Assembly (NCBI GenBank): GCA_945876035.1 | Contig: CAMCMU010000009.1 | Coordinates: 1 to 64,000, forward strand | DNA length: 64,000 bases | Origin: Schlesneria paludicola DSM 18645 | GTDB lineage: Bacteria; Planctomycetota; Planctomycetia; Planctomycetales; Planctomycetaceae | Reading direction: 5' to 3' | In this document: in pieces, positions 1-64,000 of the stretch | How positions within the stretch are numbered: position 1 is the stretch's first letter | How the letters are laid out: each line of letters begins with the position of its first letter | Notes under the pieces: model-generated | The model's database searches: none | Told to the model about the DNA's origin: nothing | The model's input: the letters and a program-made list of their open reading frames with translations, nothing else | Made by a program: the position numbers and the translations under genes

Positions 1-441
1 GAGGTTCATAACGGTGACTGGCCCGACACCCTTTGAAAACTTAGTTCGAAGTTTATCAAAGTCCTCGGATCTCAGATCGGTCAATAGTCGATCCTTGCCG
101 AACTCGGTGAGCAGACGCTCACAAATACGGCGATAGTCGTTGAACATCCTAACTGACAGTTCGCCACCATCGAGACGTGATTTCTTCAGCGTCAAAAAAC
201 GATTCGCAAGATCTCGCAATGTCACACCATCGGGTGTCAGACCGGGTGTCAGACGCGGTACAAGCCCCGCTTGTAAGTCGTCGCGTTGGTGGAGATACTT
301 CTGCAACGCCGCTGTGGAATTGTCCCACGGCCCGAAATAATACAGCTTGCCTTTAATCTTTTTTGCCCATCGCTTGGTAGCATGAGCAAACAACGGGTAA
401 TCTAGATACGGCTTTTTGGGCTTCTTTGGGATAGTTGCCAT
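1..441 (-). CDS. Tyrosine-recombinase (phage-type) integrase, N-terminal part; runs off window start
   Basis: On the minus strand an ATG at 441 opens a frame that stays open for 147 codons to the window edge, so only the N-terminal part is visible. Residues 1-60 are basic with the pattern RWAKKIKGKLYYFGPW, typical of the arm-binding N-terminus of planctomycete integrases. Residues about 75-145 (TLRDLANRFLTLKK ... YRRICERLLTEFGKDRL ... DFDKLR) match a SAM-like core-binding domain. The catalytic R-H-R-Y domain would lie outside the window, so activity cannot be judged. The gene starts 92 bp from a tRNA-Arg gene and reads away from it, which suggests the edge of an integrative element to the left. 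The duplicated peptide LTPGLTPD is encoded by a 12-bp tandem duplication. Confidence 0.8.
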   Translation of the reverse strand, partial: MATIPKKPKKPYLDYPLFAHATKRWAKKIKGKLYYFGPWDNSTAALQKYLHQRDDLQAGLVPRLTPGLTPDGVTLRDLANRFLTLKKSRLDGGELSVRMFNDYRRICERLLTEFGKDRLLTDLRSEDFDKLRTKFSKGVGPVTVMNL

Positions 442-480
442 CGGTTTTATCCTTGCCGGGTGTCAGATCGGGTGTCAGAC
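229..480. repeat. Two pairs of GGGTGTCAG direct repeats in and before the integrase gene
   Basis: GGGTGTCAG occurs at 232-240 and 244-252 inside the integrase gene, and again at 458-466 and 470-478 between the gene and the tRNA. Both pairs have the same 12-bp period. Paired short direct repeats near an integrase start can be arm-type recombinase binding sites, but that role is inferred. Confidence 0.55.
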
Positions 481-533
481 AAGGATATCGACAGTTTTTT
501 GTAATGCAATAAGTCTTTTCAAATCAGTGATTT

Positions 534-607
534 GCGCCCGTAGCTCAGCTGGATAGAGCAACGGATTTCTAATCCGTAGGTCGTAGGTTCGACCCCTACC
601 GGGCGTA
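534..607 (+). tRNA. tRNA-Arg (anticodon TCT)
   Basis: A complete cloverleaf is visible. The acceptor arm is GCGCCCG/CGGGCGT with discriminator A at 607. The D arm contains TAGCTCAGCTGGATAGAGC. The anticodon stem ACGGA/TCCGT encloses loop TTTCTAA, giving anticodon TCT at 568-570. The T arm contains the conserved GGTTCGACC. No CCA is encoded. It probably decodes AGA and AGG. Its position next to an integrase gene suggests it is or was an attachment site. Confidence 0.93.
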
Positions 608-1408
608 TTGACTCAAAGGGTCGTCAACAGTGTGGTGCCGTTCGCAATGCCACTGTCTTGCCGTTTTTTTGTGTATCATGAACGGACGTCGTGTGTTCGT
701 TACTGGTTCCACGACACGTCCGAGCGACGGCCGTATTGGTGTTCAATCGGTCTCGAGTGAGAGTCACGATCCCTCGTGAACGTGCGATTCGTCGCCGTAT
801 GGGAAAGCAAGGCCTGCTCTTGAGCGACTTGCGGAGGAGCTCTTGAACTGGCGATGGACGGACCTCACAGAGCGCGGTACTCAGCAATCTCACCGTTCAC
901 AATTTCGGGCAGGAGAAACTTGCTCTTAGTGCGTCGAGAAGTTCTCCGGATGGAACAAACTTGGTTTAAGTCGTGAAAGAACATCTCAGCCGCTCTCTTG
1001 GACCAAGGCTCGAGCCTCGGCGATTCGGCCGGCGAGTTGATCGTTGGAACGGTGAAGACCTTCTTTCGAAACTTCAACCATGTCTTCCGCATTGCGACGA
1101 CGAAAAGCCGGAGCGTTGCACCACGATCAGACTTTTCGCTTTCGGCAGCCAACATCACTGGTGGCCGATTGGCTCGGAAGTCGAACGAGGAATCTTTTAG
1201 GCTGGCCCATTTCGTTTGCCACGAGACCCATCAGAGGTTTGAGGACTCCACGATCCAGTTGGTCAGCCTTCGAAAATTTTTCACTCTGCCTCTGGAATCT
1301 TTAATCCGGCAAGGGATTTTATGGGGTTCCAACGTCCGCCGATCGGCCGTCACAAGGAGTCCGTGTTGGGTTGAAGAATCTTACGACCGTGTCCCGCGTG
1401 TACCATTT
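608..1408. other. Gene-poor stretch with possible remnants of a decayed minus-strand gene
   Basis: No intact recognisable gene. On the minus strand, short protein-like segments in different frames follow one another: NAEDMVEVSKEGLHRSND and QLAGRIAEARALVQES around 980-1080, and FSKADQLDRGVLKPLMG near 1240-1290, each ended by stops or frame changes. This looks like a degraded coding sequence of unknown family. A plus-strand open frame from 998 runs antisense into purU and is probably a shadow. Confidence 0.3.
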
Positions 1409-2272
1409 TTACGTCGATTTTCGCACGACTCGGTGAAAATGCAATTCTACTTCACGATCCACAACACGACGGATCCCTTCGACGATACAGTTTGGCTCAT
1501 GGTCGGATTCCCCCACACGTTTGATATCTGCCAGTGGCGTTCCCGGCAAAACACTGAAGGCACTCTGAAAAACAATTTGGTTTCCGGCATCCAATTCCGG
1601 AACGATGAAATGCACGGTGGCCCCGAAGCATAACATGTGGTGCTGGAAAGCATCTTCATACGGCCGGAAACCAGGAAATGGAGGCAACAAGCCGTGATGC
1701 AGATTGATGATCCGTCCTCCCGCAAATTTCCAGCACAGTTCGGCCGGCAGCACACGCATGTAACGGGCCAGCACCACGTAATCGATTTGCTGTTGATCAA
1801 TGACATGAGCCAGTTGGGCATAGTCCGGATTGCCGGCACTGTCACCGATGTTGACGAATGGAACTTCAAACTGATCCGCGATGCTACGACAGGTATTGCG
1901 GTTGCCGATCATGACGGCGGCATCCGCCTTCAGTCGCCCGTCACGGATCGCCCGCAGAATCGCCAACGGTGGTTCGGTTCGAAATGTCGTGCAGATGGCC
2001 AGACGCGGCGGACGATCAAATTCATCGCGTGACCAGACTCGAATCTGTAGTCCTCGCAGTTGACCGATTTCCTGCAGGTGCTTACGCAGCGTGGCGACGG
2101 TTACGCTGGTGGTTTGCCAGTCGATCCGCATCAGCATCGCGAAGAGTTGCTCTGAATCTCGGTCGTACATCTGGATTTCAAAGATATTGGCACCGGCGGT
2201 CGTGACGTAATGAATGATGGGATCGGCGAGACCTTTGTGGTCGGGTCCAACGGCCGTGATTGTGACTTGCAT
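1409..2272 (-). CDS. purU: Formyltetrahydrofolate deformylase
   Basis: PurU hydrolyses 10-formyl-THF to THF and formate in the cytoplasm, balancing the one-carbon pool and feeding formate to PurT. The 287-residue product has the usual family length: an N-terminal ACT domain (about residues 1-85, beginning QVTITAVGPDHKGLADPI) and a formyltransferase-type hydrolase domain. The catalytic Asn and His are in IINLHHGLLPPFPG (N190, H192) and the Asp in PELDAGNQ (D228), in the same arrangement as PurN/PurU. The ATG at 2272 gives a full ACT domain. It is a single gene; the next gene upstream on the strand is about 0.7 kb away. Confidence 0.93.
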   Translation of the reverse strand: MQVTITAVGPDHKGLADPIIHYVTTAGANIFEIQMYDRDSEQLFAMLMRIDWQTTSVTVATLRKHLQEIGQLRGLQIRVWSRDEFDRPPRLAICTTFRTEPPLAILRAIRDGRLKADAAVMIGNRNTCRSIADQFEVPFVNIGDSAGNPDYAQLAHVIDQQQIDYVVLARYMRVLPAELCWKFAGGRIINLHHGLLPPFPGFRPYEDAFQHHMLCFGATVHFIVPELDAGNQIVFQSAFSVLPGTPLADIKRVGESDHEPNCIVEGIRRVVDREVELHFHRVVRKST

Positions 2273-2946
2273 GAGTGATCAGTTATAGAGGAACAGGATC
2301 GGCGAAATTCGTCATTCCGGCTGGGCTCTAATTAACGAATTGCCAGAGGACTGACGCCGCGCGTTAGAGCGGCATCAGGCAATCTTAAGGAAAAAAACGG
2401 GCCTTATCTAGGGGAATGCAACGCCTCAACCGCTAGGTCTAGGACCAGTCAAGGAATTCTTTTACCAAGTGGGGGGACAGCAGAGCCGTTCCATTTTGTC
2501 TTAAGTTGGCTCAATTTGTTTTTGTGTTTTTTGATTTCCTCGGCAGCAACGGGTCCGATCTCGTCGCCACAGCGGATGACGTTGACCGGTCTCTTCCACA
2601 CTAAAAAACGCCGCCGGGGGTGAAATACCTCGCCCGCACTGGTCTCGGGATGTCATTTTGCACAGGACGCCAGCTGGATTCGTATCAGACTCCAGCCCCC
2701 AAAATCGGCTCAAAGCTCCATCAACAAATGCTGATGATCCTTCAAGAACAACTCCCGCTGATCCGAAAGACGCTGCTGCCAGCAAAAATAAGCTGGCTGA
2801 AATGACGCCTCGCTCAAATCATCGACAACTACGATGCGGAGTCTCTGCCCCGCAGGAAGACAGAAAGTCTTAAACGTTTGATAATTGCAAAACGCTGGCA
2901 ATTTTCACCGCTGTCGATGCCGCTAGGGAGAAACGCCGACAGGAAA
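2273..2946. other. Intergenic stretch containing repeat A copy 1; no recognised gene
   Basis: Open frames of 60-95 codons exist on both strands, but none resembles a known protein. On the minus strand the segment 2710-2900 has protein-like pieces (RLRIVVVDDLSEASFQPAYF) broken by stops, possibly a decayed gene end. The segment 2560-2706 is a diverged copy of sequence found again at 4395-4562. Confidence 0.4.
2560..2706 (+). repeat. Dispersed repeat A, copy 1
   Basis: The core GGTCTCGGGATGTC followed by TTTTGCACA, then a diverged CAGACTCC-G-CCCC block, matches 4491-4562 over roughly 70 bp, with weaker similarity on the left. The two copies flank the SUMF1-like gene. Which strand is functional is unknown. 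Confidence 0.55.
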
Positions 2947-3816
2947 TTACGGAGTCCTCGCGCTCTCCGAAACGACCCGAAAACCGAGGTGGAATTCCCG
3001 CAGGTCGGGCCTGTCAGTGTAGCGCAGGGCAGATCGCAAGTTCCTAGCCTTGCCCCAACCGCCGCTACGAACCACGCGGTTCTCTGATCCACTCGTAACC
3101 AGCGGATCCACTGTCGTTCCTGTTCGCTTTCCGTAAGCCGATGGATCGTAAACGTCCTCGCACCACTCCCAAACGTTCCCCGCCATATCGTGCAGTCCGA
3201 AGTCATTCGCGCCGTAAGAACCGACTGTCGTTGTCCGCTGAAGACTCGGACCATTCACGGTCGTCCCGTACGGATTATTGCCATCGGCGTTCGCCTTGTC
3301 GCCGTTGAGCGTACTCCCGAAATGGTACGGCGTCGTCGTCCCCGCCCGACACGCGTACTCCCATTCTGCTTCCGTCGGTAATCGATACATCACGCCATCT
3401 TTTTCGCTCAACTTCACGCAAAACGCATGCGCATCATCCCACGAAACACATTCCACCGGAAACCTGCTCGTCGCGAGATCACGCACGCTCTCTTTGCCGC
3501 CACCGATCGTTGAGAACCAACTCGGATTACTTCCCATCACGCTCTCGTATTCACCCTGCGTCACCTCGTACACGCCCATGTAAAACGCGTGTGAAATCTC
3601 AACGGGATGCTGAGGACCTTCCGTCGGACGGCGTTGCGATTCGGACTCCGGAGAACCCATCATGAACGTCCCAGCTGGGATCAACGTCAACGTCATTCCC
3701 GTTGTACTCGACGTGATTAACTTTGACTCCGCAGCCAAGACGGCACCCGGTGACGCCATCCACGACAGCAACGAACACAGCAGCAGGCCAAGCATCCTGA
3801 CACGACATGAAAACAT
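2947..3816 (-). CDS. Secreted SUMF1/FGE-like protein lacking the catalytic cysteines
   Basis: The ATG at 3816 is preceded by GGAG (3827-3830), so it is preferred over an upstream TTG. The 289-residue product starts with a signal peptide (MFSCRVRMLGLLLCSLL, cleavage near AVLAA). The SUMF1/formylglycine-generating-enzyme fold follows, with the motifs IPAGTFMMGSPESE, YRLPTEAEWEYACRAG, HDMAGNVWEWCEDVY and, at the end, LGFRVV. In true FGE the C-terminal RGGS block carries two copper-binding cysteines. Here the block reads RSGGWGKARNLRSALR with none, so sulfatase activation is unlikely. Such proteins are numerous in planctomycetes, but their role is not clear. No sulfatase gene is adjacent. Confidence 0.9.
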   Translation of the reverse strand: MFSCRVRMLGLLLCSLLSWMASPGAVLAAESKLITSSTTGMTLTLIPAGTFMMGSPESESQRRPTEGPQHPVEISHAFYMGVYEVTQGEYESVMGSNPSWFSTIGGGKESVRDLATSRFPVECVSWDDAHAFCVKLSEKDGVMYRLPTEAEWEYACRAGTTTPYHFGSTLNGDKANADGNNPYGTTVNGPSLQRTTTVGSYGANDFGLHDMAGNVWEWCEDVYDPSAYGKRTGTTVDPLVTSGSENRVVRSGGWGKARNLRSALRYTDRPDLREFHLGFRVVSESARTP

Positions 3817-4661
3817 GTGTTTATTTCTCCAAAGCAAGAGCGGCCGTCACACGCCAACGCGAGGACAATTTCGCTGCCATCATCGACGATTTGTCGGCTG
3901 CCAGTGATACCGGCAACGCACCACCGCGAATGATTATTACCCTATCTAATCATTATTGAAACTCCATCGAGGCGACTCGGATCCACTATCGTTGACTCAT
4001 GGGGCTCCAAGTCGTGATGGAAATTCAAAATATGACGACCTGTGACTTGCGGTGTTCCCTTGGAAAACGACACTGTGACCTTCACCTTTTGAACCGATGA
4101 CTCGCCCGTAAAGATCTCTCGTTAATAGCGCATGAAAACCGGGGGTGACCGTCTCAAACTCACCTGCCAGAATCAACAGCGAGCACGCCGACGGTCAAGT
4201 TCCCCTTGAGTTGGAACCGCTGCGTGTCCGACGGAACGTTAGGATCCTGTTTAAAAATCGTAGATGGCCCCTTCCATTTCAACGCACTTGCAGTTGATCG
4301 ATCCCGCCTTTGATTTCGGTTCGAATGGTGTTGGTGCGGTGGAAAAGCTACCAGCCGCCGGAGATGTTTGTGTTGGCGTTCGAACTGAGATCTGGATCGC
4401 CGCAACCATCTCAGGAGCGTTGCCGCTCCGAATTAAACGCTTCCCCGCGCCGAATGCGATCACGGGGGAAGTGAGAAGTGTCTGCACGGGTCTCGGGATG
4501 TCGTTTTTGCACATGCCACCCGCCGAATTCGCAACAGACTCCCGCCCCGAAATCTCCCAAACTGGGGGAGGAGAAGGTCGACGTTGAATGCTTCACTCCG
4601 AATCAGCGGAGCCGATCCCCTTGAGAAGGCGATCCGGCATCGCTGCGAAATATCATTCCTT
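3817..4661. other. Long intergenic stretch with repeat A copy 2
   Basis: No convincing gene. Short frames lack recognisable domains and differ in all reading directions. The right half carries the second copy of repeat A (4395-4562). Upstream of the SUMF1-like gene start the sequence is A/T-richer and probably holds its promoter, but no clear -35/-10 pair was identified. Confidence 0.4.
4395..4562 (+). repeat. Dispersed repeat A, copy 2
   Basis: GGTCTCGGGATGTCGTTTTT at 4491 and the downstream block to about 4562 match copy 1 at 2640-2706. Weaker similarity (ATCTGGATCGCCGCAACC against TCTCGTCGCCACAGCG) extends leftwards. Divergence suggests an old duplication or a genome-wide family. Confidence 0.55.
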
Positions 4662-6173
4662 TTAAGTCCGTTGCTGATCCTTCAACTTTTGCCGCAATTC
4701 ACGTTTCTGACGTTTGCTGAGCCCTCGCATCTGATCAGCGGTCATTCCCTCATCAATGCGATACGACGTATCGGTATCGTCGGACTCGGTATTTTCAGAA
4801 TCCGAATCCGGTTCTGCAACGGACCGCTGTTGCTGGACTCGATTCTTCGGAGTGGGTGCCTCTGCGGCATAATCGGAAACGGAAGTTCTGGACTGAGAGT
4901 CCGAGAACTTTGAGTTGCCTGAGCGGCTCGACCGGGCGGGCGGCGCGGCGGCTTCGTTCTCGTCTTCATCCCACGAGTTCTCGCGGCCAGACGACTCGTC
5001 TGAGTCCTCGTTGATCGATTCGTCCTCGTCCGTCTCGTCCTCAAGCTGATCAACAATCTCGACAGGCTTCCGCGGCTTCACGGCTTTCCTGACAGTTACC
5101 TTGCGTTTCGGTTTCAGAACGGACACTTCTGCAGATTCGATGGTTTTTCGAGTGCGCCGCTTTGGCTTAGTCTCGGAATCGTCGGTTGTTGCAGCCGATG
5201 AAACGCGTCTTCGCCAGGAAAAAACCAGAAAAAGTCGGCGGATCAACGCGATGCACCATCGGCCAACGCCGAGAAACTGTGTTACCGAGCGAGGCCCATC
5301 GTAGTCTGGTGGATCCGGGCAGACGTAAGCCACGACTCGCGCGTGCAGCCACAAACCAAGGAACAGGGTCGCGACGGAAAACAACGGCACGATGGAACGG
5401 ACGGCATGAAACCAGATTTGCCGGTCGAGGTCGGGCGCGAACAATTCCAATCCGGCGGTCGATAAACCGAGAAACCACGCGACTCGTAACGTATACAAAG
5501 TTGAGCGTCCTCGTCGGACATCGCGGTCGATGAGCAGAGTCAGCGGTAATGCGACGACGCACGTGGGCAACAACCACGCCACGATGGCGCCCCGCCAATG
5601 GAGCCACTCTCCTTGTGAAATGATCTCGCCAAAGAGCACGTGCGCATGTGTCGCCGAGCAGAACGCTGCCAATCCAAAACTTCCTGCCGCCCATGGCCAG
5701 ACCCGATATCGACCGCCAAAATCAAGTTTGCACTGGACACGATACCAAGCAATCAGGATCGCCAACTGAGCGCACAGGAACCAAAACAGGGTCTGAATGA
5801 CGGCCGCCAAAACCGGACGCGAGCCCTGCAGCAGGTGATTCGACAGCGGCGCCAGTTCCGGCCGAAACGATGACGGCCGCATCAGCGAAAATGAGGCGGC
5901 GATCAGGAGCAACCCCACCATGACACCGTAGGTCCAGATACGCCACTCGTGAACCGGAACCCACGGCGCGGCTGCTTCTGACTCGACCAGTTCCGATTCG
6001 ACCCGCCCGGAACGAGTGACCTCTTCCGATGAAGAATTTTCGAGAGAGACAGCATCACAGTGGACGGCCAGCCTCCGCCGACGTCGGTCTTCAAGCGACT
6101 TGGACCCTACGAACTGAATCGCCATGGCTTGCGAACGCCGTCCTTGGAAATGCTCGGCCAGGGAGGTTGACAC
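4662..6173 (-). CDS. Multi-pass membrane protein with long acidic/basic C-terminal tail, unknown function
   Basis: I do not recognise a named family. The 503-residue product has an N-terminal soluble stretch (1-78), then about six to seven hydrophobic segments between residues 80 and 310 (for example VMVGLLLIAASFSLM and TLFWFLCAQLAILIAWY). The tail of about 190 residues begins with Arg/Lys clusters and continues as a Glu/Asp/Ser-rich region (DETDEDESINEDSDESS). It ends with a basic helix, MRGLSKRQKRELRQKLKDQ, that I would expect to be conserved in planctomycete relatives. The start shown is GTG 6173; an ATG at 6125 (MAIQFVGSKS) is an alternative. The charged tail probably lies in the cytoplasm and may bind nucleic acid or protein, which is inference. 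Confidence 0.75.
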   Translation of the reverse strand: MSTSLAEHFQGRRSQAMAIQFVGSKSLEDRRRRRLAVHCDAVSLENSSSEEVTRSGRVESELVESEAAAPWVPVHEWRIWTYGVMVGLLLIAASFSLMRPSSFRPELAPLSNHLLQGSRPVLAAVIQTLFWFLCAQLAILIAWYRVQCKLDFGGRYRVWPWAAGSFGLAAFCSATHAHVLFGEIISQGEWLHWRGAIVAWLLPTCVVALPLTLLIDRDVRRGRSTLYTLRVAWFLGLSTAGLELFAPDLDRQIWFHAVRSIVPLFSVATLFLGLWLHARVVAYVCPDPPDYDGPRSVTQFLGVGRWCIALIRRLFLVFSWRRRVSSAATTDDSETKPKRRTRKTIESAEVSVLKPKRKVTVRKAVKPRKPVEIVDQLEDETDEDESINEDSDESSGRENSWDEDENEAAAPPARSSRSGNSKFSDSQSRTSVSDYAAEAPTPKNRVQQQRSVAEPDSDSENTESDDTDTSYRIDEGMTADQMRGLSKRQKRELRQKLKDQQRT

Positions 6174-6316
6174 AAACCGCTGTCGGAGAAGTTTTGGCGT
6201 TTCTTCTATTCGATGGCCGGCTGTACACCGACTCTTTTCATCGGAAAACTCTCCCTGTGATATTGAAACGAAATGTCTCGCAATATCTTACCCGGCTCAT
6301 TCTGCCTAAATGGACG

Positions 6317-6511
6317 TTATTTCTGAAGAATTAGCCTGTCATTCCTCGTGATCCTCAATCGATAGACCTCGCCGGCGTGGTGAATCAAAATCTCCCTTTT
6401 CCCCTGAAACAGGGTCGAGGAATCGAATTCCTGCAAATTCAAGGGTTGATCGGATTCTGGGGCAGGAATCGGTTGTTTGAGAATCGACTGATCGGATTCA
6501 TGGTCGTTCAC
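6317..6511 (-). CDS. hemP: Hemin uptake protein HemP family
   Basis: The 64-residue product ends with [20 protein letters not shown] followed by [14 protein letters not shown], which fits the HemP/HmuP signature (LF-G-REI-I-H-G--YRLR-TR-GKLIL-K). Family members occur in haem-uptake operons, where some act as regulators of haem transport genes. The start is GTG 6511 with AGAGG eight bases upstream. The 30-residue N-terminal part is polar and low-complexity. There is no TonB receptor, ABC transporter or haem-degrading enzyme beside it here, so it is an orphan in this window. Confidence 0.85.
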
Positions 6512-6783
6512 TTGATGGCCTCTTGGAAGTCCAGATCGAGCGGTGTTGGTCGGTCAACGGAATTTCTGCTGATGAAACGAATTATGGTCGCAGCAAACTT
6601 GCAGACACTGCCGACCGGATGTATTATGCATGACATTGAGACTCAGTGTCAACGCTGTTTCGGTATGAATTGATTTCCGTAAAGCTCGCCAGCTCGAGTG
6701 CCAGCCATGCAAACGGACTGTTACAGTGTCGAGTGTCGGCACTGGTGGCAACCAACTTTGTCGCTCCTGCTGGAGGTTCTGAA

Positions 6784-7803
6784 ATGAATCCAATTCGTCG
6801 ATTTCGATCTGCGCGTGATGGTTTCACTCTCATCGAGTTGCTGGTTGTGATCGCTATTATCGCGATCTTGATCGCTTTGTTATTGCCGGCCGTCCAACAG
6901 TCTCGCGAGGCGGCGCGCCGGACTCAGTGCAAGAACAATCTGAAGCAAATCGGCTTGGCGTTGCACAACTATCACGACACTTATCAAGTCTTCCCCCCCG
7001 CTCTCTGCCTCACAGTTTCAGGCTCCAGCTTCGGTGAATGGGGACCACTGGCTCGGATTCTTCCCTATCTTGATCAAGCAAACATTCAGAATCTGATCAA
7101 CTTTTCGGAACCGTATGTGACCCAACCTTCGGTGGCCCGTGTCCGCATTCCCACGCACATGTGTCCCACGGAAAGAAACGACAAGGGCTGTATTAGAGAT
7201 GGAATTAACCAGTACCCGCTCAACTACGGGGCCAACCTCGGGACATGGTTAGTTTACAATCCCGTGACGGGTCTTTCGGGAGACGGTACGTTTGGGGTCA
7301 ACAGCCGAATTGCGATACGTGATTGTTTGGATGGAACAAGTCAGACGCTCTTTTTCAGTGAAGTGAAGGCATTTCAACCGCTCATCAAGAGTGGCGGAAG
7401 CCCCACCGCGACACCGCCGACAAATATCGAAGTTGTCGGTGGATGGACAGGCGACTTTAGTGCCGATAACGGTCACACGGAGTGGGTTGAGGGTCGAGTT
7501 CATCATGCTGGTTTTACAACAACATTTCCACCGAATGCCAAAGTAAACCATGTCGAATCCGGCAGAATCTACGATGTTGACTTCCGGTCGGTTAAAGAGG
7601 GGACTTCGACGACGACCCCGACATATGCAGCAGTCACATCGCGCAGTTATCACATCGGATTTGTGAATTCACTTCTGGTCGATGGGGCCGTTAATTCGAT
7701 TTCAGAAAACATCGACCTCAGCGTCTGGCGTGCGATGGGAACCCGTTCGGGTAACGAAAATTCTCCGACCCAACCAACGTTCTGGCCCAGCAGCATTCCC
7801 TAG
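6784..7803 (+). CDS. DUF1559 domain protein with type IV pilin-like N-terminus
   Basis: The ATG at 6784 follows GGAGG at 6772-6776. The 339-residue product begins with a prepilin signal: basic leader, G13|F14, E18 in [19 protein letters not shown], followed by the hydrophobic helix and the planctomycete hallmark [20 protein letters not shown] and [17 protein letters not shown]. The DUF1559 body ends with the usual block ([20 protein letters not shown]). It is expected to be processed by a prepilin peptidase and exported by a type II secretion-like route. Planctomycetes carry many paralogues whose exact roles are unknown. Its TAG stop overlaps the stop codon of the convergent murJ gene in a shared CTAG. 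Confidence 0.95.
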
Positions 7804-9497
7804 CGTGCCCGGTCTCTTCGGCCCCGATCTCGAGGGATGAGTTCTGATCCGCCTGAGAAGGGTTCGCCGACGGGCGTGATTGCATCCCAGCCCCTGTCGT
7901 TTCTCGGAAACAACAGCATCCATGGTTCGCGTAATCGCAGCAACCAAGCAACACTGAGGTAGGCCACCACGCTCGTCACCAGAGGCAGTCCTAGTGTAAT
8001 GCCGCGGCCAAAAAGACTTCCGGTTTCAGAAGGTCGCCTCAAACAGAGCCAACAAACAACGGCCATCACAGCGACGGCGATGGCCGTTTTCGCCAGCGTC
8101 ACACCGATTTCAGGCCACAGCAATGAACCGACACGGCGTTGCAGGAGCAAGGCCGTGACGAGGCATTGAATCACGGCAACCAACGCCGTCGATAACGCTA
8201 AGCCTCGGCCACCCATTGGCCAGATGAGGCTGACATTGCAAGCCACATTCAGCAACAACGCTCCCAAGCCGACATACATGGGTGTCAGGCGATCCCCGAC
8301 GGCATAGAAGCCCCTTTGGAGAATCAGTAAGCCGCAATAAGCCCACACCCCTGAGCCATAGCAGGCAATCATGTCCCCTGTCTGTCGAGCATCTTCAGCG
8401 TTGAACTTTCCATATTGGAAGAACATTGTTGCCAGCGGGTGAGCCATGAGCATCAGCCCGACACTGGCCGGAATCCCAATCGCTAGCACCAGCCGAAGTC
8501 CCAGCGACAAAGCCGACCGCAGTCTGTCCATCTCTCCCCGCTGGGCGTGCGTTGCCAACAACGGAAACAGTACGGTTCCCAGGGCCACTCCAAAGACACC
8601 GAGAGGGAACTGGTACAGGCGTTGTCCAAGGTAGAGCGCTGTCGCAGTCCCCTCTTTCAACGGATAGGCTGGGGATCCTGGCAGCGTCATCAGCAGACTG
8701 CCGCCTTCCGGCCGGGTGAAGACCCAAGCGACGAGGCTGTCGAGGACCGAATTGAGTTGCGTGATCGAAAGGCCAACAACCACGGGCAGCATCAGACGCG
8801 CGATCTTCCAAACACGGTCCAACGCTTGACGCCAATCAGAGCGATACCCGAAACCGCAACGGGACAAGGCAGGCAGCGGAAACAACAACTGAAGTCCACC
8901 CGCAACGACGACGACGCAAGCTGTCGCCTGAATCTGGATCGTCGGATCGGACCACAGGGGAACGAGCCACCATAACGCCGCCAGCCAAGCGATATTCAGA
9001 ATGACCGGCAGGAGAGCCGGCCACACGAACCGACCGACTGCGTTCAATACGGCACTCAAGTGAGCCGCCAAACAGACCATGACGACATAGGGCAACAAAA
9101 GGGCGGTCAAATTGCGCAGCAGCCTGGCCCGATCACTCAGATCTAACATTTGACCAATGGCCCACAGCAGCCCTTCGGAAACCAGGACGCCACCGCAGAG
9201 GACTGCCAGCAGAACGACGAAAACAGCCCAAGTCGTACGTGCCGCCGATTCGCGTCCCTCTTCGTTCAGTTCTTTGATGAACACCGGAAGGAACGCCGTG
9301 GTGAGTGCTCCTTCGCCCAACAAGGCACGGGCCAGATTCGGAAGCCGAAACGCCACCGTAAACGAGTCAAGAATCGGCCCTGCACCAAAAATCGCCCCCA
9401 TCGCCTGATCACGCAACAGCCCGAGAACTCGACTGCCGATCGTACACAGGCTGACGATACGCAGATTGCGTGAGACTTGATGAAGCGATTCACTCAC
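7800..9497 (-). CDS. murJ: Lipid II flippase MurJ/MviN family
   Basis: MurJ moves lipid-linked peptidoglycan precursor across the inner membrane. The protein has the MVF family N-terminus ([20 protein letters not shown]), the early motif [20 protein letters not shown], and about 14 hydrophobic segments. I chose the GTG at 9497 ([15 protein letters not shown]), giving 565 residues. The frame is open to 9689, but the extra 64 residues are not like the family. The C-terminus carries a short charged extension rich in Arg ([11 protein letters not shown]). Its last codon overlaps the stop of the convergent DUF1559 gene. Presence of MurJ fits a peptidoglycan-making planctomycete. Confidence 0.92.
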
Positions 9498-9910
9498 GGT
9501 GGGATGGGACCAATCGTAGGAATTCAGGTTAACGACAAAATCGAATCGTGGACCGGAACAATAGATCCAGCCGCTACCGCTTCCAAGCCCAACTTCTCCG
9601 GAGGAATCACAAATCGACCGAACAAATTCCAACGTCCTTTTCAGGCATCCTGTATCAAACCGGCCAAGACCGAGGAAAAACGTCGGCAAACTCGACGGCC
9701 GGGGTCATTGATCCGCGGACCTCGTCACGGTGTTCCTTGGGGATCTGACGAAATTGTCTCTCACGCATTTTTCACCGGATCTCGAATCTCGTGACGATTG
9801 TACAGCCCGTGTGACTCACGCTATGTTTCCCGCTCGCGGCCTGTTCGGAAAAAAGTGATGTTCTCCGTTCTGGGTCACGTATCGACCGTTCTCGATCAAA
9901 GGAATTTTTC

Positions 9911-11227
9911 GTGCGAATTGCTTATTTGGACTGCGCTTCGGGTATCAGTGGTGACATGACTGTCGCGGCACTCATTGATGCCGGGGTTGATGCCAACGCG
10001 ATTCGAGTTGGCATCGAATCGCTCGGCCTATCCGGCGTCACATTGCACATTGAGGAGGTCATGCGGGGCGGTTTCCGAGCGAAATCCATTCGCGTCGAGC
10101 ATCCGGAACAGCATTCCCATCGGCATCTCGCCGACATTCAGAAAATCATCAACCGCTCGGAAGGATTAACAGACGATCAGCGAGATTTGGCCCTGCGCAT
10201 TTTCGCCGCGGTCGCGGAAGCGGAAGCCAGCGTCCACGGTTCGACGATCGATCAGGTGCACTTTCACGAAGTCGGTGCGATCGATTCCATTGTGGATATC
10301 ACCGCAGCGGCGATCGGCTTCACTCTGCTCGGCGTCGATGAAATTGTGTGCAGTCCCATTCCAACCGGGCGCGGACAGGTGCGCATTGCTCACGGAGTCT
10401 GCTCAATCCCCACCCCAGGTACGGCCGAACTGTTAAAAGGTGTGCCGCTGGTCGATGTTCCGGTGGATGCCGAACTGACAACACCGACCGGCGCGGCCAT
10501 CGTCAAGATGGTCGTCGATCGGTTTGCTGACAGCCTTCCCGAGATGACGATTGACACCATCGGATACGGTGCCGGAACCAAAGACTTCGAGGACCGTGCC
10601 AACGTCGTCCGGCTTATCATCGGCGAGTCTCGCGCTGTCGCAACGATCACTGACAGCGTCATGTTGCTCGAAACGAATCTCGACAATTGCACCGGCGAAG
10701 TGATCGGCTACACAAAACGACAACTGTTGGCAGGGGGAGCGTTGGATGTGTATTCCACGTCCATACAAATGAAAAAAGACCGACCGGGCGTAATCCTCAG
10801 CGTGATTTGCCAGTCCGATGACGTGGCCAAGATGGAAACGATCCTCTTCAACGAAACCACGACACTGGGAATTCGCCGGCATCCTATTCAACGTTCGATT
10901 CGCCAGCGGACAACGTATAATGTCGAAACGGATTTCGGTCCAATCAAGGGAAAGCTGGCATGGCGCCCTGAAGAACCTGTGATCTTCACCCCCGAATACG
11001 AAGACTGTGTGGAGATCGCCAAGGCGCACGACCTGCCGCTGCGTGACGTCTTCCTCGCTGCGCAGGTTGCGTTCTTGATGGAGGAACACGAGGAAGACGA
11101 CGGTCACGACCATGATGGGGCTCACGACCATGATGGGGCTCACGACCATGATTGCGGCCACGATCATGATGGGGCTCACGATCATGATGGGGCTCACGAT
11201 CATGATCACAGGCACGATCATGATTAA
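9911..11227 (+). CDS. larC: Nickel-pincer cofactor (NPN) biosynthesis protein LarC with His-rich tail
   Basis: LarC inserts nickel into pyridinium-3,5-bisthiocarboxylic acid mononucleotide in a CTP-dependent step, making the cofactor of lactate racemase-type enzymes. The 438-residue product starts RIAYLDCASGISGDMTVAAL and carries the family motifs QVHFHEVGAIDSIVDITAAA and ETNLDNCTGEVIGYTKRQLL. LarC1 and LarC2 halves are in one frame, unlike the frameshifted Lactobacillus gene. The start is GTG 9911 with AAGGA at 9899-9903. The last about 45 residues are HDHD units encoded by an 18-bp tandem repeat, probably a nickel store or loading arm. larB and larE are not adjacent. Confidence 0.92.
   Translation: MRIAYLDCASGISGDMTVAALIDAGVDANAIRVGIESLGLSGVTLHIEEVMRGGFRAKSIRVEHPEQHSHRHLADIQKIINRSEGLTDDQRDLALRIFAAVAEAEASVHGSTIDQVHFHEVGAIDSIVDITAAAIGFTLLGVDEIVCSPIPTGRGQVRIAHGVCSIPTPGTAELLKGVPLVDVPVDAELTTPTGAAIVKMVVDRFADSLPEMTIDTIGYGAGTKDFEDRANVVRLIIGESRAVATITDSVMLLETNLDNCTGEVIGYTKRQLLAGGALDVYSTSIQMKKDRPGVILSVICQSDDVAKMETILFNETTTLGIRRHPIQRSIRQRTTYNVETDFGPIKGKLAWRPEEPVIFTPEYEDCVEIAKAHDLPLRDVFLAAQVAFLMEEHEEDDGHDHDGAHDHDGAHDHDCGHDHDGAHDHDGAHDHDHRHDHD
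11101..11224 (+). repeat. 18-bp in-frame tandem repeat encoding (GAHDHD)n tail of LarC
   Basis: Seven units based on GGGGCTCACGAYCATGAT encode GHDHD, GAHDHD (twice), CGHDHD, GAHDHD (twice) and HRHDHD. The third-position change from GAC to GAT between left and right copies shows that units were duplicated within each half. Copy number may vary between strains without breaking the frame. Confidence 0.9.
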
Positions 11228-11297
11228 GCGAGTGCGTCGAGAAGTTGAATCAACACTTCGTCACAAAGCAGCCCCGTGACTTCTTAGAACACAATCC

Positions 11298-12506
11298 TCA
11301 GCCCCACAGTTCGGTGAGGGGCGTGTACGGGACGAGCGGAAATTGGGCGTTATTGAAAGCCGTCGTCAGTGCGGAAACATCAATTCCGCACCAGGCGATC
11401 AGCGTGGCCGTGAGTTCACCGGGGGAGACAGGTCGGTCGATAGGCTCAGACGCAGTGGCATCGCTCGCACCGAGCACCGAACCGCCCGTCAACTTGCCCC
11501 CCGCGAGAACTCCGGACCAGCAACCGGGCCAATGATTGCGGCCTTGATTGGGGTTGACCTTAGGGGTCCGTCCGAACTCACCGGTGGCGATAACCAGCGT
11601 GTCGTCGAGCATTCCGCGTAAAGCCAAATCGTCTAACAAACCGGACAACGCACGGTCGAAATCAGGACACAATTTATCTTGATAGTCCGTCAAAGTCGCG
11701 GCGCCGCAGTGCTTATCTCCATGACAGTCCCATGTGATCCGATCCTGCAATGTTTCGAAGAGATTGACCGTCACGCATCGTGTCCCCGCCTCAATCAACT
11801 GTCGAGACCTGAGCAGGAGTTTGCCGCAGTCGCTGCTACCGTACATCCGCCGGATGGATTCCGGTTCTTCAGGGTGCTCTCGGCGTGAGACAACAGGCTC
11901 CCACTCGCTCCCCAAAATCCCAGAGCTTTGACCGCGGTAGGCCTTCACCCCCGTCTCAGACAGCGGACCATTAACAATCTCGCAAGCGGGTACGGCGTTG
12001 CGTGATGGTGACTGGCTGGCGACGATGCTCCCCCAATGAGGAAACAAAAAACCATCGGTCGACAGTCGGCCGGTTTGTAACAATTGTTGACCTGTCTCGT
12101 GAATCGGAGCGGCGTCGTGTTGCAGCGATCGGACAATGGCGAGACGATCAGCTCGTTGAGCCAACAGCGGGAGTGTCGAACTGAATCGCAAACCTGGAAC
12201 GGACGTTTCAATTGTTTGGAACGGACCACGGATGGATGACGATGCCTCGGGCTTCGGATCAAACGTTTCCAATTGACTCGGCCCGCCGGTCATCATGATC
12301 AGAATGGCCCGTCGATGAGCGAACGCCAGAGGTCCCCGTGCCAATGCCGCCTGCGACAGCCCGACAACGCTGAGTCCCCCCACGCATAGGAAGTCGCGAC
12401 GTGACACACCATCCTCCCGTCCCTGAGTTGTCACAAGCCCCGTGCCCGTCTGGTCGGCCGACATCCCACTACCCTTCTTCCTCGAGCTCCAATTCCACCA
12501 AGACAT
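11298..12506 (-). CDS. DUF1501 (sulfatase-like fold) protein with Tat-type signal
   Basis: The 402-residue product has a twin-arginine-type start (SRRDFLCVGGLSVVGLSQAALA, residues about 34-55) and the DUF1501 signatures AILIMMTGGPSQLETFDPKP, HDAAPIHETGQQLLQTGR and, near the end, VIATGEFGRTPKVNPNQG followed by HWP. DUF1501 proteins have an alkaline-phosphatase-like fold and are abundant in planctomycetes, often beside DUF1549/DUF1553 cytochromes; none is adjacent here. The substrate is unknown. Expected location is the periplasm after folding in the cytoplasm. The ATG at 12506 is the first plausible start. Confidence 0.9.
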   Translation of the reverse strand: MSWWNWSSRKKGSGMSADQTGTGLVTTQGREDGVSRRDFLCVGGLSVVGLSQAALARGPLAFAHRRAILIMMTGGPSQLETFDPKPEASSSIRGPFQTIETSVPGLRFSSTLPLLAQRADRLAIVRSLQHDAAPIHETGQQLLQTGRLSTDGFLFPHWGSIVASQSPSRNAVPACEIVNGPLSETGVKAYRGQSSGILGSEWEPVVSRREHPEEPESIRRMYGSSDCGKLLLRSRQLIEAGTRCVTVNLFETLQDRITWDCHGDKHCGAATLTDYQDKLCPDFDRALSGLLDDLALRGMLDDTLVIATGEFGRTPKVNPNQGRNHWPGCWSGVLAGGKLTGGSVLGASDATASEPIDRPVSPGELTATLIAWCGIDVSALTTAFNNAQFPLVPYTPLTELWG

Positions 12507-12773
12507 GACTCTGTCGCTGCCTCACCCAGAAGAAAAGAAAAACCACCGCCCTCTCTGCCGTGGTGACAACATCGACCGCCACACGCCTTGACGATGCAGC
12601 CGTTCGGTCACAGATCAGCGCTTACGACGACACGCTGGGCAACTGTTCTGGTTCTGCATATCCTGCCGAGAAATCCGAATATGACGAACGGTTCGAAGAG
12701 GAGCGACACGTGCAGCGGCTGTGCAGCGACTACTCTCTGCTTACGTTTTGTCCAATTTCCTGTGGAGGATTCG

Positions 12774-13535
12774 ATGATTCTCGATTTGTTCAAACTCGAT
12801 GGCCGAGTCGCTTTGGTGACTGGCGCCAGTCGCGGACTGGGTCAGTCAATGGCATTGGGACTCGCCGAGGCGGGTGCCGACATCGTGGCCGTCTCCCGTT
12901 CCGGTGACTGCCAAGAAATTGAGGCCCTGGTGCTTGAAACCGGCCGGCGATTTTGGTCTTACACGTGCGATCTCGGTCAGCCCACCCAGCGAGTCGGCCT
13001 GATCGATCGTATCTTGGACCAGACCGGGGCGATCGACATTCTCGTCAATAATGCCGGAGTCGGACACCGACATTTACCCGAGGAGTATCCGCTTACGGAG
13101 TGGTGTCAATTGCTAGAGATTCACCTGAACGCCTCTTTCGATCTCTCTCAGCAGGCCGTGACACACATGCTGTATCGAGGTCGCGGAAAGATCATTAATA
13201 TCGGTTCGGTGATGACATTTCAGGGTGGCCTGAACATCCCTGCCTATGCCGCTGCAAAACATGGATTGGCAGGACTAACAAAATCCCTCGCCAATTCTTG
13301 GAGCAATCGTGGAATCAACGTGAACTGTATCTGCCCCGGCTACTTCGAAACCTCTCTGTCTCATGGGCTTCAGGACGATCCCGTACGAGGACCACAAATT
13401 TTGGACCGAATTCCTGTCGGACGCTGGGGGCAGCCGGATGAAATCGCAGGTCTGTGCGTCTTCCTCGCCAGTGATGCTTCAAACTATATGCATGGCAGCA
13501 CCGTGGTCATCGACGGAGGATGGATGTCAAGATGA
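12774..13535 (+). CDS. kduD: SDR-family oxidoreductase, KduD-like (2-dehydro-3-deoxy-D-gluconate 5-dehydrogenase)
   Basis: The ATG at 12774 follows GGAGG at 12764-12768. The 253-residue product is a classical short-chain dehydrogenase: nucleotide motif TGASRGLG (16-23), NNAG (92-95), catalytic S145, Y158 and K162 (PAYAAAKHG). The start MILDLFKLDGRVALVTGASR and LGQSMALGLAEAGADIV, and the end VFLASDASNYMHGSTVVIDG, follow Escherichia coli KduD closely. KduD interconverts 3-deoxy-D-glycero-2,5-hexodiulosonate and KDG in pectin and uronate breakdown. No other uronate genes are nearby, so the exact substrate remains inferred from sequence likeness alone. Confidence 0.8.
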   Translation: MILDLFKLDGRVALVTGASRGLGQSMALGLAEAGADIVAVSRSGDCQEIEALVLETGRRFWSYTCDLGQPTQRVGLIDRILDQTGAIDILVNNAGVGHRHLPEEYPLTEWCQLLEIHLNASFDLSQQAVTHMLYRGRGKIINIGSVMTFQGGLNIPAYAAAKHGLAGLTKSLANSWSNRGINVNCICPGYFETSLSHGLQDDPVRGPQILDRIPVGRWGQPDEIAGLCVFLASDASNYMHGSTVVIDGGWMSR

Positions 13536-13802
13536 CCTGATTGTGAGCAGCAAAGGTGTCTTTAAGTCTCACCGCCGGGGCACGAATCTGCAGTCGAGGG
13601 ATTCTCTGCCTATGAAAACCTGACGCGACATAAACGCCCTCCACAAGTGCACCGGTTTTGTGGCCTCTGTGATTTCGAGGTCAACGATCGGCTCTCCGTC
13701 GGAATACAATGCCTCGGAGGAGCGTGCTGATACGCTCCTCCCAAGAGTTGCCATATCGACAATCAAAGTCCCCCGTACGATCGGACACCTCTCTGCAGCA
13801 AA

Positions 13803-14307
13803 GGAGTTGTTTTCGTCTGGGACACTTCGGGGAGCATGCGTGGCCAACCGCTGGAATCAGCGAAGAAAGCGTTGATCACCGTCGTAAAGGAACTCCCTAA
13901 ATCTGTTTTTTTCGATGTCGTAATGTTTGATCAAACGGCAATGGCTTGGCAACCGCGACTCGTTCCCGACACAGCGGCAAAAAAACAAGATGCCGCGCGT
14001 GTCGTCATCGCTCGAGGAACCAAAGGAGGAACGGCGTCTCACGCCGCATTAAATGCGATATTCGGATTGGGGCCAGCAGTGATTTATTTTCTGTCCGAGG
14101 GGGGAACCGACGGACGGACTGCCAAACGAGATCGTGAATTCGATTTCTTCAATCCATCGCACTCAACGTGTTTCCATCCAGACAATCGGCGTCGTGAACG
14201 ACCGTCGCGGCGGAGTCGGACTGACACTGTTGATGCAGTCATTGGCTCGAAACAATGATGGCACTTTCCAATTGGTCCATTCGTCATTTCGCCGGATCGA
14301 TTGTTGA
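13803..14307 (+). pseudogene. VWA-domain protein fragment, frameshifted in a G6 tract and lacking its N-terminus
   Basis: From 13803 the frame reads GVVFVWDTSGSMRGQPLESA, with the MIDAS motif DxSGSxRG, then LITVVKELPKSVFFDVVMFD and GTKGGTASHAALNAIFGLGP. At the six-G run 14099-14104 this frame turns into nonsense. Removing one G restores FLSEGEPTDGLPNEIVNSIS and continues to RRGGVGLTLLMQSLARNNDG with a stop at 14305-14307, overlapping the end of rsmH. Upstream, an in-frame stop at 13728-13730 and no start codon before the MIDAS show that the N-terminal part is lost. It is a decayed relative of planctomycete secreted VWA proteins; the G run alone could also be a sequencing error or phase-variable tract. 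Confidence 0.8.
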
Positions 14308-15372
14308 TCGAGTGGCATTCGAACTCCGCACGGCCCCTCTCAATTTTGCGGAACACGAACGCGGGTTGCCTCGCTGCTCTTCCATGGATGGGCGGACCAC
14401 GTCCTCAGAAATTGACGTGTAGAAACCGTCTCGCAAACCGTCTTTGAATGCCTTCTTGACACGACGATCTTCCCCTGAGTGAAATGACAGAATCACAACA
14501 CGACCACCCGGCTTCAGGCAATTCGGCAGCTGTTTCAGAAAGGCGTCGAGTGATCCAAATTCGTCGTTCACCGCGATTCTCAATGCCTGAAAAACTCGGC
14601 GGACGGCATCATCTGGCGTATCACTCAACCGACGGGACTGCAAAACCATCACCTGCCTCACCACGGCGGCAAGCGCACTCGTGGTCATCAGTCGCGTCTG
14701 ATTGTGAGCCTGCAAAATCGATCTCGCCAATGTGCTAGCGAGCGGTTCGTCGGCATTGTTTTTCAACAGACAAGCGAGTTTCTGTTCGCTAATTTTCGAC
14801 AGGAACGCCGACACCGGCTGACCGTGTGCGGGATTCATTCGCATGTCGAGCGGACCGTCAGCTTTGAACGTAAATCCTCTGGCAGGGTTATCCATTTGCA
14901 TCGATGACAAACCGAGATCGGCAAGCAGCACGTCCGCTCCGTCGGGTTGTTCTGATAACATCAGTTGCAACACGCCGGCGTAGTTCATTCTGCGGACAAT
15001 CAGACTGTTTTCGGGAAAACCGCAGGATCTCAGCCGTGCTTCCGTTTTCGGCAGTTCAAGAGGATCAGCATCAATCGCGATCAATTTTCCGCCCGGTTGC
15101 ACACGGGCGAACAATTCTTGGGCATGGCCGCCGAAACCTAACGTACAATCGAGCGCAATGCTGCCCGGCTGGGGAGCGAGGAACTCCATCACTTCACGAA
15201 CCATAATCGGGCGATGGGTCCCCGCGGGAGTCTTGCCGGAAGCAACGACTTTTTCCACCTCAGCAGCGTATTTCCCCGGATTGCGTTCTTTGTATTTCTG
15301 GTCAAATTGACGAGGGTGAGCCCCGCGATATCGAGGACGTCGAAGTGGCTTTTCAAAATTAGACTCTGTCAT
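14284..15372 (-). CDS. rsmH: 16S rRNA (cytosine(1402)-N(4))-methyltransferase
   Basis: RsmH (MraW) methylates N4 of C1402 in the ribosomal decoding centre using SAM. The 362-residue product has HRPIMVREVMEFLAPQPGSI followed by ALDCTLGFGGHA (SAM loop), DVLLADLGLSSMQMDNPARG, and RVVILSFHSGEDRRVKKAF, all diagnostic for the family. About 55 residues of basic sequence (RRPRYRGAHPRQFDQKYKER) precede the usual start, as often seen in planctomycetes. In many bacteria rsmH heads the mra/dcw cluster; here no ftsL, ftsI or mur gene follows, so the cluster is dispersed. It is divergent from pyrB across 165 bp. Confidence 0.95.
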   Translation of the reverse strand: MTESNFEKPLRRPRYRGAHPRQFDQKYKERNPGKYAAEVEKVVASGKTPAGTHRPIMVREVMEFLAPQPGSIALDCTLGFGGHAQELFARVQPGGKLIAIDADPLELPKTEARLRSCGFPENSLIVRRMNYAGVLQLMLSEQPDGADVLLADLGLSSMQMDNPARGFTFKADGPLDMRMNPAHGQPVSAFLSKISEQKLACLLKNNADEPLASTLARSILQAHNQTRLMTTSALAAVVRQVMVLQSRRLSDTPDDAVRRVFQALRIAVNDEFGSLDAFLKQLPNCLKPGGRVVILSFHSGEDRRVKKAFKDGLRDGFYTSISEDVVRPSMEEQRGNPRSCSAKLRGAVRSSNATRSTIDPAK

Positions 15373-15537
15373 CTGTTTTTTGTCCGTTGAGCATCTTCGC
15401 TAGGCAATCCGTCATGGAGCTGGTGACTCGTTGTTAACGTTCTAACCGAATCGACAGAAAGAAACGTCACTGAACACGGTCAAGAGTCGATGCCGCAAGT
15501 TTGACGGCGTTCGCGTCCGGTTGGTAGCATCAACCCC

Positions 15538-16539
15538 ATGCCTGCCTCTGACCCCTCCGCATCGTCGCCCCGCCTTTGGTCGCGGAAACATATCCTCGGT
15601 TTGCAGGATCTGTCGGCCAACGAGCTGACTATGATTTTGGACCGCGCTGCCGAATTCAAACGTTTTTTTTCTGACGGCTGTACAAAACTCGATCACTTGA
15701 AGGGGGTGACTGTCGGCAACCTGTTTTTCGAACCGTCGACGCGCACGAAGACCAGTTTCGGATTGGCCGCAAAAAGACTTTCGGCAGAGATCGTTGATTT
15801 CACGGCATCCAGTAGCAGTCTGACGAAGGGCGAAACCTTCATTGATACCGCGCGTAACATCGAAGCGATGGGTGTGACGCAGATGGTCGTCCGACATGCC
15901 ACTTCCGGCGTGCCGCATCAACTGGCAAGACATTTGAATGCCGGAGTGATCAATGCCGGAGATGGAACTCACGAACATCCGACCCAAGGACTACTCGATA
16001 TCTTCACCATTCGCGCGCATCGGGGCAGCCTCTCGGGGCTGACCGTGGCGTTAGTGGGAGACATCCTCCACAGTCGTGTCGCCCGCTCAAACATTTGGGG
16101 CCTGAAAAAACTCGGTGCCAAGGTGATCGTCTGCGGTCCGGCAACACTGATCCCTGTCCACATCGAACGTCTCGGCGTCGAAGTCAGTCATAGCCTCGAT
16201 GACATTGTCGAACGGACAGACGTCATCAATCTGCTACGAATTCAAGCGGAGCGACAACGAAGTGCCTTCTTTCCGTCCATCTACGAGTACGCACATTTTT
16301 TCGGTATGAACGGCAATCGCGTCCGTCGGGCCCGTAAGAACGTCCTGATTCTCGCCCCCGGTCCGATCAATCGAGGTGTCGAACTGACGTCCGAGGTTGC
16401 GGACGGTGACCAGAGTGTGATCCTCGATCAGGTGACAAACGGTTTATTCGTCCGCATGTCTTGCTTGTCTCTGATGCATGAAGCGGCCACTCGCCCACCG
16501 ACCGTGAACACCGTGCGTTCCGAGGAAGTAATCGTATGA
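15538..16539 (+). CDS. pyrB: Aspartate carbamoyltransferase catalytic subunit
   Basis: PyrB condenses carbamoyl phosphate and aspartate, the first committed step of pyrimidine synthesis. The 333-residue protein carries the carbamoyl-phosphate motif [12 protein letters not shown] (S67, T68, R69, T70), [16 protein letters not shown], and LLRIQAERQ. Family length is typical. The last bases overlap the next start (ATGA at 16536-16539), so translation is probably coupled to pyrC'. No pyrI regulatory gene is seen. The combination with an overlapping degenerate dihydroorotase is the arrangement of the dodecameric ATCase-pDHO class known from Pseudomonas. Confidence 0.96.
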
Positions 16540-17825
16540 GCAGCCTTTTGATTCGCGGAGGCCGTCTGATCGATCCCAGTCGAGGTCTCGACAGGGTAAG
16601 CGACGTCTTGATTCGTGATGGCCGAATCGCCGAAATCGGAGTCACTCTGGCGGAGGCGGACGAAACTCTGGATGCGTGCGGATGGATCGTTTGCCCCGGT
16701 TTCATTGATACGCATGTCGCGGTTCGAGACCCTGGTTTTGAAGAAGATGAAACCACGGCCACAGCCACCGCCGCAGCACTGGCTGGCGGATTTACAACCA
16801 TCGCGGCTCTCCCCGATACTCGTCCTGTTGTGGATAACGCCGCCGCGGCTGAGTACGTCGTGCTGCAGGCAGAACGAGCGGGCAATTGTCGGATTCACCC
16901 GCTGGGCGCGGTGACCCGCGGACACGACGGTGCGGAACTGGCAGACCTCGGCCAACTGGCGCGGGCGGGGGCACTGGCCTTCACCGATGCGAAGTCACCC
17001 ATTCGCAGCGCGGAGATCATGCGTCGGGCGCTGGAGTATGCCCGCATGTTCGATCGACCGATTTTTTCGCACGCCCAAGACCCGACGCTGATCGCTGGCG
17101 GTGTGATGCATGAAGGTTATTTCTCGACACTGCTCGGCCTGCAGGGAATGCCAGCCGCCGCCGAAAGCATCTTCGTCAGCCGTGATATCGCACTCGCTGA
17201 ATTGACAGGCGGACGTGTCCATTTAATGTCTATTTCGACTGCGGGTGCCGTCGAACAAGTCCGCCGAGCCAAGCAACGCGGCATCGCCATCACCTGTGAT
17301 GTGACTCCGCATCATCTGACCCTAACCGATGAGGCAATGCAGACGTACGAATCGAACTGTAAAGTCATGCCACCTTTACGCAGTGGCGAACACATCGAAG
17401 CCCTGATCGCAGGATTGGTCGACGGCACAATCGATGCCATATCGGCCGATCATCAGCCGTGCGCCGCCGAGAAAAAAGATCGTGAACTCGACCAAGTTCC
17501 GTTCGGAATCGTGGGCCTCGAAACACTGCTACCACTCTGCGTGAAGTCCCTGATTGAAACGAGGCGACTCGACTGGCCCCAGTTGATCTCCAAGCTGACA
17601 ACTGGCCCGGCCGCAATCCTGAATCTGCCAAATGCGGGAACTCTGGCGATCGGTGCCCCGGGCGACGTGACGCTCTTCGATCCCGATGCCTGCTGGGTTG
17701 TCGATCCACGCCGTTTTCGTTCCAAGAGCCGGAATAGCCCCTTCGGCGGCTGGTCGGTGACAAGTCAGATTCGCTTCGTTCTGGTCGATGGCAATGTTCG
17801 TTTTCGGCAACCGCTGTTTTCTTGA
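16536..17825 (+). CDS. pyrC': Dihydroorotase-like protein, probably non-catalytic PyrC' partner of PyrB
   Basis: The 429-residue protein has the class I dihydroorotase fold and most of its landmarks ([68 protein letters not shown]). Two metal ligands are missing. The D-x-H-x-H motif reads [10 protein letters not shown] (second His to Ala), and the usual H-x-x-H-x-S-T block reads [10 protein letters not shown] (second His to Ser). The Asp of DHQP is kept. Loss of these ligands predicts an inactive enzyme, as in the pseudo-DHO of Pseudomonas, which is needed to assemble active ATCase. The 4-bp overlap with pyrB supports stoichiometric co-expression. A true pyrC should exist elsewhere. Confidence 0.88.
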
Positions 17826-17885
17826 AACCCCTAGCGATGAATGACACCGAGGGAACGGTTCAATCACGATTCATGTTTGGGAATC

Positions 17886-18557
17886 ATGGCTCCGACTCCT
17901 TATCTCATCATCGACGGTTACAACCTGCTCCATGCGGCCGGATTGGCGCGCGCAAAATATGCGCAAGGTGACCTTCATCGACAGCGTCACAAATTGCTGA
18001 TGATGATCGCTGCCGGTCTTTCCACGGAAGAGCGACAGCGCAGCATCGTCGTCTTCGATGCCATTAATGCCCCGCCAGAACTGGAACACGAATTCGAGCA
18101 CGATGGAATCGCGGTGCTCTTCGCGGAACCGGGCCACGAGGCCGATGACGAGATCGAACAGTTGATCGCTCAACATTCCTCCGCTCGCCAGTTGATCGTG
18201 GTCTCCAGTGATCATCGTCTCCAGCGTGCAGCCAGAATTCGCCGGGCGGCAAGTCTTGACAGCGAAGCCTTTTTGACGCGACTTTCCCGACGTGGCACGA
18301 CGACGGAATCCTCAGATCAGTCGAGCAAACGTCGCCACGATTCGGCCAAGACCGCTCCGTCACCCGACAGTGATGTTGCCTACTGGCTTCGTCAATTCGG
18401 GCCGATTGATGTAAACACCATGGCCCAAGAAGAGAACGCCGATTCCGGTTCGATGACGGTTGATCCTTGGCAAAAAACTATTGATGAATTACAGTCGAAA
18501 CTCGACGATCCCGAGCACATCGATCGTTGGCTTGATGAACCGTTAGGGCGAGATTGA
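17886..18557 (+). CDS. NYN domain (YacP-like, PIN fold) putative ribonuclease
   Basis: The ATG at 17886 (APTPYLIIDGYNLLHAAG) is preferred because the family starts at this beta strand. The 223-residue product has an N-terminal NYN/YacP domain (1-150) with the expected acidic residues: D10 of IIDGYN, D in VVFDAIN, the EADDEIEQLI pair and D in VVSSDHRLQRAAR. This matches PIN-like nucleases such as Bacillus Rae1/YacP that act in RNA decay. The C-terminal 70 residues are polar and end in an acidic helix. It lies 60 bp after pyrC' on the same strand and is probably in the same transcript, though no functional link to pyrimidine synthesis is known. Confidence 0.85.
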   Translation: MAPTPYLIIDGYNLLHAAGLARAKYAQGDLHRQRHKLLMMIAAGLSTEERQRSIVVFDAINAPPELEHEFEHDGIAVLFAEPGHEADDEIEQLIAQHSSARQLIVVSSDHRLQRAARIRRAASLDSEAFLTRLSRRGTTTESSDQSSKRRHDSAKTAPSPDSDVAYWLRQFGPIDVNTMAQEENADSGSMTVDPWQKTIDELQSKLDDPEHIDRWLDEPLGRD

Positions 18558-18835
18558 CCATCGAACAACACGATGTGCACCAACCGCAACCGAACGAGAT
18601 GATGGTCACCATCCCGAACGAACAGCACTTCGATGCCGGATGTCTGTGGAAAGATTGGTTTGAGTCACTCCGCCCGATCTCCGCGGAACAGAAATTTTTG
18701 CCGGCCACCGTCTTTGCAATCCCCTTTTTGCAGTGGATGATTCTGATGGGTCGAGGGAGCCGTATTGGAAATGCCGCTCCCACGACGCCAGTTGTCTCTG
18801 TTCACAAACGGAGACGACTGTCCGGAGATCGTTGA
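18554..18835 (+). CDS. Possible small coupled ORF, unknown function
   Basis: A TTG at 18554 overlaps the preceding stop (TTGA) and opens 93 codons; an internal ATG at 18599-18601 is an alternative start. The product has one hydrophobic patch (FAIPFLQWMILMG) and a basic C-terminus. No family is recognised. Overlap with the previous gene is the only support, and the opposite strand is also open here, so it may be spurious. Confidence 0.3.
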   Translation: MTIEQHDVHQPQPNEMMVTIPNEQHFDAGCLWKDWFESLRPISAEQKFLPATVFAIPFLQWMILMGRGSRIGNAAPTTPVVSVHKRRRLSGDR

Positions 18836-18888
18836 GCGACAGCGCCGAGCCTTGGGCTGTGTTGAATTCGGACTCGTATGCAAATTTC

Positions 18889-19335
18889 TCAACCGATTCG
18901 CTGCCGACATCGCATCAAGTAACCCTGCAACTCTGGAGCGCAGGTCCGTCCGTTGGGCGCCAACGTCGCACAATGGGCGGCGTCCGACTGAGCCTGCAAT
19001 ACTGCCGCGCGCGTCCGAGTGACGACGCCCTGCTCCACATCCGCCTCAATATCCGCTCGAGTGACACCGAAGCACGCGCACAGTGGAGCATCGATATCCT
19101 TGCTCGGGATCGGGCCGGTCACTAAGTCGCGTTTCACGACACTGGCAAAGTCATCGTAATACACGACGGCACAACGTCCGTTGGGACAGAAATAAGCGGA
19201 CTCGGCCAATTTCCGCCGAACGTCCGGCGGCAAGCGGGCGTTGAGCGTCAGCGGCCCCACTAAATGTCCCACAGATTCGCAGGCCGGACAACGGCTGTCC
19301 GATTGTTCTGACTCTCGCAAGAAGGCCTTGTTCAT
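18889..19335 (-). CDS. CopZ-type zinc-binding plus Bfd-like [2Fe-2S] protein
   Basis: The 148-residue product joins two metal-site patterns. Residues 16-60 have CPAC (C16, C19) and YFCPNGRCAVVYYDDF (C50, C55), as in the zinc-binding N-terminal domain of Archaeoglobus-type CopZ. Residues 84-135 have LCACFGVTRADIEADVE (C86, C88) and C122/C132, as in BFD-like [2Fe-2S] domains. The classic C-terminal copper-chaperone domain of CopZ is absent. It may be an electron-transfer or metal-handling adaptor. It begins 33 bp after the stop of the rlmI-like gene on the same strand, so the two probably form an operon. Confidence 0.75.
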   Translation of the reverse strand: MNKAFLRESEQSDSRCPACESVGHLVGPLTLNARLPPDVRRKLAESAYFCPNGRCAVVYYDDFASVVKRDLVTGPIPSKDIDAPLCACFGVTRADIEADVEQGVVTRTRAAVLQAQSDAAHCATLAPNGRTCAPELQGYLMRCRQRIG

Positions 19336-19368
19336 GTGAATTCCCGTCAGACTGAGGTCAGACGCAAT

Positions 19369-20703
19369 CTATTCCAGCCTCAACCAGAGTGATTTGAGGT
19401 ACTCACTTTCTGGGCAATGTGTCGCAATAGGATGATCGGCAGCGGCGCCACCATGGCCGATGATCTGGACCCGCCGTCCGACCTCGGGAGCGGCACAGAC
19501 GATCTTCGTGAATTCCGCACGATCGAGCAGTCCGGAGCAACTGCAACTGAGCATTGTTCCTCCCGGAGCGACAAGCTGCATGGCCAGCCGATTCAGATCG
19601 TAGTACTTGTGCTTTCCCTCTTCGATCTCTTCTCGCGATCGAATCAGCTTCGGCGGGTCGAGAACCACCACGTCGTACCGCTTTCCGTTGCGCAGCATGT
19701 CCCGCATATAGGCGAAGGCGTCGGCCTGAACGATACTCAATTTCAGGCGATTCAACTTCGCGTTCTCACGCGCTAGGGCGGCGGCATTGTCATCGAGTTC
19801 CACACCCGTCACCTCGGCCGCATTTCCCAGACGCAAGGCCTGAATGGCGAATCCACCTGTGTAGCAACACAGATCAAGGATCGACTTACCGCCACAAAAC
19901 TGGGCGACGAACTTTCTGTTGTCTCGCTGATCGCAGTAAAATCCCGTCTTTTGGCCGCCAATAAAATCGATGCGAAACTGAGTCCCCTGCTCGTGTACAA
20001 CCGATCTGGCGGGTACGCCCTCCGATCCGGTCGGTTCAGCGGCGAAGCCTTCATGATCTTCAGAAACCGGTGCCGAACGCATCACACCGTGCTTGGTTCC
20101 ACACAATGGCTCCAGCATCGTCAGAATCGCTTCGGCACGCTGATACATACCGAGGGAGTAACACTCGGCCACCAGCACATCGCCCAGACGGTCCACGATC
20201 AAACCCGGCAGACCATCCGCTTCAGCGTGAATCACGCGATACGCGTCAGTGACTTCGTCCAACTTGAGCAGATCACGACGCAACTCCACAGCCGCAATCA
20301 GCCGCTCAGACCACCACGCTGCATCAGGGCGGCGAACGCCCGTGCGCAACAACCGCACAGACATCTCAGCACGCGGATTGAAGAGGCCGAATCCCTGTGT
20401 GGCTCCGGCGGGTGAGACCACTTCCACGAGATCACCAGGCCGGGCCGACGGATCGAAATCACCGAGTTGCTTCCGATACAGAAACGGATGCCAAACAGGG
20501 CCTTTCGACACAATCTGTGGCAGCCGGTGATTCTCCTCGGGGCAGAGTCCCCGTTGCGCCAGCAGTTCAAACGGAGTGGCCGCCGACACGCGACGAGACT
20601 CTCGACGACGAGACCAGGATGCAGGGTCGGCCGATCGAGGTGACGAAGGAGACCGTCCCGAAGGACTGTCAGACGGCGGGCGAGAAGAACGTTCTGGAGA
20701 CAT
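19369..20703 (-). CDS. rlmI: RlmI-like class I SAM-dependent rRNA methyltransferase
   Basis: The family methylates cytosine-5 (C1962 in Escherichia coli 23S rRNA). After a 45-residue Ser/Arg/Pro-rich extension, the 444-residue protein has a PUA-like domain (about 60-130), the linker YRVIHAEADGLPGLIVDRLG, GQKTGFYCDQRDNRKFVAQF, the SAM site ILDLCCYTGGFAIQALRLG, the catalytic block VVVLDPPKLIRSREEIEEG and the late SCSCSG. These are the RlmI/RlmK-type signatures. A roughly 25-residue polar insertion lies before the catalytic domain. The ATG at 20703 includes the extension; a later start is possible. It is followed closely by the CopZ/Bfd-like gene. Confidence 0.88.
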   Translation of the reverse strand: MSPERSSRPPSDSPSGRSPSSPRSADPASWSRRRESRRVSAATPFELLAQRGLCPEENHRLPQIVSKGPVWHPFLYRKQLGDFDPSARPGDLVEVVSPAGATQGFGLFNPRAEMSVRLLRTGVRRPDAAWWSERLIAAVELRRDLLKLDEVTDAYRVIHAEADGLPGLIVDRLGDVLVAECYSLGMYQRAEAILTMLEPLCGTKHGVMRSAPVSEDHEGFAAEPTGSEGVPARSVVHEQGTQFRIDFIGGQKTGFYCDQRDNRKFVAQFCGGKSILDLCCYTGGFAIQALRLGNAAEVTGVELDDNAAALARENAKLNRLKLSIVQADAFAYMRDMLRNGKRYDVVVLDPPKLIRSREEIEEGKHKYYDLNRLAMQLVAPGGTMLSCSCSGLLDRAEFTKIVCAAPEVGRRVQIIGHGGAAADHPIATHCPESEYLKSLWLRLE

Positions 20704-21109
20704 GCATTTGATGGTAGTAAATGCTCTCGCGACTCACAACGCGAACCAGACGAAACGTCGCTTCTCGAGTCCAATGTCACTCCGACAGGGTGCACACCAG
20801 GCAACGGGCTCGAACGCGTATTGACAACCGAATCGGCCCACGCCTCAGGAGTGGGTTACCGGCCTTGGATGGGAGATCCCGATCCGCCTGTTGCTCGCCA
20901 CCAACGCCCTCCTTTTGGATCCACGTAGGTTGTGTCGATTGAAGTTATGCTGGCTATCTTTCGCCGAATCACTGTTCGACCACATCTTGTAGATTTCTAT
21001 TTGATTTCCATAGGATTATTGTGGTTCGTTATTCCTATGGTAACGTTATGCTTATTTTTTCGCCAATTGGCGTGATCACCATCCTGTTGATTTCCAGAAG
21101 GTTTATAAC
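20704..21109. other. Intergenic region upstream of the lipase gene
   Basis: No gene recognised. The last 110 bases before the lipase are A/T-rich and carry an inverted repeat (21008-21015 with 21033-21040), the 8-bp palindrome TAACGTTA at 21041-21048, and a T6 tract. This is probably the control region of the lipase gene. Confidence 0.5.
21008..21040. promoter_or_regulatory. Inverted repeat CCATAGGA-N17-TCCTATGG upstream of lipase
   Basis: Perfect 8-bp arms lie about 70 bp before the lipase ATG, next to the palindrome TAACGTTA. The position fits an operator, or a hairpin in the leader if transcription starts upstream. No regulator gene is adjacent. Confidence 0.4.
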
Positions 21110-22318
21110 ATGCTTGTAGGGGGCTCGAATCTTGCTTTCGCACGCCAATTCAAATCGGCAGTCTTGCCAATCGTCATGCTTGCGATGATCGCCTGTGTTT
21201 GTCAGCAGACGCAGGCCCAGAGCATGTGGTGCCCGGCTGATCTCAATCGGGATCATGTTGTCAACCAAGGCGATCTTGTCGTGCTGCTCCTGAATTGGGG
21301 ACGAACTTCAACGCCGATCCCGGCGGACATCAATAAAGATGGTTGGGTCAATAAGCAAGACATGGCAATACTGTTTCTCGCGTGGGGTCAGTGCCCTACC
21401 ACAATATCCCCCAACGTGGCGTGGGCACTTTGCAATTACGTTGATCACGTCTCTGGCACACCACCGATGCCGCAACTTCCCGTCCCCGAAGGATGGCAAA
21501 TAATCTGGGAACCGATGACTGATGTGGGCGGCAGTTATGCGGTGGTCTTTCAGAAACTCGGGACTCCGTGTACGAGTTGCAACAAATTAACAACGCGGCA
21601 AGTGACTTACGCTCTAGCGATTCAAGGGACGCAAAACATTGCCGACGTGCTGAACGATTTTGCCATTACGCCGCAGGTGTCATTCCCTTCAATTGCCGCG
21701 GCCCAGATTGCAACGGGCTCGCAGACAGCTCTGATGAACACGCTTAACCTGCTGCAGGCCACCAATGGAGACGCTCAGTCGCTGCAGAGCTTTCTGATGT
21801 CACTCAACAGAAGGGATCAATTGCTTGTGACTGGCCACAGCCTTGGCGGAAATGTGACATCGGTCATCGTTCCTTGGATTGCATCTCATGTCCCCGCATT
21901 CGGCCCCAACACCATGCCCTTGAGCCGTTTACCATCCAACCTGACCGCGATTACGTTTGCTGCACCGACTGCGGGAAACCCTGCATTTGCCACATTTCTC
22001 AACGACAATCCCGCGAACTACGCGGCCTATTTTAATTCGAATGATGTCGTACCCCATGCTTGGGCGACGAGCGGGGTTTTGAGTATCGACAATATCGACG
22101 CTCTTTACAGTCCGGTGGGCGCGTCCGTTCCGGCATCCGTCACGTTATTTCTGAACGTAAAAAAGCTGGCGATGCAAAAGGCTGGAGTGACGTATATGCA
22201 AACCCAAGGAACGATGTTTACCTATCCGCTGCAGACACCACCCCCGGGAACCAGCAATCTGTGGACTTGGCAACTGAGTTACCAACACAACGACGCCTAC
22301 GATTTGACTTATCCCTGA
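21110..22318 (+). CDS. Secreted class 3 lipase-like alpha/beta hydrolase with N-terminal dockerin-like repeats
   Basis: The ATG at 21110 follows AGAAGG. The 402-residue product has a signal peptide (residues 1 to about 37), then two dockerin-type EF-hand loops: ADLNRDHVVNQGDLVVLLLN (about 43-62) and ADINKDGWVNKQDMAILFLA (about 72-91), each with the Ca2+-ligating D-x-N-x-D pattern. The remainder is a lipase domain with nucleophile motif GHSLGG (S244), probable Asp in FNSNDVVPHAW (D312) and His in SYQHNDAYDLT (H393). The order dockerin first, catalytic domain second is less usual than a C-terminal dockerin. Substrate is unknown; the protein is probably exported and possibly docked to a cell-surface partner. 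Confidence 0.85.
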   Translation: MLVGGSNLAFARQFKSAVLPIVMLAMIACVCQQTQAQSMWCPADLNRDHVVNQGDLVVLLLNWGRTSTPIPADINKDGWVNKQDMAILFLAWGQCPTTISPNVAWALCNYVDHVSGTPPMPQLPVPEGWQIIWEPMTDVGGSYAVVFQKLGTPCTSCNKLTTRQVTYALAIQGTQNIADVLNDFAITPQVSFPSIAAAQIATGSQTALMNTLNLLQATNGDAQSLQSFLMSLNRRDQLLVTGHSLGGNVTSVIVPWIASHVPAFGPNTMPLSRLPSNLTAITFAAPTAGNPAFATFLNDNPANYAAYFNSNDVVPHAWATSGVLSIDNIDALYSPVGASVPASVTLFLNVKKLAMQKAGVTYMQTQGTMFTYPLQTPPPGTSNLWTWQLSYQHNDAYDLTYP

Positions 22319-22800
22319 TTTGGACCACGTAAAAATCCGGCACCCAATTTTGAGAAGGTACCGGCAACCGTAACATCGGCTTACCGAAACCGCGGATCTA
22401 TTCGCGGGACGACACAGATCGGTAAGGCGGTCGTTGTAGGCGGCTCTGCGATACACATCCGCAATCGTAAGCTCTCCCCGATGACTGGCGGCCAAAACAC
22501 GACCGAAAGACGGAGAAGAGACCTGTCCCTCAGCCACGGCCCTTCCGCCACCTGCCCCCACAGACAACTTGCATCAAGTCATTCGGCCACGCGCAGGCGT
22601 GATGCATCTCCGTGGCGATGCCGTTGATGGCGAACAAGGCTGCCGAGATCGCGTGTCAAACAGAGGGGCGGATCAAGGGTGGATAATGCACTCATCCCAT
22701 TTCGACAGCCCCACGATTCCATTAAGATATCGCCCGAAACAGTCATCCACATTTTTCACTCATCTTCGGGCCTCTTGGACATTTTATAGGAATTTTGACC
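22319..22800. other. Intergenic stretch, no recognised gene
   Basis: Open frames on both strands lack known motifs. A minus-strand segment at about 22400-22560 is protein-like (FGRVLAASHRGELTIADVYR) but has no recognisable family and may be a fossil fragment. The final 60 bp before the nuclease gene are A/T-rich. Confidence 0.35.
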
Positions 22801-23718
22801 GTGTCATGGGCAAGCCATCGTAGATCACGTTTAAAGTGTCTTTCATTCACTCTCTCCGCACTTTTCGCCTTGGTGCCGACACTGCTCTGTGCGAGCGCAC
22901 TGGCACAGGCATTGGAGAAAATCCCTGCCTGCAGCGTGGTTCCAACAACGTGGGGGGATGGTGATAGTTTTTTGATACAAACCAAAGGCGGCATTCAGCA
23001 TACGGTTCGCCTGTATGGAGTGGACTGCATCGAAATGCATGTGACTGATGAGACCGATGCGCGTCGATTGCGTGCACAACGTCGCTACTTCGGAGTCTCC
23101 GAAGTCGGTGGTTCCCCGCAAGCCTCGATCGCTCTCGCTAAGGAAACAGGCAAACTCGCCGCTGCGGAAACAGCGAGAGCCTTGTCGCAACCGTTCACCA
23201 TTCACACCTCGTTCGCCGACGCACGCGGTGATGCGAAGTTTAAGCGGATCTATGCGTTTGTGACGACCGCGGACGGTGAGGATCTCGGTGAACGCCTTGT
23301 TCGTCTCGGCTTGGCACGTGCCTTCGGTGTCTACCGCGAAACACCCGATGGAAAGCACTACGATGTTTATCGCGAAAAGCTACGCGATCTCGAGCTCCGC
23401 GCCTCGAAGAAAGAAAACGGTATCTGGGCGAAAACCGACTGGGATAAACTTCCCTCAGAACGCGCACTTCAACGCGACGAAGAGGCCGAACTCAGCCTCG
23501 CTAAGGGATCAAAAAAAATATCACCGGCGGCTGTATTTGATGTGAATAGTGCCGATCGCGATCAACTCTTAAGCATTCCTGGAGTGGGTGAGGTGATGGC
23601 CAATCGGATCATTCAAGGACGGCCCTACACAACCTCTGATGATCTGGGCAAGGTCGAAGGCATCGGACCAAAAACCCTCGAGTCGCTCCGAAAATATCTG
23701 CGTACCACTCCTCAATAA
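22801..23718 (+). CDS. Secreted thermonuclease (SNase) domain fused to ComEA-like helix-hairpin-helix
   Basis: The GTG at 22801, with AGGA at 22788-22791, is preferred over a TTG six bases earlier. The 305-residue product has a signal peptide (LSFTLSALFALVPTLLCASA). An SNase/TNase domain follows (GDGDSFLIQTKGGIQHTVRL, YGVDCIE, KFKRIYAFV, DLGERLVRLGLARAF, then KENGIW), with the catalytic Arg and Glu positions recognisable. The last 60 residues form a ComEA-type HhH DNA-binding domain (DVNSADRDQLLSIPGVGEVM and KVEGIGPKTLESLRKYL). The combination suggests an exported nuclease that binds DNA directly, possibly for nutrient DNA use. It appears monocistronic. Confidence 0.88.
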   Translation: MSWASHRRSRLKCLSFTLSALFALVPTLLCASALAQALEKIPACSVVPTTWGDGDSFLIQTKGGIQHTVRLYGVDCIEMHVTDETDARRLRAQRRYFGVSEVGGSPQASIALAKETGKLAAAETARALSQPFTIHTSFADARGDAKFKRIYAFVTTADGEDLGERLVRLGLARAFGVYRETPDGKHYDVYREKLRDLELRASKKENGIWAKTDWDKLPSERALQRDEEAELSLAKGSKKISPAAVFDVNSADRDQLLSIPGVGEVMANRIIQGRPYTTSDDLGKVEGIGPKTLESLRKYLRTTPQ

Positions 23719-24700
23719 GGCTCGCGTGCCAGATCTCGCCATACGTCAATCCCATTCGTTCGGCCCGGTTGATGCTTGAACTGCTCCTCTCTTCGTGGTT
23801 TATGGCTTTGTGGCCATGGAGGTCGAGGCCGCGTCAAAAGGTAATCGAGCCGTGATTGCCGTCTCCGTTACGCAGGAGTCCGCCAGTAAGGTGGCGGACG
23901 GGGTCACATTGCACGTGAAATCCGCAAACACTTCGAGGCCATGCGCTTCCCGAAACTGCCGGACACGTTCGTGGAGCTGTTCGTCAACACAAGACAGCTG
24001 CGAGGCGAGGATCACCCCGTCGGTGCATTGCGCTCGAAGACGGAAACCACGGGAAGACTCTCTGCGGGCGATCCGGTCAAGATCGACCATGCGGCCCCAA
24101 ACGTCCGATTCGGGCAACCGTTAGAACTGCCGAGCCAAGGTCGACTTCGATGCCGCATGGCAAACGGCTTCGTCGGAAACAAAGTCGTCACATCGAAGCG
24201 ACTATCCTACACAGGAGTACATCGCGATCGGCGCTCCGAGCCAGATTACTGAATATTTCAATGAGGATTGGTTCTACCCATGGCAGTCGGAGTGCGGCCT
24301 CCCCTGCTGCGTTTGCTGTGTAGCGGAGCGAAAACCCGAACCGAACGACCACACTCGCCCCCCCCCCGCACAGCACAGCACAGCACAGCACAGCCGTTCA
24401 TTGGCCAGACTGAGTTGTTGATCATCGACCGAATCGAGTTCGGCATTACAAATATCGTCCCGAGTTCGTTGCTGATCGCCGGTCGCGGGCCGCATTCGAA
24501 AAGTGTCTTTCGAAGACGTTCGCGGAGAAGCCCCCGTCTCTTCGGCGCCGAGGTGACGCTCTTCCGTTCGATGATCTTCATCCGGGGATCGATCTTGACT
24601 GCGGCCGCGTTTTCTGAGAATTCTCGCCAGACGTTGGAATGAATCCTCGTTCGTGTACTCTGAGAATACACTCGACTGCTCGTTTCGGACACATTATAGC
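23719..24700. other. Nearly 1 kb without a recognised gene; contains C10 and GCACA repeats
   Basis: Between 23790 and 24250 both strands carry frames of about 100 codons with some protein-like character (plus: MRFPKLPDTFVELFVNTRQL; minus: FRLRAQCTDGVILASQLSCV) that change frame mid-way. I read this as a decayed gene of unknown family. From 24358 there is a homopolymer and microsatellite. The last 60 bp probably hold the lpxB promoter. Confidence 0.35.
24358..24393. repeat. C10 tract followed by five GCACA units
   Basis: C at 24358-24367, then GCACA repeated five times at 24368-24392. Both are slippage-prone. They lie about 310 bp before lpxB and outside any supported gene. Confidence 0.9.
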
Positions 24701-25876
24701 ATGCACGTCTTTTTCTCTGCCGGTGAAGCGAGTGGCGACCAACATGCGGCCCATCTGATCGCCGAGCTAAAACGCCGCCGACCCGAACTGCGTGCCTCCG
24801 GCTTTGGTGGTCCGGCGATGGATCGCGCCGGCTGCGCCGTGTTGTTTCCGCTGACAACGATGGCCGTCATGGGTCCGTTTCAGACGCTGCCGCTGATCTG
24901 GAAGTTTTTTAAACTGGTCCAGCAAGCCGAAGAATACTTCAAGCGACATCGGCCCGACCTAGTGATTCTCGTCGATTTTCCAGGCTTCAACTGGTGGATT
25001 GCCAGCAAGGCCAAAGCGGCAGGAATCCCGGTGATCTACTACATGCCCCCGCAATTATGGGCCTGGGCACCATGGCGAATTCGGCGCGTCCGCAAGTACA
25101 TCGACCTCGTGCTATCCGGGCTAACGTTTGAGACTGAGTGGTACGCCAAACGCGGCGTACCCGTGCTCTACGTCGGCCATCCGTTTTTCGATGAAGTGGC
25201 CGAACATCAACTCGACAAATCGTTTCAGCGTGAGTGGACATCGGACACAGCTCCGACCGTTGCGTTGCTGCCAGGTTCACGTCGACAGGAAGTGATACGC
25301 AGTTGGCCGGTGATTTTAGAAGCAGCGCGGCAACTGCACCAGCGTCATCCACACGTGAACTTTCTCGTCGCCAATTACACAGAAAGTCAACGGCGGTTTT
25401 GCGTTGAACAATACCAACAACTGCAACAAGAGTTGCCGCTGTCATTTTTTGTCGGCAAGACGTCAGAGATCATCGACCTAGCGGACTGTGCCATTATGGT
25501 CTCCGGATCGGTCAGCTTGGAAATGTTGGCCCGACGTACTCCGGCCGTCGTGCTTTATCGAATGTCTTGGCCGATGTACTTGTTTGCCAGACTGCTGATC
25601 ACGGTCAAGCATATGTCGCTGCCAAATTTGATCGCCGGGAGAACACTGATGCCCGAGTATGTCAGTGTTGGCAGTCCCGCCCCGGCCACCGCAGCCATCG
25701 TCGAAGATATCGATCGCTGGTTGAGTGACTCTCGCAAGCTTGAGGCCGCTCGCGAAGAACTCGAACAATTGCGACAGCAAATCTATACCACGGGGGCCAC
25801 GGGTCGAGTGGCCGAGGTCGTACTGCAACGACTGGAACAGTCGCTGGCCGATGATCGCGAGCGCGCGGCCGCATGA
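24701..25876 (+). CDS. lpxB: Lipid-A-disaccharide synthase
   Basis: LpxB joins UDP-2,3-diacylglucosamine and lipid X into the lipid A disaccharide at the inner membrane. The 391-residue protein starts at ATG 24701 with the family N-terminus MHVFFSAGEASGDQHAA. It has FGGPAMDRAGCAVLFPL, LVILVDFPGFNWWIA, YYMPPQLWAWAPWRIRRVRK, ALLPGSRRQEV and SGSVSLEMLARRTPAVVLYR, all typical. Length is normal. The gene supports an LPS-type outer membrane in this organism. No other lpx genes are adjacent. Confidence 0.95.
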   Translation: MHVFFSAGEASGDQHAAHLIAELKRRRPELRASGFGGPAMDRAGCAVLFPLTTMAVMGPFQTLPLIWKFFKLVQQAEEYFKRHRPDLVILVDFPGFNWWIASKAKAAGIPVIYYMPPQLWAWAPWRIRRVRKYIDLVLSGLTFETEWYAKRGVPVLYVGHPFFDEVAEHQLDKSFQREWTSDTAPTVALLPGSRRQEVIRSWPVILEAARQLHQRHPHVNFLVANYTESQRRFCVEQYQQLQQELPLSFFVGKTSEIIDLADCAIMVSGSVSLEMLARRTPAVVLYRMSWPMYLFARLLITVKHMSLPNLIAGRTLMPEYVSVGSPAPATAAIVEDIDRWLSDSRKLEAAREELEQLRQQIYTTGATGRVAEVVLQRLEQSLADDRERAAA

Positions 25877-26285
25877 ATCGACGCTCGATCGATTTCACGG
25901 CTTTAATGAGCGTGCTGAATGATTTTCTCTTTCGGGCGAGTCCGTGTCGCGGCGAGGATCTGATGAGCCGTAATACCGATTGTTCTCACCAGCGTGATGG
26001 CCTCACCATCGACGATATCGCATTGTCATTCCGGCGGGCGGTCCTCCTCGAAATCTTTTCGGGCGTTTCCGCCAGCGTCTGGCTCGAACGATGACAAAGA
26101 ACCACTCTTTGTTTTTGGTGCCGAAATTCAGGGCTGACAGATCGGCCATAGGAAGGGCGTTGGTGAGCCCGCGAAGCCGCCGGATTAAGGCAAAAAAACT
26201 TGGAAAAAATAGCGATGAGTGATAACATTCGATCGGCACCCTTGGTAGTTGTGGAGGCAGCACAAAACATGGCTCAGGTCTAACA
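25877..26285. other. Intergenic stretch, no recognised gene
   Basis: Several frames are open on both strands, including a GC-rich minus-strand block 26040-26180 (ARRWRKRPKRFRGGPPAGMT), but none matches a family. The openness in more than one frame suggests composition rather than coding. It could be a member of a dispersed repeat, but no second copy was found in this window. Confidence 0.35.
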
Positions 26286-26852
26286 ATGAACTTTATTGAC
26301 TTGGCTGATGGCGGGTGGATTCTTGACGATGACACCTTCCTGCCGCCGAATATTGCTGACCGTTATTTCGTCGAGTTGCGAGATCACTGCTACTGGGAGC
26401 AGAAGCCGGGCATCTTCGGATCCATGCAACCCCGATTGACGGCCGCTTATGGCGATCAGGGGATCACCTATCGGTATTCCGGCACAATCAACGTCGCTCG
26501 ACCTTGGACTCCCCTCTTGCTGGAGATCAAGGAGAAGATCGAAGCGGTTCAAGGGCCGTACAATTATTGTTTGCTGAATCGTTATCGATCAGGATCGGAC
26601 AGCATGGGCTGGCATGCCGACGATGAACCGGAGATGGGGAACAGCATCGGTTCGCTCTCATTGGGAGCAACACGGACGTTTCGAATCCGACATAATGTCT
26701 CTAAACAAACAAGGACCTTTCTCATGGGCCATGGAGCACTAATCATCATGGCCGGAACCATGCAACAGTTCTGGCAACATCACGTTCCGAAGACCACGCA
26801 GAATGTCGGTGAACGAATCAATCTCACGTTCCGAAAGATCCTCAAGGAATAG
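26286..26852 (+). CDS. alkB: AlkB-like alpha-ketoglutarate/Fe(II)-dependent DNA repair dioxygenase
   Basis: AlkB enzymes oxidatively remove alkyl groups (1-methyladenine, 3-methylcytosine) from nucleic acids. The 188-residue product keeps the full active site: H110 and D112 in SMGWHADDE, the distal His in FWQHHVPK (H165), and the 2-oxoglutarate Arg residues in GERINLTFRKI (R177, R183). The substrate-loop region YNYCLLNRYRSGSDSMGWH resembles the ALKBH2/plant-type branch rather than classic Escherichia coli AlkB. The ATG at 26286 gives a normal length. It is followed five bases later by a secreted-protein gene. Confidence 0.92.
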   Translation: MNFIDLADGGWILDDDTFLPPNIADRYFVELRDHCYWEQKPGIFGSMQPRLTAAYGDQGITYRYSGTINVARPWTPLLLEIKEKIEAVQGPYNYCLLNRYRSGSDSMGWHADDEPEMGNSIGSLSLGATRTFRIRHNVSKQTRTFLMGHGALIIMAGTMQQFWQHHVPKTTQNVGERINLTFRKILKE

Positions 26853-26857
26853 CCGCC

Positions 26858-27385
26858 ATGCGGGAATTTCTTATCTTTGTTGTTGTCCTAGCCACCGTAT
26901 TCAACACCGGCAGCATCAATACGGCCAACGAATTCTCGTTCAAGATCACGACCAAACATGATCACGATCATGTCGTAGTCACCGTCGAAAATGATAAGAC
27001 CGTCTTTTCCGTCCACAGTCCGCGGGGAATCGGCCAAGCAGTTATCGAACAATCCGATCCGAAGTGGCCGGAAAGCATGATACTCAGACTGCATTTGAAC
27101 GGTCTGGAGAGATTCCAGATCACCAATGGGAAAATCACGCTCTCTGCGGCGGAATTCCGTCACCCTGATGGACAAAACGTCCGACTGTGGAAGGATGGCC
27201 ACGAAGACTTGCCACTGGACTCCAAAAGTCCGTACTGGATGGAGATTCGCAGGATCGGCGGAGACGGCAAACCCGCTACGGCGATTCCTCGGAAAGGGGG
27301 CTACTTGGAGATGCTGTTGCCCAAAACATTCTTCGAGGGTCATCCGAAGTCGGTCACATTGAACTGGATCGATTTTTATCGTTGA
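26858..27385 (+). CDS. Conserved secreted planctomycete protein, unknown function
   Basis: The 175-residue product has a signal peptide (MREFLIFVVVLATVFNTGSI) and a compact beta-rich body with the features RGIGQAVIEQSDPKWPESMI, LRLHLNGLERFQITNGKITL, KSPYWMEIRRIGGDGKPATA and the end FFEGHPKSVTLNWIDFYR. I recognise the pattern as a recurrent planctomycete family of unassigned function. It begins five bases after the alkB-like stop and is probably in the same transcript, although a link between DNA repair and an exported protein is not obvious. Confidence 0.75.
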   Translation: MREFLIFVVVLATVFNTGSINTANEFSFKITTKHDHDHVVVTVENDKTVFSVHSPRGIGQAVIEQSDPKWPESMILRLHLNGLERFQITNGKITLSAAEFRHPDGQNVRLWKDGHEDLPLDSKSPYWMEIRRIGGDGKPATAIPRKGGYLEMLLPKTFFEGHPKSVTLNWIDFYR

Positions 27386-27416
27386 ATCGCGTGGGACGTC
27401 GAGTCCGAGCGAAGTA

Positions 27417-28060
27417 TCCATCAATCTTGCCGTTGATCTGCTTTCCGACGTAATCTGCCCGTGGTGCTACATCGGCAAACGGCGACTTGAAAAAGCGATC
27501 GCGGCTGTTGAAGGCCCACATGACGTTTATTCCAACTCAACCCGATGACGCCGAAAGAAGGACTCTGTCGCCAAGAATATCGCCTCCCGAACTTCGGCCG
27601 TTGGGAACTGTCACTGAAACGGGGTGCCAGAGTGATTGTGGCCTGAAAAACAGCAGGAATTGATTTCGCCTTCGACGGGACCGAACAGACTCCGAACACT
27701 GGGGATGCTCATCGACTACTCTTGCTGGCCGATCAACATGGTTGTCAGGATGCCGTCATGGAGGCACTGTTCCGGGCCTACTTTACAGAGGGTCGGGACA
27801 TCAGTCACCGCCAGACGATTATCGAGTTTGTAGACGAAGTCGGAATGAAGCGGCATCTTGCCGAAACCCTGCTAAACGGCGATGACCGAATGGATCTGAT
27901 GGCGAACCCTGTGGAATTATCTCGACGACATCGAGTGCAAAGCGTTCCCTTCGATTATCATCAATCATCAATAAAGAGGTCTCCCTCGACGGTGCTCAGC
28001 AGCCAGAGACGTTTCTGGGCGTTCCGACAAGCTTCGCTCCGCCATTCTCGTACGTCCTAA
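27417..28060 (+). pseudogene. Decayed DsbA/FrnE-family thiol oxidoreductase
   Basis: The frame at 27417 reads VDLLSDVICPWCYIGKRRLE, with the CPWC active site of the FrnE-like DsbA family, and breaks about 110 bp later (TGA near 27546). Further downstream in other frames come LNPMTPKEGLCRQEYRLPNF, then AGIDFAFDGTEQTPNTGDAH, DQHGCQDAVMEALFRAYFTE, GRDISHRQTIIEFVDEVGM and LSRRHRVQSVPF. These follow the family in order, so the gene is collinear but interrupted by several frameshifts. No start codon is evident. The intact family has about 210-220 residues. It lies directly after an intact operon, so decay is local. Confidence 0.85.
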
Positions 28061-28582
28061 GCGGCGATCACTCCGATGTCGAGACCGGGCACAGCATGAG
28101 TCCAGAAATTGACCAGATGCCCATCCGGCAATCCGTTCCGTGGCAACCGACAACCGCCCCTGCTGTCGATGACCGTAGCAGATTCCTTGCCGTCGAAGTC
28201 GAACCATGACCACGATCCGACTCATCGTCGATGTTGCAAAAAAGTCGGAACTGTCTGCCAAGTGCCTCTTGAATCGCATCGTTCTTCGGAATGATCAAAC
28301 CAAGGCTGTCGTCGGTGGGTTCGAGGACGCGTGAATGGATTCGGCACACCGGGCCACCAAATCGGCGATGCGGTTCTCTGAAGAAGTGGGCCACATTGGG
28401 CCGTACGGATTGGCCGGCTTGGTATCTCCAGTCGGCCGGCGGGGCGACCGAAAGCTCTCCAATAAAGCAAACATCTCAAGTGGATTTTTATCAACGCCCC
28501 GTATGTCTCTACTGGCCAACTAGCACAGAGCCGCATCGATTCGAATCCGATATCGGCAATTACATCGCGTGTCCTTTCCGAA
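28061..28582. other. Low-complexity coding remnants, no recognised gene
   Basis: Frames of 60-110 codons on both strands, none with a known domain. Composition resembles the flanking decayed gene, so this may be further degraded coding sequence. Confidence 0.3.
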
Positions 28583-28669
28583 ATGGATTCCACCTTACCA
28601 TCGCTTTTTGTGGTGGTAATAGTGATCACAATTTCTCTTGCCGGTTGTTCAACCGGCTCAGTCAGGTGA
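28583..28669 (+). CDS. Possible 28-residue entericidin-like lipoprotein
   Basis: ATG 28583 to TGA 28667-28669 encodes MDSTLPSLFVVVIVITISLA followed by GCSTGSVR. A hydrophobic stretch ends in a lipobox-like LAGC, leaving a mature peptide of only eight residues after the acylated Cys. Tiny lipoproteins of this form exist in bacteria, but there is no basic n-region and no clear ribosome-binding site. The Cys region coincides with a perfect inverted repeat (28640-28657). Treat as a candidate. Confidence 0.3.
   Translation: MDSTLPSLFVVVIVITISLAGCSTGSVR
28640..28657. repeat. Perfect 8-bp inverted repeat GCCGGTTG-TT-CAACCGGC
   Basis: Stem arms 28640-28647 and 28650-28657 with a 2-base spacer. It may be an operator or end hairpin for an upstream transcript. 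It overlaps the candidate small lipoprotein and lies 50 bp before the predicted cspA promoter. Confidence 0.6.
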
Positions 28670-28706
28670 TGTTTTCTTACCGATTCATCACCTTTGTGAA
28701 TGAATG

Positions 28707-28715
28707 TGATACAAT
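28707..28715 (+). promoter_or_regulatory. Predicted extended -10 promoter of the cold-shock gene
   Basis: TGATACAAT gives an extended -10 (TG, one base, TACAAT at 28710-28715). Transcription would start near 28722, leaving a leader of about 78 nt before the cspA ATG at 28800, a plausible length for a structured cold-shock leader. No good -35 was seen. Confidence 0.4.
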
Positions 28716-28799
28716 AAAACCAATTAATCGATGGGAGCAATCCGGCAGCGTGTGTTGGTCAACTTCCCATCCAATGCAGTCATTCAGGGAAATGCGAAC

Positions 28800-28997
28800 A
28801 TGGCAGAAGGCACGATCAAAAAAGTGATGGAAAAGGGATTCGGGTTCATCAAGACAGCGAGTGACAAAGACCTGTTCTTTCACTCTTCGGCCGTTCAGGG
28901 GGTGGGTTTCAATGACCTGCGTGAAGGCCAGAAGGTGACCTACACCGAAGGTATGGGGCAGAAAGGCCCCTGTGCCGAGAACGTCAAACCCGCATAG
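28800..28997 (+). CDS. cspA: Cold-shock domain protein (CspA family)
   Basis: The ATG at 28800, with AGGGA about nine bases upstream, gives 65 residues forming a single cold-shock OB-fold. The RNA-binding motif KGFGFIKTASDKDLFFHSSA contains RNP1 (KGFGFI) and RNP2-like (DLFFHSS) elements, with GQKVTYTEGMGQKGPCAENV at the end. It probably acts as an RNA chaperone. RNP1 has F-G-F-I as in most bacterial Csps. Two hairpins downstream (29084-29113, 29155-29192) may end the transcript. Confidence 0.95.
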   Translation: MAEGTIKKVMEKGFGFIKTASDKDLFFHSSAVQGVGFNDLREGQKVTYTEGMGQKGPCAENVKPA

Positions 28998-29029
28998 GGC
29001 CGTATGCCGCCCCTTTCCTTGATGCCAAT

Positions 29030-29280
29030 CCGATGGCGGATCACGTCTGGCGAGGCAAAGGCGTCATTGCATCCCCCCACCACGGTTCGTTGTTGATTAA
29101 GGATCAACGAACCATGCTGTTTGCCCCTAAGCGAGCCGGGATGATCACCAAGAAAATCGGCCATCCTTCGAATCACCGAAGGATGGCCGATTGATTTCAC
29201 GATGTTGAGTCCGCGATGCCTATTCAAGACACGGTCTGTCGGCAAGAGTTTCAGAAAACTCGCCAGGGATGTTTCTCCAA
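29030..29280 (+). repeat. Dispersed repeat B, copy 1, with two hairpins
   Basis: Contains a 9-bp stem (29084-29092 with 29105-29113) and a perfect 16-bp stem with a 6-base loop (29155-29170 with 29177-29192). Sequence around GAAAATCGGCCATCC and GATTGATTTCACGATGTT recurs in diverged form at 31080-31135, with similar flanks on both sides. It follows cspA and could double as a terminator. Confidence 0.6.
29155..29192. terminator. Strong 16-bp hairpin downstream of cspA
   Basis: AATCGGCCATCCTTCG pairs perfectly with CGAAGGATGGCCGATT across the loop AATCAC. There is no long T run after it, so it may be a REP-type or processing structure rather than a classic intrinsic terminator. Confidence 0.5.
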
Positions 29281-30104
29281 GACATGACGACGTAAGAGTC
29301 TCCCTATCGATCTCACCGATGAGCGGAGTCCCGGCACAAGCCACGCAAAAATTTCATCAACGGCAGCTTATCGAAGATTTTTCAGGCGGGAAGCGGACCT
29401 GATTAACGGGCCGTGTCCTGTTCAGCCCTACTGAATGCCTCAAGTCGATCAGCAGGCTAGACCAAAATTACCGATCGAAAATGAAACAAACTTCCACAGC
29501 GGCATGCTTTCAAACATCATCGCCTGGCCGGGAGTCGCCAAGCAACACCGAAGACCATCACTGCAGAACTCGTAAACGCCCAAGCAGGGCTGCCCGTTGG
29601 CCTCGCTCATGGTAGGAAATGCGTCGATCTGTGGGAGGAGTTTGCTGGGCGCTCGAGGACTCGTACCGAGTACCCATGCCGCCGAAAAATTATAATCCGA
29701 CTCTGATCCTCGATCCTCGATCCTGATCCGTACGGGCATCGTCTCTGCCTCGGCTATTTTCTTCCGGTTACACTCCAAGAAAATCCTCTTCCAAGGGCAT
29801 TGAAACTGACTCCTGTTTTTTTGCGTGCCATCCTCACTGGGTCCATGATCGGATTGGTGAACAGCGATTCAAACACGACTAACCGGAAAAATCGCTGCGA
29901 TACACTCCCGTATTTCGAAACTTGGGATCATGATACGCAAGGTCTTGCAAAGCGATCTTTTATGTCGCCGGTGGAAAATAACGGATCGCGATTGACTTCC
30001 GATCCCACCCCTCGCTGGTACGATTCCTGTCCGGAAAACCACCCTAGCAATCGTTCGTCAGACCGATGCCTGTGATTGTCCATTGAGTCACCGCTAAACA
30101 CTGC
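29281..30104. other. Gene-free stretch between repeat B and the CIA30 gene
   Basis: Frames of about 90-110 codons on both strands have no recognisable domains. A short GATCCTC duplication occurs near 29708-29722. I see no RNA gene or mobile element. Confidence 0.4.
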
Positions 30105-30692
30105 TTACAGTGCTCCGACAGTTCGCTCCACTTTGATCCATTCGATCTCCATCTCAAACGGTCCGGCCTGCTTGTCGCTGAGCATCCAACCGACAGCGTT
30201 GACATCTTGGGGGGTCACCGGTCGAGCATCCTTGAGGACTCGGCCAAACGAGGTCGCCTCGAACCTCGTGAGCGGAACCTTGATCTCAATCCATTCGTTT
30301 TTCTTGGTTTGCACTAAAGCTCGGTATGAGAAAGCGATCCGGGGCTTATTCAGATACAAATTCAGCGAATACTCTCGACCATCCCCCCGGACTCGAGCGA
30401 CAATCGTATCGCCAGAGTCGAGAGTGAGTTTCTTGGATTTCGTCCGAACGGACGCGAAACCACCGTTGTTCTTCAGCGACAAATTGCCAGAGAATTCCAG
30501 CGTCTTCTGATCTGTGATCTTGAACTTGCCTTCCGAGAGCCCCCCCATCACGCCGTCATTAACAGTCTGCCACTCCTTGGCGGAGTCCTTTCCGGTGAAG
30601 TCGAATAAGGGTCGCTGCGTCTCTTCGGCCATGACAATCATCCCGAATGCGAAAAGAACGAGAGTTGTACTGGCGATACTCTGGCTGGCCAT
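30105..30692 (-). CDS. Secreted CIA30 (complex I intermediate-associated protein 30) domain protein
   Basis: The 195-residue product has a signal peptide (residues 1-22, ending IVMAEE). The CIA30/NDUFAF1-like galactose-binding-type fold follows: WQTVNDGVMGGLSEGKFKI, LSLKNNGGFASVRTKSKKL, DTIVARVRGDGREYSLNLYL and, near the end, INA-like VNAVGWMLSDKQAGPFEMEI. In eukaryotes CIA30 helps assemble complex I; bacterial homologues are mostly unstudied and this one is exported. It lies on the same strand and 540 bp downstream of nuoD, which is suggestive but may be coincidence given the repeats between them. Confidence 0.88.
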   Translation of the reverse strand: MASQSIASTTLVLFAFGMIVMAEETQRPLFDFTGKDSAKEWQTVNDGVMGGLSEGKFKITDQKTLEFSGNLSLKNNGGFASVRTKSKKLTLDSGDTIVARVRGDGREYSLNLYLNKPRIAFSYRALVQTKKNEWIEIKVPLTRFEATSFGRVLKDARPVTPQDVNAVGWMLSDKQAGPFEMEIEWIKVERTVGAL

Positions 30693-30873
30693 TTTCTACT
30701 CCAAATGAAAACAGGGGAATTCAAAGTTCCCGACAACTCCTGTGGCGGCGCGGTAAACCGAGCGGATCTGGTCCAGTTCTCGGATTGACTTCGTGCTCAT
30801 CCGCCGCATTCTTTCTGACAGATTCAGTGTCGGAACATGCTAACCACGATCAATCCTGCTTCCATGCGCAAGA

Positions 30874-30927
30874 GAGAAAGAGAAAGAGAAAGAGAAAGAG
30901 AAAGAGAAAGAGAAAGAGAAAGAGAAA
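30874..30927. repeat. Hexanucleotide microsatellite (GAGAAA)9
   Basis: Nine perfect consecutive GAGAAA units, followed by extra A residues. It is purine-only on the plus strand, so it could form triplex structures and is likely to vary in length. Confidence 0.95.
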
Positions 30928-30954
30928 AAATCTACTGGCCATCAGAGAGCTTAT

Positions 30955-31170
30955 TTCACGGCGGATCCCGCCTTAGAATACGGTGTCACTTCAAACAGCA
31001 AGGCGGAGCAAGCGTATCTTTCAGCATGGTCTCTGTTGGGAGCGATCCAACTCATGAGAATACCAAGATGATGACGACGAAAATCAGCCATCCGTCAGTG
31101 GTTCAAAGCATGGCCGCTTGATTTCACCATGTTCCGTTGGCAAAGACGCGTATCTCGAGGGATGTTCAGG
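30955..31170 (+). repeat. Dispersed repeat B, copy 2 (diverged)
   Basis: GAAAATCAGCCATCC, GCTTGATTTCACCATGTTCC and CTCGAGGGATGTT match the order of elements in copy 1 at 29030-29280. The hairpins of copy 1 are mostly broken here (CCATCCGTC against CATGGCC), so this copy looks older or non-functional. Confidence 0.5.
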
Positions 31171-31232
31171 AAACCAGCAACCCACAAAAACAATGTTCCT
31201 GCGATACCGAGCGAGCACAGAAATGACTGCGA

Positions 31233-32504
31233 CTACCTGTCAATCTCGCCCATGACGATGTCGAGCGAACCGACGATGGCCGGGATGTCGGCAATCAAGA
31301 TCCCTTGGCAGAGTGGGCCGGTCACAGAAAGGTTGCAGAAGCACGAACTTTTCGCGCGTGCACGGAACGGTTCGGCATCTCCATCACCCACAACGTAGAA
31401 ACCCATCTGCCCGCGCGGGGCTTCGGTTTCGAGATAGACTTCGTCTGTCGGAAGCTTTTGGTTCAGTTTGAATGGCAAACGATACTCCCCCTTCGATGTC
31501 GGATAACGATCGAGGGCCTGCCGAACGATTTCAATCGATTGGGCAACTTCCATCATACGGACGAAGAAGCGACACCAGTTGTCACCCAACACCACCTCTC
31601 GCGGAATGCTGCCGAACTCAGGATCGGCGAACGGAGCGACGGGAATCTTGTATTTGTAGCCCTGATACATTCGCGTGTAGATCGGCTCGCCATCCCGACG
31701 GAGATCGTGATCGACGCCGCTCCCGCGGAGAACCGGCCCTGTGCATCCATAGCTGATCGCCATCTCACGCGTCAGGATCCCGAGATCCACAGTCCGCCTG
31801 ATAAAAATAGCGTTGCGCGTCAACAGCGTATGGTATTCCTGAATCCGGGGGGCCATCCAGTCGAGAAACATGCGCAGAGCATCAACCCACTGCAAACGCA
31901 GATTGGGATTGCGGCCGGTGAGTTGGGCAAGACCAGGGGGAATCGTGATCTCACCTGGCAAATCGTGAGTCGCACCGCCGATGGTCAGATAGCTGTAGGT
32001 TAGTCTCGCTCCGCACGCTTCTTCAAACAGATCCAGAATGATTTCGCGTTCGCGGAAGGCATAAAGAAAGGGGCTGAATGAACCAAGGTCCAGACCATAG
32101 GCACCCATGCCGACGAGGTGACTGGCAATTCGCCCCAGCTCCGCGATGATCACTCTCAGTGTCATCGCCTTCTCGGGAACGTCCATGCCGATTAGCTTCT
32201 CAATGGTGAGAGCGAATCCAAGATTCATGTTCATCGCGGCCAGATAATCCATTCGGTCGGTGTAGGGAATCCACTGTGGCGGCGACAGGTTTTCGCCGAT
32301 CTTCTCGGCACATCGGTGCAGGTAGCCGATATGCGGTGTGACCTCATGGATGATCTCACCATCAGTTTTCAGCAATAGGCGAAGAACCCCGTGCGTACTC
32401 GGATGCTGCGGCCCCATGTTCACGAGCATTTCGTCAGTTCGTACATCGAACTCGACGATTCGTGGGTCTTCCAGTGTCAAGCTCATCGTCTGTCTCTTTG
32501 ACAT
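31233..32504 (-). CDS. nuoD: NADH-quinone oxidoreductase subunit D
   Basis: NuoD is the 49-kDa subunit of the complex I Q-module and forms part of the quinone site. The 423-residue protein shows LVNMGPQHPSTHGVLRLLLK, GYLHRCAEKIGENLSPPQWI, IIAELGRIASHLVGMGAYGL, and ends ADIPAIVGSLDIVMGEIDR, all family signatures including the conserved HPSTHG loop. The ATG at 32504 has AGGA six bases upstream. It is the last gene of the nuo group on this strand; nuoC is directly upstream. Confidence 0.96.
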   Translation of the reverse strand: MSKRQTMSLTLEDPRIVEFDVRTDEMLVNMGPQHPSTHGVLRLLLKTDGEIIHEVTPHIGYLHRCAEKIGENLSPPQWIPYTDRMDYLAAMNMNLGFALTIEKLIGMDVPEKAMTLRVIIAELGRIASHLVGMGAYGLDLGSFSPFLYAFREREIILDLFEEACGARLTYSYLTIGGATHDLPGEITIPPGLAQLTGRNPNLRLQWVDALRMFLDWMAPRIQEYHTLLTRNAIFIRRTVDLGILTREMAISYGCTGPVLRGSGVDHDLRRDGEPIYTRMYQGYKYKIPVAPFADPEFGSIPREVVLGDNWCRFFVRMMEVAQSIEIVRQALDRYPTSKGEYRLPFKLNQKLPTDEVYLETEAPRGQMGFYVVGDGDAEPFRARAKSSCFCNLSVTGPLCQGILIADIPAIVGSLDIVMGEIDR

Positions 32505-32587
32505 CGAAATCCTGTCTTTACGGATTGGCAGGAAATCTTTTGAAATGGGGGATTATCGGGACGCCGACTTCCGGCATGGTACTGGAT

Positions 32588-33115
32588 CTACATCCCTCGA
32601 ACACCATGATATTCCAACGGGAACTGGTAGTCCTTTCGAAGGGGATGGCCCTCCCAATCCTCGGGGCAAAGAATCCGTCGCAGATTAGGATGGTTCAAGA
32701 ACTGTATTCCGACGAGATCATACGCTTCACGCTCGTGCCAGTCAGCGATGCCCCAGACTTGCGACACGCTGGGAACCTCGGGCAGATCACCAGCAATGCC
32801 GCCTCGCCAACGCGGCAACTTGACTTTGAGCTTACACCAGTGGCGATGTGTATAGCTATAGAGGTGATACACAACTTGGACGTGCGGATCGCAGGGCAGC
32901 TTTTTCTTGGGATCCGTTTCCAGCCAATCGGAAGCTGAAAGATCATTCAGTGAGTCGAGGGCGATTTCGGCAGCATCGTGCAAGTACTGGGACACATCCG
33001 CGATTCGTTCGGATGCGACTTCGATCCACGGATCCTTCACATCGAGTTTCAGTTCCAAAATTGCATCGGAACCAAATTTTTCCAAAAGTCGTTGATGGAT
33101 GTCTTCAATCCGCAT
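32588..33115 (-). CDS. nuoC: NADH-quinone oxidoreductase subunit C
   Basis: NuoC is the 30-kDa Q-module subunit. The 175-residue product from ATG 33115 ([15 protein letters not shown], with GGAA upstream) carries [18 protein letters not shown] and the diagnostic [20 protein letters not shown] followed by [20 protein letters not shown]. It sits between nuoA and nuoD. nuoB, which usually separates nuoA from nuoC, is absent; only about 70 bp lie between the nuoA stop and this start. Confidence 0.95.
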
Positions 33116-33186
33116 GTTGAGTTCCGAGAACAGATACGACCTTCCAACCCGCCCTAAACACTGTGAAGTCGGCATTGAGCCGGTTT

Positions 33187-33759
33187 CTATCCCGCAGCCT
33201 GCGGATTCGATTGACGCAACGGCTTTTCTGACCCACCAACCGACCCCGAGGCGAACTTGGATCGTTGCGAGGATGCACGCACCCAGTCCAGATCACCACG
33301 TTTCCACACATACGCGAAGCCGACCAACAACACCGAGAAAAATACGAGCACATCAACGACACCCAGCCAACCCAAAGTCAAAGCCGTCTTGGCCGAGATC
33401 GCTGATTCCGGCGTCAGGCTGCCCGAGGCGAGGCTGAGAATCTGTTCACTGAGCCGGACCCTGTCAGTGGCCAGCAAAGACGTATCTGTCAAATGAACCG
33501 AATTTCCAAACACCGTTGCCCACGGGAAAAAAAAGACAACCTCGACATCAAAAATGATGAACAGCAACGCCACGACATAGAATCGCAGATCGAATTGAAT
33601 ATAACTGCTGCCAATCGTCGGCTCACCACACTCGTAAGTAGCATCTTTTTCCGGCGAATGGATTCGCGGACGAAGCAACTTTCCGAGCAACAACGGAGTC
33701 AGTAGAAATCCAATTGCAACGACGGTAAACACTAAAAAGTGGCCGACGATTTCGGTCAT
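33187..33759 (-). CDS. nuoA: NADH-quinone oxidoreductase subunit A
   Basis: NuoA is a small membrane-arm subunit at the quinone site. The 190-residue product has a first transmembrane helix ([19 protein letters not shown]), the conserved loop [20 protein letters not shown], the second helix [20 protein letters not shown] with its acidic residues, and a third helix after an unusual 50-residue polar insertion. The C-terminus is extended by about 30 Ser/Gly-rich residues. Typical NuoA is about 120-150 residues, so the insertion and tail are lineage-specific. Confidence 0.94.
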
Positions 33760-33795
33760 AATGCTCTCGTCCTAATTCCATCCCAATAATCGTCT

Positions 33796-34224
33796 TCAAT
33801 TCCACGCTGACGGATCAATCGTTTGGCGCTCGGAATAACCCGCGTCTCGTGCATGCCAGTGGACGATGGCCGGTTCACCAAGCCTCCAGCACAGACAGAC
33901 CTCTTGATTGTCCATGATCGCCGGAAAGTCGATCAGCCCCAACACGGGGTCCTTAAAATCGACTCCTAATTCCTGCAATTCCTCCACGAAGCCTTGCAGT
34001 TTCTCGACATCTTTTTCCAAATCCGCCCGAATCTCATCCCCATCGAGACCGACAGGGCTAGACGATTTGTCGTGGCCTTCCCGAAGAGCACCCAATCGTT
34101 CTTCACGGCCTTTAAGATCCTGAAACAATTCCACGATGTCGCCGACGATGACTCGGATAAGTGGTAGCATTCGATTGGCAGATGCCAATGTAAAACACTG
34201 ACGAGATGCCAACTTAACGCTCAT
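33796..34224 (-). CDS. DUF2203 family protein
   Basis: From ATG 34224 the 142-residue product matches the DUF2203 pattern: FTLASANRMLPLIRVIVGDI at the start, a helical middle (LEKDVEKLQGFVEELQELG), and the end DFKDPVLGLIDFPAIMDNQE, VCLCWRLGEPAIVHWHARDA then GYSERQ. The function of the family is unknown. It lies within the nuo group between nuoI and nuoA on the same strand, with short gaps, so it is probably cotranscribed with complex I genes. Confidence 0.88.
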   Translation of the reverse strand: MSVKLASRQCFTLASANRMLPLIRVIVGDIVELFQDLKGREERLGALREGHDKSSSPVGLDGDEIRADLEKDVEKLQGFVEELQELGVDFKDPVLGLIDFPAIMDNQEVCLCWRLGEPAIVHWHARDAGYSERQTIDPSAWN

Positions 34225-34300
34225 GGAGAACCACTCTTTCGCCGAACGAAAAACAATAAATGGAGCGAGATACGCCACCGGAATCGCTAAGATCTAATCG

Positions 34301-34870
34301 CTAGTCATCCTGTACAGAAAACTGAAATGGACTGGGCTCACCCTTCACCCAAACCGGCTCGTACAGCACTTTGGATTCCGCGACAGCGGTAGGATTGAGT
34401 GTGGCTTGGCCCCACGAAATCTCCAAGGGGAGCTTGGCATAGTCCACAATACAACCGTCTCGACTGAAACAACTGAGATCATGATTCGACCCCATAAAGA
34501 TGCAATCGACGGGACAGGGATCCACGCACAGGGCACAAAACATACATTTGGTGTAGTCAATCGTAAAACCATCAACGCGAAAGCCTTTTCCGACGGGGCT
34601 TTTGGTTTTTTCGATATAGATGCAATCGACAGGACAAGCCACTGCACATTTCTCGCAGCCGATGCATGTCGTCAGATCAAAACGATGGAATCCCCGATAG
34701 CGTGCCTTCACCGGGACAGGAACTTCGGGATACTCGTAGACTTCGGTAAACGCTTTACGTCGATACGTGATCAGCATCGTCCGGGCAGTCACGCACATGC
34801 CAAACAACAATGTGGAAACGGCACTCCAAACGTTCCGAGACCATTCTCCGAAGTTCCTCAACCAAGGCAT
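34301..34870 (-). CDS. nuoI: NADH-quinone oxidoreductase subunit I
   Basis: NuoI carries the N6a and N6b [4Fe-4S] clusters that pass electrons towards NuoB. The product has two complete CxxCxxCxxxCP motifs: [20 protein letters not shown] and [20 protein letters not shown]. The N-terminus has a membrane-associated stretch ([20 protein letters not shown]). I chose the ATG at 34870 ([10 protein letters not shown], 189 residues); the frame is open to 34939. It is the first gene of the nuo group in the direction of transcription. Confidence 0.93.
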
Positions 34871-35094
34871 GGTTGGCTCACTGTAATTTCGTTGTGGGGA
34901 TAATCGCACCATCAAGATGTCACTTTTATGGCAACTCACCAGACCAAAAGCGTCACCCGATTATAGGCTGCCAAGGGTGCAACGCAAGCGACGAAAAGAT
35001 CACCGATCAAAGCTTATCGGATCTTCTCAAGAATCGGAATGGAGATGGCAACACCCTCAAGATCGCTGACACGTAACGGGACACCTGGGCCAAC

Positions 35095-35133
35095 AAAAAT
35101 GCTTCCCGCGGCGACGATAATACCGCGAGAAGC
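35095..35133 (-). terminator. Intrinsic terminator of rpoD
   Basis: On the minus strand GCTTCTCGCGG (35133-35123) pairs with CCGCGGGAAGC (35111-35101), apart from one mismatch, across an 11-base loop, and is followed by ATTTTTG (35100-35094). It lies 50 bp past the rpoD stop. Confidence 0.75.
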
Positions 35134-35183
35134 GTGAATGAGGTCACCTAGGATTGGTTGTTACAGTTTTTTGTCTGTCACGA

Positions 35184-36881
35184 CTATTCCGCTACGACGA
35201 GCAGACCTTGTTCATCCAATTCCGCAGCATCGGCGGCCTCCGCAACGGCACCGACGCTGTTGGGGTACATGGCATCGACGAAACCCTTCAGATGATCCGC
35301 TCTGGTCGAATGCTGAAGTTTGCGGAGAGCCTTCGATTCAATTTGGCGAATACGCTCTCGTGTGACCTTAAAAATACGACCGGTCTCTTCCAAAGTGTAG
35401 CTATATCCATCGCCTAAACCATAACGCAAGCGGATGATTTCGCGTTCGCGATAGGTCAAACTCCTCAGGACGACTTCAATCTTATCCCGAAGCATCTCAC
35501 GCATCGCCGAGTCCGCCGGGCTAGACTCATTGTCATCTTCCAAAAAGTCGCCGAAGCTGGCGTCTTCGCTTTCACCCACTGGGGTATCGAGACTAATCGG
35601 ATGCTTCCAAGTCTTCATGATCCGTTCGGTCTCTTCGAGGGACATGCCAACGGCCTCGGAGAGCTCTTCCATACTGGGGTCACGGCCGGAGGCCTGACGG
35701 ATCGCCTCACTTTTGGCTTTGAGCATGGAGATACACTGAAACATGTGGACCGGAATCCGAATCGTCCTCGCATGATCGGCAACAGAACGAGTGATCGCTT
35801 GTCGGATCCACCATGTCGCATACGTTGAAAACTTATATCCTCTGCGGTATTCGTACTTTTCAACTCCACGCATCAAGCCGGCATTCCCCTCTTGGATCAG
35901 GTCCAGAAAGCTTAGACCGCGGTTGCGATATTTTTTTGCAATGGAAACCACAAGACGCAAATTTCCGCCCGACAATTGTTGTTTGGCTCGCGTCCAAGCA
36001 TCGTATTTGGCCATAACCCTCGCCATTCGATCACAAAAATCATCCGGCGACTCCCGCGTCATCTCCACAATGTCGTGCAACTCTCGGCGGCAGATTTCGG
36101 CTTCGTTGTGCGCAGCGACGCTATGCCGTTCGGACAATTTCTGAATGTGAGCCCGCAGTTCGGCGATTCGCTTGGCGATTTGGTCCAAACGACGCAACAC
36201 AGGCTGTAACCGCTGAGTTCGAACGCTCAGTTCTTCTATCAACCAACAGAGCTTGCGGCGACGACGGGCCATCCGATGCTTGAGCTCCTTGCGATCAGCG
36301 ACGGCCTTGACGCCCTTCAATTGCTCCCAGTCCTGCTTGTTTTCATCCAACAGACGTTCGATTGTGGGAATGTTGACCGGAATGCGCCCCTGAATCTGCT
36401 CCTTACGCAAATTTTCGCTTTCGCTTGTGCGCAAAGTCCGCTCGAACGGTAATTCGCCTCGGCAGACCTTTTGAATCGTCTCCACGGCCATACTGACAGC
36501 CAGATCCGATTCCATCATCTTCCGGCGGAACCATTTCCGCGTCATTTCGATCTGCTTGGCCAGAAAAATTTCTCGCTCCCGCGACAGAAGAGGAATATGC
36601 CCCATCTGACTGAGATACATCCGAATCGGATCGCGAGAAGAAGACTGAGGCTCAGGCTCAATCATCGATTGAGGCACAGTTTCTGCCGCCGCCTTCTCTT
36701 CTGGAGTCGGTTCATCAACGATGTCCAGTCCCGCGTCATCCAAACACGCGATCAACTCGTGAACCATCTCTGGCTCGCCACCTTCATCAGGCAAATATTT
36801 ATTCAGAAGCTGGAAAGTCGCATACCCCTTAACGCGGGATGCCTCCAAGACCACTGCGAGCTCTGGATTAAAACGATGCAT
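35184..36881 (-). CDS. rpoD: RNA polymerase sigma-70 family factor (primary sigma, RpoD/SigA)
   Basis: The 565-residue protein has the primary-sigma layout: a short acidic N-terminal part with the 1.2 region [20 protein letters not shown], a charged helical non-conserved region (about 150-290), region 2 ([60 protein letters not shown]), region 3 ([20 protein letters not shown]) and region 4 ([20 protein letters not shown] and [20 protein letters not shown]). The start ATG 36881 has AGAAGGAG seven bases upstream. The extended Ala/Glu-rich C-terminal tail after region 4 is unusual. Region 1.1 is reduced. An intrinsic terminator follows. Confidence 0.93.
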
Positions 36882-37539
36882 TGATCAACTCCTTCTGATT
36901 AAGCGGCCACATCCTTGTGCGTGAGATCCTTGTTGAGGAGTCCCACTGTTGTGCACTGACATCCGGTACAGATGCAATTTTTTGGCATGATCGCTGATGC
37001 TCGTGCAATGCACAGCGATCTCGTAAACACACCATACGAAGTCAGCCCCATTAGGCGAAAGCCCTGCGTACAAAAAAGCCGACAGGATCAATATACCGTG
37101 CCAGCCGCAGAAATATACCGTACCACCTAAGAGACAACGGACATCGCCCAAATCTTTGACGACGAAAGAGAATTACTCCCACAGTAGCGTCTATGCTCTC
37201 TCCAGCTGCATTGCTTAATGCGATAAAGCAAGATGCTAACAAAGCACACCACACACCGATCAAAAAAGTTCGAATTCCAACAATTTTTTTTAAAAAAAAT
37301 TGTTGCACCCGGTAGAGACCTCCATTCGAAAAGCATGATCGCCTCTGTTCCGAACCCGCTTCGTTGAAGTCGTGTCGCAACGATGACTATACTCGACGTT
37401 CATCGCGTGTCATCGCGAAGTGGTGGAACCATCAAGGGACTTGCGGGCGTTGCGAAAAAGAAAGTCGGCGTTACCCTCAGTCCAAAGCAATTCCACGTTG
37501 ATCGAGACCGTTCGCCCGAACCACCCGAGAGATGCCTCT
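36882..37539. other. Divergent intergenic region between rpoD and citrate synthase
   Basis: No gene recognised. It must hold the promoters of both genes. It contains long A and T runs and a perfect 28-bp palindrome at 37278-37305. Confidence 0.6.
37278..37305. promoter_or_regulatory. Perfect 28-bp palindrome CAACAA-T8-A8-TTGTTG
   Basis: Both arms are exact over 14 bp with no spacer. The A8/T8 centre is strongly bent or melts easily. Position in the rpoD/gltA divergent region fits a shared regulator site or a bidirectional terminator; the sequence itself does not decide. Confidence 0.6.
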
Positions 37540-38703
37540 ATGACCGTCGATTCCATTCAGGACAAAACTTGTTCGGCCGAAAAAATGGTCACAAAAGGTC
37601 TTAAGGGCGTGGTTGCAGCGGATACGACGATCTCCGATGTCGATGGTGATTTGGGAAAGCTGATTTATCGCGGATACAGCATCGACGATTTGGCGAATTT
37701 TTCGACTTTTGAAGAAACCGCCTACCTGTTGTTGAAGGGCGAATTACCGGATCAAAAACAACGGGCGGATTTCAACACGTTGCTGGTCCATCATCGCGAA
37801 ATCGAACCACAAGTCCTCCATTTTTTGAGGACGCTACCTCGGGGAATCCCTCCCATGACGGCGTTGCGGTCGGCCGTTTCAGTATCGGGAGCTTACGATC
37901 CACTCGCCGAAGATGAATCTCCGGCGGCCAACTTCCAAAAAACGATTCGACTGACTTCTGAAATGACCACAATCGTCGCGGCCATCCGTCGATTGTCTGT
38001 TGGTCTAGAACCCGTGTCTCCGCGTGCCGACCTCAGCCACGCCGGAAATTTCCTGTATATGCTGAACGGCGTCGCTCCTTCTTCCGATGCCGAAAAAGCG
38101 ATGGACTTAATTTTGATCCTGCACGCCGAACATGGCCTCAACGCCAGCACATTCGCGGCGAGAGTTATCGCGGCCACTTTGTCGGACATGTACTCGTCTG
38201 TCACCGGAGCCATCAGTGCGTTGAAGGGGCCTCTTCATGGGGGAGCCAATACCGAAGTCCTCAAGACCCTGATGCAGGTCGGAACTGTTGAAAATGTCAT
38301 TCCCTGGGTCGAAGGCGTTCGTGCCAAAAAAGGGAAGTTCATGGGCTTCGGACACGCCGTCTACAAAGTCGAAGATCCACGAGCAGCTCATTTAAAAGAG
38401 CTTTCACGTCGACTGGGAATCGAAACCAGCAACACCAAGTGGTATGACATTTCCATCGCCATGGAGCAGGCCGTTCTGGCGTCCATCCACAAGCACTGCA
38501 ACGTCGATTTCTATTCCGCCAGTTTGCAGCATTACATGGGGATTCCCGGCGATCTGTTCACCTGCGTCTTTGCGGCAAGCCGCATCGTGGGGTGGTGTGC
38601 TCATGTGTTGGAACAGCTCCACGACAACAAAATCATTCGACCGTCGTCAAACTATGTGGGTCCAGCCGAACGAAAGTATTTGCCGATAGCGAGACGCGTC
38701 TGA
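37540..38703 (+). CDS. gltA: Citrate synthase
   Basis: The enzyme condenses acetyl-CoA and oxaloacetate. From ATG 37540 the 387-residue product shows KGLKGVVAADTTISDVDGDL, LIYRGYSIDDLA, LHAEHGLNASTFAARVIAAT, GALKGPLHGGAN-like ISALKGPLHGGANTEVLKTL, MGFGHAVYKVEDPRA with the second catalytic His, and the late VDFYSASLQHYMGIP with the catalytic Asp. The length matches the short dimeric type (also used by 2-methylcitrate synthases), so methylcitrate activity cannot be excluded. The gene is divergent from rpoD. Confidence 0.95.
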   Translation: MTVDSIQDKTCSAEKMVTKGLKGVVAADTTISDVDGDLGKLIYRGYSIDDLANFSTFEETAYLLLKGELPDQKQRADFNTLLVHHREIEPQVLHFLRTLPRGIPPMTALRSAVSVSGAYDPLAEDESPAANFQKTIRLTSEMTTIVAAIRRLSVGLEPVSPRADLSHAGNFLYMLNGVAPSSDAEKAMDLILILHAEHGLNASTFAARVIAATLSDMYSSVTGAISALKGPLHGGANTEVLKTLMQVGTVENVIPWVEGVRAKKGKFMGFGHAVYKVEDPRAAHLKELSRRLGIETSNTKWYDISIAMEQAVLASIHKHCNVDFYSASLQHYMGIPGDLFTCVFAASRIVGWCAHVLEQLHDNKIIRPSSNYVGPAERKYLPIARRV

Positions 38704-38736
38704 TTTGGTTGACTTCTCCGAGCGAAATCGTTCGTC

Positions 38737-40116
38737 CTAAGGACCCGATGTGTTTGCCACAATCTGACCAAAGGGGGCGTCACTGAAGCTGAGAGACTGC
38801 AGGATTCGAGCGCAGGTGATGATCGCATCGCAAAACGGGGGGGAGTCACCGAACCAAACTCGTCCGTCATGCAATAACCCCAGTCGGGCACCGCTTTCAA
38901 CAAGTCCCGCGACTATTTCCGAGGCCGTATTGTCCACCTCCACGGCCACAACTCCGCGTTGAATCAGCCACGGCGACAATTCGTCGGCCAGACTTTTGCC
39001 AATGACGACTTTTGAATCTGCCTGCGCGCGCCGCTCCGCTTCGATCAAAATCCGAGCGACCTCTCCCGGCATCACAAGTCGCCCCTGCTCAGTGACGAAG
39101 GCACACCTCTGCCCATCGTCATCGACGATGAAACCCAGATGCTGACCGAGTGAGACAACGGCCGCCCCGATACTCTGGATGTCAACATCACCCTCTTCGA
39201 AAACGTGGCGTTGACGCACTGGCATCGCCACGTGAGTCACTCGGCACGGCAACTTCGAAAAAATCTGGTCAAGAATACGAGGAAACAGCTTCGTCGATGA
39301 ACCGCAAACAATGCGTAAGGGTCTCAACGCATGAAAGTGCTTCCACAATCCCTCCAAATAGAGGGCCAACGCTTGAAACGTACGTTGCGTTCCGGCGGAG
39401 CGAGTCGGTCGCATCACGTGGGAATTCGTCCGCTGCTCGAGTTCCTCCAATCGTCCACGCACCGGCCACGGCTGACCCGATCGCCCCACAACATCGAAGC
39501 CCGTCCATGCAGGACCATGGCCTGCTCCCGTGACAAACACCCCTGCCGCGGCATTCAAATGATGGACCGTGAATTGAGTGATCGGCTCAGTCGTCTGGCC
39601 AAGATCAATGACTCGACATCCCATCCGCCGCAATCCCTGCGCGACACCGGTCACGATGTCCGGGGAACAGGGACGCTCATCAAAGCCAATGACGACCGTC
39701 GGACCGCGGCGTCTGGAGTGCCCGTTATCCCCAGACTCCACGGGAAGCACGCTGGAGATTCCTTGACGCGGTTCCTCGTCCCAGAGCATGGACGCGAGCG
39801 CCGCAGCCCACTGGGCCGCGCGTGTCCGATCCCACGCGTTCAAATAGATCCCCCGCACTCCCTCGGCGACAACGATTGTCCCAGAAACCCGTTGATGCTC
39901 CGCCCCGGCTCTCCTTTCGGAAGGTTCCCCCAACGAGTGATCTGCACTCGTGCGTTGAGCACATGAGCGGCACTTCGAATAAAAAGATGCCTGCCGAGCC
40001 AGATGAATGCTGTGTGAGATGGGATGAGCCTCGCCCGGACAAACGTAGGTCCGGTCCTCCAAGGCCGAGTACCTGGCCAACAGCGGCAGTGGATTTCGGC
40101 GTGGCGGGTTCTTCAT
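38737..40116 (-). CDS. Phosphohexomutase-like pseudoenzyme with N-terminal Zn-ribbon-like segment
   Basis: From ATG 40116 (GGGGAG five bases upstream) the 459-residue product starts with a Cys/His segment (TYVCPGEAHPISHSIH ... CRSCAQR), then an alpha-D-phosphohexomutase fold: VAEGVRGIYLNAWDRTRAAQ, VVIGFDERPCSPDIVTGVAQ, DLGQTTEPITQFTVHHLNAA. The catalytic serine loop (normally TASHNP) reads VTGAGHGPAWTG, the metal loop (DGDGDR) reads DDDGQR, and the sugar loop (GE-SGH) is not recognisable. It is therefore probably inactive as a mutase and may bind a sugar phosphate or act as scaffold. It is a single gene, convergent with gltA. Confidence 0.8.
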   Translation of the reverse strand: MKNPPRRNPLPLLARYSALEDRTYVCPGEAHPISHSIHLARQASFYSKCRSCAQRTSADHSLGEPSERRAGAEHQRVSGTIVVAEGVRGIYLNAWDRTRAAQWAAALASMLWDEEPRQGISSVLPVESGDNGHSRRRGPTVVIGFDERPCSPDIVTGVAQGLRRMGCRVIDLGQTTEPITQFTVHHLNAAAGVFVTGAGHGPAWTGFDVVGRSGQPWPVRGRLEELEQRTNSHVMRPTRSAGTQRTFQALALYLEGLWKHFHALRPLRIVCGSSTKLFPRILDQIFSKLPCRVTHVAMPVRQRHVFEEGDVDIQSIGAAVVSLGQHLGFIVDDDGQRCAFVTEQGRLVMPGEVARILIEAERRAQADSKVVIGKSLADELSPWLIQRGVVAVEVDNTASEIVAGLVESGARLGLLHDGRVWFGDSPPFCDAIITCARILQSLSFSDAPFGQIVANTSGP

Positions 40117-40380
40117 AACATCTCCCCGACTGGCCAAACGGGATTCGTCGATTCACGGCGATTCCCCGTTGGATTCCGGGAAATCCTTGCGACGATTTTC
40201 AGGCTCTTTTCTGGGGGTTGATGCGGGGACAACAAGAAGACCTCACCGTGACCGAATGCATGCGGATCCCTCGCCTTGTAGAACAAATCGCGATTGGCGG
40301 TCAATTGGTGTCTGGCGGAAGAACAATTCTTTTCCGAAAAACCGGGGCCAGAAACGGCAACTGTCACGGGGTATGCCAAG

Positions 40381-41493
40381 CTACTTGAAGGAGGCCAATG
40401 GATTGTCCCGGCGGACAAGAGGCAGAGCGACCGGGCCACCCACTCTTTGCGACTCAAAGACCGCCGCGATCATTTCAATCACAGCACGGCCGTCGTACAT
40501 GCCACATAAAGGCTGCCGCTCCTGATCGATCGCATCGATCAGATCCTCAACTACGGCGATGTTCCCGCGATGCGTTCCTTCGTTTTTCAGTGTTTCCGGC
40601 TGAGCGACTCCCTGTGAGGTCACGCGTTGCCACTCGGCTCCGCTTCGGCCAGGAGACCAACTGGGATCCTGCAGCAGCCACGCCGGAGCCAGATATCCTG
40701 TCGAGAGCTCAATGACACCTCGGCTCCCCAGAATCTGCAACGCGAAACGGGACGGACTGCCGCCCATTTTACGAACTGAGTCAAAAGTCCCGACGACTCC
40801 GTTGGCAAACGAATACCGCGCATGCACCGCATCTCCAGCAAGCGAGCCGATTCCTTCGTTTCCTGCGGCAATATCGGCAGCGGTGATCGCCCTCCCCTGC
40901 GTTGTGACAGTGGCAAAGCAACTGCTGGGATTTCCGGCAAAGAGTCTCATCAAATCTAAAACATGCGAACCGAGGATCCACAGGTCTTCGCTGCCACCAC
41001 GTTTATCGTCCTCTTTGCCGCGTCCGCGAAGCTCCAGCACCTCACCAATCTGACCTTCCGCAATCAATTTTTGAATGACGGGTATCGTCGGTGTGTAATG
41101 CCCCTGATGCGCTATGGCTAGCTTGACATGCCGCATCTCACAGGCACGAATCAGATCATCTGCCTGCGACAGCGTGGGGACGAATGGCTTCTCCATAAAG
41201 ATATGGAGTCCTCGTTCGGCGGCCGCCAAGGCCATTTCAAAATGTTGATCAATCCAACGCGGTGCCACGGCAACAAGATCCAGTTTTTCCTTGTCAAGCA
41301 TCTCGGTATAGCTGGCATAGGCATTGGCCGCCTTCGTGCGCTTTTGGGCATTCAATCGGCCGGCTTCGTGTTCATCGGCAATGGCCACAACCTGGCATCG
41401 AGGGACGTCGGCCCAGACCGTGTCGAGGCCATGCCCATAGTCTCCCTTACCGGTCCGTCCGATGACTCCCACCCGCAGTGCCTCTGACTTCAT
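40381..41493 (-). CDS. Gfo/Idh/MocA family oxidoreductase
   Basis: The 370-residue product has an N-terminal NAD(P)-binding fold (LRVGVIGRTGKGDYGHGLDT), the family lysine motif in HIFMEKPFVPTLSQADDLIR, and a C-terminal alpha/beta substrate domain with GSHVLDLMRLFAGNPSSCFA and HRGNIAVVEDLIDAIDQERQ. Most members oxidise or reduce sugar derivatives with NAD(P); the substrate here is unknown. The glycine-rich loop G-R-T-G-K-G-D is a little unusual. ATG 41493 has GAGGAG just upstream. It probably follows the FAD oxidoreductase gene in the same direction, with about 100 bp between them. Confidence 0.9.
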   Translation of the reverse strand: MKSEALRVGVIGRTGKGDYGHGLDTVWADVPRCQVVAIADEHEAGRLNAQKRTKAANAYASYTEMLDKEKLDLVAVAPRWIDQHFEMALAAAERGLHIFMEKPFVPTLSQADDLIRACEMRHVKLAIAHQGHYTPTIPVIQKLIAEGQIGEVLELRGRGKEDDKRGGSEDLWILGSHVLDLMRLFAGNPSSCFATVTTQGRAITAADIAAGNEGIGSLAGDAVHARYSFANGVVGTFDSVRKMGGSPSRFALQILGSRGVIELSTGYLAPAWLLQDPSWSPGRSGAEWQRVTSQGVAQPETLKNEGTHRGNIAVVEDLIDAIDQERQPLCGMYDGRAVIEMIAAVFESQRVGGPVALPLVRRDNPLASFK

Positions 41494-41596
41494 CGCATCT
41501 CCTCGAACCCGTTTGGTGACTCACCCTCCGCAGCGTCATCACAGCGGATTGATCTCGGATTATCCCTGCGAATTGTCCGCGTCGCCAGACGAGCCG

Positions 41597-43198
41597 TTAC
41601 AACAGGGCGAATTGGCTGACGATAGAACGAGCGCTTCGCAAGCCATCGACGGCGGCACTCACAATCCCTCCGGCGTACCCGGCTCCTTCTCCCACCGGAA
41701 ACAGCCCCCTCATGGCCTGACATTGCCGAGTGAGCCGATCACGATCGATACGTATCGGGGAACTGCCTCGCATTTCGGGACCAACAAGAATCGCCTCCTT
41801 TAAGAGGTTCCCTCGCAACTTGCGATCCATGATTGGCAAACCACATCGAATAGCCCTCACAATAACAGGAGGGAGAACACGGTCAAGAGACGCAGGTCTG
41901 ACCCCTCGGGGATACGAACACTGCAATCGCGCCGTTGGATCTGGAGTTCGCTCATTCAAAAAATCTCGGACGGACTGGATGGGGCACAAATAATTGCCGT
42001 CACCAATTCGAAATGCCTCAGACTCGTATCTCTGTTGGATGTGCATCCCCGCTAGCGGGTGTGAGCTCCCGAATTCGTGTGTCTCCAAGGTGACAACGAT
42101 ACCACTGTTCGCGAACGGGGAATCGTGACGAGAATTGCTCATCCCATTGGAGCAGAACATTTCCGGTTGACTGACGCTCGGCATGATGATTCCACCGGCA
42201 CACATGCAAAAGGTAAAGACATCCTTCTCACCGCGTGCGTTGAGTGTGTAGTCGGCCGCACCTAACATCGACAGATACTCGGGCTTCGCGTACTTCTGTT
42301 GGTTAATTTGCTCCTGCGGTTGCTCGATTCGCAGTCCGAGTTGAAACGCTTTTTGAAGCAGAGGAACTCCTTGGTCATGCAGGATTTGGTAGGTATCGCG
42401 GGCACTGTGACCGATTCCGAGGACCACGTGATTCGTGGCGACGTACCCACTGGACGTGTGTAGTCCAACAACTCGTCCCTCACGGATATCGAGCCCCTCC
42501 ATGCGACAACTAAATCGATACTCACCACCCAACGCCTCAATCTGACGACGGAAGTTTCGGCAAATCATGGGCAGTTTGTTGCTCCCGAGGTGCGGACGGT
42601 TTTCGTAAATAATGGAGGCACGTCCACCACATTCAACAAAGCGTTCGAGAACCCAATCGACGTCCGGCCCTTCCATGCGGCACGTCAGTTTGCCGTCGCT
42701 GAAACATCCCGCTCCCCCTTCTCCAAAGAGATAATTATTTTCGCGGTCGAATTCGCCGCCGCGATCAAACAAACGCACCGCCTGGACCCGCTCTTTAACC
42801 GCCTCACCTCGTTCGAGAATCAGGGGTCGAAACCCCTTTTGGGCGAGGTAATAAGCTGCTAGCAGTCCTGCCGGACCGGAACCGACCACCACCGGCCGCT
42901 CTGCCATCGGAGTCGACCCCGGCGCAGGATCGTCGAACAACGGCAACTCGAAGGGCTGCACGTCACCAACCATCCGCCGCCGCACCGACGCCGATTGCTG
43001 CACGTCGGGCGGCAAATCGACCAGCACGGTGTAAACAAATTGCAATTCCGACGGCGATCGTGAGTCCAGACTCTTTTTCAAGATGCGCCAGCGAAGCAAG
43101 AGTTCTGCCGGAACACCAAGTTGCTGGGCAAGAAATACGGGGATTTCCGTCTCGGGCATCGAAATGGAGAGTCGCAGATTGCTAACACGCAGAGACAT
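41597..43198 (-). CDS. FAD-dependent oxidoreductase (COG2509 type)
   Basis: The 533-residue product has an N-terminal 95-residue domain, then an FAD-binding Rossmann motif (VVVGSGPAGLLAAYYLAQKG), LILERGEAVKERVQAVRLFD, YLFGEGGAGCFSDGKLTCRM, and a C-terminal GLFPVGEGAGYAGGIVSAAV followed by DGLRSA, which contacts FAD. This is the layout of uncharacterised FAD-utilising dehydrogenases of the COG2509 group. The Cys-rich patch TFCMCAGGIIMPSVSQPEMF is typical of the group. Substrate is unknown. It is divergent from the DapA-like gene across 200 bp. Confidence 0.9.
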   Translation of the reverse strand: MSLRVSNLRLSISMPETEIPVFLAQQLGVPAELLLRWRILKKSLDSRSPSELQFVYTVLVDLPPDVQQSASVRRRMVGDVQPFELPLFDDPAPGSTPMAERPVVVGSGPAGLLAAYYLAQKGFRPLILERGEAVKERVQAVRLFDRGGEFDRENNYLFGEGGAGCFSDGKLTCRMEGPDVDWVLERFVECGGRASIIYENRPHLGSNKLPMICRNFRRQIEALGGEYRFSCRMEGLDIREGRVVGLHTSSGYVATNHVVLGIGHSARDTYQILHDQGVPLLQKAFQLGLRIEQPQEQINQQKYAKPEYLSMLGAADYTLNARGEKDVFTFCMCAGGIIMPSVSQPEMFCSNGMSNSRHDSPFANSGIVVTLETHEFGSSHPLAGMHIQQRYESEAFRIGDGNYLCPIQSVRDFLNERTPDPTARLQCSYPRGVRPASLDRVLPPVIVRAIRCGLPIMDRKLRGNLLKEAILVGPEMRGSSPIRIDRDRLTRQCQAMRGLFPVGEGAGYAGGIVSAAVDGLRSARSIVSQFALL

Positions 43199-43398
43199 CG
43201 GGAGACTTTACGTACAAGGCGGTGCCGGTTCCTGAGCACTCTTGTAGCGTCGTCGTTTGCCGTCTGCAAAGCGCGTTTGCGTTCGACAGAAGACCGGAAG
43301 TGCTCAAGACCGCTATTGGTCGCAACTCGACGCCCGGAAGATTAGAATCCCCCCGACTGAAAGTTATTACCTTCCCCGCAACTTTAGAACACTGCAAA

Positions 43399-44346
43399 AT
43401 GCCTGTTGATCCAATTCTGATGATCAAACCACGTCGCAAGATCACTGGAATCTCGGCGATCCTGCTGCCGTTGACGGAGGCCGGAGATGTCGATTGGCGG
43501 GCATTGCAGGCACACATCACCCGAACCGCAGAGTCGGGATTAACTCCGGCAGTCAATATGGACACGGGATATGTCAACCTGATCGATTCTGCCACTCAAG
43601 TCGAAGTGTTGAAGCGAACTCGATCTGTCTTAGGAAACCGCCCTTTTGTGGCCGGCGCATTCGTTTCCGACAAGTTGGGCGATCCGTTCACCTTCGATGG
43701 CTATGCTCGACAAATGGAGACCATTCAATCTTTTGGCGGGACTCCAGTGATTTTTCAATCCTACGGCCTGACGAGACAGACCGGACCGGAGATCATTGCC
43801 AGTTATCAGCGACTCGGTCGCGTCGTGGATCAGTTCATTGGATTTGAACTGACGACCGATCTAGCTCCCTTCGGCGCGATTTACGATTTGGAAACCTATG
43901 GTGGAATGATGGGCGTACCTCAGTGCATCGGTGCCAAGCATTCGTCGTTTCATCGCGAACCCGAATGGGATCGTTTGAACCTGCGAAATGAGAAACGCCC
44001 TGATTTTTTGGTTTTCACGGGCAACGACTTTGCAATCGATATGGTGATCTACGGTAGCGATTATTTATTAGGTCTGAGCAGCTTCGCTCCAGATCTGTTC
44101 GCGCTCCGCGATACCTATTGGGAGACTGGCGATCCCCGTTTCTATGAGCTCAACGATCAGCTTCAATATTTGGGCTACTTTGCGTTTCGAACGCCGGCGC
44201 CGGCTTACAAACACTCCTGCGCTCAATTCCTGAAACTGCGGGGCTGGATCGACTGTGATCGAACTCACCCAAACGCAATCGCTCGGACGTCAGCTGACAT
44301 CGAAGTGCTTCGAGAAATTGGACAGAGAATGCAAGTCATGAACTAA
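43399..44346 (+). CDS. Dihydrodipicolinate synthase (DapA) family protein
   Basis: From ATG 43399 the 315-residue product has a TIM-barrel aldolase pattern: ITGISAILLPLTEAGDVDWR, LTPAVNMDTGYVNLIDSATQ, Tyr in VIFQSYGLTR, and a Schiff-base Lys in QCIGAKHSSFHREPEWDRL. It departs from true DapA in the GTTGE-like substrate loop (NMDTGY), so lysine synthesis is unlikely; related enzymes act on sugar acids or sialic acid. An ATG seven codons later is an alternative start. A rhodanese gene follows after 30 bp. Confidence 0.88.
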   Translation: MPVDPILMIKPRRKITGISAILLPLTEAGDVDWRALQAHITRTAESGLTPAVNMDTGYVNLIDSATQVEVLKRTRSVLGNRPFVAGAFVSDKLGDPFTFDGYARQMETIQSFGGTPVIFQSYGLTRQTGPEIIASYQRLGRVVDQFIGFELTTDLAPFGAIYDLETYGGMMGVPQCIGAKHSSFHREPEWDRLNLRNEKRPDFLVFTGNDFAIDMVIYGSDYLLGLSSFAPDLFALRDTYWETGDPRFYELNDQLQYLGYFAFRTPAPAYKHSCAQFLKLRGWIDCDRTHPNAIARTSADIEVLREIGQRMQVMN

Positions 44347-44376
44347 GAACCCGCTGTCTCACCGGAGAATCAGAAC

Positions 44377-44709
44377 GTGCCGACACCACTGGAAGTTGAC
44401 TGCAAAACCGTCCAAGCGAAACGCGATCAAAGCGAGACATTCCTGTTCGTCGATTGTCGTGAAGCGGACGAATATTTGGTGGCTCACATTTCGGGAACGC
44501 TGTTGCTTCCGATGAGTGAACTGGCCGATCGCATTGCCGAACTGGAACCCCACAAAACTGACGAGATCATCGTTCACTGTCACCACGGAGGACGAAGTCT
44601 GCGCGTCGTGAACTGGTTGCGTCAACAGGGCTTTGCCAACGCGACCAATATGGCGGGCGGGATTGATCACTGGTCACAGACCATCGATCCCACGATCCCT
44701 CGATATTGA
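44377..44709 (+). CDS. Single-domain rhodanese-like sulfurtransferase
   Basis: The 110-residue product starts at GTG 44377 with GGAG upstream. It is one rhodanese domain: FLFVDCREADEYLVAHISGT, then the active-site loop IVHCHHGGRSLR with the catalytic C68, and GFANATNMAGGIDHWSQTID at the end. The six-residue loop C-H-H-G-G-R fits a sulfurtransferase similar to GlpE-type proteins. It is probably cotranscribed with the upstream DapA-like gene; no thiosulfate genes are nearby. Confidence 0.93.
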   Translation: MPTPLEVDCKTVQAKRDQSETFLFVDCREADEYLVAHISGTLLLPMSELADRIAELEPHKTDEIIVHCHHGGRSLRVVNWLRQQGFANATNMAGGIDHWSQTIDPTIPRY

Positions 44710-45032
44710 CGGACGGGAAAATTCCACGCCCGTAGCGGCAGCGAACGGCCAACGTCTTGCCCGGTTGCCTCAAAGCTCGTAAACTGATTCGGTGGCAAAT
44801 ACATGATGTTTGCTCGGCAATTTCGGAAACTCGTTAACAAGTCTGCTCTGTTCATGCAGATCAACATCGCACGCCGATCCATATCGCACCTGTCGAACCT
44901 CGGTGTGCTCCCATTCAATCACCTCGACAAGCTGAGACACACGGTCAACGAAGCGGGTTCAGCAATTTCTGAGCGAAAACGATTTGGAGCCATGGTAAGC
45001 ACATGAAAAAAACACTCGGAAGGGAGACGCGG
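44710..45032. other. Intergenic stretch with a doubtful 67-codon frame
   Basis: A frame from 44803 (MFARQFRKLVNKSALF) ends in ATGA at 45003-45006, overlapping a potential start of the protease gene. No family is recognised and the protease start is better placed at 45033, so I do not call it a gene. Confidence 0.3.
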
Positions 45033-46514
45033 ATGCGCGAGCGGATGCTGACTCTGATACTGTTCGGAACGTGGGGACTGTGTCTGTTATTTGCACAGCC
45101 GACATCGGCAGCAACTGAGGATGAATATTTTGAATTGATGAAGGTGTTTGTCGACACATTCGAGCAAATCGACCGGAATTACGTCAAACCGGTGGATCGA
45201 CGCGAGTTGCTTGAAGCCGCGATGCGTGGAATGGTCCTGAAGCTCGATCCGTATTCGTCGTACATCGACACGTCCGAACTGAAACAGTTCAACGAATCCG
45301 TTGAACAAGAGTTTGGCGGAATCGGAATCCAAGTGACGATCGATCCGAAGACTCGTCAACTGATGGTGATGGTCCCCATTTCTGGAACTCCTGCATTCCT
45401 CGCCGGTCTTCGCGCCGGTGACCGCATCTTGGAGATTGATGACAAGGCAACCGCCGATTTCCCAGAAGGCCGAGAAATGGAATCGGCGGTCAAAATGATG
45501 CGAGGCAAACCAGGTGACGTGGTGAAGCTCAAGATTCAGCATAAGGACGATGCGGAACCGCTGACGGTAGACGTGACACGCGCCATTATCAAATCCCCAA
45601 CGGTCCTAGGCGACCACTACGAAAAGGACGGCAAATGGTCCTACTTTCTTGAGGGCGAAGACAAGATCGGTTATCTGCGACTCACTAGCTTTGCCCGCAA
45701 CAGTACCGACGAAATCCAGGAATCCCTGGAGCAACTCAAGAAGGATGGGATGAAGGCCTTGGTTCTTGACCTGCGTTTCAATCCCGGTGGATTACTCAGT
45801 GCGGCAACGGCGATTGCCGATTTCTTCGTCGATAGCGGGATCATCGTCAGCACCAAGGGCCGGAATACTGAAGAGCAAGTCTATAAGGCAAAAAGAATAG
45901 GGACCTATAGTGGCTTTCCGATGGTGGTCCTTGTCAATCGATTCAGTGCGTCCGCCAGTGAAATTGTGAGTGCCTGTTTGCAAGACCAGAAACGCGCCCT
46001 GATCGTTGGCGAACGGACCTGGGGCAAGGGAAGTGTTCAGAATGTGATCGAACTGGAAGGGGGCAAAAGTGCCCTTAAGCTCACCACCGCAAGTTATCAT
46101 CGCCCGAGCGGAAAAAACATCCACCGTTTTCCCAAAGCAACCGAGAAAGACGAATGGGGCGTCATGCCCGATGAGGGATTTGAAGTCAAACTGTCTGCTG
46201 AAGACATGGACAAACTTTTTGAAGCACGTCGCAGCCGTGAAACCTTTCGGCTGGATGACAACACTCCCAGGGTCGAGTTCGTCGATGGACAACTGGCCAA
46301 GGGCACAACTTGGCTGAAAGAACAGTTGGCCGCAAAAACTCCGCCACAGGACACGTCTGGCGATGCAGAGAAACCGGCAGACGAGTCTCCAAAACTTGAG
46401 CCGGTCGAAAAGAAGGACGGGGCGCGGATCGAATGCTATTCCGGTCCACAATATGTCGAAGCTTTCTTCGAATGGCTGCGAGCGTTCCCTCTTTCCATCT
46501 CCCGAGCGGCATGA
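45033..46514 (+). CDS. ctp: S41 family C-terminal processing peptidase
   Basis: The ATG at 45033 has GGGAG six bases upstream and is followed by a signal peptide ([20 protein letters not shown]); an upstream ATG at 45003 is possible. The 493-residue product shows the CTP layout: N-terminal helical domain with [20 protein letters not shown], a PDZ domain ([39 protein letters not shown]), and the protease core [20 protein letters not shown], with catalytic Ser in [17 protein letters not shown] and Lys in [11 protein letters not shown]. It cleaves exported proteins near their C-termini. A 90-residue Pro/Glu/Lys-rich region precedes the C-terminus. tsaD follows after about 90 bp. Confidence 0.93.
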
Positions 46515-46603
46515 GTCGATACGCACGATTGCGTTCGACGATGGCGCCATCGACGAGGGGCGAGATCGAATCTCTCCCGTCGCGTTGCATTGAAAAAGAC
46601 CGC

Positions 46604-47662
46604 GTGAATCAATCGTCATCCTTGCGCCGATTATTGCTAGCTATCGAATCCTCGTGCGATGAGACTGCTGCGGCGGTGATCGATTCCGAACGGCATGTTC
46701 TTTCCAGCATCGTGGCCACTCAGCATGAACTTCACCAGCGTTTCGGCGGGGTGGTGCCTGAGATCGCATCGCGCGCTCACTTGGAACGAATCCTCCCGGT
46801 GATTGACGAGGCCTTGCGAAGTGCGGGCGCGGTTCTCGCCGATATTGGTGCCATCGCCGTTGCCACGCATCCTGGCTTGGTGGGCTCCCTCTTGGTCGGC
46901 CTCACGGCGGCGAAGACGCTGGCATTGGTACTCGATGTGCCGCTGCTCACAATCAATCACATTGAGGCTCATCTGTACTCATGCCAAATGGCAGCGGGAC
47001 GCAATGTCTTTCCGGCGGCCGGCTTGGTAGTCAGCGGTGGGCACTCGAACTTGTACGATTGTCGATCACCGATCGACTTTGAACTGTTGGGATCGACGAC
47101 GGATGACGCGGCGGGTGAAGCATTCGACAAGGTCGCTCAAATTCTGGGTCTGGACTATCCCGGCGGACCTCTCATCGAAAAAATTGCGGAAACAGGTAAC
47201 CCAACAGCGTTCCCCTTCCCTCGGTCATTCCTCAAAGACGAACGGCTAGATTTTAGTTTTAGCGGCCTCAAAACGGCCGTCTTGTATGCCGTCCGAGGGA
47301 CCCCCGGATCGCGTACAATTCCACCGCCGCTGACGTCTCAACGAATCGCCGACCTCGCCGCGAGTTTTCAAGCGGCGGTGGTTGATGTTCTTGTGGGAAA
47401 ATGCGAGCAGACTCTGGATCGAACCGGACGCACGACTCTTCTGGTGGGAGGTGGTGTCGGTGCCAACACCGTGTTGCGTCAACGGCTGCAGGAGATGGCC
47501 GCACATCGGGGTATTGAAGTGATTATCGCTCCGCGTCAATATTGTACCGACAACGCGGCGATGGGCGCCCTCGGCTGGGAGTTGTGGGAACGGGGGATCT
47601 TTTCGCCACTCGATACGGACGTCAACCCGGGACTCGTCCGAAAACGTGCTGCCGCACAGTAG
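46604..47662 (+). CDS. tsaD: tRNA N6-adenosine threonylcarbamoyltransferase
   Basis: TsaD transfers threonylcarbamoyl from TC-AMP to A37 of ANN-decoding tRNAs. The 352-residue product starts at GTG 46604 with [20 protein letters not shown] and has the metal-binding [62 protein letters not shown] and the late [20 protein letters not shown]. All are family signatures. An ATG at 46541 would add 21 residues that do not look conserved. It is probably cotranscribed with the protease gene. Confidence 0.95.
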
Positions 47663-48204
47663 ACGGCAAGGTATGGCGGAAACCGCCCTGCTGCCTGTCG
47701 CCGGAGAAACTCGTGATGCGTTCCTAAGCGGGCCTCGGCTTGGAATGACTCACCACAGATCTGATCGAGGTGAAGACACGCAAAGCCCGGCGTGACCACC
47801 TCACTGACAGTAATCTCGCCAAAAAAACGTTGCTCGCATTGAACTTTGAAATCACTGCCACACCAAGCAAGATTCCATTTTAAAGATGTTCTTATTGACT
47901 GTGTTGACGGTCGTTTCGGCACTCCGTGGTTGTGAACTGCTCGATGATTTCGTTGGCAAGCCGATCATAGTTGGTCCACCACCACAATGCTGCCAGGTTT
48001 TCAGCCAGGTGCCAGATGCCGCTTGATCCAGACGGGGAATAGTAATCGGTATGAGGTGACTCGCGACGGTAACTGGCGTGAGGAATTCTCCGGCCCGAAC
48101 CGCACCAAGGAACGTCGCGGTTTGACTGCGACCGCAAGGCGTCTTGTCCGGCAACCACGTTCCCGCCGCCAGATTGAATGGGGCGGCTCAATATTTTCAG
48201 GCCC
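47663..48204. other. Intergenic stretch between tsaD and mcrC, no recognised gene
   Basis: Frames of about 90-115 codons on both strands. A minus-strand segment (WHLAENLAALWWWTNYDRLA, about 47930-48020) looks protein-like, but I cannot place it. It may be a decayed gene next to the restriction system. Confidence 0.35.
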
Positions 48205-49497
48205 TCACGGACGAGGATCGCCTGCTGTCTTCGCACCTGTTTCTCCCGACGTGAATTGATTGACGATTTTCGTCAATCGAGTACGACACGTTACGGGCCC
48301 CATTCGCATTGGCAAAGCGATGGAGTCGATTTTGACGGACTTGGTCCCGACCATCGCGCTCAACAATCTGCGGATAGGCGTATGTGACTCGCTGGGGTAG
48401 ACCAATGAAATCCGGTCGGCGTTGAATGCCATGGCGTAGGCACACATTTGAAATCGATCACTGCGACTCTCGTTCCCAAATTCATTCTTGTACTTTCCAT
48501 CCAGCACCCATCTCTTCCCGGCTTGTTCCACGATCGCATCAGCGGTCATCCAACGTTTTTCATCGCTGTGTCCCGGCGCGTCGTCCCAACGTCGCGTGCG
48601 AGCTTCTCGCGGCAACGGATTCCATCCCGTCTCACATGCGGACTCGCTGAGCATGCGCCGTAACCCGTCCTCCCAAATCGCAGGCATTGAGAGGGTGAAT
48701 GCCTGACCTCCCATGATCGATTCAGGGTCGAGGACCGCACCAATCAGGATCAGCCGAGCCAATTGCAGTGCCTCCCGATAGCCGGGCGGTTCCGCCGATT
48801 GTGCCGCGACGGCAGCAGTGAGTGGATCGCTGATGTCGCGTCGGACCGAAGCCCACTGTTCGCGAAGCATCGCCATTTTGCGACGATCCTCCGTCCTTCC
48901 ATCCGAGAGCAAACTCGGCAGGCGATCAAGGGCCAAAGCCAAAACGATGTTGAACGGCGTATCGAACGTTCGTTGCCTTTGGAGTTGCGGTACACGCGGC
49001 AGCCGATACAGCTCTTGCCCGAGCTTCGATATCAAAATCCGTCCACGAATCGCCGAGTCACAGGCCGAGACGACAACGTAGCCTTTTCGCAAATGCTGCC
49101 GGGTGACGTGATCCATCGCATGTAGAAACAACCGTGCGATGCAGAGATGCCAGTCATCTTGATCCGATTTGACGGCGGCAGCACCGGACTCTGGCAACCA
49201 ATGCGAAAGCCGAGGGAATTTGCCCAGATACGCGAGCCAGTCCAAGAGCACAATGTTGGGAATCTTTGACCGAATCACCAATCGGCGACCGCTCGGAAGA
49301 ATGACCAAACCGACGTGCGTTGTCCCACGAACGGCAACTTCGTTGCCGACGATGTTCAGATCGATGAGACGACGTTCTGCAAGAGTACCGAGCATCACGA
49401 TATCGTCGCCGACGATGTCACGTGACCCGATCCAAGGTTCGTTGAAGCCGCTCCCCGCTTCAAAGCATGTAATTGGATCACGCCTGTGGTTCGCCAT
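48205..49497 (-). CDS. mcrC: McrC-type nuclease subunit of a modification-dependent restriction system
   Basis: McrC partners the McrB GTPase and supplies the nuclease that cuts modified DNA. The 430-residue product has an N-terminal beta-rich part (THVGLVILPSGRRLVIRSKI), a helical middle (FLHAMDHVTRQHLRKGYVVV), and the PD-(D/E)xK nuclease core: D320 of WMTADAIVEQ and D333-G-K-Y-K of RWVLDGKYKNEF, the McrC signature. Length fits the family (Escherichia coli McrC is about 350). Its start overlaps the end of mcrB by 20 bp, so the two are translated together. Confidence 0.92.
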   Translation of the reverse strand: MANHRRDPITCFEAGSGFNEPWIGSRDIVGDDIVMLGTLAERRLIDLNIVGNEVAVRGTTHVGLVILPSGRRLVIRSKIPNIVLLDWLAYLGKFPRLSHWLPESGAAAVKSDQDDWHLCIARLFLHAMDHVTRQHLRKGYVVVSACDSAIRGRILISKLGQELYRLPRVPQLQRQRTFDTPFNIVLALALDRLPSLLSDGRTEDRRKMAMLREQWASVRRDISDPLTAAVAAQSAEPPGYREALQLARLILIGAVLDPESIMGGQAFTLSMPAIWEDGLRRMLSESACETGWNPLPREARTRRWDDAPGHSDEKRWMTADAIVEQAGKRWVLDGKYKNEFGNESRSDRFQMCAYAMAFNADRISLVYPSESHTPIRRLLSAMVGTKSVKIDSIALPMRMGPVTCRTRLTKIVNQFTSGETGAKTAGDPRP

Positions 49498-51871
49498 CGT
49501 TCAGCACTCCAAATGTGACTGAGGCTGGCTGTTCAACACACTCCAGCAGCAAGTCCTCGACCTGTCGAAGCAAGTCCGAATCAGCCTGCCCGAATTGCAT
49601 CGTGAGCAACTCACGCACATACGGCACCACGCTGAAACGGACAATTTGCCGCAAGCGACGTTCGCTCAGCGGAATGTCGAGCATTGGTGAAGTCACGTCG
49701 TCTTCGCCGCGCCGCTGGAGCATAAAGAGGGCATGCCCAATGTGTTGTTCGGGAGGGATGCCGTGCTCTTCCAGAGCTTCGTTGACTCGCGCAAGTGACT
49801 CCGCCTTGAAACCGGGCGGATTGTTGCCCGGCCGTTTCAACCAGCGGGCAAGCGTGTCTGGCTGCGAATGGAGATTCAGCCAGAGGAACCGGCGTCGGAG
49901 TGCCAAGTCCAAACGACCAATCGAGCGGTCGGCGCTGTTCATGGTGCCGATGATGAAGAGGTTGCTGGGAAAGACGAAGTTTCGGCCGGATAACAATCTC
50001 ACGGTTGTGCCACGGTATTCGAGCAACTGCAACAGTTCACCGAGTACCGCAGCCGTATCGCAGCGGTTGATCTCGTCTAACACCAACACGTGTCGCGACC
50101 CTGGCGCATAGTCCTTCAATCGCTGGACCCATTCAAGAAAGAACCCGAGGCGCGGTTCAAAATTCAGGACGCCGTCTTTTGAATTCGGCTTCAGTCCCTC
50201 GAAGAAGTCCTCGTAGGTCCAGTTCGCGTGCATGTAGAGCACGTCCGACGTTCCTTGGGGGCGACTGCCTCGTTGACGGACAAAGTATCGAGCGAATTGA
50301 CGCGCAACGAACGTCTTCGAGGTTCCGGGCGGTCCGACGAGGATTGCCTGTTGTCGCGCCAACAGCGCGTCCTCAAGGTCGTCCAGAAATAGTTCGGGCA
50401 GCGCGGTGAGTTCGGCAAGCTCCTTGGTTGTTTCAGGGACATCTTCATCAACCTCGCTGGCAGCGTCGTCGATCAATTGAGCGTTCGCAGGCTTTGGTGC
50501 GGGAGCATTCCAGCGTCCCGTCATTGCCGCCTCGAAGAACGGCCACAACCAAGTGAAGTATCCACCGACCTCGTCCACGAAAGTGGCCCCATGGTCGACC
50601 AACGTCGAGAGTGGGAACTCACGAACAATCGCGATGTCCGTGAGCGGTCCATCAAGTCCGAACCGAGCTGTCGCGGGCTGAGCTAGCGATTCTGCAAACT
50701 CCGAGGATGAGAGTTGAACGGTGTCCGTCCCAGAATAGAGGCGAATCAGCGTGTCAGCGGGAGCCGAACGGGTGTAATCCGCGACCACAGATCGATTGGC
50801 ATCGACCACCGCGACCAGCCGTTCAAGATACTCTTCGCAATAATTCCCCATCGCGAGGCCGTACCGCCAAACTCGTTCGCGCCCGAGAAATCGCACATAC
50901 AGTTGGACCGACTTCGTCTTGCTCCCCGTCGCCGGGTCGTAGAACGCATACCAATAGTGATCGTGGTAACCGCCTTTGCCGTAGTCGTTCTTCTTTAGGA
51001 TCGAGAGGTGTCGCTTACCGCCTGCGACGGCCGGACTCAACCTTTGGATGTACTTGGCCCGAAGCTGGTCAATAATCTGCTGACTCGGATCTCGAAGGAC
51101 CGCTTTGTAACGCCGCTTGTTTTGCTCATGCCAAGCACCGTCTGAGTCGTGGTCGGGCAAGTCGAGAATGAATTGGACGGTGTCCTGTGCGTACGTCGCC
51201 GCGATCGCCTCGTCCGAGTCGTCGTCATCGAGTGCCGTCTCCGGCGCTTCACTGTCAACGTCTTGCGACACTGCATCATTCGGAAGCTCGGAAGCAAGTC
51301 GTTCTTCCTTGAGGTTGTCATCGGTCTTAATCGCTTCCAGCAGTTTCTCACGCTCAAAGGGACTCAACTCAACGCGCGAGTAGTAGGGAGCGAAACTTGG
51401 TGCCTCTGGCGAGTTCTTGAGTTGATGATCCTCCGGGGAAATAAGAATGGTCCTTCGGCCGGTAACAGCGTCGCGTGGCACGTCAGCCACGGAAGCGAAG
51501 GCGATGTCCTCTGGAACCGCCCACGCATGAAAAACGTCTTGCTCCAAATCCCAATGAAGGAAAAGGTATGCGACCGGACTTTTGTCGGCGAGCGAATGCA
51601 ATTCCTCCGAAACCGAAGGAAATAGGTTCGTCCAGAATTGATCGGCGACTCGTGAGTTACGCAGCCCGATGAATCCACCATTCCATTTGAACAGCGAATG
51701 ACGCACATGCTCCGGTTGATTGCCGGGCTGCCCGAGCCTCGCGCAAGCCAACGTCGTCATACAACGCCCGGCATTTCTTCGCCGCCGATCGTCAATCGTG
51801 ATGGCCGGAGTATCCGACGATGGCTGAGCGAGACTATGCAGGATGCTGGCAGCGAAATGGGCATGGTCCAT
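49478..51871 (-). CDS. mcrB: McrB-type AAA+ GTPase with enlarged N-terminal sensor region
   Basis: The 797-residue product ends in an McrB AAA+ domain: Walker A GPPGTSKT (513-520), MHANWTYEDFFEGLKP, Walker B HVLVLDEINR (594-603), MNSADRS (644-650, the McrB-specific loop) and ALRRRF (657-662). The about 490 residues before it exceed the roughly 160-residue methyl-DNA-binding domain of Escherichia coli McrB. I see two modules: residues about 60-185 (LFLHWDLEQDVFHAWAVPED) and 250-450 (HDHYWYAFYDPATGSKTKSV, YVRFLGRERVWRYGLAMG), joined by an acidic linker (ALDDDDSDEA). These probably recognise modified DNA, but the modification is unknown. The ATG at 51871 is used. Confidence 0.9.
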   Translation of the reverse strand: MDHAHFAASILHSLAQPSSDTPAITIDDRRRRNAGRCMTTLACARLGQPGNQPEHVRHSLFKWNGGFIGLRNSRVADQFWTNLFPSVSEELHSLADKSPVAYLFLHWDLEQDVFHAWAVPEDIAFASVADVPRDAVTGRRTILISPEDHQLKNSPEAPSFAPYYSRVELSPFEREKLLEAIKTDDNLKEERLASELPNDAVSQDVDSEAPETALDDDDSDEAIAATYAQDTVQFILDLPDHDSDGAWHEQNKRRYKAVLRDPSQQIIDQLRAKYIQRLSPAVAGGKRHLSILKKNDYGKGGYHDHYWYAFYDPATGSKTKSVQLYVRFLGRERVWRYGLAMGNYCEEYLERLVAVVDANRSVVADYTRSAPADTLIRLYSGTDTVQLSSSEFAESLAQPATARFGLDGPLTDIAIVREFPLSTLVDHGATFVDEVGGYFTWLWPFFEAAMTGRWNAPAPKPANAQLIDDAASEVDEDVPETTKELAELTALPELFLDDLEDALLARQQAILVGPPGTSKTFVARQFARYFVRQRGSRPQGTSDVLYMHANWTYEDFFEGLKPNSKDGVLNFEPRLGFFLEWVQRLKDYAPGSRHVLVLDEINRCDTAAVLGELLQLLEYRGTTVRLLSGRNFVFPSNLFIIGTMNSADRSIGRLDLALRRRFLWLNLHSQPDTLARWLKRPGNNPPGFKAESLARVNEALEEHGIPPEQHIGHALFMLQRRGEDDVTSPMLDIPLSERRLRQIVRFSVVPYVRELLTMQFGQADSDLLRQVEDLLLECVEQPASVTFGVLNDGEPQA

Positions 51872-52173
51872 GAGTGAGACTGATCCCCGTCTGTTTGGTG
51901 CCGCGTAATTTCATTACGACACGGCTACGTCGCATCTGAAGTAAGAGTGATTTCCAGAGCCAATATAGCCAAGAGCGGCAAAGTGCCGTGAGTAAAACAA
52001 TTTAAAGGCCAGGGTCGATTATGCCGATTATAGCAACTGCCTCGACTGTTACGGCAGGTTTGGCAATTCCACACGGTTATCTCGGTCCCTAAGTGTATGA
52101 AGTCAAAACTTGTAACTCGATAACATTTTTAAGGTGACAGGGTGACAGGGTGACAGGGTGACAGGGTGACAGG
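51872..52173. other. Divergent region between mcrB and the porin gene
   Basis: About 260 bp of A/T-richer sequence with no gene, followed by an octamer repeat array that ends in the porin start codon. It should hold the mcrB promoter and the porin promoter. Confidence 0.5.
52133..52172. repeat. Five tandem GGTGACAG octamers directly before the porin start
   Basis: Five perfect copies at 52133-52172, then a diverged sixth (GGTGGCAA, 52173-52180) that contains the GTG start of the porin gene. The array includes an in-frame TGA, so translation cannot start further upstream in this frame. An 8-bp unit changes the spacing of leader elements when copies are gained or lost. Confidence 0.95.
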
Positions 52174-53589
52174 GTGGCAACAATTTTTTGCAGAATTGCA
52201 TTATTGGTCCTCTGTAGCGGTTGGTTCGTGTCGTACGAGTCCGCAGGCTCAGACTTGCTGTTCGAAGCCTTGCCTGTGCTGATCGATGCGGCGGATACTG
52301 AAGAGGAACTGCGCCCCGCGGACATCGCCGGCGAACTCCAACGTCTGCAGAAGCAGATCGATGATTTGCAGTCGGCAGCCAAGTCTTCGAAATCTACTGA
52401 TGAGCCAGTGAAAGGAAAGAAACCGACACTTGTGCTCTCCGGCCAAGTGCAAGTTGACCAAATCTTTTTCGGGCAAGACGACTTGAGTCGCGAGAGCTTG
52501 GGGGACCTGCAGGATGGTGCCGCTTTCCGACGACTCCGAATCATAGCGCGGGGTAAGGTATGGCAGCAATTAGAATACGCCTTGGGCGTTGATTTCGAAC
52601 TCGCCGATAGGCCGACTCCTCTCGACAACTACATCGAGGCCCACGACCTGCCGCGGTTGCAGAACGTCCGCATTGGACACTTCTTCGAGCCCTTCTCGCT
52701 CGAGCGAGTCACACAGAACCGCAACAACACGTTCATGGAACGGTCACTCGTCGACACATTCGCGCCCGCCCGCAACATGGGCATCATGACCTATGGCAAC
52801 ACAGAGAGTGAGCTTGCGACGTGGCAAATCGGCACTTTCCGCACCAACAGCGACAACGTCGGTAACGACTCATTCGATAGCGGACAAGCACTGACCATGC
52901 GGGGCACCGCACTGCCGTATTGGGACGAGCCGAGCGATGGACGTTACTACATGCACCTCGGTGTCGCTTACAGCTATCGCGGAAGCGCGGGAAACAACCT
53001 CCGGTTCCGCAATACACCCGAAATCCGAAAGCAGCAGCCTTTCGGTAGCCCTACCTACGACAGCAGCGTCCCGCAATTTGCCCCGATCTTCGTCGATACG
53101 GGCAACATCTCTGCATCCAGCTTCCAGCTTTTCGATCCGGAGTTTGCCCTGATTTTCGGGCCGCTCTCATTGCAGTCGGAATATGCCTTCGCGCTCGTCG
53201 ATCAGATCGACAAGCCTAATCTGTTTTTCAACGCCTACATGGCCCAAGTGAGCTATTTCCTCACCGGCGAACATCGGCCTTACGACCGCAAGGCTGGCAT
53301 TCATAAACGGATGGAGCCGTTCGCCGACTTCCTTCGAGTACCGAATGAATCCGGTGGAGTTCGGACCGGTCCTGGGGCTTGGGAGATCGCCGCCCGGTTT
53401 TCAAAAATCATCTTGAACGACAAAAACATCGAGGGCAACAACCTGACCGACTTCACGCTTGGCCTGAACTGGTACTTAAACCGATACACCCGGGCAAAGT
53501 TCAACTACATTCACGCCTTTCTCGAGGACACACGCAACGGCAATAGCAACACCGACATCTATGGCGTCCGTGTCGACTACGAATTTTAG
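52174..53589 (+). CDS. Phosphate-selective porin O/P-like outer membrane protein
   Basis: The 471-residue product starts at GTG 52174 with a signal sequence (ATIFCRIALLVLCSGWFVSY). A short coiled-coil follows (ELQRLQKQIDDLQSAAKSS), as in planctomycete OprP-like porins, then a beta-barrel domain of the OprO/OprP family: LVLSGQVQVDQIFFGQ, FRRLRIIARGKVWQQLEYAL, NVRIGHFFEPFSLERVTQNR, NTFMERSL. The barrel ends with the aromatic strand DIYGVRVDYEF. It probably allows anion (phosphate or pyrophosphate) diffusion across the outer membrane. The start codon lies within an octamer repeat array, and no ordinary ribosome-binding site is present, unless the GGTGACAGG repeats serve as one. Confidence 0.88.
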   Translation: MATIFCRIALLVLCSGWFVSYESAGSDLLFEALPVLIDAADTEEELRPADIAGELQRLQKQIDDLQSAAKSSKSTDEPVKGKKPTLVLSGQVQVDQIFFGQDDLSRESLGDLQDGAAFRRLRIIARGKVWQQLEYALGVDFELADRPTPLDNYIEAHDLPRLQNVRIGHFFEPFSLERVTQNRNNTFMERSLVDTFAPARNMGIMTYGNTESELATWQIGTFRTNSDNVGNDSFDSGQALTMRGTALPYWDEPSDGRYYMHLGVAYSYRGSAGNNLRFRNTPEIRKQQPFGSPTYDSSVPQFAPIFVDTGNISASSFQLFDPEFALIFGPLSLQSEYAFALVDQIDKPNLFFNAYMAQVSYFLTGEHRPYDRKAGIHKRMEPFADFLRVPNESGGVRTGPGAWEIAARFSKIILNDKNIEGNNLTDFTLGLNWYLNRYTRAKFNYIHAFLEDTRNGNSNTDIYGVRVDYEF

Positions 53590-53862
53590 ACGGGGGGTGG
53601 ACGGAAGACGAGGTGATTTCTGGGCGAGCAATTTTCATCGTCCCCATGGAAATCACGGTTGTGATTGTCGTCCATAGCCTCTACGGCGGGAAGCGTTTCC
53701 CCACGGAGACCCGTATTCTCTTGCACATTGAGTCATACTCCCTGCTGCGGAACGAACAAAAATAACGATCGGCCCCAGTCACATTTGATCCGAGAATGCA
53801 ACGTCTTGCTGAATCATCTCGTGGCGGACGACAACGATGTTAAACTCCCTTTTTTGAGAAAA

Positions 53863-55401
53863 ATGATGAAAGTTCCATTAACGATCGTCGACTACCTGCG
53901 TCGGGCTGAACAAGTGTATGGGCATCGCATTGCATTTGTGGATGAACCGGATCAACCCACCGAGTCATGGGGCACAAAAACCTATGCGCAGATGGCCGAA
54001 CTGGCCAGAGCGCAGGCCGCTGGGCTCGATGCATTAGGCGTACCGCAAGGCGCCCGTGTGGCGATCGTCAGCCAGAACTCGGCGCGATTGCTGACGAGCT
54101 TTTTTGGAGTGAGTGCCTACGGACGCGTGCTGACACCGATCAACTTTCGATTGGTTGCCAACGAAGTTGCCTACATCATTGAGAACTGTGGTGCCGAAGT
54201 GTTGTTGGTCGATCCAGAACTTGAGTCATCGCTTGCGGGCGTCAAAGCCAAGCATCGCTTTGTGATCGGTGCTGAATCAGACCAGGTGTTGTACAAGTTT
54301 GGTGTCGAACCACAACCGTGGGTGCCAGACGAGGATGCGACAGCAACGATCAATTACACGAGTGGCACGACGGCTCGACCAAAGGGAGTGCAGTTGACGC
54401 ATCGCAACCTGTGGCTGAATGCGGCGACCATTGGTTGGCATTTGGGTGTGGATGATCGCGAGACCTATCTGCACACACTTCCGCAATTTCACTGTAATGG
54501 ATGGGGCATGCTCTATGCGGTGACGGCGATGGGGGGCAAGCACATTGTGTTACGTAAGGTCGATGGCGGCGAGATTTTGAAACGTGTGGGCGCGCATGGG
54601 GTGACGTTGATGTGTGGTGCCCCTGCAGTCGCCGCAGTGATTTTGGATGCTGCGGCCGTGTGGAGTGATCCCATTCCTGGTCGCGACACAACACGCATCG
54701 TTGTGGCGGGAGCGCCACCGCCCGTACGGATGATCGAACGTGTTGAGACCGACTTGGGGTGGCAGTTTCATCAAATTTATGGGCTCACAGAATCCAGCCC
54801 GTTACTGACAATAAATAGCCCCTCCCTCGAGACCGACGGGATGAGTACCGCAGCTCGGTCGGTGGCTTTGAGTGCTGCGGGCGCACCGGCACTCGGAGTC
54901 GAAACACGGATCGACGCAACCGGCGAAGTGTGGGCGCGAAGCAATGTGGTGATGCATGGCTACTGGGCTCAGCCAGAAGAAACGGCAAAGGCGCTCGTCG
55001 ACGGTTGGTTTCGGACGGGTGACGGAGGCTCGATCAATGCGAGTCACGTGCTGACGATTTCAGACCGCAAAAAAGATGTCATTATCTCTGGTGGCGAAAA
55101 TGTCGGTTCGATCGAAGTTGAGAACGCCGTATTTTCACACCCCGATGTCCTTGAAGTGGCTGTGATCGGCGTCCCCGATGCCAAGTGGGGTGAACTCGTC
55201 ATGGCACTCGTTGTCAAGAAGGCGGAATCGCCACTCACCGAAGCCGAGTTGATTGCCTATGTCAAGACGAAAATCGCTGGATACAAGTGTCCAAAGAAAG
55301 TTGAGTTTCGGAACGCGTTGGCACGCACGACGACGGGCAAGTTGCAAAAGTTCAAGTTGCGTGCTCCGTATTGGGAAGGTTTTATGCGTCAAGTTAACTA
55401 G
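53863..55401 (+). CDS. AMP-dependent acyl-CoA synthetase
   Basis: The enzyme activates a carboxylic acid as an acyl-AMP and transfers it to CoA. From ATG 53863 the 512-residue product has the P-loop-like YTSGTTARPKGVQLTHRNLW, LHTLPQFHCNGWGMLYAVTA, YGLTESSPLLTINSPSLE, GWFRTGDGGSINASHVL, DRKKDVIISGGENVGSIEVE, and the catalytic Lys in TTTGKLQKFKLR. This resembles medium-chain/aromatic acyl-CoA ligases (FadD3/MenE-like branch); the chain specificity is unknown. It stands alone; no acyl-CoA dehydrogenase or thiolase is near. Confidence 0.92.
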   Translation: MMKVPLTIVDYLRRAEQVYGHRIAFVDEPDQPTESWGTKTYAQMAELARAQAAGLDALGVPQGARVAIVSQNSARLLTSFFGVSAYGRVLTPINFRLVANEVAYIIENCGAEVLLVDPELESSLAGVKAKHRFVIGAESDQVLYKFGVEPQPWVPDEDATATINYTSGTTARPKGVQLTHRNLWLNAATIGWHLGVDDRETYLHTLPQFHCNGWGMLYAVTAMGGKHIVLRKVDGGEILKRVGAHGVTLMCGAPAVAAVILDAAAVWSDPIPGRDTTRIVVAGAPPPVRMIERVETDLGWQFHQIYGLTESSPLLTINSPSLETDGMSTAARSVALSAAGAPALGVETRIDATGEVWARSNVVMHGYWAQPEETAKALVDGWFRTGDGGSINASHVLTISDRKKDVIISGGENVGSIEVENAVFSHPDVLEVAVIGVPDAKWGELVMALVVKKAESPLTEAELIAYVKTKIAGYKCPKKVEFRNALARTTTGKLQKFKLRAPYWEGFMRQVN

Positions 55402-55920
55402 TGCTGTGGCCACTCTTGTCGATAGACACCAACGATGCCGTGGCCTTCAATCCCCCCCTGCCCCGTCTGCGACTCCAAAATTCCTCCGATTCAGCGAACG
55501 GGTGCGCTGTCGCAACACCGGTTGTCGGAACGTGGTGAACGGCCGCCAAAGGGGGAACCCCAGCACCCCATCTCAGCAACCGAAACCGAATACTTCGCCT
55601 ACGAAATTCCAGAGGAAGGCGTTCGGAAAGCGGAACTCCCCCAGACACAGAGACCATACCGGCTGCTCAGGCTGGGGGTCATGAGGCAGCAAAAGAACTC
55701 GACCCGAAAACCAACAACAGCAACGTCACATCTTGGAAGATGTCCGTTGTGATCGGCAGGCAGATACACCTCGGAACGTCGTCTCTAACTTCCGAACCCC
55801 ACCGTCGCGGAGCAGACGGTCCAGGTACCGATTAGCGCGGGATACGCCTTCGAACTGTCGAGGCTCAGAGTCACCACTCTTCCGCCGGAGTGATCCGCCA
55901 CAATCCGCTCGAACGATGGA
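55402..55920. other. Intergenic stretch with possible zinc-ribbon remnant
   Basis: No intact gene. At 55453-55520 two frames read CPVCDSK and then ERVRCRNTGCRNVVNGRQR, followed by a Ser/Pro-rich segment, which together resemble a zinc ribbon split by a frameshift. The rest has no recognised content. Confidence 0.35.
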
Positions 55921-57093
55921 TCACCAATCCGTATGCGTCGGGATCACGGCCTGACCGTGCGTAAGTTCCCCTTGATTGCTCAACACATAGTCCGTGGTGT
56001 TTGTCAAAACCAGGGGTGGTTTTCCATCAACCGGTTCGGGGCGAACGCGCACCAGCGAGCCATCGTCGAACTCCACAATCACGACAACTTTCTTTGCCCT
56101 TCCTGCTTCAACAACATAGATGTACGGGACACCTCCACGACGCGCCACCACCTGACTCGGCAACAGTTCCACGTTTCGAAGAGCGGGCATTAGCAGTTCC
56201 ATTTGTCCATACATTCCGGGCAGCAGCCGAATATGATCCTGCTCGCCTTCAATCAGGATTGGTAGCGAGGGCATCGTTCTGCTCTTCAGATCGGCAAAAT
56301 TATTTTTCTGCATCTCTTCTGCAAATCCTGCAAACTCGGCGGCGGTCCCGTTATAAAGATCGACTTCCGCCATGATCGTTCGGTCGCTTGTTCGCAGCGA
56401 CGGGGAGAGACGAGAGACTTTGGCGCGCAGAGCGATTCCTGGAAGGGCATCGATCTGAATCCTGACTTCCGTAGTCTGATCGACAAAGGGAACAAATTTC
56501 TCCGGCACGAACGTTGAAACCGTCACGATGTCGCTGCGTTCGATGGTCATCAATGAGGCAACGCCGGGAACAACCACTGCGTTCTGTACGAAGGCGCCTG
56601 CATCGACACCGCGCACGGATACCACACCATCAAAAGGCGCACGAATGATCGTCGTGAGTGGAGCCGACGAGGCAATCGGTGTCCCGTCACCCGTCACTTG
56701 AATCTCGACAAGGCGTTCGCCAGCCGTCACCTTGTCTCCAATCGACTTTTCAATGAATGTGACAATTCCGGCGGCTTGTGGAAACAAGTTCACACGATAA
56801 TAAGAGGCCACAAATGCCGGCTGGTCGATGCCGATTTCAAGAGACGGATTTTTCTTAGCGCGAACGGTTTTCAGACGGATGGACGTCGCATTCGATGGCA
56901 CGGATGGCTGAGAGAGAACGAAAGCGTTTGCAACGGCAGGCTTTCGCCCCGCAAGCTGAGCCAGTACGTCCGCGATCGCCTCCGGAGACTTGTTCTGGAT
57001 GAGCCGCCAATACAAAATGCCACCGATCATGACCAACAAAAAGGCCCTCGAAAGCCTTGATGTCCAGCCTTGATGTTCTTTCGTGTCTTTCAT
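55921..57093 (-). CDS. HlyD-family periplasmic adaptor of an RND efflux system
   Basis: The 390-residue product has an N-terminal membrane anchor (LLVMIGGILYWRL), a biotinyl-lipoyl-like half-motif (AAGIVTFIEKSIGDKVTAGE), the matching second half (TTIIRAPFDGVVSVRGVDAG), and a beta-barrel and membrane-proximal domain ending with VVARRGGVPYIYVVEAGRAK. The hairpin between the lipoyl halves is very short. It would link the RND permease encoded directly upstream (45 bp gap) to an outer-membrane channel. No TolC-like gene is present here. The specificity is unknown. Confidence 0.92.
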   Translation of the reverse strand: MKDTKEHQGWTSRLSRAFLLVMIGGILYWRLIQNKSPEAIADVLAQLAGRKPAVANAFVLSQPSVPSNATSIRLKTVRAKKNPSLEIGIDQPAFVASYYRVNLFPQAAGIVTFIEKSIGDKVTAGERLVEIQVTGDGTPIASSAPLTTIIRAPFDGVVSVRGVDAGAFVQNAVVVPGVASLMTIERSDIVTVSTFVPEKFVPFVDQTTEVRIQIDALPGIALRAKVSRLSPSLRTSDRTIMAEVDLYNGTAAEFAGFAEEMQKNNFADLKSRTMPSLPILIEGEQDHIRLLPGMYGQMELLMPALRNVELLPSQVVARRGGVPYIYVVEAGRAKKVVVIVEFDDGSLVRVRPEPVDGKPPLVLTNTTDYVLSNQGELTHGQAVIPTHTDW

Positions 57094-57138
57094 CGGGCGT
57101 CTGTCCTGTTCAATTTGCTGCCGGTCAATCGGTAGCGG

Positions 57139-60100
57139 CTATGCTGCAAGCTCGGCCTCGGTATCTGGATCCTGACGCACATTGTGCATCAGCAGGGTAT
57201 ACATGATTGGAACCATAAACAGAGTCAGAACGGTGGATGTCAGCATTCCGCCTACCACCGCGCGGGCGAGTGGAATGTTCGCCTCGTTGCCCTTGCCAAA
57301 TCCGATCGCCATCGGAGTGAGTGCCAGAACGGTCGCGAGGAATGTCATTACGATCGGACGAAAGCGAGTGACTGCGGCCAAGCGGATGGACTCAAGGGGG
57401 GTGAGTCCTGTGACGGCCTGCTTGTTCGCAAAGTCAACGAGCAAGACTCCGTTATTGACGGAGATCCCTACGAGAAAGATGACGCCCATCAACGACTGCA
57501 CATTAATCGTCGTGCCCGTGACGAATAACATTCCAATCACGCCGATGAATCCTAGTGGAACCGTAAAAATCGTGATCAACGGTCCGACCCACGATCGGAA
57601 CAGAGAGACCAAAAGGAGATAGACCAGCACTGTCGCCAGTCCGAGGCCATACAGCAGGCTGTGGAAGGACTCGTTCATTCGTGCGTATTCACCTTTGAGG
57701 CAAACGAACATTCCCTCCGGCAGCGTCATCGTCTCGAGTCTGTTGGTGATCTCTGCAGCGATGCTTGCGATGTCGCGATTTTCCGTGTTGACATAGACAT
57801 TGGCGACTCGGACCAGTCCCGAATGGTTGATCTCAACCGCATCGGCACGACGAGTCACTGTGACAAGGCTTCCAAGGTCAATCGAATTTCCTTGCCCAGC
57901 ACCGATGACGGGGAGACTGAGAACATCCTCAATCGTTCGGTCCAACCGTTCCGGGTATTGAACGCCGACAAAGTATTGATTGCCCGACTTCGAATCGATC
58001 CAGAAATTGCGCAGAATCGACACGCTGGAATTCATCGCTACCACGACTTGCTGAATCACATCTTCTGCCGTCATCCCCAAGGTTGCCGCCTTTTCGCGGT
58101 CGATGTTGATTACGAGATACGAGGCGTCATTGCGTTGATGAACACGGACGTCGACAGCCCCTGGAATCGTCGCCACCTCATTGCGAATTGTCTTGGCTAG
58201 GTCGAGCAATTGTTCTGTCGTGCCTCCTTCAATCTCGATGTCGATGGGAGACGTCGCACCTTGATTCAGTGCCGTCGAAATCATTCCACCTGTATCAAAA
58301 CTGAATCGAAGATCGGCGAATCGGTCCTCCGCTTCGAACAGATGGCGGAGTTTGGTCGCATACCCCTGCGAAGTCAGCGTACGGTTCTGATTCAGTTGCA
58401 CGCGAATGGCGGCATCCTGCTGACCAGAGTTTGGTGTGTACGCCGCGGACCAGTCAGGATTCAATCCGATTTCCGAAAGGATCATGTCCCGTTCGGCAGC
58501 AGGGATCGACGACTTGAGAAAGCTTTCGACCTCGATGACCCGTTTCTCTGTTTCGTCGAGTCGCAGATTGGACGGGGCTCGAACAAACACGCTCAACTGG
58601 CCCGCATCGACCTGCGGGAAGAATTCTCGGCCGATGTTTAACGTGAGGAAGAGCGAGGCAATAAAGAGTGTGACGATGGCCGTGATGACCGCGACTTTGT
58701 GCCTCAGTGCTCTCTCGAGAAGTCGGGTGTATCCGACAGTCGTGCGTTCGATAAAGGATTGGATACTGCGCGACACACGACTGAAGAAACCCGCGTGTGT
58801 CGCTGCCGGTTCTGCGGTATTTTCTGCTCTGCGGCGATGCTCGTCTGGCAGAAACTTGGCGCACATCATCGGCACAAACGTGCGTGACAGCAAGAACGAG
58901 GTCAGCATTGCGAAGCCAACGGCAACCGTCAACGGCGCAAATAGAAAACCGCCCATGCCAGGCATCATCGTCAATGGTGTTAACACAATCACTGTGGTAC
59001 AGGTGGCCACCATCACCGGAACCATCACTTCAGCACAGCCATCAAGTGCCGCACGAATCCGGGATTTCCCAAGGTGATAATGGCGATGATTATTTTCCAG
59101 TTCCACGATGGCGTCATCCACAAGGGGGCCGATCGCCAATGCCAGCCCACCAAGAGTCATCGTGTTGATCGTGTTTCCTGTGACATAGAGCCCGATGATC
59201 GCTCCCAGCAGGGCGAGTGGAATCGACAGCGTGGCGATCACCGTCATTCGCCAGTTGCCGAGGAAGAATAAGATCATGATGGAGATCAAGATCGCGCCGA
59301 TGACTCCTTCTTCGATTAACGCCCCAAGCGAGGAACGAATGGCAATAGTCTGATCCATCACCAGTCGCAGTTTCGTCGCCTTCGGAAGCCGTGCCTCCAT
59401 AGAGGGGATACGATCACGCACCCCATTGGCAACAGCAAGACTGCTCGATCCTTGCTGGCGATACACGGGGACGAAAACTTCATTTTGATCCTCAATGCGA
59501 ACACGGCATGTCTGAATTGTCGCGGAATCCTCGGCGCGGCCAACGTCTTGCAGCAGAACTCCCGCTTGGGGACCGAATGTGATTGGTAATCTGTTGAGAT
59601 CGTCAACATTCTCAACCATCGAATTACTGTCAAGCAGTACTTGATTGGGTCCGAAATACGCAGAACCCGGAGTGGCCAGCAAGTTTCCCTTGTGCAGTGC
59701 ACTCACAACATCGACCGAAACCAGATTGCGTGCCAAGAGTTTGTTCTGATCCAGATAAATCAATACCGTGCGATCTTGCCCACCGACAACGATCGGCGCG
59801 ATACAACCCGGGACAGCACCAAGCATGTTCCGAACATTGATTCGAGCCACATCTTTTTGCAACGCGTCATTCAGATGTGGATTTGCGACGGTGAGAATTC
59901 CAACGGGCAATGTCCCCGTGGCATCAAAGGGCAACGCAACCGGGGGAAGTGTGTTGGGCGGAAGATTCGGCAGAGCACCGAGCGCAAGAGAATTCGTCAG
60001 TGTCAGTGCTTCGCTGGAATTGATGTCGTCACGAAAATAAATCTTGACCACACTCACACCCGGAACGGAACGCGATTCGACCAATCGCGCTCCAGGCGCT

Positions 60101-60318
60101 TGATTGACCCAACGCTCGATGCGATTGGTGATCGTCTTCTCGACCGAAGACGCTGGCATTCCTGGGTAATAGGTCAGGACTTGAACAGCCGGCGCTGTGA
60201 AAACGGGAAGGACGTCGACTGGAATCGAAAGAATTGACAGCAATCCAACAACCACGATGGCAAAGACCATCGCGGCGACCATGTATGGGTTTCGAAGTGA
60301 GGCGCGAATCAGCCACAT
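57139..60318 (-). CDS. RND-family efflux permease (AcrB/CzcA-like)
   Basis: The 1059-residue product shows the RND double-repeat: TM1 at 12-33, a large periplasmic loop with DVLPVFTAPAVQVLTYYPGM and SVEKTITNRIERWVNQAPGA, six clustered helices from about 335, the conserved TM4 segment LALAIGPLVDDAIVELENNH (two Asp in the proton path), and a second loop and helix set ending VPIMYTLLMHN. The TM4 motif G-P-L-V-D-D-A-I differs slightly from the common GLVVDDAIVVVEN. Substrates could be metals or organic compounds; the sequence does not decide. It is the first gene of a two-gene operon with the HlyD-type adaptor. Confidence 0.94.
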   Translation of the reverse strand: MWLIRASLRNPYMVAAMVFAIVVVGLLSILSIPVDVLPVFTAPAVQVLTYYPGMPASSVEKTITNRIERWVNQAPGARLVESRSVPGVSVVKIYFRDDINSSEALTLTNSLALGALPNLPPNTLPPVALPFDATGTLPVGILTVANPHLNDALQKDVARINVRNMLGAVPGCIAPIVVGGQDRTVLIYLDQNKLLARNLVSVDVVSALHKGNLLATPGSAYFGPNQVLLDSNSMVENVDDLNRLPITFGPQAGVLLQDVGRAEDSATIQTCRVRIEDQNEVFVPVYRQQGSSSLAVANGVRDRIPSMEARLPKATKLRLVMDQTIAIRSSLGALIEEGVIGAILISIMILFFLGNWRMTVIATLSIPLALLGAIIGLYVTGNTINTMTLGGLALAIGPLVDDAIVELENNHRHYHLGKSRIRAALDGCAEVMVPVMVATCTTVIVLTPLTMMPGMGGFLFAPLTVAVGFAMLTSFLLSRTFVPMMCAKFLPDEHRRRAENTAEPAATHAGFFSRVSRSIQSFIERTTVGYTRLLERALRHKVAVITAIVTLFIASLFLTLNIGREFFPQVDAGQLSVFVRAPSNLRLDETEKRVIEVESFLKSSIPAAERDMILSEIGLNPDWSAAYTPNSGQQDAAIRVQLNQNRTLTSQGYATKLRHLFEAEDRFADLRFSFDTGGMISTALNQGATSPIDIEIEGGTTEQLLDLAKTIRNEVATIPGAVDVRVHQRNDASYLVINIDREKAATLGMTAEDVIQQVVVAMNSSVSILRNFWIDSKSGNQYFVGVQYPERLDRTIEDVLSLPVIGAGQGNSIDLGSLVTVTRRADAVEINHSGLVRVANVYVNTENRDIASIAAEITNRLETMTLPEGMFVCLKGEYARMNESFHSLLYGLGLATVLVYLLLVSLFRSWVGPLITIFTVPLGFIGVIGMLFVTGTTINVQSLMGVIFLVGISVNNGVLLVDFANKQAVTGLTPLESIRLAAVTRFRPIVMTFLATVLALTPMAIGFGKGNEANIPLARAVVGGMLTSTVLTLFMVPIMYTLLMHNVRQDPDTEAELAA

Positions 60319-61376
60319 GTGCGGTCATTCCTAGAGGACGCATGAATCGATCTTGGCCGCTTCGCTCTTCAGTCTATCGTTTTCGTCCGAAAATCGTATT
60401 TTGATGAGGGAACGCACGCCACACCTGAGCCACAGAATAAGCCCGTCAATTCACCACCGTGGAGCAAAACCGACGATCGCAAAATCGGAACCGAAGCACA
60501 ACACCAACACCCGTTTTTGCCGTGGTTGATCACGCCCTCCATCTGTTCCGCGAGCGAGGTCACGTCCTGCGAATGGATCCGCTCGAAGTGGAAAGACACA
60601 CCTCCGTTGATTCGCCCCATCCAAGTCCGTCAACGGGCAAGAACGTGTGTTATCACGGCCCGAGCTTTGGGTGAAAGACGCGTCGTAGCTGCAAACGGCA
60701 CAAAAAGGAATCTGGCGAGACCGGCGGGGGAAAATTTTTGAGTCTCAAAAAATCGATTTTCCGCCTGTTTCAACAGAAAAGGCGGATGAGATTCGCGAGC
60801 GTGCGGAGGCTTTTCTGATCAAGCCCCAAACCAATTCCAAGCCATCGCCTCAGTCGTCGATGACTCAGCATCGATCGCAGCGTTCTACGACACCACAGGG
60901 GGAAGACTCGTCGATACCGGAGGTCGTCTCTTTTTTTGTGCTTCGTCCCCGACGTTCCTCGTCTGTGATCCCTTCTGGGAATGACCGTTGCGATCTTCGA
61001 GAGCGGCCCTTCACCGACGTCTCTTTTTCATTTGGCAACTGATCTCGACGGACTCTTGCGAAGTCCCCTTCTGTTTGAGCCCGTGTCATTTCATCGCCTC
61101 ACGGTGACGTCGCATCTCAACGTTGGAACGCCGTCCGGTTTCGCCATCGCTCAAAATTGTTTACACTGCGGATCCTCTGCGGGATGTGTGGCGAGGTCAT
61201 GAGCAAAGCCGTCAGCAGCATCGCCGATTCCATCGCCTGCCGCTGACGAAGTCCGCATTTTTGTCCTTTAACCCTCCAGACTCCAAGATAAATATGGGGG
61301 GGCTCACTCTCGCCGGTCCGTAGAATAGCGGCTGATTGAACGGTCTAGACACTCATCGTTTTCAGGAATCTCGCAG
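60319..61376. other. About 1 kb without a recognised gene
   Basis: Frames of 60-85 codons on both strands have no known domains. Minus-strand pieces near 60480-60620 (GGVSFHFERIHSQDVTSLAE) look protein-like and could be a degraded gene. T-runs occur near 60937 and 61023. The promoter of the haem-protein gene should lie at the right end. Confidence 0.35.
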
Positions 61377-64000
61377 ATGATTATCAAGCTCGCCCATTTC
61401 CCATGGTTGTCGATCGTGGCCGTTATGACTCTTTTGCCTGTATCGATCAGCCAAGCAGCCGGGGAGACGACGACGGCCGCTCCAAGGAACTACACGCAGG
61501 TTGCCGAAGTCGCCGTGTTGGATGGTGCGAGTAACTCGTTCAATCTCCTACCCGGCTACCAAGTGGAACGTCTGTTTACCGTTCCCAAGGAGACACTCGG
61601 TTCTTGGGTCAACATCACGACCGATGCTCGAGGTCGGCTGATCGTCAGCGATGAGGCAAACCTCGGCCTCTGTCGCATCACACCGACGCCGATCGGGACC
61701 CAAGAAGCGACCAAGGTCGAGCATTTGAACATCGAATACGAGGGCCTGCAGATGTCGGGGGCGCAGGGATTGCTTTGGGCGTTCAACAGTTTGTTCGTCG
61801 TCCGTAACGGCCATCCACACGGCGGTCTGTTTCGTTGCACGGATACCGACGGTGATGATCAATTTGACAAAGTCGAAAAGTTGAAAGACATTCCCGATCG
61901 GGGTGAACACGGACCGCACGCGATCCGGTTATCGCCAGATGGTCAGTCGCTTTTCATCTCCTGCGGCAATCACACCACATTGCCTTTTGAAATCGACTCC
62001 AATGCCACACCTCAAGCGATGGGAGGTCCACGCACTGAACAACTCCGAAGGACTCTGCAGCCAGGACTAACAAGCAGGCTCATGCCAAACTGGGACGAAG
62101 ATTTGTTGCTGCCTCGGCAGTGGGACGGTGGTGGACATGCCGCCGGAATTCATGCTCCGGGTGGTTGGATCTGTAAAATTGACCCTGAAGGCAAAACGTG
62201 GGATGTCTTCAGCAGCGGTTACCGGAACCAGTTTGATTTTGCATTCAACGCCGACGGCGAAATGTTCGTCTATGATGCCGACATGGAATGGGATTTCGGT
62301 TCACCTTGGTATCGTCCAACGCGAGTCGTTCATGCCACCAGCGGCAGCGAGTTTGGTTGGCGCAACGGCACGGGCAAGTGGCCCAGTTACTACGTCGACA
62401 GCCTTCCCCCTGTGATCGACATCGGTCCCGGTTGCCCCGTCGGGGTTGAATTTGGCTACGGGACAAAGTTTCCTGGAAAATATCAAAAATCGCTGTTCGT
62501 TTGCGATTGGACCTTCGGCACGATGTACGCGATTCATATCGAACCGTCGGGGTCCAGTTATCAAGCCACGAAGGAAGAATTTCTCTCCAGAACACCGCTT
62601 CCGCTGACTGACTGCACGGTGGGCAAGGACGGTGCATTGTACTTCACCACTGGCGGTCGAGGGTCCCAGTCCGAGTTGTTCCGCATCACCTATATGGGCA
62701 CTGAGTCGACCTCGCCGGTCGATGCTCGAGACACTGTGGCAAAGTCTGGGAGTAGCAAAGTCGCTCCGATGACCATGCGGGCTGAGCGACAGGATCTCGA
62801 AAGGTATCATGTCGGTGTGCATGATCCGAAGCGGGCCTCGGAAGCCGCGTTATCTTCACTCGGATCTTCCGATCGTCATCTGAGTACGGCGGCCCGAGTT
62901 GCTCTTGAACGGATTCCCGTGGCGGTTTGGCAAGATGCCATATTTACGGCGGCGGACCTGCTCGATACGGCTCCGAATGAACAGCATCGGAGCGGTTATT
63001 GCAATCAAGTCATCCATGGGTGCGTCGGACTCGCGCGTCAGGCCGATCCCGACGCGCTTCCGCAGATTCTGACAGCACTCGGAAAGCTCGACCTCGTCAA
63101 ATTGAACGAACAGCAACAACTCGGTGTGCTCCGCGCTTATCAGTTGGCATTGATTCGTCTGGGTGAGGTTGACGGAGTCACATTTGGACAACTGTCGGCG
63201 AAGTTCGATCGCCTTTTTCCGTCCGAACACGCATTGGTCAACCGTGAATTGGCCATTCTGATGATTTTTTTCCGGTCGCCAAATATTCAGGCGAAGCTCA
63301 TACCAATCCTCCAACGGGATTCCGTGCAATCCGAAACCAACTTCGGCCATTTATTGGAACGAAACACGCGGTATGGCGCGGCGATCGCCGCGATGCTGCT
63401 CAATCAACCGGATCAAAATCAATACCATTACGCATTCCATTTGCGAACACTGAAGACGAACTGGACAATGGCCGATCGCCAGATTTATTTCTCTTGGTTT
63501 GATAAGGCACGAAAGTGGTCCGGGGGAGCGAGTTATCCCAAGTTTCTCGCGAACATAGACGATGAAGCATTCGCTCTTCTGTCAGATGCGGATCGATTGA
63601 AACTCGAATCCAATGGCTCTAGAAAACCGTATCTTGCCGCCGAACTTCCTAAAGCGATAGGGCCAGGTCGCGATTACGCGCTTAATGAACTCGTCGCCGT
63701 CGCGACTGAGAAGTTGCAGAATCGCGACTTCAAAAATGGTAAAAAAATGTTCGGCGCAGCCCGTTGCGTTGTCTGTCATCGGTTTGGACATGAGGGTGGA
63801 GCAACCGGTCCCGATCTGACCCAACTTGCCGGACGATTCACTTTGAAAGATTTGACCGAAGCGATCGTCGATCCCAGTAAAGTCATCTCTGATCAATTCA
63901 AGGCCGTGATCGTAGAGACCAAAAAAGGGATGTCTTACACCGGCAAAATGGTGCGCGATTCCAAGGAAAGCATCACGCTGGTGATCGACCCTGAAAATGC
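61377..64000 (+). CDS. PVC-type haem-binding (CxxCH) membrane-bound dehydrogenase-like protein; runs off window end
   Basis: An ATG at 61377 with CAGGAA upstream opens a frame that continues to the window edge (874 codons visible). A signal peptide (LSIVAVMTLLPVSISQAAG) is followed by a beta-propeller like PVC-type glucose/sorbosone dehydrogenases (residues about 45-440: FTVPKETLGSWVNITTDARG, DRGEHGPHAIRLSPDGQSLF, DWTFGTMYAIHIEPSG, DCTVGKDGALYFTTGGRG). A helical HEAT-like region follows (about 480-760). Near the visible end is a cytochrome c motif CVVCH (C797, C800, H801) with GATGPDLTQLAGRFTLKDLT. Such proteins are typical of planctomycetes; the substrate is probably a sugar or alcohol but is unproven. 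Confidence 0.92.
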   Translation, partial: MIIKLAHFPWLSIVAVMTLLPVSISQAAGETTTAAPRNYTQVAEVAVLDGASNSFNLLPGYQVERLFTVPKETLGSWVNITTDARGRLIVSDEANLGLCRITPTPIGTQEATKVEHLNIEYEGLQMSGAQGLLWAFNSLFVVRNGHPHGGLFRCTDTDGDDQFDKVEKLKDIPDRGEHGPHAIRLSPDGQSLFISCGNHTTLPFEIDSNATPQAMGGPRTEQLRRTLQPGLTSRLMPNWDEDLLLPRQWDGGGHAAGIHAPGGWICKIDPEGKTWDVFSSGYRNQFDFAFNADGEMFVYDADMEWDFGSPWYRPTRVVHATSGSEFGWRNGTGKWPSYYVDSLPPVIDIGPGCPVGVEFGYGTKFPGKYQKSLFVCDWTFGTMYAIHIEPSGSSYQATKEEFLSRTPLPLTDCTVGKDGALYFTTGGRGSQSELFRITYMGTESTSPVDARDTVAKSGSSKVAPMTMRAERQDLERYHVGVHDPKRASEAALSSLGSSDRHLSTAARVALERIPVAVWQDAIFTAADLLDTAPNEQHRSGYCNQVIHGCVGLARQADPDALPQILTALGKLDLVKLNEQQQLGVLRAYQLALIRLGEVDGVTFGQLSAKFDRLFPSEHALVNRELAILMIFFRSPNIQAKLIPILQRDSVQSETNFGHLLERNTRYGAAIAAMLLNQPDQNQYHYAFHLRTLKTNWTMADRQIYFSWFDKARKWSGGASYPKFLANIDDEAFALLSDADRLKLESNGSRKPYLAAELPKAIGPGRDYALNELVAVATEKLQNRDFKNGKKMFGAARCVVCHRFGHEGGATGPDLTQLAGRFTLKDLTEAIVDPSKVISDQFKAVIVETKKGMSYTGKMVRDSKESITLVIDPEN

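What the first reader, a model, noticed from the sequence alone, without database searches (positions are those of the whole stretch)
48205..51871. McrBC system with two extra sensor modules on McrB
The AAA+ GTPase and McrC nuclease are canonical, but McrB carries about 490 residues before the AAA+ domain, in two modules with an acidic linker, unlike the short methyl-DNA-binding domain of Escherichia coli. The protein may read a different modification (or two features at once). It is the clearest candidate for a new defence specificity in the window.
Basis: partly seen in the sequence, partly recalled or inferred. Interest (0 to 1): 0.65.

Follow-up and report, generated by a model that had tools for sequence, protein, structure and literature searches.

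The report
McrBC restriction system, two DNA-reading modules
A planctomycete carries a standard two-gene bacterial DNA-cutting defence (McrBC) whose targeting half has two front modules: one looks like a distant relative of the known E. coli methyl-DNA reader and the other like a dead restriction nuclease reused for DNA binding, so it may recognise a different DNA mark, though that is untested.

Summary
The genes and layout are real: McrB (49478-51871, minus, 797 aa) and McrC (48205-49497, minus) overlap by 20 bp; AAA+ GTPase (MNSADRS) and PD-(D/E)XK McrC are canonical; about 490 residues precede the AAA+ domain in two modules split by an acidic linker. Neither module is wholly new. Module 2 (about 226-455) is a DUF2461 domain. 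Its predicted fold matches DUF1054 proteins (Z 14), then E. coli McrB DNA-binding-domain entries (Z 5.0-5.8, not clearly above background). A profile comparison with DUF3578/MrcB_N supports distant homology, so module 2 probably fills the McrB-N role rather than being 'extra'. Module 1 (1-200) matches no Pfam family; its confident model resembles PD-(D/E)XK enzymes, best NhoI/Eco15I (Z 8.2), but lacks conserved catalytic acids: probably a dead-nuclease DNA reader. DUF2461-McrB also occurs in other planctomycetes and a cyanobacterium with different first modules, so the distal module is swapped. Multi-module McrBs are common. Best reading: a mobile GTP-dependent restriction system with two DNA readers of unknown target. 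Modification dependence was not testable here. New variant of a known kind.

The parts
49478..51871 (-). mcrB ORF, 797 aa: two N-terminal modules plus AAA+ GTPase
   Evidence: Pfam; PDB McrB hits; orthologues
51272..51871 (-). Module 1, residues 1-200: PD-(D/E)XK-like fold without conserved catalytic acids; probable DNA reader
   Evidence: no Pfam match; AF2 pLDDT 86.3, pTM 0.85; VIA best NhoI/Eco15I Z 8.2/7.9 and mostly PD-(D/E)XK rows below; invariant W63 G66 R71 N72 W80 Y102 W107 W117, no invariant acid in the core strands
51197..51271 (-). acidic linker, residues 201-225
   Evidence: sequence; variable in length and sequence among orthologues
50507..51196 (-). Module 2, residues 226-455: DUF2461 domain, probably distantly homologous to McrB-N (DUF3578/MrcB_N)
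   Evidence: PF09365 24.6 bits, cut-off 22.8; AF2 pLDDT 79, pTM 0.82; DUF1054 Z 14.0/13.6, McrB-N Z 5.0-5.8; profile-profile score 32.8 against MrcB_N
50951..50992 (-). conserved loop KNDYGKGGYHDHYW (residues 294-307) aligned with the G-x-G...PW loop of McrB-N that carries Y41
   Evidence: part of the loop has pLDDT under 50
49667..50404 (-). AAA+ GTPase domain, residues about 490-735
   Evidence: AAA_5 1.3e-17; 6hz4 5e-29
50312..50335 (-). Walker A GPPGTSKT (513-520)
   Evidence: identical in all 7 orthologues
49922..49942 (-). McrB signature MNSADRS (644-650), MNxxDRS type
48205..49497 (-). mcrC ORF, 430 aa; starts 20 bp inside the end of mcrB
   Evidence: PF10117 2.6e-24
48487..48549 (-). 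McrC PD-(D/E)XK motif region TADAIVEQ...VLDGKYK (residues 317-337)
   Evidence: pattern found in 5 of the 7 McrCs tested

Best explanation
A complete McrBC-type restriction system. Shown here by sequence: McrB has an AAA+ GTPase motor of the MNxxDRS type and McrC is an apparently active PD-(D/E)XK nuclease. Inferred from the McrBC family: McrB forms hexamers, McrC joins and stimulates GTP hydrolysis, the complex translocates on DNA and McrC cuts. Inferred from domain evidence: target choice is made by two DNA-binding modules of McrB. The module next to the motor is a DUF2461 domain that plays the part of McrB-N, probably reading a base with the help of the loop KNDYGKGG...W. The distal module is a PD-(D/E)XK fold that has lost its catalytic residues and is used to bind DNA, adding sequence or modification context; relatives replace it with unrelated modules. 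The target is probably modified DNA, but its chemistry is unknown and need not be 5mC. The gene pair is an accessory, mobile cassette.
For: Motor and nuclease. Module 2: Pfam DUF2461 over its cut-off on its own, and in orthologues L018, L020 and the McrBs of another planctomycete family; a profile of fused modules finds 28 mostly stand-alone DUF2461 frames (some from overlapping loci), 23 of them at E under 1e-6, best 5.3e-15; the AF2 fold matches DUF1054 and then McrB-N entries; profile-profile similarity to MrcB_N over 126 columns, E 4.6e-4, score 32.8 against null mean 12.2, maximum 21.4. Module 1: confident model, list dominated by PD-(D/E)XK nucleases with NhoI/Eco15I on top, no conserved acids in the core strands but conserved W/R/N/Y. 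Swapping: DUF2461 sits directly before AAA+ with other N-terminal parts in planctomycetes L022-L031 and Leptolyngbya. Mobility: about 90% identical copies in different surroundings (L016, L017), one relative beside a serine recombinase (L032), one beside a phage integrase (L021); 3 of the 15 same-genus genomes have it.
Against: No activity data. McrB-N Z 5.8 is less than 1 above unrelated rows (ExsC 5.0, YbjN 4.9), so the link rests on the profile comparison and the shared position before AAA+. Column shuffling is a lenient null, and adding stand-alone DUF2461 proteins to the profile lowered the score to 15.5 (null maximum 14.7). Module 2 has no PF12102 match. The E. coli 5mC contact Y64 (PMC3874153) aligns near a K/R/A in module 2, though the alignment there is uncertain. 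Z 8.2 for module 1 is near the level reached by common arrangements. The genome itself encodes one C5 and one N4/N6 methyltransferase, so a reader of any 5mC could harm the host.
Confidence: 0.6

Rival explanations
1. Only module 1 reads DNA; the DUF2461 module is a structural or GTP-recognition spacer next to the motor, kept constant while the reader is swapped.
For: DUF2461 directly precedes AAA+ with at least three different N-terminal parts. Elements just upstream of AAA+ take part in guanine recognition in known McrBs (PMC7680126).
Against: Module 2 is probably distantly homologous to a known DNA-binding domain and has many invariant polar and aromatic residues.
Confidence: 0.2
2. A LlaJI-like system: a sequence-specific restriction enzyme acting on unmodified DNA, with host methyltransferases for protection.
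For: McrBC relatives of this kind exist (LlaJI; PMC12707154). A restriction-enzyme-like module 1 could read sequence. The host has one C5 and one N4/N6 methyltransferase.
Against: No methyltransferase recognised among the genes next to the pair in the window; both host methyltransferases lie on other contigs; the neighbours of the closest copies include no constant methyltransferase.
Confidence: 0.12
3. Module 1 is itself an active nuclease, giving a two-nuclease McrBC.
For: Its predicted fold is nuclease-like.
Against: No acidic residue is invariant in the core strands of eight homologues; the invariant residues of the third strand are R71 and N72.
Confidence: 0.04
4. An RNA-targeting, CoCoNuT-like system.
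For: Large N-terminal extension on McrB.
Against: CoCoNuT GTPases carry NxD (PMC11090510); this one has NxxD (MNSADRS). No Pfam-detected HEPN or Hsp70-like domain in the pair; the McrC nuclease motif is present.
Confidence: 0.04

Closest known systems
E. coli K-12 McrBC (DUF3578/ADAM-AAA+ plus McrC)
   Same: AAA+ motor with MNxxDRS, McrC PF10117 nuclease, B-C gene order, DNA-binding-type domain directly before AAA+
   Different: The domain before AAA+ is DUF2461, only distantly similar to DUF3578; an added N-terminal pseudo-nuclease-like module; Walker A GPPGTSKT
Multi-module plasmid McrBs (Roseomonas MrcB_N in the middle; Rhizobium Mrr_N plus a second module)
   Same: Two or more N-terminal modules before AAA+
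   Different: Other module families
Thermococcus gammatolerans McrB (YTH) and EVE-McrB
   Same: Same motor with an exchanged reader (PMC7680126, PMC12707154)
   Different: Reader folds of the PUA superfamily; neither module here has a Pfam EVE, SRA or YTH match
BisI-family enzymes NhoI and Eco15I
   Same: Closest solved folds to module 1 (Z 8.2 and 7.9)
   Different: They are active PD-QXK nucleases that sense 5mC without flipping (PMC11347163); module 1 lacks the catalytic residues and shows 11-14% identity
Stand-alone DUF2461 and DUF1054 proteins
   Same: Module 2 belongs to DUF2461 and shares the DUF1054 fold
   Different: Those are separate proteins of unknown function

Membership tests
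McrBC (type IV restriction) machinery | AAA+ GTPase with Walker A/B and MNxxDRS | tested here: met
McrBC (type IV restriction) machinery | adjacent McrC with PF10117 and PD-(D/E)XK motif | tested here: met
   86.2 bits against cut-off 23.9; TADAIV...VLDGKYK
McrBC (type IV restriction) machinery | restriction dependent on DNA modification | not testable with these tools
   needs phage or in vitro cleavage assays
DUF2461 (PF09365) | profile match over the curated cut-off | tested here: met
   module 2 alone 24.6 bits against 22.8; 20.7 in the whole protein, under the cut-off; relatives up to 63.1
DUF3578 / MrcB_N (PF12102), the E. coli McrB DNA-binding domain | Pfam profile match | tested here: not met
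   no PF12102 match for module 2 at E up to 10
DUF3578 / MrcB_N (PF12102), the E. coli McrB DNA-binding domain | distant homology and same fold | tested here: inconclusive
   profile comparison supportive; McrB-N Z 5.0-5.8 but nearly tied with unrelated rows
DUF3578 / MrcB_N (PF12102), the E. coli McrB DNA-binding domain | 5mC-contacting Y64/L68 pocket | tested here: inconclusive
   an L/F aligns near L68 and K/R/A near Y64, but the alignment is ambiguous there
PD-(D/E)XK superfamily (module 1) | core fold | tested here: inconclusive
   best Z 8.2, most listed rows are PD-(D/E)XK nucleases, but Z about 8 can be a common arrangement; no sequence match
PD-(D/E)XK superfamily (module 1) | catalytic D...(D/E)XK | tested here: not met
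   no invariant acid in the core strands of 8 homologues
SRA / EVE / YTH / PUA readers | Pfam or fold match | tested here: inconclusive
   no Pfam match in either module; not listed by VIA, which does not exclude them
CoCoNuT | NxD GTPase motif | tested here: not met
   MNSADRS is NxxD

The most novel reading that the evidence does not exclude
DUF2461, a widespread family of unknown function, is a base-reading DNA-binding fold homologous to the McrB-N 5mC reader; here it works in tandem with a dead PD-(D/E)XK module to require two features at once (a modified base plus a sequence or a second mark).
Probability: 0.25. Interest if true: 0.65.

Novelty: new variant of a known kind. Interest (0 to 1): 0.45.

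Why it matters
It proposes a testable role for DUF2461, links it to the base-flipping reader of E. coli McrB, and shows a McrB lineage in which a constant motor-proximal module is combined with exchangeable distal readers, including a probable dead nuclease reused as a reader. Such systems are sources of new modified-DNA binding tools. No paper found in the searched library connects DUF2461 with McrB; subscription papers and supplements were not searched, so prior notice cannot be ruled out.

Tried and rejected
PDB sequence searches with module profiles found nothing meaningful. McrB-N as a single sequence against the module profiles was not significant; the comparison became so only with a 12-sequence MrcB_N profile and an 18-sequence fused-DUF2461 profile. 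Including stand-alone DUF2461 proteins in the profile lowered the score to 15.5 (null maximum 14.7), which weakens the case. MrcB_N was sought in 246 planctomycete genomes and nothing rang, the controls included, so that search says nothing about absence. The viral fold library gave no match under E 0.001 for module 1. The EVE-like look of Leptolyngbya McrB residues 200-385 was not confirmed by Pfam or PDB. SRA, EVE, YTH and B3 folds did not appear in the fold lists for either module. An empty site could not be defined: the closest relative by TsaD (G009, 84%) keeps the S41 protease-TsaD order without McrBC, but its downstream genes differ.

Full report
OBSERVATION. The two genes are present and intact. 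McrB is 49478..51871 on the minus strand (797 aa); McrC is 48205..49497 on the minus strand (430 aa) and starts 20 bp inside the end of mcrB. McrB matches AAA_5 (1.3e-17) and the E. coli McrB AAA+ structures (5e-29 over residues 491-702), with Walker A GPPGTSKT at 513 and MNSADRS at 644, identical in all seven orthologues compared. McrC matches PF10117 (86.2 bits, cut-off 23.9).

MODULE 1 (residues 1-200). No Pfam match and no solved relative by sequence. Foldseek gave only weak matches, with DpnI first (E 0.022). VIA-align put NhoI (Z 8.2, 124 residues, 3.1 A) and the Eco15I N-terminal domain (Z 7.9) first, followed mostly by PD-(D/E)XK enzymes: RecU, Hjc, SfiI, PvuII, NaeI, DpnI, EcoRV. Z near 8 can be a common arrangement, so the evidence is the consistency of the list. 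In eight homologues no acidic residue is invariant in the core strands; the invariant residues there are W63, G66, R71, N72, W80, Y102, W107, W117. Catalysis by module 1 is therefore unlikely; DNA binding is an inference. NhoI and Eco15I are active nucleases that sense 5mC in the duplex (PMC11347163); this does not show that module 1 reads 5mC.

MODULE 2 (residues 226-455). Scanned alone it passes the DUF2461 cut-off (24.6 against 22.8 bits). A profile of McrB-fused modules finds 28 mostly stand-alone planctomycete DUF2461 frames at reporting level, best 5.3e-15. The AF2 model (pLDDT 79, pTM 0.82) matches two DUF1054 structures (Z 14.0 and 13.6), and the next eleven rows are all E. coli McrB DNA-binding-domain entries (Z 5.8 to 5.0). 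Those Z values are nearly tied with unrelated rows, so the link was tested by profile comparison. A single McrB-N sequence was not significant (scores 18-19 against shuffle maxima of 16-20). With 12 MrcB_N sequences (plasmids, E. coli, a viral contig) against 18 fused DUF2461 modules, hhalign gave score 32.8, E 4.6e-4 over 126 columns; 200 column shuffles gave mean 12.2, maximum 21.4; four unrelated real profiles gave 15-18. The same register recurs: KNDYGKGGYHDHYWYAFYD in the window with SLGKGNWATVPWIALMD in a Roseomonas DUF3578 McrB. Adding stand-alone DUF2461 proteins weakened the score. I judge distant homology probable, not proven. The residue of E. coli McrB that touches the methyl group, Y64 (PMC3874153), seems not conserved, so 5mC specificity should not be assumed.

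FAMILY AND SURROUNDINGS. The full architecture occurs in L016 and L017 (about 90% identical), L018, and genomes G114, G014, G012, plus IMG/VR contig L032 next to a serine recombinase (the recombinase is read from its ORF sequence, not from a profile scan). Neighbours of relatives include RhuM, YhcG, Bro-N, HsdM and a phage integrase; in the window the neighbours are TsaD and a porin. Three of 15 same-genus genomes, the own one included, have the module pair. This fits a mobile accessory cassette. DUF2461 also sits directly before AAA+ in ten McrBs of another planctomycete family with an unrelated region of about 330 residues or more in front, and in a McrB on a Leptolyngbya plasmid with yet another front part and an adjacent McrC. 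Module 1 was found only in the full architecture: 2 of 392 phylum genomes, none in plasmids.

HOW IT PROBABLY WORKS. Shown: motor and nuclease motifs, domain assignments at the levels above, conservation, differing surroundings. Inferred: GTP-driven assembly and translocation with McrC cleavage as in McrBC; base reading by module 2; added context reading by module 1. The host genome has one C5 and one N4/N6 methyltransferase, so the target is probably context-restricted or a different mark. My confidence that this is a working McrBC-type restriction system is about 0.85; that both modules read DNA, about 0.6.

NOVELTY. Multi-module McrBs are common and exchange of McrB readers is well known (PMC7680126, PMC12707154). 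The combination here, DUF2461 plus a dead PD-(D/E)XK-like module, was not found described in the searched library, which lacks many journals; no supplements were read. I rate it a new variant of a known kind.

Noticed in passing
window 52133-52176: Perfect 8-bp tandem repeat (GGTGACAG, 5.5 copies) between mcrB and the porin gene, overlapping the porin's first possible start codon.
   Followed up: no
L025:4624-6096, L026:4844-6397, L024:8255-9754: DUF2461-McrB loci of the second planctomycete family carry an extra ORF of about 490-540 aa next to mcrB, in L025 and L026 between mcrB and mcrC; the L025 and L024 copies have no Pfam match.
   Followed up: partly
L032:2-5986: An IMG/VR contig holds a close McrBC relative beside a large serine-recombinase-like ORF, suggesting that the system rides on an integrating element.
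   Followed up: partly
L103 (G226:C135:58720-59109): A 921-aa frame with a DUF2461 domain at its C-terminal end and no McrB AAA+ motifs: another fusion of unknown role.
   Followed up: no
G000:C49:8336-9457 and G000:C10:114140-114826: The host genome encodes one C5 and one N4/N6 DNA methyltransferase, which limits what this McrBC may attack.
   Followed up: partly
window 30873-30927; 11100-11224: Perfect hexamer array AGAGAA (9 copies) and an 18/54-bp repeat array.
   Followed up: no
L017: An 83-92% identical McrBC copy is binned in a MAG named Candidatus Kuenenia stuttgartiensis: recent transfer or mis-binning.
   Followed up: no
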